Assembly: GCA_028718965.1 (NCBI GenBank)
Contig: JAQUKS010000008.1
Coordinates: 1 to 32,332, forward strand
DNA length: 32,332 bases
DNA from: Minisyncoccota bacterium
GTDB taxonomy: Bacteria > Patescibacteriota > Minisyncoccia > Minisyncoccales > CG1-02-41-26
Reading direction: 5' to 3'
Shown: positions 1 to 32,332 of the stretch, piece by piece
Numbering within the stretch: position 1 is the stretch's first letter
Layout: every line of letters begins with the position of its first letter
Made by a program: the position numbers and the translations under genes
The notes under the pieces: generated by a model
What the model saw: only the letters and a program-made list of their open reading frames with translations
Told to the model about the DNA's origin: nothing
Databases searched by the model: none

Positions 1-145
1 TTCTTTTCTAACAGTTTTAATGTTAGAATAATACAACATCGGTGTCAAGTGGATGAGCAAAAACCATCCCTGACGGAACGACTCCGAGACCGCCGCCAAA
101 TAAAGTAAAAGCAAAGGCTTTCCAGAAAGATAACGAGCGTCCAAT

Positions 146-177
146 AAAAATTCTCCGCGACATCACGAAGAATTTTT
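146..177 (-). terminator. Hairpin terminator downstream of the Cys-rich protein gene
   Basis: Arms AAAAATTCT / AGAATTTTT flanking ccgcgacatcacga; the minus strand ends in a T-run; lies 3' of the ORF ending at 208. Confidence 0.55.
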
Positions 178-207
178 ATTCATTTTTCAAATTATATCAT
201 GCGACGA

Positions 208-2238
208 CTACTTTCCGGTTTTGGACGTTCGGTTGAATATCGCTATCACCGATCCGAGAAACGTTTCCGGAGCAAAAAAGCTGCTAGGCTGTGAATTCGG
301 CTCAGGCATTGGCGCTGGAGGGTTTTCATTCAGCGGCTGCTGAACCGCCGGAGGGGCCTGGGGCATTGGTTGTTGATTTCCAACCGGCGCTTGGGGCATT
401 GGCTGGGTTGGGGATGGAATGCCCTGCCCTGCTGGCGCCTGCTGCATCTGGTATGGCTGCTGGCCGCCAGGTTGTCCTGTTGTTGGCGGTGGGCCGTAAT
501 TGCAATTCTCTCCTTGACAGGGCTGGGGAGGTGCCATTTGATTTTGCATTTGTTGCTGTACCTGGTTCTGCACCTGCTGCTCTGTTTGTTGCCGCATTTT
601 TTGACATTCTTCGGCGCCTTGACAAACCGGCTGGATTTGTATGAATTCACCGGGCTGTTCATTGGGCGCGCCCATGCCTCCTCCACCGCCAGTCCCGGGA
701 ACAGGGGGCGCTGTTTGGAAACTTTGGCACTCTTGCGGGTTTGAAATGCAATATGATTGGCATTCTTCGGGTGTCTTGCATCCGCCCGGGCCCGCGGGCA
801 TTTGCCCTTGCGCCGGAGCTCCTTGTTGCATCATTTGCAACCCCGGACCGCCCTGTCCTCCGCCCGAAGCCCCCATGCCTTGAGGCATTGCCGGCCCAAA
901 ATTTTGGCATTCTTCCATGTGCTCTTTACAATAAGCCTGGCATTCTTCGGGTGTCTTGCATCCGCCCGGGCCTGTCTGCCCCGCAGGCATCATATTTCCA
1001 CCGCTACCCGGGCCGCCCTGCCCTTCCTGGCCGGGCATGGGCCCCATTTTCTCAAAACATTCTTTCATGGCATCGCCAACTTTTTGCGATGGCAAAAAAT
1101 CACCGCTTCTCATTTTTTCCACCATATCGTTTCCAACCAGCGAGTTCAAACAATCAAGCACTTCTTGCGGCGCCTGGCCCAATCCTTGTTTCATCTGCTG
1201 CTTGTTTTCTTCCATTCTTTGCAAATCTTCTTCCGGAATCAGGCCATTTTCCCTGCCAAAATTAAAACAAATTTCCTGATTATCGGGATTGTTGCAAAAA
1301 GCGTCGCATTCCTCCTTGTTTTTGCACCCACCCGGCCCTTTGCCACCGGTTTTGCGCGATACGGCCGCTTCTTCGGCCGTCATAAAACCGGCAGCCTCGG
1401 AAAAATTCAAACATTCCTCAAAATGTTCTTCTTGCTGGCAATAGGTGTCGCATTCTTCCTGACCCTTGCAGGCAGGCGGTTTCACGCCTTTTTTTATGGC
1501 AGTGAGCATCTTTTGCGTATTTTCCATCTCCTGGGGCGACATAAACCCAGCTTCCATGGCAAAAGTCGCGCAGGTTTCCATATTATCGGGACTGCTGCAA
1601 TATTCGTCGCAGGCCTCTTTGCCACGGCAAGGAGGCGGCGTAACGCCTTTTTTTATGGCAGCCAAGGTCTTCTTGGCGTCTTCCAGCTCTTTCCCTTGGA
1701 TAAAACCGGCGGCTTCGCCGAAAGAAATGCATTCTTCCATATGCTCGGGGCTGTCGCAGTAAGTGTCGCAAGCTTTCTTATTGCCGCAGGCAGGCGGTTT
1801 TATGCCTTTCTTGATTGCTGCTTGGACCTGTTTGGCTTGGGTCAAATCTTCTTTTAGCGCCAAATCATTTTCTTCGGCAAAAGCCACGCATTCGTCTATG
1901 TGGCTGATTTCATTGCAATATTCTTCACAAGATTCCTTGGTGGCGCAGCCGCCCGGCTTTTTATCGCTGATCGCCGCGAATTTCTTGGCCGCGGCTATTT
2001 CTTCTTTTGCCATCAGATCATTCTTTTCGGCAAAGTCCAGACAAGTCGCCATATTTTCCGGTTCGTCGCAGTATGCCTTACAAGCGGCTTTATCCTGGCA
2101 ATTATTCAGCTCCGCCACGGGATACTGAATGTTTGCTGTTGTGCTTGTCTCTTGAGCCAAAGTTTCAGCGGCTAAAACAGCCACGCCACCTGCCAGAACA
2201 GCAATGGCGATGAAGCTAATAAAATTTTTCATTTTCAT
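208..2238 (-). CDS. Secreted Cys-rich repeat protein (about 8 tandem C-x5-C-x3-C...C modules, then Gln/Pro/Gly-rich tail)
   Basis: N-terminal signal-peptide-like MKMKNFISFIAIAVLAGGVAVLAAE; repeated units such as PPACGNKKACDTYCDSPEHMEECISFGEAAGF and PGGCKTPEECQAYCKEHMEECQNF. Confidence 0.85.
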   Translation of the reverse strand: MKMKNFISFIAIAVLAGGVAVLAAETLAQETSTTANIQYPVAELNNCQDKAACKAYCDEPENMATCLDFAEKNDLMAKEEIAAAKKFAAISDKKPGGCATKESCEEYCNEISHIDECVAFAEENDLALKEDLTQAKQVQAAIKKGIKPPACGNKKACDTYCDSPEHMEECISFGEAAGFIQGKELEDAKKTLAAIKKGVTPPPCRGKEACDEYCSSPDNMETCATFAMEAGFMSPQEMENTQKMLTAIKKGVKPPACKGQEECDTYCQQEEHFEECLNFSEAAGFMTAEEAAVSRKTGGKGPGGCKNKEECDAFCNNPDNQEICFNFGRENGLIPEEDLQRMEENKQQMKQGLGQAPQEVLDCLNSLVGNDMVEKMRSGDFLPSQKVGDAMKECFEKMGPMPGQEGQGGPGSGGNMMPAGQTGPGGCKTPEECQAYCKEHMEECQNFGPAMPQGMGASGGGQGGPGLQMMQQGAPAQGQMPAGPGGCKTPEECQSYCISNPQECQSFQTAPPVPGTGGGGGMGAPNEQPGEFIQIQPVCQGAEECQKMRQQTEQQVQNQVQQQMQNQMAPPQPCQGENCNYGPPPTTGQPGGQQPYQMQQAPAGQGIPSPTQPMPQAPVGNQQPMPQAPPAVQQPLNENPPAPMPEPNSQPSSFFAPETFLGSVIAIFNRTSKTGK

Positions 2239-2262
2239 AGCGCTTTTTAAATTATTTTTAAA

Positions 2263-2541
2263 TTATTCAAAAGGATTTGTTTTTATGTCTTTGATGGGAT
2301 TGGCCTTGCTGGCCGGATTGACGTCCGGTTTGTCTTCCAAAGGATTGGTCTGTATTGACGGCAAAACAGCCCTGGTGGCTTCATCCATCATTTTCTCAGC
2401 TGTGCCAGTGGCGTTTTCCATTGGTATTGCTTTTGGCGCTTCTTTGGATTTTTTCAAATTAGCCCAAACAAGGTAGCCACCAAACCCCAGGCCGATTAAC
2501 AAAACCGACGCGATTATTGCAATAATTATTTTTTTGTTCAT
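2263..2541 (-). CDS. Small single-TM hypothetical protein
   Basis: 92-aa ORF with N-terminal TM segment MNKKIIIAIIASVLLIGLGFGGYLVW; same orientation as neighbour. Confidence 0.65.
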   Translation of the reverse strand: MNKKIIIAIIASVLLIGLGFGGYLVWANLKKSKEAPKAIPMENATGTAEKMMDEATRAVLPSIQTNPLEDKPDVNPASKANPIKDIKTNPFE

Positions 2542-2634
2542 ATTTCGATTGGTTATTAAATTATTTCATTATATCACCAGCAAAATTATTACCTAATGAA
2601 ATATCCACAGCCCAGTCAGCAAACTCATAATGAA

Positions 2635-2656
2635 ATGATGGCTGACCCATTTTCTC
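2635..2656 (-). repeat. Degenerate copy of the REP-transposon end (atgatggctgacccattttctc)
   Basis: Near match to ATGGTGGCTGACCCCATTTTCTC found at 25009 (one substitution, one deletion). Confidence 0.6.
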
Positions 2657-2673
2657 ACTTTTATTCGTTTTTA

Positions 2674-2706
2674 TTCTACCAAAAAATCGCCGGCGGGGCG
2701 ACTTCC
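2674..2706 (-). repeat. Hairpin repeat TTCTACCAAAAAATCGCC-n-GGGGCGACTTCC, copy 1
   Basis: Shares both flanks with the copy at 4460-4492; on the minus strand a GTCGCC..GGCGATTTTTT terminator-like hairpin. Confidence 0.6.
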
Positions 2707-2860
2707 GGATGCGGATTTATATTAGCTCATCTGATTCTATGCATCTCGGCTTTGTTCTCTACCCACCTAAATTCATTAAATTTATATATCCCCGACTTAC
2801 GCCTACCGATCTAAAAATAAATAAGGATACTGGGCCGTCCAGTATCCTATAATTTGCCAC

Positions 2861-3445
2861 TCATAGGTGGTAAATCCGCTCCGCCTTGATTAGGGCTCTC
2901 ATGACACCAGCTTTCTGCTTTCTGCTTAATGGCCCTGATGATAGCAAGGGAATAACCCGAGCCAAACATTCGGCCATTGCCTCTTGTTGCGAAAAAATAG
3001 CTACCCTATCAACTAAAATTTCCGAACCGCCATCAGGGTTTGGGTTCATCACGCGCGCGCAAATCCAAAGGCACGGAACTAACAAATGGGCTGATAGGTG
3101 CTGGAAAAACTCACCGTCAGGCCCCCATTTCTCCATTATTATTTTCGTGTCGGATGTCTTATTTTTCAAGAAAGCTGCGCGGCAATGGAGCAAATCAACG
3201 ACGAATAACTGATCGGAGTCACCTACCACCCCAGATTGGTGGTTGGCAAAAAGTTTATACGAAACAGTTTTGGTCATCTCCGTGAGGCCGTCATAGGCCA
3301 ACGCGTGATGCTCTTTGAGCCAAGGCCAATCAACCATAGGGGTAAGCTCCGTCGCTTTTAATAGAAGCTGAAAGGCGGTTAGGAGGGTTTTCTTCGCCTC
3401 TTCGGACTGGATAAACTCTCGCTGGTTCCAAATTGTCGGTATCAT
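2861..3445 (-). CDS. Hypothetical protein
   Basis: ORF given as 2861..3496; internal ATG at 3445 is preceded by GGAGG (plus-strand cctcc about 3456-3461), so the start is probably MIPTIWNQREF. Confidence 0.55.
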   Translation of the reverse strand: MIPTIWNQREFIQSEEAKKTLLTAFQLLLKATELTPMVDWPWLKEHHALAYDGLTEMTKTVSYKLFANHQSGVVGDSDQLFVVDLLHCRAAFLKNKTSDTKIIMEKWGPDGEFFQHLSAHLLVPCLWICARVMNPNPDGGSEILVDRVAIFSQQEAMAECLARVIPLLSSGPLSRKQKAGVMRALIKAERIYHL

Positions 3446-3561
3446 TTTTAAGCACTCCTCCCGAATTCCAAAAAAAAGATTATTAAATATGCTCAAGGTT
3501 TCTGATTTAATTATATCATCTACACCATCAACGATAAATCAAGCGTAATAAGGATAAAAAC

Positions 3562-3594
3562 AAAAAGCCACGACGATTTCTCATCGGGCTTTTT
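3562..3594. terminator. Bidirectional terminator-like hairpin
   Basis: aaaaagccacgacgatttctcatcgggcttttt: AAAAAGCC..CGAT / ATCG..GGCTTTTT. Confidence 0.55.
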
Positions 3595-4073
3595 CAATAT
3601 TGGCACGATAAATGTCCATTACATCCCTGACTTGCGGCCAACTGCCTAAACCAAAATCCTCAACAAAAAATTATTTTCATAAGAAGACCCATACAAGGCA
3701 GGCTCGGATCATATACATTCGTGTCTGTTGACGGACATGGGGAGTACTTGAATCAGCTTGAGGCAAAAGGGGCATCACTTTACAGCTTACGAGTAATCGT
3801 AAATTTTTGAGACAGCGGGACGAAAAATAAATAACAAACCATTATGGAGGCGTTCCTAAAACGCATCCGGTATTTTCATTAGCAAATCCAAATTACACAT
3901 TAGTCCCCTGTCAAGGCTCATCGTGCATTAGAATACTAGGAGTATATGGCAAGGTTGAGGAAAAAAATTGGGGAAATTAAGCAATGTGCCTGCTCGATAA
4001 AATAAAAGCGACCCACTTATGTGTTTGCACAATAGTGGGCGCCCGCGAACTTGAACTTCGCCATGAAAACAAA

Positions 4074-4355
4074 TTAATCATCAGAAAAGGGCTCATTTCT
4101 ATCTCGGACCCACTCAATGGTGCGTTTCATCACTTCTAAGTGTCCGAAATTTGTCCTGTTGTACACCCCAATAGGAAACCCCTCAAAAAAAGGTTGGCAG
4201 CAATTCACGCCAATTGGATAGCTTTTATTTTGAAACGTCCAAGTTCCTGCTGTTTCATCAATGGTAACACCTTCCGGTATACCATCTATCAACTTTGAGT
4301 AACAGATATTAGGGGGCCAAACGAGCGATACTAGATATTTCTTTTCACAAGGCAT
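4074..4355 (-). CDS. Hypothetical protein
   Basis: Strong SD AAGGAGGTG (plus strand cacctcctt) about 6 nt upstream of the ATG at 4355; ORF MPCEKKYLVSLVWPPN... Confidence 0.6.
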   Translation of the reverse strand: MPCEKKYLVSLVWPPNICYSKLIDGIPEGVTIDETAGTWTFQNKSYPIGVNCCQPFFEGFPIGVYNRTNFGHLEVMKRTIEWVRDRNEPFSDD

Positions 4356-4459
4356 TATCAACACCTCCTTAATTTGTATTTAGAAATGCTTACGACTTCA
4401 CATTAACCCAATTTCCCCAAAAATCAAGCAAGCTGACCCTATTTTCATCACTTTCTTAG

Positions 4460-4492
4460 TTCTACCAAAAAATCGCCCTTGGGGCGACTTCC
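4460..4492 (-). repeat. Hairpin repeat TTCTACCAAAAAATCGCC-n-GGGGCGACTTCC, copy 2
   Basis: Direct repeat of 2674-2706; TCGCCC..GGGCGA stem with T-run on the minus strand. Confidence 0.6.
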
Positions 4493-4506
4493 TGGATCAA
4501 GCGAGA

Positions 4507-4728
4507 TCATTTTTTATCCTGGTCGCGCCTCTCGTGAAATTTCTCGTGCATTCTTTCACCGAAGCATCGCCAATCATGCCAACGACGGTTTCTCTTCACG
4601 AGCAAAAGCTTCAGGCCGATCATTATGATCAACAAAGGCCAAAGAATGCTCCAGGCATTGTCAGCGACCAGGCCAAGATTCTTCAGGAGAAAAAAGACAC
4701 CGATTATTACGATTAAAGCTCCAAACAT
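4507..4728 (-). CDS. Small membrane protein, LiaF-TM/DUF5668-like
   Basis: MFGALIVIIGVFFLLKNLGLVADNAWSILWPLLIIMIGLKLL is typical of the two-helix LiaF-type TM domain. Confidence 0.65.
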   Translation of the reverse strand: MFGALIVIIGVFFLLKNLGLVADNAWSILWPLLIIMIGLKLLLVKRNRRWHDWRCFGERMHEKFHERRDQDKK

Positions 4729-4743
4729 GATTTTGATTATGTG

Positions 4744-6135
4744 TTATTTGCCGACTTTGATGCCAAGCTCGCCAAGCTGCTCTGGCGGAACGGCCGAGGG
4801 AGAGCCCATCATGGGGTCTTTTCCTTCGCCCGTTTTGGGAAAAGCAATCACTTCGCGGATGTTCGGCTCTCCCATAAGCAGCATCACGGTACGGTCGATG
4901 CCCGGAGCAAACCCTCCGTGCGGAGGAGCGCCGTATTTGAAGGCTTCGAGCATGTGGCCGAATTTTCGTTGCTGTTCCTCTTCGCTTATTTCAAGCAACT
5001 CAAAGACTTTTTGCTGTATTTCGGACTGATGTATGCGAATGCTGCCCGAACTAAGCTCGTAGCCGTTCAATACCAGATCGTAAGAATTGGCCCGGATGTT
5101 CATCAGATCCTCGCCCTTCAAAAACTTGTCCATATCTTGTTCTTTTATGGAGCAGAAAGGATGATGGGCCGCCTGGATCTGGCCGTCTTGCGTTTTCTCG
5201 AACATCGGGAAATCAACGACCCAGACAAAAGCCAGTTCGTTCGGATTGTTCTTGTCCTTGCGCAAATCCGGCTTGTCATTGCCGTATTTCTCCATGGATT
5301 CTTTATAGGTGATCCTGGGAAACGGTGTCTGGGCAATCTTCTTTTCGGGAAAAAGGGTCCTTACCATTTCGATGAACATCGATTCGGTGAAGTCCAATAC
5401 GTCCTCCTGGGCGACAAAAGACATCTCAAAATCCAACTGGGTGAATTCGGGCTGCCTGTCGCCCCGCAGATCCTCGTCGCGCATGCATCTGGCAATCTGG
5501 AAATACTTTTCAAAACCAGCGACCATGCAAAGCTGCTTGAACTGCTGGGGAGACTGGGGCAGCGCGTAGAATTTGCCTTTTTCCAGCCTTGAGGGAACGA
5601 TATACTCGCGCGAACCCTCGGGAGTGCCTTTCATGAGCATGGGCGTTTCGATCTCGACAAAATCGTGCCGGTGCATATATTCCCTGAAAAACGATATTAC
5701 TTTGTCGCGCATGCGGATATTGCGCTGGAGACGCGGCCGGCGAAGGTCAAGATAACGGTATTTAAGCCGGACCTCCTCTCCTATGCCCTGGCCGTCGCCC
5801 CTTACATCAAACGGCAACGTGTCAGCCTCGTTCAAAATATTCAAGGATAAAATCTCCAATTCGAGATCTCCGTTCGGCTTTTCTTCCTGTATGTTCTTTT
5901 CCGGCCTCTGGTTCACCCTGCCGACAACCTCAACGACCCATTCGGGGCGTATCTTCTCTCCAACCTCGTGAACGGCTTTCGCGTTGGGCAAAATCACGCC
6001 CTGGACATAGCCGGTCATGTCCCGAAAATCCAAAAAAATCAGCTTCCCCTGGTCGCGCCGTATGTCAACCCATCCTTTTATGGTCACCTCCTCGCCAATA
6101 TGCTCTTTCAGGTCTCTTATATACGTTCTTTTCAT
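4744..6135 (-). CDS. aspS: Aspartyl-tRNA synthetase, bacterial type, apparently lacking the GAD insertion domain
   Basis: N-terminal OB fold GWVDIRRDQGKLIFLDFRD; motif 2 MRDEDLRGDRQPEFTQLDFEMSF; C-terminal EAFKYGAPPHGGFAPGIDR. YGNDKPDLR runs into LAFVWVVDFPMFE after about 9 residues; length 463 aa. Confidence 0.93.
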   Translation of the reverse strand: MKRTYIRDLKEHIGEEVTIKGWVDIRRDQGKLIFLDFRDMTGYVQGVILPNAKAVHEVGEKIRPEWVVEVVGRVNQRPEKNIQEEKPNGDLELEILSLNILNEADTLPFDVRGDGQGIGEEVRLKYRYLDLRRPRLQRNIRMRDKVISFFREYMHRHDFVEIETPMLMKGTPEGSREYIVPSRLEKGKFYALPQSPQQFKQLCMVAGFEKYFQIARCMRDEDLRGDRQPEFTQLDFEMSFVAQEDVLDFTESMFIEMVRTLFPEKKIAQTPFPRITYKESMEKYGNDKPDLRKDKNNPNELAFVWVVDFPMFEKTQDGQIQAAHHPFCSIKEQDMDKFLKGEDLMNIRANSYDLVLNGYELSSGSIRIHQSEIQQKVFELLEISEEEQQRKFGHMLEAFKYGAPPHGGFAPGIDRTVMLLMGEPNIREVIAFPKTGEGKDPMMGSPSAVPPEQLGELGIKVGK

Positions 6136-6254
6136 AAATTATTTTCGATGATTTAACCTAAAAATAACACGCGGCCATGGAATAATCAAGGCAAGCGCGC
6201 GAGCGCGTTTTTTTAACACAAGGCGAAAAATCTGAAAAGACTAAAACCGCATCG

Positions 6255-7127
6255 CTAAGGAATGGCAATTCGAAACAAAGTAGCCGGAGATCCATCAGCC
6301 ACTATTATATCGGTGCCCCGCACTAAAAGACCGACAGGACCAGTCGCCAGACCTATGTCAGGATTAATAATATCTATTATGGTTCCGTCCGGCTTAATCC
6401 TTTTGAAGCCGGTATTGCTCCCGGAGTTTACTATGAAATCTGAACCATCCGGAGCCACTGATGAATAAGCAGAGCAAATATATAATGTGGTTTCTGACGC
6501 AATTATAGAAACTGTCCCGTCCGCGCTAACGCGATAAAGTCTTCCCAAACACTCTCCGTATCCACCGGCAACGATGATTTCGTTGTTAACCGCTTTAATC
6601 CCCCTAAGATAACCGCCAGGGGAAGACGCAAATGTGGAAACAGTCCCATCGGGCGTTATCCGCAGCAGCCTTTCGTTAGCAGGGTCTGCCACGATATAAT
6701 CCGAACCAAGCACCGCCACATCGGTTAGAGCGCCCCCTCCTGATATGCTCGAAGCAATTATGGAAGTTGTGCCATTTTGGGCAATTCGCAATAATACATT
6801 TCCACCGCTGGGATCAATTCCCGTGGCAATAAAATCCGAACCGTCCGTTGTCAAGCCTCGTAATTGGCCGCTATAAGTAGTGATTACCGTCATCGCACCC
6901 TTAGGACTTATCCGCAATAAACGACTATTTTCATCAATCGAATTCATTTCAGTAACAATATAGTTGCCATTACTCATTTCAACGTCATTGAAGCTCCTTT
7001 TGACATTATTATCTGGCTTAAAGATAATCGATACTGGAGGCTGGGTCGGCCGGAATAAAAAATAGACAGCCAGCGCAATGATTAAAATCAATAATAATAC
7101 GACGAGGATGATTATATTTTTTTTCAT
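6255..7127 (-). CDS. Membrane-anchored beta-propeller-like (NHL/SMP-30-like) protein
   Basis: N-terminal TM plus repeated LLRI(S/T)PDGTVS..GSDFIV blades. Confidence 0.7.
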   Translation of the reverse strand: MKKNIIILVVLLLILIIALAVYFLFRPTQPPVSIIFKPDNNVKRSFNDVEMSNGNYIVTEMNSIDENSRLLRISPKGAMTVITTYSGQLRGLTTDGSDFIATGIDPSGGNVLLRIAQNGTTSIIASSISGGGALTDVAVLGSDYIVADPANERLLRITPDGTVSTFASSPGGYLRGIKAVNNEIIVAGGYGECLGRLYRVSADGTVSIIASETTLYICSAYSSVAPDGSDFIVNSGSNTGFKRIKPDGTIIDIINPDIGLATGPVGLLVRGTDIIVADGSPATLFRIAIP

Positions 7128-7233
7128 AGGTTGTTTTGTTTTACTATTTTTCTATTTTATCAAAATTAGAAATTCGATGAAACAAAGCCGACCGCTATTT
7201 TAGCCTTCAACCCATCATCCTCCGTAAGAAAAT

Positions 7234-7256
7234 GGGAAAATGGGGTCAGCCACCAT
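7234..7256 (+). repeat. Solo REP-transposon end GGGAAAATGGGGTCAGCCACCAT
   Basis: Exact match to the left end of the TnpA element at 24288-24310. Confidence 0.85.
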
Positions 7257-7317
7257 TATTTTATCCTATCAAAAAATACCCGAAACGACTAGTCCGGGGC
7301 CACGCTTAATCGAGTCC

Positions 7318-8766
7318 TTAACTCTCTTTTCTTTTATATTGCTTCGCGGAATGCGCGTATTTGCCGACTTCGCAGATTTCAAGAAAATTGGTTTCAGCGC
7401 CATTCTTGGTATTACTGGCCAGAAACAACACTTTGTCTTTAGCGGAAAGCTTGCCTTTTGCCACCAGATCTTTGAGCAAAGCCATAAATTGTTCGTGGCT
7501 TCCCTGCCTCTTTACGTACTGGGCGTTGACGCCATAAGTCAAAGCAAGCTGGCGAACCAAAGCTTTGTCAAAACACTTAAAGTAAATGGAAGTTCTGCCC
7601 CTAAGTGAGGCCAAGACGCTCACTTCAAAAGCGTCCGGGTCAGCCATAATTATCTCTTTGATGTCCATCTCTTTGGTAGCTGAAATGGCAGCTTTCATCA
7701 GGAAATTAGTAACATTGTTCGGGGTATCCAGCTCAGGCAAATTGCACAAGTTGTATCTTTCATCCGCCGACTCGACTCTGCCGACTATCCTGGACATCAT
7801 TTCCACGGCCTCGACCGGATAATCGCCGCTGGCCGATTCTTCAGAAAGCATAACAGCATCGGCTCCGTCAATAACCGCATTGGCCACGTCGCTTACTTCG
7901 GCCCTGGTAGGCCTTGGATTCTTTACCATGGATTGGAGCATTTGGGTGGCCACAATAACCGGTTTGCGGCGGACAATGCATTTTCTTATTATCTCTTTCT
8001 GAATCAAAGGAATCTCTTCGGCCGCCATTTCAATGCCCATATCGCCTCTTGCTATCATAATTCCATAGGCATGATCCAAGATCTCGTCTATATTCTCCAC
8101 TCCCTCTTTATTCTCAACCTTGGCTATTATCTTGATCTTGCTCTTTTTTTTGTCCAGAATCTTTTGGATGGCCAGAATATCTTCTTTGCTCCTTACAAAA
8201 GAATGGGCGATGAAATCAACCTTGTGCTTTACGGAAAAATCGATGTAATCCTTGTCTTTTTCGCGCAATGATTCCAAATTGAGCCTTACGCCGGGCACAT
8301 TAACGCTTTTAAAAGACTTCACGACTCCGTCATTGACAACCTCGCAGACCAAAGCGTCTTTCGTCTTTTTCAAAACCTTTATTCCCAGCTTTCCGTCGTC
8401 AATGAATATCAAAGCGCCCGCGGGAACATCTTTGTGAAAACCGGCATAACTAACGTATATGGCGTCTTTCGAAGAAACCGCCCCGGAATTGGCTCCTGAT
8501 ATCCTTACGCTGTCGCCTTTCTTAAAAGATATTTCATCCGTTACTCCGGTCACCCTTACTTCGGGGCCCTTGGTGTCTATCAATATGCCGATGCGCTCAG
8601 AAACCTGTCTGATATTATTTATGACTTTTAAAGTGTCTTCTGGTTTCTGGTGGGCGGTGTTCAAGCGCATCACATCGACCCCTGCTTCGTGCAGGGATTT
8701 TATAAACTCGGGTTCGCATTTGCGGTCGGAAATCGTAGCTACGATTTTTGTTTGTTTTTTTCTCAT
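7318..8766 (-). CDS. pyk: Pyruvate kinase
   Basis: TKIVATISDRK, DTKGPEVR, MIARGDMGIE, RKPVIVATQMLQSM.NPRPTRAEVSDVANAVIDGADAVMLSEESA. Confidence 0.97.
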   Translation of the reverse strand: MRKKQTKIVATISDRKCEPEFIKSLHEAGVDVMRLNTAHQKPEDTLKVINNIRQVSERIGILIDTKGPEVRVTGVTDEISFKKGDSVRISGANSGAVSSKDAIYVSYAGFHKDVPAGALIFIDDGKLGIKVLKKTKDALVCEVVNDGVVKSFKSVNVPGVRLNLESLREKDKDYIDFSVKHKVDFIAHSFVRSKEDILAIQKILDKKKSKIKIIAKVENKEGVENIDEILDHAYGIMIARGDMGIEMAAEEIPLIQKEIIRKCIVRRKPVIVATQMLQSMVKNPRPTRAEVSDVANAVIDGADAVMLSEESASGDYPVEAVEMMSRIVGRVESADERYNLCNLPELDTPNNVTNFLMKAAISATKEMDIKEIIMADPDAFEVSVLASLRGRTSIYFKCFDKALVRQLALTYGVNAQYVKRQGSHEQFMALLKDLVAKGKLSAKDKVLFLASNTKNGAETNFLEICEVGKYAHSAKQYKRKES

Positions 8767-8770
8767 ATGT

Positions 8771-10270
8771 TTATACTAACGGTTTTCCTGTCATTTCTTT
8801 TGGAATCCGGAGATGAAGCATCGTCAGAACAGTAGGAGCGATATCAGCCAGATTTCCCTTTATCCTTTTAAGATTTTTATACTTATCTGACAGAAGGTAA
8901 AAAGGCACCGGATTTACGGTATGCGATGTCAAAGGCTGGCCGTTGCCGAATGTTTCCTCCGCGTTGCCGTGGTCAGCCGTGACTATCATGTCATAACCGT
9001 ATTCTTTCGCGGCTGAATATATTTTTCCCAAAGCCGAATCAACGGCCTCGACAGCCTTGACTATGGCGGGAAAGTTTCCAGTATGCCCCACCATGTCGCA
9101 ATTGGTAAGGTTAACGGCAATAAAACCGTACTTGTTCTCTTTGACGGCGGACACAACCGCTTGAGCGATATCGTCGGCTTTCATTTCGGGTTTCTGATCA
9201 TGGGTCTCGACGTCTTTGTTCGTATTGATCATAATCCTGTCTTCGTTCTTCTCCGGGTCGTATCTTTGGGCGTTAAAAAAGAACGTCAAGTGGGCGAACT
9301 TTTCCGTTTCAGTGACCTTCATCTGGCTCAATCCGTTCGCGGAGATGACCTCGGATAAAGTGTTCTTTATTTCCTCCGGAGGAAAAGCCACTTTTACGTC
9401 AAGGTTATCGTCATACTTTGTCATAGCCACAAACTTTAAATTGTTTATCCTCTCGTCAAGAACTCTTTTGGTAAGCTGTTTCGCTCTGTCCGCGCGGAAA
9501 TTCGCGAAAATGACCGCGTCATTGACGGAAATGATGCCTCCTGATTCTTCCTCTGTCTCAATCAAAGAAGGCTCTATGAACTCGTCGGTCTTTCCCAAAT
9601 CATAATTATGCTCTATCACCTCCAAAGCTGTCTTGAACTTAGGCCCCAGGCCTTTGGTTATGGCCAAAAAATGTTTTTCAACCCTGTCATAATTATTGTC
9701 TCTGTCCATGCCCCAGTATCTTCCTCCCACAGAAGCGATCTTGCCCAAGCCGCAACGTTTCAAAAAACCTTCCAAGTCTTTGATGTAATCAGCGGCGCTT
9801 TTGGGAGCCACATCCCTGCCGTCAGTGAACAAATGCAAAAATACTTTTTTCACTCCATGAACTCTGGCCGCCTCGACCAAGCCTTTCAAATGCCGCGAAT
9901 GTCCGTGTACTCCCCCGTCCGAGATTATCCCTTTGATGTGCAAAGAACTGTTATGTTTCTTGGCATGCTCGAAAGCTTCGACAATGGCCGGGTTTTTCTC
10001 CAGCTCTTTATTATCAACCGCCTTGTTTATCTTCACCAAATTATGGTAAATAATCCTGCCCGACCCCATAACCAAGTGATTGGCCTCGGAAGTTCCCATC
10101 TGCCCTTCAGGCAAACCAATGGCTTCTCCTGATGCCTCAAGCAAAGCAAAAGGATAGCTTGCCCTGAAACCGTCCAAGCTGGGAGTTGAGGCCGAGGCTA
10201 TCGCGTTGTATTCTTTCTTTTCCGTAAACCCAAGGCCATCGCAAATTACCAAAAGGATTTTGTTTTTCAT
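8771..10270 (-). CDS. gpmI: 2,3-bisphosphoglycerate-independent phosphoglycerate mutase
   Basis: LPEGQMGTSEANHLVMGSGRI, SDGGVHGHSRHL, HLFTDGRDVAPKSA, TADHGNAEETFG. Confidence 0.97.
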   Translation of the reverse strand: MKNKILLVICDGLGFTEKKEYNAIASASTPSLDGFRASYPFALLEASGEAIGLPEGQMGTSEANHLVMGSGRIIYHNLVKINKAVDNKELEKNPAIVEAFEHAKKHNSSLHIKGIISDGGVHGHSRHLKGLVEAARVHGVKKVFLHLFTDGRDVAPKSAADYIKDLEGFLKRCGLGKIASVGGRYWGMDRDNNYDRVEKHFLAITKGLGPKFKTALEVIEHNYDLGKTDEFIEPSLIETEEESGGIISVNDAVIFANFRADRAKQLTKRVLDERINNLKFVAMTKYDDNLDVKVAFPPEEIKNTLSEVISANGLSQMKVTETEKFAHLTFFFNAQRYDPEKNEDRIMINTNKDVETHDQKPEMKADDIAQAVVSAVKENKYGFIAVNLTNCDMVGHTGNFPAIVKAVEAVDSALGKIYSAAKEYGYDMIVTADHGNAEETFGNGQPLTSHTVNPVPFYLLSDKYKNLKRIKGNLADIAPTVLTMLHLRIPKEMTGKPLV

Positions 10271-10271
10271 C

Positions 10272-11552
10272 TTAAAAAGGAAAGCTTTTCAGCACTGCTT
10301 TGTCTCCAGCCGCTTTTTCGATTTTCATTAACCTGTTGTATTTTACCGTCCTTTCACTCCTGGCAGGGGCCCCTGTCTTTATCTGGCCCGTGCCCATGGC
10401 CACAGCCAGGTCGGCAATGAAATCGTCTTCGGTTTCTCCCGATCTGTGGGAGATCACCGCGGTCATCCCGTTCTTCACAGCCAGCAAAATGGTATCAATG
10501 GTTTCGGTCAAAGTGCCGATTTGATTCAGCTTGATCAAAACGGAATTGGAAGACTTTTCTTTTATCCCTTTTTCCAGCCTCTCGGTATTGGTGACATATA
10601 AATCGTCGCCGACAATCTGAATTTTGTTTTCAGTCTTCTTGAGAAAGCCCCCGAAACCCTGCCAATCATCTTCCGAAAAAATATCTTCCATGGTCTTAAC
10701 CGGATAAATAGCGGCGATCTTCAAATAAAAATCGGCCAGTTCCTTGCTGCCCATGGTCTTGCCTTCTTTCTTCAATTCGTAACTCCCGTCTTTGAAAAAT
10801 TCCGTGGCAGCTGCGTCAATGCCGAAAACAATGTCTTGGCCCAGCCTATAGCCGGCGTTTTTTATGGCTTCTGACATCAGCTCAAAGGGCTCTTTGTTGG
10901 ATTTGACTGCCGGAGCGAATCCTCCTTCGTCTCCGATATTTGTTCCGTATCCTTTTGATTTTAAAGTTTTCTTCAATTGAAAATACACTTCAGCGCACAT
11001 TCTTATAGCCTCGCTTATTGTCTTGGCCCCTGTCGGCAAAATCATATACTCCTGGATATCCGTGGCCCAATTGGCGTGTTTGCCGCCGTTCATGATATTC
11101 ATCATCGGCAAAGGAAGATAATACCTGCTGTCGTGTTCCGGATTGAATTTGGCCAGATACTCGTAAAGAGGCATTTTTTCAGAAGCCGCCGCCGCCCTGG
11201 CGCAAGCCAAAGAAACAGCCAAAATAGCATTGGCTCCAAGGCTGGCCTTGTTTTTCGTTCCGTCCAGCTTAATCATTATTTGATCTATCCCTCTTTGATC
11301 CGAAGCGTCTCTCCCTATCAATGCCGGAGCGATCTTTTTTTCAATGTTTTCGACCGCCTTCAAGACACCCAGCCCGTTAAAACGTTTCGCGTCGCTGTCC
11401 CTTAATTCAACGGCCTCATAACTTCCGGTAGAAGCTCCCGAAGGAACTGCCGCAGAGCCGCGAGAACCGTCATCCAAAACTACGGTTGCTTCGACCGTAG
11501 GGTTTCCTCTGCTGTCCAATATTTCAAGAGCCGATATTCCTTTTATTTTCAT
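10272..11552 (-). CDS. eno: Enolase
   Basis: [47 protein letters not shown]; catalytic [17 protein letters not shown]. The supplied ORF starts at 11684, but homology begins at the ATG at 11552. Confidence 0.97.
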
Positions 11553-11586
11553 ATTTTTTTGATTTTTAGCAGTTTGACAAAACAGT

Positions 11587-11615
11587 ATATTACACCAAAT
11601 TGGGCCCCAAGTCAA
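11587..11615 (-). promoter_or_regulatory. Sigma70-type promoter for eno-gpmI-pyk
   Basis: Minus strand TTGACT-N17-TAATAT, about 35-40 nt upstream of the eno ATG. Confidence 0.55.
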
Positions 11616-11674
11616 CCCGTCATACTGCACTCTTTTAACTTCACCCGTTTTAACCCGGCCCTCATTATGACACC

Positions 11675-11706
11675 AAAAAAGCAAAGCACCCTTTGACAGG
11701 GTGCTT
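11675..11706 (-). terminator. Rho-independent terminator of the metal operon
   Basis: Perfect 9-bp stem AAGCACCCT-ttgac-AGGGTGCTT followed on the minus strand by TTGCTTTTTT. Confidence 0.75.
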
Positions 11707-11713
11707 GAAGCTG

Positions 11714-11845
11714 ATGCGTCTTCACGTGTGTAAGCTTACAATCGTAATTATGAACGGCCGGCGCTCCTACGGAATGGACGTAGCCGTCAAAATGCTCCGC
11801 CACGAGTCGCCGTTCGATTGGATTGAGATTATAACAGCCAGTTGA
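11714..11845 (+). CDS. Small ORF (43 aa), related to the small ORF at 20718
   Basis: [43 protein letters not shown]; aligns with MLRAVRELRTIILSGWKSYELDAAVDMMEGTAPFNILD. Confidence 0.35.
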
Positions 11846-12794
11846 AAAGATAGCCGCTGAAAAGTATTCCGGCTCCGACAATGCCGGCGAATATCAAGAT
11901 AAGCCGGGTTTTCATCACGCGCTTCAGGATCATGAATTCCGGCAATGATAAGGCGGTAACCGCCATCATAAAAGCCAGGGTCGTGCCCATAGCCACACCC
12001 TTTTCGGTCAAAGCACCGACAAGCGGAATAATGCCCGCGGCATTGGAATAAAGCGGAATGCCGATCAGAACGGCCAATGGCACGGCATACCATTTGTCAG
12101 CGCCGGCGTATCTGGCCAAGAAATCAGCCGGCACATAACCGTGAATCCAAGCGCCAACGCCGATGCCGATCAAAATATACGGCCAAACTTTTTTAATGAT
12201 ATCTAAAGTGTAATCCCGAGCATACGCAATCCGATTCGGCCATCTCATCCGAGGCAGGTCGGCAGCGGCATTTACGGAATTCTGATAAACAAACGATTCC
12301 ACCAAGTTCTCGACCTTCATTCTGCCTATGATTACTCCTGACAAAATTGCGATTATCAAACCGCTCACGATGTAGATTAGAGCGATCCGCCAGCCGAACA
12401 TACCCAAAAGCAAAACCAGGGCCACCTCATTGATCATGGGAGAGGCCACCAAAAAAGAAAACGTCGTGCCGAGCGGAACACCGGCCTGAACAAAACCCAA
12501 AAAAAGCGGAATGGCCGAGCAGGAACAAAACGGCGTAATAATACCGAGCACGGAAGCAATCATGTTCCCCGTGTATTTATTTTTATGAGAAAGAATATAG
12601 CGAATCTTCTCCGGCGGCAGAAACGAGCGAATAACGGAAACAACAAAGATAATGACCGCAAGCAGGATAAAGATCTTAAGCGTGTCAAAAATGAAAAAAT
12701 TGACCGCGCCAGCAAGCGTAGTATCAGCAGCTACGCGAAAGACAGAATAAGTAAGCCACTCAGCCAGCAGATGAACGGGGTAAAAAATGCTCAT
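11829..12794 (-). CDS. Permease (COG0701/DUF318 family, ArsP-like)
   Basis: ITPFCSCSAIPLFLGFVQAGVPLGTTFSFLVASPMINEVA...IPLYSNAAGIIPLVGAL are hallmark motifs. Confidence 0.88.
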   Translation of the reverse strand: MSIFYPVHLLAEWLTYSVFRVAADTTLAGAVNFFIFDTLKIFILLAVIIFVVSVIRSFLPPEKIRYILSHKNKYTGNMIASVLGIITPFCSCSAIPLFLGFVQAGVPLGTTFSFLVASPMINEVALVLLLGMFGWRIALIYIVSGLIIAILSGVIIGRMKVENLVESFVYQNSVNAAADLPRMRWPNRIAYARDYTLDIIKKVWPYILIGIGVGAWIHGYVPADFLARYAGADKWYAVPLAVLIGIPLYSNAAGIIPLVGALTEKGVAMGTTLAFMMAVTALSLPEFMILKRVMKTRLILIFAGIVGAGILFSGYLFNWLL

Positions 12795-13042
12795 AATTGT
12801 AAATTATCCCGGATGGCTTTTTTGATTTTTTCCATATCCGGCGTAAAGCCGACCAGAACAGGCTTGCCGTTTATCGCCAGGGCCGGGCTCCGCATTAAAC
12901 CCATTTGCGCGATCCTCCGGACGTCAGCGACGTATTCCACCTTGATATCCAAATCCATTTCTTGCGCTGCTTTGGCCGCGATTTCATAAAACTTTTTGCA
13001 GGTCGGACAGCCCGACCCGATGACTTCGATTGTTTTATCCAT
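12791..13042 (-). CDS. Small thioredoxin-fold redox protein (TM0996/MTH895-type)
   Basis: GSGCPTCKKFYEIA..., MRSPALAINGKPVLVG; ATGA overlap with the permease gene. Confidence 0.85.
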   Translation of the reverse strand: MDKTIEVIGSGCPTCKKFYEIAAKAAQEMDLDIKVEYVADVRRIAQMGLMRSPALAINGKPVLVGFTPDMEKIKKAIRDNLQL

Positions 13043-13060
13043 AAGACCGGCTGATCGAAA

Positions 13061-15334
13061 TTATGATTTTAATTTCTTTACTTTTAGCCTAAGCGAATTG
13101 CTTACTACCGAAACACTGCTTCCGGCCATTGCCAATCCGGCGAAAATCGGATTCAAAACTATGCCCCAAACCGGATAAAGCAAGCCGGCGGCAACAGGAA
13201 TTCCGACAATATTATAAATAAAGGCCCAAAACAGATTCTGCCTTATGGTTCTCATCGTGGCGTGGGAAAGCTCTATCGCCTGGGCTAATTTTATTATATC
13301 TCCATGAAGCAATGTTATGCCAGCCGCCTCAATGGCCACGTCAGTTCCCGTTGCCATGGCGATACCGGCGTCCGCCTGAACCAACGCGGGAGCGTCATTG
13401 ATGCCATCTCCAGCCATGGCAACTCTGCGGCCCTTACTCTGAAGCTCTTTTATTTTTTCGGCTTTTTCCTGCGGCAGAACATTGGCGATAACCTCATCAA
13501 TGCCCGCCTGATTGGCGATATGACGCGCGGCTAAATCATTATCGCCGGTTAGCATAATTGTTTTTATACCCTGCTTTTGAATACGCGCTATCGCCTTCTT
13601 CGCTTCCGATTTCAGGGTATCGCTCAAGGCAATGAGCCCGACTGCCTCATCTTCCACCTCGACAACCACCACGGTCTTACCCTGCTTTTGCAATTCGATA
13701 AGATCGATCATGCTATCTTTCTCGGTCGGCTTGTGGATGTAGATATTTTTTTGGTCGATTACCGCCTTTATTCCCATGCCCTCCAAAGCATGAAAGTCCG
13801 ATCCCGAAACCAAAATAATGTTTTGTTTTAGGGCTTCATCAACGATCGCTTGGGCCAATGGATGTTCAGACATTTTCTCCGCGCTTCCGGCAAATTTCAG
13901 AATATCATTTTTGTTCAAAGAATTGTTCAGGACGACCACGTCAGCCACTTCCGGCTTACCTTTCGTGATAGTCCCTGTTTTATCGAAAACTATCGTGTCC
14001 GCTTTGCTTAACTTTTCCAGGCTTTCGGCATTTTTAACAAGAATCCCGTACTCCGCGCCCTTGCCAACCCCGACAATGATTGCCGTGGGGGTGGCCAAGC
14101 CCAAAGCGCACGGACAAGCAATGACCAAGACTCCGACAAAAGAAAAAATCGCGTATGACAAAGCCGTGGAAAAACCAATCGCAGAGATTCCGAATATCAG
14201 CCAGAGCGCGAAAGCACAAACAGCTATGACCAGAACGACTGGGACAAAAATACCTGAAATACGATCAGCCAATGCCTGAATAGGAGCCTTTGATCCCTGA
14301 GCTTCCTCCACCATTTTAATTATTTGGGCGAGCATCGTATCTTTGCCCACTCTCGTGGCTTCGAATTTAAAACCGCCTTGTTTGTTGATGGTCGCGCCGA
14401 CAACCGGATCACCAATCACTTTATCAACGGGAATCGATTCTCCTGTTATCATCGATTCATCAACCGAAGTTTTTCCGTCTATAATTCTCCCGTCAACCGG
14501 AATTTTCATTCCCGGTTTGACAATGACAATATCGCCGACGACAACTTCGCTAATCGGCAGTTCCATCTCTCTTCCTTCGCGCATGACCAAAGCGGTCTTT
14601 GCCTGAAGTCCGAGCAGCTTTTCAATGGCTTGGCCGGTTTTCAATTTCGATCGCGCCTCAAGACATTTGCCCAAGCTTACAAAACCGATAACGACGATCA
14701 CCACATCGAAATATACTGTTTCCGGAAGATGAAACAGGGTCTTCAGCCGAGGCAAGAGAACGATGGCCGCGCTGTAAATATAGGCGACGAGAGTGCCGAT
14801 ACCGACAAGTGTGTCCATATTGGCCGCCCGGTATTTTATGAATCTTACCACGCCTTGGAGAAACGGCTTGCCGATCCAAAATAAAATAATCGAAGAAACA
14901 GCCAGCAAAATAACATTCAAGACATCCATTGGGATCGGCAGAGACGGCAGAAACTTTAAAAAACGGGCGGCGATATCCCACATCATATACAGGAAAACAG
15001 CAACAGCAACAGGGAGAACAAATCTGATTTTATTTCTTTGCGCCAGAAGCTCTTGCTCTTTTTGTTTCTTGCCGATGCCAAGGCCGGCATGCCGGCTATG
15101 GTCGCGATGATCGTCGCCCGTCTCGCTCGGAAATATGGCGTAGCCGAGTTTCTCTATCTCGCCGTTCATTTTTTCGACTGAAGTTTTTCGAGGGTCGTAT
15201 TCGATCTGCGCCTTGTCGGACGCGAAACTAACATCGGCCTTGTTCACCCCGCCCAATTTCTCCAATCTGTCAGCTATAATATTGGCGCAACTGGCGCAAT
15301 GCATGCCGCTAATTGTGAAATTCTGTTTTATCAT
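13061..15334 (-). CDS. copA: Copper-type heavy-metal P1B ATPase
   Basis: N-terminal [37 protein letters not shown] motif [21 protein letters not shown]. Confidence 0.95.
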
Positions 15335-15341
15335 AAAAAAA

Positions 15342-16691
15342 TCATTTTACTACTTTTAATGTACCTCTTGGCACGCCCATGGCGCAAGTTATTTGATAAG
15401 TGCCCACGCTTCTGGGAGTAAATTCCATCACCAAGGTTGACCCTTTCCTTAAAGCCAGGGGCTTACGCCACAAACCTGAGATCATGATGGTGCTCATGCA
15501 TCCGTAGCCCTCATCCTGAACATTCACTTCAAATCTGACAGGCTGGCCGACTTTTACCTCAAACGAATCGGGCTGTATGTCGGACTTCTCCGTATAGACA
15601 GCTTTTATTATCTGGACGTTCGCGGGCAAGGTTTCATTTTCCGATCGGCTATCGCTTATCTGATTTCCAAAAGCCCGCCTCTCGGGAATAAAACGGCTTA
15701 TGCCGAATTGAAAATTGATATTGTAAGCGACAAAAAAGATTATGAGAATGCCGGCAACCTTCAGGAATTTCTCCGATAATTTCTGATTGCTTAAAAACTT
15801 GGTGCTCGAAAAGCCGATCAACAAAAGAGGGATCATCGTTCCCAGCGAAAAGAACAGCATTATCAAAAGACCGCTCAAAGAATTGCCGGATAAGATTGCG
15901 AGGCCTTCAGCGGCAACAGTAAACCCGCAGGGAAGCAAAAAGGTCAAAAAACCGATAATAAACGGCTCGGCCGCGTTGGATCGCTGGTTTTTAATCAAGC
16001 GGCCGGAAAAACGTTTGGGCAAGGTAAATCTGAATTTATCAAACGCCCTGAACCCGATCATTTGCAATGCCAGGACAAGCATGACTCCGGAGATAAGCAA
16101 AACCAGGACCGAAGTTATTGCCGGAGATATCTTAAATTTTTCTCCCAGAAAACCGAGTAAAAATCCGAGCAGAGAAAAAGAAACGATTCTCCCCAGATTA
16201 AATAGAAGGTGGGGCTTGCTCTTTTCGATCAAGCCGCCATTTTTACCGTAATCTTCGATCCATTGCTTGGAAAGAGAAAGCACAAGCCCTCCGGTCAAGG
16301 CAGCGCAGCTGGATATGCCGGCAATAAGCCCGAAAACGAAAAAGGCCGGCAGGGAGCTTTCCGAAGAAACGTTTATCAGCGAAGATAAGCCCAGTTTCGT
16401 AATTGCCAAGAATGCCGCTATTGCGACAAACGCTCCCGCCAAAATCTTCCAAATGCCGCTCTGCTTTTCTTTTTTAAAAGCATGCTCGGAAAAAGAATAA
16501 CCGTAATTTTTAAATTTTTTGTTCAAATGCTCCACGCTTATCTTTTCTTTCTCATATTCGACGTTTACCAAACCGTCTGTCAAAGAGGCATCGGCAAAAG
16601 TCACGCCGGGGATTGCAAGCAATTCTTTCTCGATAAGCACCTCGCAAGAAGCGCAGTGCATTCCTTTTATGTAATAAGTATGTTTTGCCAT
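15342..16691 (-). CDS. Fusion: HMA domain, DsbD/TauE-like (UreH-type) TM domain, C-terminal cupredoxin-like domain
   Basis: [47 protein letters not shown]-terminal [14 protein letters not shown]...[16 protein letters not shown]. Confidence 0.85.
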
Positions 16692-16694
16692 ATT

Positions 16695-16967
16695 TTAGCG
16701 ATTGAACATTTTAGTGACGGCCAAGATCTCTTTGGTCATTTCAGACTTCTTTTTTTCGTTTTTGGCGGCCATGGCGTCTTTGAAACAGCTGTTCAAATGG
16801 CCCTCCATCAACATCTGGTGAGCCGAACGCAATAGACCGATTACGGCAAGATTCTGCTGCATGACATTTATGCAGTAAGCGTCTTTTTCGACCATATCGA
16901 TGATTTTGGTAAGATGACTCTGCGCTTTTTTGAAATTGATCAGAGTCTTTTCTTTGTTGGTATTCAT
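16695..16967 (-). CDS. csoR: CsoR/DUF156-family metal-sensing repressor
   Basis: KAQSHLTKIIDMVEKDAYCINVMQQ...LMEGHLNSCF: conserved C-H-C metal-site pattern; gene heads the copA operon. Confidence 0.88.
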   Translation of the reverse strand: MNTNKEKTLINFKKAQSHLTKIIDMVEKDAYCINVMQQNLAVIGLLRSAHQMLMEGHLNSCFKDAMAAKNEKKKSEMTKEILAVTKMFNR

Positions 16968-17005
16968 GGTTTTATTGAATTGATTTTATTTTTTATTGCG
17001 ACCTG

Positions 17006-17051
17006 TACCTATGGTATAGGTATATAATACACCTTGCAACAATGATGTCAA
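17006..17051 (-). promoter_or_regulatory. Promoter plus CsoR-type operator of the metal operon
   Basis: Minus strand TTGACA-N16-TATTAT (17024-17051); perfect inverted repeat TACCTAT-GGT-ATAGGTA (17006-17022) starts within 2 nt of the -10. Confidence 0.75.
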
Positions 17052-17086
17052 CAGAAAAAACTCGAAAAAATGCTTCAAACACAAAA

Positions 17087-17101
17087 TCGCCTCTTCGGCG
17101 A
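17087..17101 (-). terminator. Terminator-like hairpin downstream of the msrA remnant
   Basis: TCGCC-tcttc-GGCGA; minus strand continues GATTTTGTGTTTG. Confidence 0.45.
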
Positions 17102-17141
17102 CTCTGCAAAATTGTATTCCGGCCATTTTCTTCTTAAATCC

Positions 17142-17415
17142 TTATAAATAGCTGCCGAATCTGACGGCGTGGCAAGTGTATCCGCCCGGATTTTTCCGCA
17201 AATAATCCTGATGATACTCTTCGGCGGGATAAAACTTTTTCAAGGGTTCCAGGCTCGTAACAACGGGGTCTTTCCAGCGTTTTGATCTGTCGACTACTCC
17301 TATGAAATCCTCGGCTTCCTTTTTCTCTTCCTGGTCAGCGTAAAAAATCGCCGAACGGTAGGAATCGCCCCTGTCGTTGCCCTGCCGGTTTAAAGTCGTC
17401 GGGTTGTGTATCCGA
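17142..17415 (-). pseudogene. msrA: 5'-truncated methionine sulfoxide reductase A
   Basis: Manual minus-strand translation: ...[39 protein letters not shown]...[30 protein letters not shown]. Classical MsrA C-terminal part; catalytic GCFW N-terminal part absent. Confidence 0.88.
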
Positions 17416-17420
17416 AAGTG

Positions 17421-17443
17421 GGGAAAATGGGGTCAGCCACCAT
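17421..17443 (+). repeat. Solo REP-transposon end GGGAAAATGGGGTCAGCCACCAT
   Basis: Identical to 24288-24310 and 7234-7256; abuts the msrA truncation. Confidence 0.85.
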
Positions 17444-17481
17444 TTCTAGCCTTCATTTCGCGGGCTATCGGCAAAATAACC

Positions 17482-18921
17482 TTACTCTTCTGTAAAATAG
17501 GCATAATACCCTTTTGTTTGTCTGCTAATTTCCTCCAGCTCCCCCACTTGCTCATCCTTGAGCAAGTCTCTGACAGGCACGATCTTCGCATCGCTATGCG
17601 CCCCGATAGACAGCCCGGTGTCAAATCCTTTCATGTACTCCACGTGATCCACCGCTTGTTTCCTCCCAGAACAAAAAGTTTGCAATTCTTCTAAGCTGTC
17701 GAACTTTTTCCAATCCAGGCGCTCCGGCTCGATGAAACACCAAACATTCTTATCCGGATAATGCTCTTGGAGCACCGAATTAAGCCAATTATCGTCGCCC
17801 AAGAGTAGTTGCTCGCGAGTGATGGTTCCTTTATCATACAAGGGCTTGACCAGCTGCTGGAGCAGGGAGTCCATGGCCCTTGAGTATGGATTCGTCAGAA
17901 GATCTTTGTGCTCATAAGCCCTAAAAAGTAAAAAATGGAACAATCTGTCGGGGTCTGTAAAAGCAAAATCACTCCTGCCATCGTTGAATTTTAAATCCTG
18001 CCACACGTCCATAGTCAAAGGGTTTTTCAAGCCAACAGACCTGACATCGCAAGGCCGGCTGCTTCCCACGTAATAGCAGTCCAACGCCGTGTAGGCCATC
18101 CTATCAACCACATCCAAAACCCGGCCAAAGAGCTCTCTGCCATTGACCCACCCTTTGGCCTTTTCCATATCGAATCCATACTCATCGGACCATCGTTGAG
18201 CCAAGCCATAATGCCTCAACGCCCATTCAAAGTTCTCTTCCTCGTCAAGGCCTGCGGGGTCTACCCTTTTGACGGAATCCCCACCAGCGGGCGTGGCAAT
18301 ATCATGATACGCGCTCGCTAAAACAACCGGGAGACGCTCTTGTTCCGTATAATCATGCTTGGCAAGAATCGCTTCCATCAAAAAAGCAACCAACCTTGAG
18401 TGCGCCCATCGAGTATGAGAAAAGTAAGGGGCCGGATAAATCATGGCCGTATCTGATTTCCAATTATCGGGCTTCGGCGGAACCAAATACCCAAGCTGGC
18501 TGATTCCCCCCAAACGAAAAAACGGTTGCCCGAGAAGCTCCTTAAAGAAAGTATCCTCGTAGACGTCTGCGAGGAGATCATACGAACTAAAGGGCAGGAT
18601 GGCTATATCCGGGCTTCCAGTAGCAATTTTGTCACCGAAGCTATCAATAATCTCTACGTATCGGTCTCTAGGGACAAGATGCACTCTGCCTAAACTAAGA
18701 ATACTATCTAATGATACGGCCTCAGGAATCTCCCCTCTTTTTACCTGCTGCTGCCATTCTTGAAATGCCTTTTGAAATCCCGGATGCTGTCCAAACCCGG
18801 GCAACGGCCCGGATTCCGGAAAAGCAGGATCACAAAATATCTTCGTATCATTTTTTTCCTTTCCGGTAGTAGTCTCCTGCTCTTTTTCTATTCTTGGTTC
18901 GGGAAACTTTTCTCCAGCCAT
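17482..18921 (-). CDS. HD-domain phosphohydrolase-like protein
   Basis: SHTRWAHSRLVAFLMEAI...VVLASAYHDIATPAGGD...VLDVVDRMAYTALD, consistent with H..HD..D. Confidence 0.75.
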   Translation of the reverse strand: MAGEKFPEPRIEKEQETTTGKEKNDTKIFCDPAFPESGPLPGFGQHPGFQKAFQEWQQQVKRGEIPEAVSLDSILSLGRVHLVPRDRYVEIIDSFGDKIATGSPDIAILPFSSYDLLADVYEDTFFKELLGQPFFRLGGISQLGYLVPPKPDNWKSDTAMIYPAPYFSHTRWAHSRLVAFLMEAILAKHDYTEQERLPVVLASAYHDIATPAGGDSVKRVDPAGLDEEENFEWALRHYGLAQRWSDEYGFDMEKAKGWVNGRELFGRVLDVVDRMAYTALDCYYVGSSRPCDVRSVGLKNPLTMDVWQDLKFNDGRSDFAFTDPDRLFHFLLFRAYEHKDLLTNPYSRAMDSLLQQLVKPLYDKGTITREQLLLGDDNWLNSVLQEHYPDKNVWCFIEPERLDWKKFDSLEELQTFCSGRKQAVDHVEYMKGFDTGLSIGAHSDAKIVPVRDLLKDEQVGELEEISRQTKGYYAYFTEE

Positions 18922-19033
18922 AATTTTTTTATAAATGCTCTACGGGACGCGTTCAAAACCGTAGAATGCAAGAAGGTAGCAAAAAAATTGAAACAATGCG
19001 CCTTCATGCAGAGGCCGGGCGGTGCTCATGATT

Positions 19034-19480
19034 TTATCTCTCGAGCCTTTTCCTTAGTTCGTCTATGACGGCTTTCTGCCAGTATTTCATGGAAAACCAG
19101 CCAATCAATGGTCGCGCGACCATTCGGAGCCAGCGTTTATGGATGACAACCTGATAAGTGTAATCTATCATGGTTCCTTCCGGACATTCAGAGAGCAGCA
19201 ATTCTTCGTGGCCAGAAGTTCCAAATTCAGGGCTTTCATTATCCGAAATGAACCCCTTTTCAGGGACGACCCTGGTTTTCATTTTTACCGGAAACTTTTT
19301 GCCGAACGATTTGACGGTCGCGTCCATCTCCAAATTATCTCCCTCGCGCTTTACGACTTGTATGGATTCCCCGACTTTCGGAAAATACTCAGGCCATTTT
19401 TCAAAGTCAGTCATTATGTCAAACACCTCCGATAGAGGAGCCTTGATAAGCCACTTAGCATGGAGAGTGATGTCTTTCAT
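19034..19480 (-). CDS. SRPBCC/START-like (polyketide cyclase-like) protein
   Basis: MKDITLHAKWLIKAPLSEVFDIMTDFEKWPEYFPKV; internal start preferred over the ORF start at 19573. Confidence 0.75.
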   Translation of the reverse strand: MKDITLHAKWLIKAPLSEVFDIMTDFEKWPEYFPKVGESIQVVKREGDNLEMDATVKSFGKKFPVKMKTRVVPEKGFISDNESPEFGTSGHEELLLSECPEGTMIDYTYQVVIHKRWLRMVARPLIGWFSMKYWQKAVIDELRKRLER

Positions 19481-19655
19481 ATAAAAATTATAACAAAAAA
19501 ACCTGCACACTGCCAAAAGGCAGGCACAGGCGACTTTCGTTTCTTTTATACACCTACTATCACCCATTTTCAACCAAAACCTGTGGAAAAATCAAAATCA
19601 AGCAAAAGTTCGAATCCTACCTTGGGTATAACCAAAAACCCTTGATTTACAAGAG

Positions 19656-19672
19656 TTTTTGACGATGCTCCG
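19656..19672 (+). repeat. 17-bp direct repeat TTTTTGACGATGCTCCG, copy 1
   Basis: Identical to 20709-20725; both directly follow a hairpin; the pair flanks the Fic module. Confidence 0.7.
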
Positions 19673-19720
19673 CTCGCTGGCTAATGTTAGAACCTGTTTC
19701 CAACAAAATCCAAGGCATTT

Positions 19721-20356
19721 TTACGTCCCCGGCTTTAGCGAATGTTGAGCCACCTCTGCTAACGCAGCCCTGACTAATTCCTGCAATCCCGCAAGATTAC
19801 CTTGGTCGGCAGATTGCAGGGCCTTTATGTATTTTTTCCGTCCCGCCGTGGTTCCAACCTTTAATTCAACGGGCGGCAAGTCCAAGTTCAATAGAATCAC
19901 ATTGGTAAGCAGTCGGCCAATACGCCCGTTATAATCCTGGAAAGGATGTATCCATAGAAATCTATGCTGCGCCCAAGCCAATAATTCTATCAACTGCTCT
20001 AAGAAGTCAGGGTTGTTTATAGTCGGCAAATGCTTTAAGCGCGTTTGCAAGTCCTTGCAAAAGTTTGTCATTAGCTCCGGCACTAAATAATATTTAGATG
20101 GGGTATGGCCAGAAACAACCACGTCCACCTGGCGAAACTTTCCACCTGTCTTAGGAAATATCCAGCCGAAACCGATTTTATGAATCTTTTGTATTGAGCT
20201 AGGGGTAAGAGAAATTTTACCTCTTTTCCTTTCTCGCAAAACAAAATCCCAAGCACGTTTGATGCCTTCTATTTCAAGAGGGATCAACCTTGATCTTGGG
20301 ATAATGCCAAAAGCCGTTTCCTTATAGCTTGTTTCGCCTAAACGTTTTGTGCTCAC
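19721..20356 (-). CDS. Fic-domain protein
   Basis: Fic motif WIHPFQDYNGRIGRLLTNVIL. Confidence 0.9.
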   Translation of the reverse strand: MSTKRLGETSYKETAFGIIPRSRLIPLEIEGIKRAWDFVLRERKRGKISLTPSSIQKIHKIGFGWIFPKTGGKFRQVDVVVSGHTPSKYYLVPELMTNFCKDLQTRLKHLPTINNPDFLEQLIELLAWAQHRFLWIHPFQDYNGRIGRLLTNVILLNLDLPPVELKVGTTAGRKKYIKALQSADQGNLAGLQELVRAALAEVAQHSLKPGT

Positions 20357-20538
20357 GTTGCAAGTTCAGCTTTTTTATTCAAAATTTTTCTCACTAATTT
20401 AAGAGTGGTTTGGGGATTCTCGGTTTTGGTTGTGCGATAAATCATTTTTTCTTCAAAAGTACGCAAATAATCCCCGCGCTTTTTAATCGAAGATTCCTGA
20501 TACTGCTTCAAAATTTGTATAATCTTTCTCTCAGACAT
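20353..20538 (-). CDS. Small protein overlapping fic by ATGA; candidate class I Fic antitoxin
   Basis: 61 aa with TTKTEN, matching the [S/T]xxxE[G/N] Fic inhibitory motif. Confidence 0.55.
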   Translation of the reverse strand: MSERKIIQILKQYQESSIKKRGDYLRTFEEKMIYRTTKTENPQTTLKLVRKILNKKAELAT

Positions 20539-20657
20539 ATCTTTGCTTCTTTGTCCTTATGTTTCAAGAATAGCACAAAAACCCTTCTCCTGCAAATAAA
20601 GTTCAAACCCTATCCAGCCTTCATTGAAATTACGGCCTGGCAATGTCGGGGTATAAC

Positions 20658-20676
20658 CCCTTCGGCAAGCTCAGGG
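20658..20676. repeat. Palindromic REP-like sequence CCCTTCGGCAAGCTCAGGG
   Basis: Resembles the widespread CCCTGAGCTTGTCGAAGGG palindrome. Confidence 0.5.
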
Positions 20677-20682
20677 CAAGCA

Positions 20683-20713
20683 AAAAATCCTCCGCCTAAG
20701 GCGGAGGATTTTT
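20683..20713. terminator. Perfect bidirectional terminator hairpin
   Basis: AAAAATCCTCCGCC-taa-GGCGGAGGATTTTT, 14-bp perfect stem. Confidence 0.8.
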
Positions 20714-20725
20714 GACGATGCTCCG
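20709..20725 (+). repeat. 17-bp direct repeat TTTTTGACGATGCTCCG, copy 2
   Basis: Identical to 19656-19672. Confidence 0.7.
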
Positions 20726-20834
20726 AGCTGTGAGAGAACTTCGCACCATCATTCTAAGCGGGTGGAAATCATACGAACTGGATGCGGCCGTAGATATGAT
20801 GGAAGGTACGGCGCCGTTTAATATATTAGATTAA
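20718..20834 (+). CDS. Small ORF (38 aa), related to the small ORF at 11714
   Basis: MLRAVRELRTIILSGWKSYELDAAVDMMEGTAPFNILD; shared SY..D.AV.M....PF pattern. Confidence 0.35.
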   Translation: MLRAVRELRTIILSGWKSYELDAAVDMMEGTAPFNILD

Positions 20835-23800
20835 TTTTTCTCAGTAGGCACAGTTTCTTTGGGAGAAAGTAAATTACTAAACTCCGTATATCCTCGAGCT
20901 ATTAATCGATTTATTAACTCTTTTGCTTCGCTATGAGCAGTTTCCTCTTGAGATTGCAATGCAGAAGATAAAATATTGTTAATTTCATCTCTATGACCCA
21001 TAACAGCCCATCCAGGTTGATCGGCTAGGCTAATTTTACTTAGAATTTGGACAGTCTTGGTCGGGCTTGTCTTTACCAGCTCGGTTAATCGTTCTAATAC
21101 GAAATAGTCTGATTGTTGCTTTCTTCCAATTTCAAGAGCTTGTAAATATTGTTCAAAACTCCATTGGTCATCAAATCGACCAGAAGCAAACCACCATCCG
21201 AATGCCGATGCTTCTTCTTCATAATTTCCAGTATCAGTTGCAGACTTTATAACAGATAATCTATTATTCCAAAGTGCCTTGAATCGTTCTAAAATTTCTT
21301 TATCAAGTCCCTGATTTTCGCTCCTTAGGCTACGCCCAATAAAATCTAGAGCATGGCCCCTAATTTTGTCATCTGCATATTTCCAAAAATCATTAAGTAA
21401 ACTATCAGACAACTCAATTTTACCCCTACCATACTGAAGCATTAAATGTTCGGCTAAACGTTCATCTCTGTCAGTATACCTTCTTCGTTTCTGGTCGACT
21501 TTTCCTATATTTTTTATTGCTTCCAAATAACGCTCCCTCAAAATTTCGAATGGATCGTTGTAAACAGGAACATATAACATCATCGTATTCCAAGCAGCTG
21601 CGTATAATTCATTATCAAACTGACCAAGTGGCAAAATTTTGTTTAAATTTTCTAATGTCCAATCCCTATCTATAAGTAAAAGCCACGGGAAAAATCTCCC
21701 ATATACGGCACGAACAGCAACAGATGGATCACTTTCAGGGTCAAGATGCTCGTCTAGCACCGACTGCGCTTCTGGCATGTCAGTAAAATTAATTTTCAGG
21801 TTCTTGTCGCCAACTGATTCCTTTTCCTTACATCTGTAAACCCAGAGAGCATATTCGATCGTAGCATTAATCGCTTCACTGCGTGTGCAGTTAATTGCGT
21901 GCGTATATGCATCGTCACTGTTTTCCGCCCATTTCAAATCATCTTCAGGGGTGGGGTCTACATCATGAGTTATGGGTTCTATTATCTTCCATACTTCTTC
22001 TCGCAAGTTACAAGGAATAGTATTACTATTTGTACCTCTAGACATTAGTGAAACGATGGCTTTTCTTGTCCAACCCCAGTCTGGGTCTTGATCCATTATC
22101 TCGCCCTTCCTCCCTGGAATTTCTTTTTTCTGCTCTACTACCCAGGAACATAAAGTAAGCATTTTAGGCCAATCGAGCTCGTGGCCATTTTGGATTAGTT
22201 CATAAAAAGCTTGAATATAGGCCCTAACATAAGTCGGGTCTAGTCCCTTAAATTTCTCTGAAATACTATTAAAACGATCGGGATTTAATTTAATAGCTGC
22301 ACTCAGCTCACGTCCGAAACCTTCTTTAGTGGGCCCAAAACCGTGTTTTTCTTCTTTAGGTTCCCATGATTTAAGAACTTCTATCAATTCCTCGTCTTTC
22401 ATTTTGATTAACTCTTGCGAGTTGATATCACTTGTTGGCCCAACCCAACCAGTAGTCATATAGGAAGAAAAATCGGGATGTTCTGGTGAGCCATACTGTT
22501 TTACAAATCCATCATAACGATTTTTCCAATCATCTGGCAGGTCATTTTTTATATATGATAATTGATCTCTTTGCCAAGCCTCTCTGAAAGCTTTTTCTTG
22601 ATCCTCAGTAATTGTTGTTTCTTGCTTACGTTTATCCACGAGTTCGGCAATTTTTTCAGCTTTCTCAATCCAAGCCAAGATTGTCTGTTGTTCTTCTTTT
22701 GTTAAAAGATTAAAACCTTTATTCATTAACTGTGCCTGCTCGTGTTGAAATTCTGATTTATCGAAAAGAGATTCGTCTGTAAGATACTGAGCGACTAACT
22801 CTTTTGCGGAGTAAGGAAATTCGCTTAAGAAATAGATAGCTAACCTACGAAAAATATCCCATTTTCTATTTTCCAAAATAGAAACGAGAGAAGACAATAT
22901 GCTTGGATTATTTTTAATAAGTGCCAAACCAATATCACGAGCAGCTGTGATAAGTGAATTTTGAATATCATCACGATCGTGGTTTTGCTCGTGATCTTCT
23001 ATTGCGGGTCTTGAAATGTATGAATAGTCATTATATTTATCTTGATTTTCTTTACGTCCTTCATGTTTAAGTCTCAAATAATCAGCAAGTAAATCGCAAA
23101 TAAATTCAAAAGACCGTCCTAGATTAATTTTTACTAGTTCCCGAAATTCCTTTTTAAGGAATTCATTATAATGCCAATGTTCCAATCTCGTTTGAGGGTC
23201 TCTAGAGGGCAGATATCCATGGCTTTCCACAGCTGGTTTAGGATCTGGCAATATCTCTAAAAATATTTTTGCAATTTCAAATGCAGCATCTTCCTCATGT
23301 TCTTCGATGAATTTAATCATTAAATTACTTCCTGGATCAACTAATGTAAGCTGGAAAAAATTATGATCACTTTTCAACCAATCTTTTAATTTTTCCTTTA
23401 AATCAATTCTTTTTTCTTTTGGCAATTGAAGAGCAATTTTTAATAAACCGCTTTTAACATTTGAGTTGTCTGTGTCTTTTACTTCTTTAAGAATATCGGT
23501 AACAAGATCAGATTCTTGGGACGCAACTTTTTCCAAATACAAAGCGGCAGGCCAAGGTAAATGCCTTATCGTTCCTTCTTCTTGGTTATGTTCAGCCTGT
23601 GGCGGATCAGAAAATATTCCCTCTTTTTTTAACAATGATAACCATTTTGGATTTTCTAATTGACTAAAAAATCTTTGATGTGCAACAAGATTATTGGGTA
23701 TATGAAGATGTATAGTCTTTGCATCATCTGATGTCGGATCGTCCTTTTTGGCTAAGGCATCCAGGGTGTCAAAAACTTTTGTGTACTTACTCTCAAATTT

Positions 23801-24280
23801 ATCCAAAACATCATCTATAATCGACCCCATTTGAGACCAAAACTCCAGGAACTCTTTATTTATAATTCTTGCGGAATCAAGATTATGCCTATGAGCATGA
23901 CTATGTAAGCTATTATCTTTAGTAAAAGAAAGCCATGTTTTAGCAACTGGGTCTGAATCATCATACTCCAAGGCTTTTAATATTGCCTGAATATCTTGTT
24001 CATGCGCCCCATCTCCCTTTGGTTTATCTGTAGAACCAGTAAAAGTTCGAAGCACATCTCGCAAAGAACTCTCAACCTCTCTTAAAAGATGGCCTACAAT
24101 ATGCGTCGTTGCTTCAAATGGGGGTTGAACCACCATGTGTCTGCAAGCATCTTTGTAGAAAGCAGCAGCGCCAGGGCCGACTAGTCTGAACAAACGATCA
24201 TAAATTGGCTTTTGTTGTTCATTAAGTTTAAATGGCCCAGAAAGAGGATTGTTTTGTTTTGGAGTATCATTGTTGGTCAT
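20831..24280 (-). CDS. Large (1149 aa) protein of unknown function, predicted mainly alpha-helical
   Basis: Start reassigned to MTNNDTPKQNNPLSGPFKLNEQQK (ATG at 24280), because the longer ORF reads into the transposon end and tnpA; no catalytic motif recognised by eye. Confidence 0.85.
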   Translation of the reverse strand: MTNNDTPKQNNPLSGPFKLNEQQKPIYDRLFRLVGPGAAAFYKDACRHMVVQPPFEATTHIVGHLLREVESSLRDVLRTFTGSTDKPKGDGAHEQDIQAILKALEYDDSDPVAKTWLSFTKDNSLHSHAHRHNLDSARIINKEFLEFWSQMGSIIDDVLDKFESKYTKVFDTLDALAKKDDPTSDDAKTIHLHIPNNLVAHQRFFSQLENPKWLSLLKKEGIFSDPPQAEHNQEEGTIRHLPWPAALYLEKVASQESDLVTDILKEVKDTDNSNVKSGLLKIALQLPKEKRIDLKEKLKDWLKSDHNFFQLTLVDPGSNLMIKFIEEHEEDAAFEIAKIFLEILPDPKPAVESHGYLPSRDPQTRLEHWHYNEFLKKEFRELVKINLGRSFEFICDLLADYLRLKHEGRKENQDKYNDYSYISRPAIEDHEQNHDRDDIQNSLITAARDIGLALIKNNPSILSSLVSILENRKWDIFRRLAIYFLSEFPYSAKELVAQYLTDESLFDKSEFQHEQAQLMNKGFNLLTKEEQQTILAWIEKAEKIAELVDKRKQETTITEDQEKAFREAWQRDQLSYIKNDLPDDWKNRYDGFVKQYGSPEHPDFSSYMTTGWVGPTSDINSQELIKMKDEELIEVLKSWEPKEEKHGFGPTKEGFGRELSAAIKLNPDRFNSISEKFKGLDPTYVRAYIQAFYELIQNGHELDWPKMLTLCSWVVEQKKEIPGRKGEIMDQDPDWGWTRKAIVSLMSRGTNSNTIPCNLREEVWKIIEPITHDVDPTPEDDLKWAENSDDAYTHAINCTRSEAINATIEYALWVYRCKEKESVGDKNLKINFTDMPEAQSVLDEHLDPESDPSVAVRAVYGRFFPWLLLIDRDWTLENLNKILPLGQFDNELYAAAWNTMMLYVPVYNDPFEILRERYLEAIKNIGKVDQKRRRYTDRDERLAEHLMLQYGRGKIELSDSLLNDFWKYADDKIRGHALDFIGRSLRSENQGLDKEILERFKALWNNRLSVIKSATDTGNYEEEASAFGWWFASGRFDDQWSFEQYLQALEIGRKQQSDYFVLERLTELVKTSPTKTVQILSKISLADQPGWAVMGHRDEINNILSSALQSQEETAHSEAKELINRLIARGYTEFSNLLSPKETVPTEKN

Positions 24281-24289
24281 AATTTTTGG

Positions 24290-25029
24290 GAAAATGGGGT
24301 CAGCCACCATTTTTTGGCCTACCCACTCTACGCAACGTTTGTTCGAGGCCGAAATCTTTAACTGCCTTCTCCGCCCAGTCAATGTTGCCATACGGGCTGC
24401 TTTTGATTATTGAATTTTCAATTACTTCTTCTTCGTTAATGTTTTGATCTTGATTAACTAATAATAAATAGTTATCTGGAATATCAACTGGCCATTCTGA
24501 AAGAATAATCTTTTGTTCAGTTGTCCGTTTCTCTCTTCTGTAAATGCTTGACCATTGCCAATCTTGAGCAAGTTCGCACAAACCTGCCTTTTTTGCGTTT
24601 CTCTCCACGTAGCGGACTAGGGTTAAAAAATAGTTGTCTTTTTGACATAAAAAAGACTTGTACCTTCCTTGATACAAGTGCCCTTCTCCAATTGTTTTTT
24701 TAGTTGTATGCCACCTTCTTGTATGAGTATTTGAAAGCCAGCCCACAAATTTAGATAAATCACCATCCTGTTTTGGATGCACGATTAGATGCCAGTGGTT
24801 TGGCATAATACAATATGCTAAAAGGCGCATATCGAATCTTTCTATTGCTTGAGCGAGAATGCTTTCAAAAATTTTGTAATCTTGATCATTATCGAAAATC
24901 TGGACTCGAGCGTTGGCTCTATTTAACACATGGTACATTTCTTCACCAATATCTGTTCTTGTTATTCTCGGCATACGCCCATTATACCATGGCAACATAA
25001 ATCATTAAATGGTGGCTGACCCCATTTTC
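24290..25029 (-). mobile_element. REP-associated Y1 (IS200-like) transposon, about 740 bp
   Basis: Perfect 23-bp inverted repeats GAAAATGGGGTCAGCCACCATTT (24290-24312) and AAATGGTGGCTGACCCCATTTTC (25007-25029) around a Y1 transposase gene. Confidence 0.88.
24300..24974 (-). CDS. REP-associated tyrosine (Y1) transposase
   Basis: MPRITRTDIGEEMYHVLNRAN..., CIMPNHWHLIVHPKQDGDLSKF (HUH), HLYQGRYKSFL, LVRYVERNAKKAGL; stop codon lies inside the terminal repeat. Confidence 0.93.
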   Translation of the reverse strand: MPRITRTDIGEEMYHVLNRANARVQIFDNDQDYKIFESILAQAIERFDMRLLAYCIMPNHWHLIVHPKQDGDLSKFVGWLSNTHTRRWHTTKKTIGEGHLYQGRYKSFLCQKDNYFLTLVRYVERNAKKAGLCELAQDWQWSSIYRREKRTTEQKIILSEWPVDIPDNYLLLVNQDQNINEEEVIENSIIKSSPYGNIDWAEKAVKDFGLEQTLRRVGRPKNGG

Positions 25030-25670
25030 TCTCCCAGATTTCGCACACAAAGCGAATAAGTAAAATTTTCACCATTCTTAACCTCATCAATTTTTTTCTG
25101 TTTTAATTCTTCCAGGGTTTTATCTGAAAATCTCATTGCCTCAAAATAAATGGCCAGGTGCATTTGCTTAGCTGATAAAAATTCCTTTAAATATTTTAGC
25201 TTTATTTCTATTTTGCTTTTACTTATTAACGCCACTTCATCCTCGTCCCCATCGTCATCAATGTAAATAAAGATTTTTTTATCATCGCCCGAGCTTTTTT
25301 CAAATAAATTAAAATACAGCCTAAATTCCTCTGAAATTTCGAGACTGGACTCTTTCTTTCCACTAAACGTTCTCCAGTAGATCAACGGCTCTATGCCATT
25401 ATCAGAAAAACGATAGTATTCTGTGATTGATTTGCCCCTTTCATAATGTGTTATAAAGCCGGGGCGACCACCATCAATCCGCAAATCCCAGTCATATCTT
25501 TTTAAAACGTCGTCAACTTTATTATTGGCAATCAATGCAGAAAAATAGGCACCTCTATCAATATTTTCTTTTGAATCAAGAAACTCAAAAACCGTGATCC
25601 ATTCGGTTTTTCCAAGATCACCTTCAACTTTCTTTATAAAATCACCCAATGTTAAATCTTTATTATCCAT
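25005..25670 (-). CDS. Hypothetical protein, probably 3'-truncated by the Y1 element
   Basis: C-terminal ...GEKMGSATI* is encoded by the transposon end; located directly downstream of the REase gene. Confidence 0.65.
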   Translation of the reverse strand: MDNKDLTLGDFIKKVEGDLGKTEWITVFEFLDSKENIDRGAYFSALIANNKVDDVLKRYDWDLRIDGGRPGFITHYERGKSITEYYRFSDNGIEPLIYWRTFSGKKESSLEISEEFRLYFNLFEKSSGDDKKIFIYIDDDGDEDEVALISKSKIEIKLKYLKEFLSAKQMHLAIYFEAMRFSDKTLEELKQKKIDEVKNGENFTYSLCVRNLGEKMGSATI

Positions 25671-25686
25671 GATGTTTCATTTTTAC

Positions 25687-26487
25687 CTAAAGAATAGTAG
25701 TCACTTTCTCATATAACATCGGGAGAGCATCTTGTCTCATCCTAAATTTTGTTCCATGATTGTGACCAGTGCGTGCGTCAAAATCAACCAAAATTTTCCC
25801 TTCTTCCAATGCTTTTAAAAATCCCTCAAAACTAAACTTTTGCAACATCATTACCTTTGTGTAATGGTAAAGTTCTTTTTTTCTGACGATCTGTACTTCC
25901 GCTTGAACATAAAAAGCATTTAGCAATTTTGTACCGGCCTTATGTTCCAGGTCATCAAATCCCCAATATGGTTGAGGATCAAGTTCTCCTAAACCGACAC
26001 ACTTTTTAACTGACTCCAACCATGCTTTATGTCGCGAATCAACGCTTTTTGCGTCAAAAGAGATCAGAATCTTTCGTTCTTCACGATCAATAACCACTTT
26101 GAATCCACGGTCGCTTCTTGATTGTCCGTGGATCGTCTGCCTAAAGCTCATTTCACCTTTCGGATATTTCTTGCCGTCTTCCTGGTGGGCCCAACCATAT
26201 TTTGGCAAAAGTACTTGAGGCACAAACCGGATTGCCCGGGGCGACGGTTCAATATGAAAAAGCGTGGTCAAAGAAGTCGAATTTATCCTTTGTGCTTTCA
26301 GCTCCCATTCGGCAGCGTTAGGAATGGGTAAATTATTTTCTTTTATGCCGAGTAAATCTTCCAGCGTATTACCAACGCCACCGGCATTTCCTTTGCGGGC
26401 ATTAGGAATGAAACCCATCGTCGAAATCTCTTTAAGTTTCGCTATCAACTCTGGCTTCGTATAAGTTTTTGGTTTATTTTTTCTCAT
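25687..26487 (-). CDS. MvaI/BcnI-family type II restriction endonuclease
   Basis: KGNAGGVGNTLEDLLGIKENNLPIPNAAEWELKAQR resembles the MvaI/BcnI N-terminus and active site; adjacent methyltransferase. Confidence 0.8.
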   Translation of the reverse strand: MRKNKPKTYTKPELIAKLKEISTMGFIPNARKGNAGGVGNTLEDLLGIKENNLPIPNAAEWELKAQRINSTSLTTLFHIEPSPRAIRFVPQVLLPKYGWAHQEDGKKYPKGEMSFRQTIHGQSRSDRGFKVVIDREERKILISFDAKSVDSRHKAWLESVKKCVGLGELDPQPYWGFDDLEHKAGTKLLNAFYVQAEVQIVRKKELYHYTKVMMLQKFSFEGFLKALEEGKILVDFDARTGHNHGTKFRMRQDALPMLYEKVTTIL

Positions 26488-26492
26488 ATTAT

Positions 26493-27239
26493 TTATAAAA
26501 GTTTAGATTGTGCTTGATGTTGTTTTATCCTTTTTTTAGCCATATCGCAGTACTCAGGAGAAACGTCAATCCCAATGTAGCTCCGTTTAAAATTAATCGC
26601 GGAAACGGCCGTTGTACCGGACCCCATAAATGGGTCCAAAACGATTTTTGAATTAGTGGCAGAAATTATTCTATCAATTAAATTTACCGGAAAAGCGGCC
26701 GGATGTTCGTTGTTCATTTCTTGAGTAAACTCCCAAACATCACCATGCGCATTTGCCTTTACCGCAAGCTTGAATTTTGGTTTGGCGATCAGATAAATAA
26801 CTTCGTAAGTTGGCAAAAAATATCCGGCGTTAAAGTTTAGACCGCCTTTTCGTCTCCAAATAATAATCTGGCGAACCGGAAATCCGCTTACGATATCTTG
26901 CCGGTCCTGCAATAAACCACCCTGTACTCGCCACTTGTGGTTATAAAAAATGGCGCCGTCATCCGGAATTATTCTCAGCATTTCGTTCAGGCAATCTCTT
27001 TGCCACTTAACGTATTCGTTATGGGGCATGCAATCATCATGATGAGTGTATCCGTTTTGCAATGCGGCATTAGCCCATTTACCGCCACGCCCATCTTTCA
27101 TTCCGTTTCCAGTGGAATTTTTAAGATTGTATGGCGGAGAAGTAATAATCAAGTCAACGCTTCCGTCGGGAATCTTTTTCATGACGTTAACCGCGTCTCC
27201 ACAAATTATTTTATTCAAAAAATCTTTAGGGTATTTCAT
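26493..27239 (-). CDS. Site-specific DNA methyltransferase (TSPPY class, N4-C or N6-A)
   Basis: DLIITSPPYNLKNSTG and VLDPFMGSGTTAVSAINFKRSYIGIDVSPEYC. Confidence 0.93.
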   Translation of the reverse strand: MKYPKDFLNKIICGDAVNVMKKIPDGSVDLIITSPPYNLKNSTGNGMKDGRGGKWANAALQNGYTHHDDCMPHNEYVKWQRDCLNEMLRIIPDDGAIFYNHKWRVQGGLLQDRQDIVSGFPVRQIIIWRRKGGLNFNAGYFLPTYEVIYLIAKPKFKLAVKANAHGDVWEFTQEMNNEHPAAFPVNLIDRIISATNSKIVLDPFMGSGTTAVSAINFKRSYIGIDVSPEYCDMAKKRIKQHQAQSKLL

Positions 27240-27242
27240 AAC

Positions 27243-27431
27243 TTATTTTCTATTTTTCATATTGCTCGTCTTATCCAAAAAAGAATGGAGATCAGATTCT
27301 TTGATCCGCCAAACTCCAATCTTCGAAGCTCTGAGCTTGCCGGCTTCGATGTAACGAGTCACAGTGCGCGTATGCACCCTTAAAATTTTAGCTACTTCTT
27401 CAATGGTGAAAAGTTTTTCGATTTCGTTCAT
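27243..27431 (-). CDS. MerR/excisionase-like HTH DNA-binding protein
   Basis: LFTIEEVAKILRVHTRTVTRYIEAGKLRASKIGVWRIKESDLHSFL. Confidence 0.85.
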   Translation of the reverse strand: MNEIEKLFTIEEVAKILRVHTRTVTRYIEAGKLRASKIGVWRIKESDLHSFLDKTSNMKNRK

Positions 27432-27477
27432 AAAATTAAGTTAGCCTTTAATACCATTTTACCTCTTATGATTTTCA

Positions 27478-27506
27478 TTGTCAAAATCGCCCTATTTTGT
27501 CATAAT
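27478..27506 (+). promoter_or_regulatory. Promoter with extended -10
   Basis: TTGTCA-N17-CATAAT with TGt upstream of the -10; ATG only 6 nt after the -10. Confidence 0.5.
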
Positions 27507-27512
27507 GGGAGT

Positions 27513-27698
27513 ATGCAGACCAAATACACCAAAATGGAAATATTCGAAAGGCCGAAGTTGGTTAATCGACCGACGTGTAAAACCTTTAAGCTGGAGGGCG
27601 GATGTTGGGATTGCGGCCATACGAAATTCCGGTATTACAATTCCGTATTCGGCAAAAAGTATTACCAATGCGAGAAGTGCCGGGCAATCAATCATTAG
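27513..27698 (+). CDS. Small zinc-ribbon protein
   Basis: GGCWDCGHTKFRYYNSVFGKKYYQCEKCRAINH (CxxC...CxxC). Confidence 0.6.
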   Translation: MQTKYTKMEIFERPKLVNRPTCKTFKLEGGCWDCGHTKFRYYNSVFGKKYYQCEKCRAINH

Positions 27699-27719
27699 AT
27701 TTTACTGTATCAGCCGGTT

Positions 27720-27763
27720 GATATAGTAAGCGGCCTTACTATCTCGGTTGAGTGATATAGTAA
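27720..27763. promoter_or_regulatory. Operator-like cluster of three GATATAGTAA half-sites
   Basis: GATATAGTAA at 27720-27729 and 27754-27763; inverted CTTACTAT at 27735-27742; 27723-27742 is ATAGTAAG-CGGC-CTTACTAT. Confidence 0.5.
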
Positions 27764-27765
27764 AC

Positions 27766-27806
27766 TTTAGTGAACGAGAGGCATAAAATGGGTCTCATTC
27801 ACTAAA
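27766..27806 (+). promoter_or_regulatory. Leader hairpin immediately upstream of the ATG at 27811
   Basis: TTTAGTGAAcGAGA ... TCTCaTTCACTAAA, 13 paired bases with one mismatch. Confidence 0.55.
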
Positions 27807-27810
27807 ACTT

Positions 27811-28104
27811 ATGAACAACGAAGAAACGCCAAAAGAATATAAAGATAAATTTCAGCTCATCTTCGTGACCGAGTTTTGGTCTGACGATCCGATTTACGAA
27901 ACTTGGACTGAGGGCCGGATTGAAATTCGGAAATGGGAGGATAACTATTGTAATGATGAAATTAGGTATTGCACCAAGAAGAACGATGACTGGTTTGCAT
28001 TTGAGGAAAAATATAACTGCAAATGGTTGACCGCCACTGAGTTAGAGAAATTTAAAAAATTAGTAAAAGAAAAATTTCGCAGAAAACCGGAATCGCATAA
28101 ATAA
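27811..28104 (+). CDS. Hypothetical protein
   Basis: 97-aa ORF, charged, hydrophilic composition. Confidence 0.5.
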   Translation: MNNEETPKEYKDKFQLIFVTEFWSDDPIYETWTEGRIEIRKWEDNYCNDEIRYCTKKNDDWFAFEEKYNCKWLTATELEKFKKLVKEKFRRKPESHK

Positions 28105-28159
28105 TTCCTGTAAACTTCTTGTCAGCTTTTGTCAGAAAAGTTTTCCACAGACGGACCTG

Positions 28160-28189
28160 TTGACGGTCCGCGTTCCGGCCCGCTATTAT
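28160..28189 (+). promoter_or_regulatory. Candidate promoter for a structured RNA
   Basis: TTGACG-N18-TATTAT. Confidence 0.4.
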
Positions 28190-28195
28190 TAAAGT

Positions 28196-28326
28196 GTCAG
28201 ATAGGAGAGTTTGCCTGACGGCGTTCCGATCAATCGGAACTAAACGAGACGGGGCTACGACTTCTGTTATCAAGCACCAATGTGTTTTTGCTTGATGACC
28301 AGAAGTGGTAGCCCTTTTTGTTTTTT
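28196..28326 (+). ncRNA. Candidate structured small RNA (three stem-loops, the last with a U-tract terminator)
   Basis: GTCAG..CTGAC; GTTCCGAT-CA-ATCGGAAC; long stem GGGCTACGACTTCTGTTATCAAGCA / TGCTTGATGACCAGAAGTGGTAGCCC followed by TTTTTGTTTTTT. Confidence 0.45.
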
Positions 28327-28397
28327 AAGCAAAAATTATTTCCCTCTGAGGCTAAGGCGCCTCGATGTGATCCGAAAAAGTATTTGAATTGATAGAT

Positions 28398-28427
28398 AAA
28401 GGCTAGTCCCCGGCGGGGCCAGCCTTT
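28398..28427 (+). promoter_or_regulatory. Hairpin abutting the start codon at 28429
   Basis: AAAGGCTagtCCCCggcGGGGccAGCCTTT. Confidence 0.5.
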
Positions 28428-28428
28428 T

Positions 28429-28629
28429 ATGTTGCCCCCAGAAGCCATACAAGAATTCAAAGAATTATACGAAAAACGCTACGGCGTAAAGCTTTCCGAC
28501 GAGGAGGCGTCTTTGCGCGCCAACAATCTTTTTAAACTCTACAAAATCACCTATATGGGTGAGCCGTCCATCGACGACTTCAAAGATAAAGTAGTGAAAA
28601 GCCATGACTTACAACCAAATCACAATTAG
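28429..28629 (+). CDS. Small hypothetical protein
   Basis: 66 aa, MLPPEAIQEFKELYEKRYGVKLSDEEASLRANNLFKLYKI; overlaps the next gene. Confidence 0.55.
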   Translation: MLPPEAIQEFKELYEKRYGVKLSDEEASLRANNLFKLYKITYMGEPSIDDFKDKVVKSHDLQPNHN

Positions 28630-28915
28630 CGAAATCCAATTCTATCCGGTCAAACCCAAGGACGGCCTCCTCGGGTTCGTTTCGTTTGTCCTGGACGATA
28701 AGTTTTGGATGGGATTGGTGGCCGTGTTCAGCCGGCCGGACGGCCGATACCGCCTGGTTTACCCCACACGCAAAGTGGGAGGCCAGAACATCAACATCTT
28801 TCATCCTATAACCCAACAAGCCGGCCAGGAGGTCGAAACGGCCGTCAGTGAAAAAGTAGCCGAATTACTTAGTGAAAATTATGAATCAGACGAACCAACC
28901 CAAACCACGTGGTAA
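28604..28915 (+). CDS. SpoVG-like protein
   Basis: ITISEIQFYPVKPKDGLLGFVSFVLDDKFWMGLVAV..NINIFHPITQQAGQEVETAVSEKV resembles the SpoVG fold and motif order. Confidence 0.65.
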   Translation: MTYNQITISEIQFYPVKPKDGLLGFVSFVLDDKFWMGLVAVFSRPDGRYRLVYPTRKVGGQNINIFHPITQQAGQEVETAVSEKVAELLSENYESDEPTQTTW

Positions 28916-29315
28916 AAGCTTAAACTTCTTTCCCGCACCACACATTATCTACGACGATGAAAAACTGCGTCGCGCTTTGACTCATGCCGAACGCGATTTT
29001 TTATTGGCCCTAAGCCACCTCACCAATCGCTACGGCGACACCGACGGCTGGTTCTGGCATACCGATAACATCTTCGTCGGCCGGGACGACAAAGAGAAAG
29101 GGTTTGCTGCTCTGGGATTCGGCCGGTCAACCTGCCGGCGCGTTAGAAAAAGATTACTGGAACTCGGGCTTATAGAAATGAAACCTGGAACGCTGGAACG
29201 CGGCCGCTGGGCTGGCACGATGTATCGGCTTAATCCACGATTGCTAAAAACGACGGGGGTTCAAAATGGAGCACGGTCAGGCACCATAGAGAACCCAGGC
29301 CCGGGTCCACCATGA
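28881..29315 (+). CDS. HTH protein resembling replication-initiator / replisome-organizer N-termini
   Basis: LTHAERDFLLALSHLTNRYGDTDGWFWHTDNIFVGRDDKEKGFAALGFGRSTCRRVRKRLLELGLIE. Confidence 0.6.
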   Translation: MNQTNQPKPRGKSLNFFPAPHIIYDDEKLRRALTHAERDFLLALSHLTNRYGDTDGWFWHTDNIFVGRDDKEKGFAALGFGRSTCRRVRKRLLELGLIEMKPGTLERGRWAGTMYRLNPRLLKTTGVQNGARSGTIENPGPGPP

Positions 29316-29408
29316 AGCACTTAGTAATAAGGATTGAATAAGAAAAAAGAATTAATAAAAGAGCTTAAATAAAGCAAGCAAGCTTGCTGAAAATTAAAAA
29401 AATATGGG

Positions 29409-29659
29409 TTGGATGAAAGTTGGATAAAACTTGGATGGATTTCACCCTATGCTAATGGCGGACAAAGGCGGATAAAAAGCGGACAGAAAACGTGGGCAAA
29501 GTGTGGGTGAAATGTGGGCAGATTTCAGAGATAACGATGGCGACCAAAGGCGACTGAAAGGCGACCAAAAAAACAGGTATTAGGTTGGATAAAACTTGGA
29601 CAAAACTTGGATGAATTCGTAGAAAACCGACTGGGGCAAAACTGGGGTGAAACTGGGGC
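29409..29659. repeat. Array of 18 units (about 11 bp) in six triads, each triad with its own core word
   Basis: Core starts: TTGGAT 29409/29420/29431; GCGGAY 29458/29468/29479; GTGGGY 29492/29503/29514; GGCGACY 29539/29549/29560; TTGGAY 29585/29596/29607; CTGGGGY 29631/29642/29653. Confidence 0.9.
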
Positions 29660-29729
29660 AGCTTTTGATCCCTCCCATCTCCCTTAAAAACCGAAAAAGC
29701 GGTAAAATACAAGTATACATTTGACTTCC

Positions 29730-29767
29730 TTCGGCCTTAGGACCATGTTGTGTGTAGAAAGGCCGAA
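29730..29767 (+). promoter_or_regulatory. Leader hairpin
   Basis: TTCGGCCT ... AGGCCGAA upstream of the ATG at 29787. Confidence 0.4.
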
Positions 29768-29786
29768 AACAAAATTAAAATAATTA

Positions 29787-30659
29787 ATGAACAAAACTAT
29801 GACTAAAAACGCCAAAATTTACGCCGTAATCGCCGTTGTAGCGGTTCTTGGGGCCGGTTACGGAGTTTATCACCTCTTAGGCAACAATGCACCGCGTGGG
29901 GCCGAAACAGCAGACCTGGCCTCCATTACTAATTTCGACCAGTGCGTCGAAGCGGGATTTGCCATCATGAAATCCAATCCCGAACAATGCATGACTTCCG
30001 ACGGCCGGACTTTCGTCAATGAAAAACCGCCGGTCCAAAGCGAACTGGATAAAGCCGAGCAAGCGATCCGGACTTTCATGGGAGAGCCGAATCTGGAACT
30101 GAAATATACCGGCCAGAATAATCATCCCTCCAACTTCGCGGTCTTGAGCAACGTCAAACAAAACGACGGCGGATTCACGGCCGACAATCCGAAAGAATGG
30201 GATCGGCCGGTATATCTCTTCCAGCAGACGGATTACATTAACGACCGCTGCGAAGTTTATCAATATCAGGTAACGCAGAAAACGAATCAGGTCGTGGAAA
30301 TCGGAATCGTCTATCCGATCGAACGCAACGCCACTATCCCGGGCAATTGCTCCGGCAACGGCTCGCTGGACTGGCCCTTAATGAGCAAAAACGAAATCGA
30401 ACAGGCCGCGTTCGCGTATCTCGGACGTGATCCGGAACATACTAAATTCATGATGAGGTCAGACATCCAGCCACAATATATCCCGAGCAAACCCGGAGCG
30501 GAAAATCCGGCGGCCAACGAATGGCGCTGGGAGGATACGAGCTACAAACTTCCGGAAGGGCTAATGGGCGATCCCTGGCCTTATCCGACCATGAGGATAA
30601 TAATGTCGGCCGGTGGCAAACTGGTTTACTACCTGAACACCACCGAACTCTTTGACTAA
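29787..30659 (+). CDS. Membrane-anchored extracytoplasmic hypothetical protein
   Basis: N-terminal TM; FDQCVEAGFAIMKSNPEQCMTSDGRTFVNE motif. Confidence 0.7.
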   Translation: MNKTMTKNAKIYAVIAVVAVLGAGYGVYHLLGNNAPRGAETADLASITNFDQCVEAGFAIMKSNPEQCMTSDGRTFVNEKPPVQSELDKAEQAIRTFMGEPNLELKYTGQNNHPSNFAVLSNVKQNDGGFTADNPKEWDRPVYLFQQTDYINDRCEVYQYQVTQKTNQVVEIGIVYPIERNATIPGNCSGNGSLDWPLMSKNEIEQAAFAYLGRDPEHTKFMMRSDIQPQYIPSKPGAENPAANEWRWEDTSYKLPEGLMGDPWPYPTMRIIMSAGGKLVYYLNTTELFD

Positions 30660-30660
30660 T

Positions 30661-32244
30661 ATGAACCAGGAAGTACAACCAAAACTCAAGTACTTCCTCT
30701 ACGCTCGCAAATCTTCAGAACAAGAAGACAGACAGGTCCTTTCAATCGATTCGCAAAAGAGCGAGCTGGAAGCGCTTGCAAAAAGAGAACGTCTCCACAT
30801 CGTGGAGCGCCTGGAAGAATCATATTCAGCCAAAGCGCCGGGACGCGAAATCTTCAACCAGATGATCAAACGGATAGAGAAAGGCGAAGCCGAGGGCATA
30901 ATCGCCTGGCATCCCAACCGCCTTTCCCGAAATTCCGTGGACACCGGCTACCTGGTTTATCTCATGGACCAGAACCGGCTTTTGGAAATTCACACGCCCG
31001 GCCAGACGTTCAAAAATACTCCCAACGACAAATTCCTGCTCAACCTGCTTTGCAGTCAGGCCAAGCTGGAAAACGACAACAAAGGCATAGACGTCAAACG
31101 CGGGCTAAGGCGCAAAGTGGAAATGGGCTGGCATCCCGGGCCGGCGCCAGTCGGCTACAAAAACACGCCCGATAAATTAAAAGGTTTTCGCACGATCCGT
31201 AAAGACCCGCGAATGTTTCCGATTATCCGGAAAATGTTTGATATGCTTTTAAGCGGCGACTTTACCGCTCCCCGGGTGCACGAAATCGCGGTTGAAAAAT
31301 GGGGTTTGAAAAACCTGGCGCGTAGCGGCTACTACCGCCTGCTTTACAATCCCTTTTATTACGGCTGGTTTGAGTGGCCCAAAGGCTCAGGCAACTGGCA
31401 TAAAGGCAAGCATGAACCGATGATCACGCGCGACGAATACGACCGCGTTCAGAAAATGCTCGGGCATGGGAGTAAGCCCAAACCGGAAACGCACACCTTC
31501 GCTTACACCGGCATGATCCGTTGCGGCGAGTGCGGCTGCATGGTAACGGCCGAAAACAAAATTAAGAAAAACAAAAACGGCAACGTCCATCACTACACGT
31601 ATTATCACTGCACCAAACGCAAAGGCCCGTGCAGCCAGAAATGCATCGAAGTGAACGAGTTGGAAAAGCAGATTAAAAAGACGTTGGCCAAAGTCCAACC
31701 GCCGGAAGAATTCCACGGCTGGGCCATGAAGTGGCTTAGAAACGAAAATGAGCGTGAAGCCGGCGACAGAAACGCCATTCTTTCCAACCAACAGAAAAAC
31801 TACGAAACCTGCGTCAAAAAGCTGGACGCTTTGATAGATATGAGAGCGTCAGGAGAAATAAGCGAGGAAGAATTCAAGAAAAAGAAATCGGAAATCGGCC
31901 AGGAAAAAATCAGACTGCACGAATTATTGAACGATACTGACAACCGCGTGGACAGCTGGCTCCAGACGGCCGACAACGTTTTGACCTTCGCCGGCGACGC
32001 CAACGAAGCGTTCACCGAAAGGGGCCAACACGCCCGAAAAGTGATTCTCTCCGCCTTAGGTTCGAACCTCCTCTTACAAGACAAAAACATAAGAATTGAC
32101 ACGGATTCCGCGCTTCTACCCCTGATTCTTGTCTCATCCGGGTCGAATCGGAAAAACGGACGGTTAGAACCTGTCGAAACGGGCTCTAATAAAGAGAAAA
32201 GCCGAGCTTTTAACTCGGCAAATCCCATGTGGCTCCGGAGGTAG
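30661..32244 (+). CDS. Large serine recombinase (resolvase N-terminus, recombinase domain, zinc ribbon, coiled coil)
   Basis: YFLYARKSSEQEDRQVLSIDSQKSEL, IIAWHPNRLSRNSVDTG, CGECGCMVTAENKIKKN...YYHCTKRKGPCSQK; 3' end lies inside the tRNA gene. Confidence 0.93.
   Translation: MNQEVQPKLKYFLYARKSSEQEDRQVLSIDSQKSELEALAKRERLHIVERLEESYSAKAPGREIFNQMIKRIEKGEAEGIIAWHPNRLSRNSVDTGYLVYLMDQNRLLEIHTPGQTFKNTPNDKFLLNLLCSQAKLENDNKGIDVKRGLRRKVEMGWHPGPAPVGYKNTPDKLKGFRTIRKDPRMFPIIRKMFDMLLSGDFTAPRVHEIAVEKWGLKNLARSGYYRLLYNPFYYGWFEWPKGSGNWHKGKHEPMITRDEYDRVQKMLGHGSKPKPETHTFAYTGMIRCGECGCMVTAENKIKKNKNGNVHHYTYYHCTKRKGPCSQKCIEVNELEKQIKKTLAKVQPPEEFHGWAMKWLRNENEREAGDRNAILSNQQKNYETCVKKLDALIDMRASGEISEEEFKKKKSEIGQEKIRLHELLNDTDNRVDSWLQTADNVLTFAGDANEAFTERGQHARKVILSALGSNLLLQDKNIRIDTDSALLPLILVSSGSNRKNGRLEPVETGSNKEKSRAFNSANPMWLRR
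32201..32219 (-). terminator. Terminator of tRNA-Asn
   Basis: GCCGAG-n7-CTCGGC; minus strand followed by TTTTCTCTTT. Confidence 0.65.
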
Positions 32245-32304
32245 GACTCGAACCTACAACCAACTCGTTAACAGCGAGACGCTCTACCATTGAGCTACTC
32301 CGGA
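32230..32304 (-). tRNA. tRNA-Asn(GTT), with encoded CCA
   Basis: Minus strand TCCGGAGTAGCTCAATGGTAGAGCGTCTCGCTGTTAACGAGTTGGTTGTAGGTTCGAGTCCTACCTCCGGAGCCA; acceptor TCCGGAG/CTCCGGA, loop CTGTTAA. Confidence 0.95.
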
Positions 32305-32332
32305 ATATTCTATTGTTTGTTTCCACGCAAAG

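Follow-up and report, generated by a model that had tools for sequence, protein, structure and literature searches.

An array of putative small-terminase recognition sites with several words in a phage-satellite-like element of Patescibacteria

The window analysed here, a stretch of 32,332 nucleotides, covers the end of an element integrated in a 0.87-Mb Patescibacteria genome and carries an array of six triads comprising 18 units in total (Table 1). Our results suggest, with a probability of roughly three in four, that this array consists of tandem recognition sites (pac- or cosB-like) for the small terminase, TerS, that these sites resemble the terS-internal sites of several phages, and that the element carrying them is phage-satellite-like and could be packaged by several helpers. 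Each triad would offer the TerS of one helper lineage its specific word three times, at intervals of one helical turn; the bound TerS would recruit the large terminase of the same helper, and the loading of satellite DNA into helper particles would then start. The presence of several words would allow one satellite to exploit several helpers, and the blocks of the array may have been captured from terS genes. All of this, from TerS binding and the initiation of packaging to the use of several helpers and the capture of blocks, is predicted here from sequence comparisons.

The array and the element that carries it

The array is a real and unusual feature. Six triads are present in a 300-bp region in which 2000 dinucleotide shuffles gave a mean of 0.003 and a maximum of 1, no triad is found in the remaining window, and a search of the window's own genome did not retrieve a second array. 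All triads run in the same direction, and their units are separated by 11 and 11 bp, apart from a 10-bp first step in B and in D. The last core base runs C-T-C in B, C, D and F, T-C-T in E and T-T-T in A, while the linkers GATTTCA and TGGCG are common to block pairs. These observations confirm an earlier note, made from the letters of the sequence, in its description of the 18 units, of the words changing from block to block, of the shared linkers and of the alternation of the last core base in B to F; its reading of the region as a binding array of several specificities, acting at the DNA level and located on a mobile element, also appears to be right.

Table 1. Features of the window, with the best terS match of each triad
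Feature	Position	Strand	Evidence or remark
Dsr1-type defence gene, probable cargo	20831..24391	-	PADLOC 3.7e-56
Type II restriction-modification pair (MvaI/BcnI-like nuclease, N6_N4 methylase), probable cargo	25687..27239	-	Pfam, PADLOC
SpoVG-like protein	28604..28915	+	Pfam PF04026, 5e-7
HTH protein, probable replication initiator	28881..29315	+	PHROG 270 replication initiation protein 1.8e-4, weak O-like match; conserved in relatives
Small conserved hairpin GCTTAAATAAAGC, 5' of array	29363..29375	+	In relatives with and without array
Triad A, TTGGAT x3 (11,11)	29409..29437	+	Best match terS triad of phage contig L175, 30/39
Triad B, GCGGAY x3 (10,11)	29458..29485	+	Weak best match terS of L019, 24/37; next best 23
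Triad C, GTGGGY x3 (11,11), AGATTT tail	29492..29525	+	Best match terS of L249, 29/39
Triad D, GGCGACY x3 (10,11)	29539..29566	+	Best match within terS of L019, 31/37
Triad E, TTGGAY x3 (11,11)	29585..29613	+	Best match terS of L175, 28/40
Triad F, CTGGGGY x3 (11,11)	29630..29659	+	Best match terS of L169 (same contig as L150), 30/40
290-aa protein	29787..30659	+	Conserved across element family
Large serine recombinase (integrase)	30652..32244	+	Pfam Resolvase/Recombinase; PHROG 95 integrase 4e-65
tRNA at element end	32233..32304	-	Rfam; tRNA-Asn at same position in five relatives (ARAGORN)

Among the ORFs of 20.8-32.2 kb, no capsid, portal, large terminase or other structural gene was detected with Pfam and PHROGs, and profile searches of the window and of L011-L017 found no TerS ORF. 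A repeat search did not recover attachment-site repeats, and no relatives of the HTH protein or of TerS were retrieved from the plasmid and phage record collections. With regard to the features by which PICI-like elements are recognised, an integrase with a specific attachment site is represented by the serine integrase, whose ORF terminates within the tRNA gene, and a packaging module is represented at the sequence level only, by the terS-like triads and by the terS of sister elements. The integrase C-terminus is encoded inside the 3' end of the tRNA gene (32210-32244; NPMWLR in several relatives), so that the attachment site provides the last integrase codons. In a genome of the same genus, the tRNA region matches as two parts about 240 bp apart (G002:C28:3052-3367), and a second partial copy of the 5' half of the tRNA lies on the window's own contig (G000:C8:32530-32575); an intron or an earlier insertion is possible.

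Other small features surround the array. Where the HTH gene ends (29266-29345), there are degenerate repeats around ACCAT..GAACC, which recur in relatives and are candidate iterons or a candidate operator; they are followed by a short ORF (MKHLVIRIE), a candidate leader peptide. The hairpin located 5' of the array reads GTCTAAATAAGAC in L002, a compensatory change with respect to GCTTAAATAAAGC, and the similarity of L016 to the window stops exactly at this hairpin.

An array occupies the same slot at eight loci (the window, L002, L011-L015 and L017), with different triads and different numbers of them. The words of L002 are TGCACY, TTGGAY, TGTGACY and ATCGGT, and L014 has one GGGY triad only. 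The number of units also varies, with two-unit blocks in L017 and a one-unit block in L013; three units per block are therefore typical and not fixed. The array is absent in L016, L018 and L003, the contigs of the last two stopping just past the start of a terS, and in the sister elements L249, L155 and L019 the slot is occupied by a terS gene. In L019, a GGCGACY triad lies within the gene found at the slot, which is a small terminase (PHROG 6299).

This distribution bears on the function proposed in the earlier note, a replication origin made of iterons with different words and bound by the adjoining HTH initiator. The vicinity of an initiator-like gene and the 11-bp phasing speak for an origin, but L249, L155 and L019 keep the initiator gene without any free-standing array, their triad being found only inside terS, and the words match the terS of phages, genes that have no such initiator alongside. 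Moreover, the degenerate repeats that close the initiator gene are more plausible as iterons. In an iteron origin, one repeated word would be kept wherever the initiator is kept; here there are several words, and the array is absent in these three sisters. We consider an origin function very improbable.

Related elements differ in their defence cargo at the same place (L011 112-4159 and L017 835-3647), which includes type II restriction-modification and an EcoRI-type methylase with an AlbA-domain protein. The DNA of the HTH region is about 75-78% like that of the window's element in L016 (WWE3) and in L014/L015 (Parcubacteria-type), which belong to distant Patescibacteria groups; this likeness suggests wide transfer.

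Triads inside terS genes

The TerS homologues match PHROG 6299 (1.6e-7 to 2.3e-10) and, on phage contigs, adjoin a GpA-type large terminase. Their predicted fold (pLDDT 79, pTM 0.48) matched no solved structure, and the name TerS therefore rests on PHROG 6299 and on the place beside TerL. Related phage and prophage terS genes contain one triad each, with a word particular to the gene, in the part that codes for the spacer of the DNA-binding domain. Such triads were found in terS of phage contigs and of Patescibacteria genomes, at the same place in L145-L148, L150, L152, L154, L173-L176, L178, L179, L181, L193 and L155, with words such as TTGGGY, TTGGAY, CTTCACY, TACACC, TGGTC, TCGGY, ATCGGY, CTTCAGY and CTATACY; in a few (L145, L154), only two good units are left. 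Since 11 is not divisible by three, no corresponding repeat is visible in the protein.

The words of a terS triad resemble one another much more closely than the coding of the protein would demand. When units were fixed by protein alignment in 16 terS, the within-gene word match was 4.35 of 6, as against 2.64 for units dealt among genes, and none of 20000 shuffles reached it (p=5e-5). A set of ten more distinct genes gave the same result, and six new terS from a later genome search had a within-gene match of 4.44 versus 2.21. Resampling of synonymous codons gave single-gene p values from 0.002 to 0.7 and a Fisher combined p=1e-7 over 20 terS, which is an overstatement given that some of these genes are related. 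The triads thus show two properties of a TerS site, namely their location in phage terS and a constraint at the DNA level beyond that of the protein.

The words also covary with the protein. The distance between words correlates with the distance between TerS recognition helices (r=0.65, p=4e-4) and still does so when C-terminal divergence is allowed for, while the correlation with the C-terminal part of TerS itself is not significant (r=0.07); since the codons of word and helix lie close to each other, joint inheritance could contribute to the former correlation. The residue two positions before the helix tryptophan, as scored by eye, is acidic (E/D) in 9 of the 9 TerS with words ending in GGY and in 0 of the 7 others. 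This rule was set down before new genes were seen, and in these, scored by hand, it gave 3/3 versus 0/5; the triads of L275 and L280 are irregular.

Viral contigs were also scanned. No exact TTGGAY triad was found in them, because terS copies are less regular. A scaffold pattern scan gave 119 matches, judged to be mostly chance, no second array was left after a repeating-word filter, and a repeated TerS scan returned nearly all the same contigs.

Array blocks and their terS counterparts

We compared 13 blocks from five elements with 577 kb of DNA from phages and elements, on both strands. For 12 of the 13, the best ungapped match was a sense, in-register terS triad. The sources differ between blocks: in addition to those of the six triads of the window (Table 1), L002_2 matched L175, as did A and E, L011_1, L014_1 and L017_F matched L180/L169, L002_3 matched L168 and L002_4 matched L154; L019, L249 and L250 in this set are sister elements and not phages. 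The margin over the next match was large for most blocks and small for B and L002_4 (24 vs 23 of 37), and B (GCGGAY) had no convincing terS partner in the 577 kb. The thirteenth block, TGCACY, had no best whole-block match in terS, and the word itself is present in the terS of L274. Words in the array are more regular than those in terS (4.89 vs 4.15 of 5, p=4e-4, with the array units set by eye), as expected if coding limits were lifted while binding was kept.

This regularity also concerns the idea that the region is former coding DNA. The earlier note offered as an alternative that it could be a decayed repetitive linker of the upstream initiator, as a plus-strand frame remains open (LGQNWGETGAAF). 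A coding echo does exist, and it is one of TerS (compare VGQLLGETGVDF of a phage) rather than of the initiator. The array could accordingly be the relic, with no present role, of a former terS or of several terS fragments, considering that frames still echo TerS (VGQSLGETWADF and LGQNWGETGAAF) and that TerS-carrying sister elements exist. Nevertheless, several words from different terS lineages are combined within one array, its words are more regular than the coding ones, the triads alone survive while the rest of terS is gone, and they are kept among elements whose neighbouring DNA is about 75-92% identical. Decay without function seems to us quite improbable.

The main rival to packaging is that the triads serve as decoys, titrating the TerS of invading phages and blocking phage packaging without packaging the element itself. 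The same matches to the TerS sites of several phages would then be expected, the element carries anti-phage defence genes, and interference with the packaging of helpers is a known property of satellites (PMC5052747). A decoy, however, would not need a uniform direction of its triads, one copy per specificity would make a weak sink, and it is a whole terS, not a decoy, that lies in the same slot of sister elements. Interference and packaging may also coexist. On balance, a purely decoy function is unlikely, and TerS sites used for packaging remain our preferred interpretation.

With respect to possible helpers of the window's host, terminase searches gave no match in its own genome. Across 243 genomes of the order, three large terminases were matched, all in other genomes, and the TerS profile had no clear match beside them. 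A cosN-like nick motif common to phages and elements was not found.

Comparison with known satellites and packaging sites

Two packaging solutions are known in satellites, which encode their own TerS or carry the cos/pac site of the helper (PMC5052747; PMC6092414). The simplest reading is that this element family uses the helper-site route, with several words at once. The window's element resembles PICIs and SaPIs with a helper site (cos-SaPIs such as SaPIbov5, and EcCICFT073) in its integrase and cargo, in a probable initiator and in the lack of capsid genes detected among the ORFs scanned, as well as in having a putative helper packaging sequence in place of terS (PMC5052747; PMC6092414). 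In contrast to the one or two cos sites of described elements, several different putative TerS words are arrayed here; the two cos sites of EcCICFT073 were both tested with the lambda-like phages lambda and phi80 (PMC5052747; PMC6092414). The terS in the slot of L249, L155 and L019 recalls the pac-type SaPIs that encode their own TerS, whereas the window's element has the array instead.

Among phage packaging sites, lambda cosB contains three TerS sites, R3, R2 and R1 (PMC9026076), and the present system would share this number per packaging site, together with a GpA-type large terminase. The units described here differ in running in the same direction at 11 bp, in lying inside terS and not beside it, and in that no cosN was found. 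In lambda, one R3 base pair is linked with a glutamate in the recognition helix of TerS (PMC9026076), a parallel to the acidic residue associated with GGY words in the present family. In SPP1 and SF6, pac, a site with direct repeats, overlaps the beginning of the gene for the small terminase (PMC4737164), which is similar in that the site is at or in terS; nevertheless, the repeats and the TerS family are different, and the site here encodes the spacer of the DNA-binding domain.

We lean towards a broader proposition, in which a satellite would gather, as exchangeable modules, the sites at which different phages initiate packaging, forming a heritable and readable list of helpers, and in which the phage site would be written in the spacer codons of the same DNA-binding domain by which it is read, following a simple residue-to-base rule. 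In the literature searched, which included few subscription papers, we did not find several phages' packaging sites arrayed in one satellite. SF6 TerS shows little DNA specificity (PMC4737164), and DNA recognition by small terminases is so far poorly defined; the more than 20 pairs of TerS and site with varying words gathered here are suited to working it out. If the interpretation is true, the multi-word TerS array would give a direct, sequence-readable answer to what fixes the helper range of a satellite, and the helpers of the elements of hard-to-culture Patescibacteria would be predictable from sequence.
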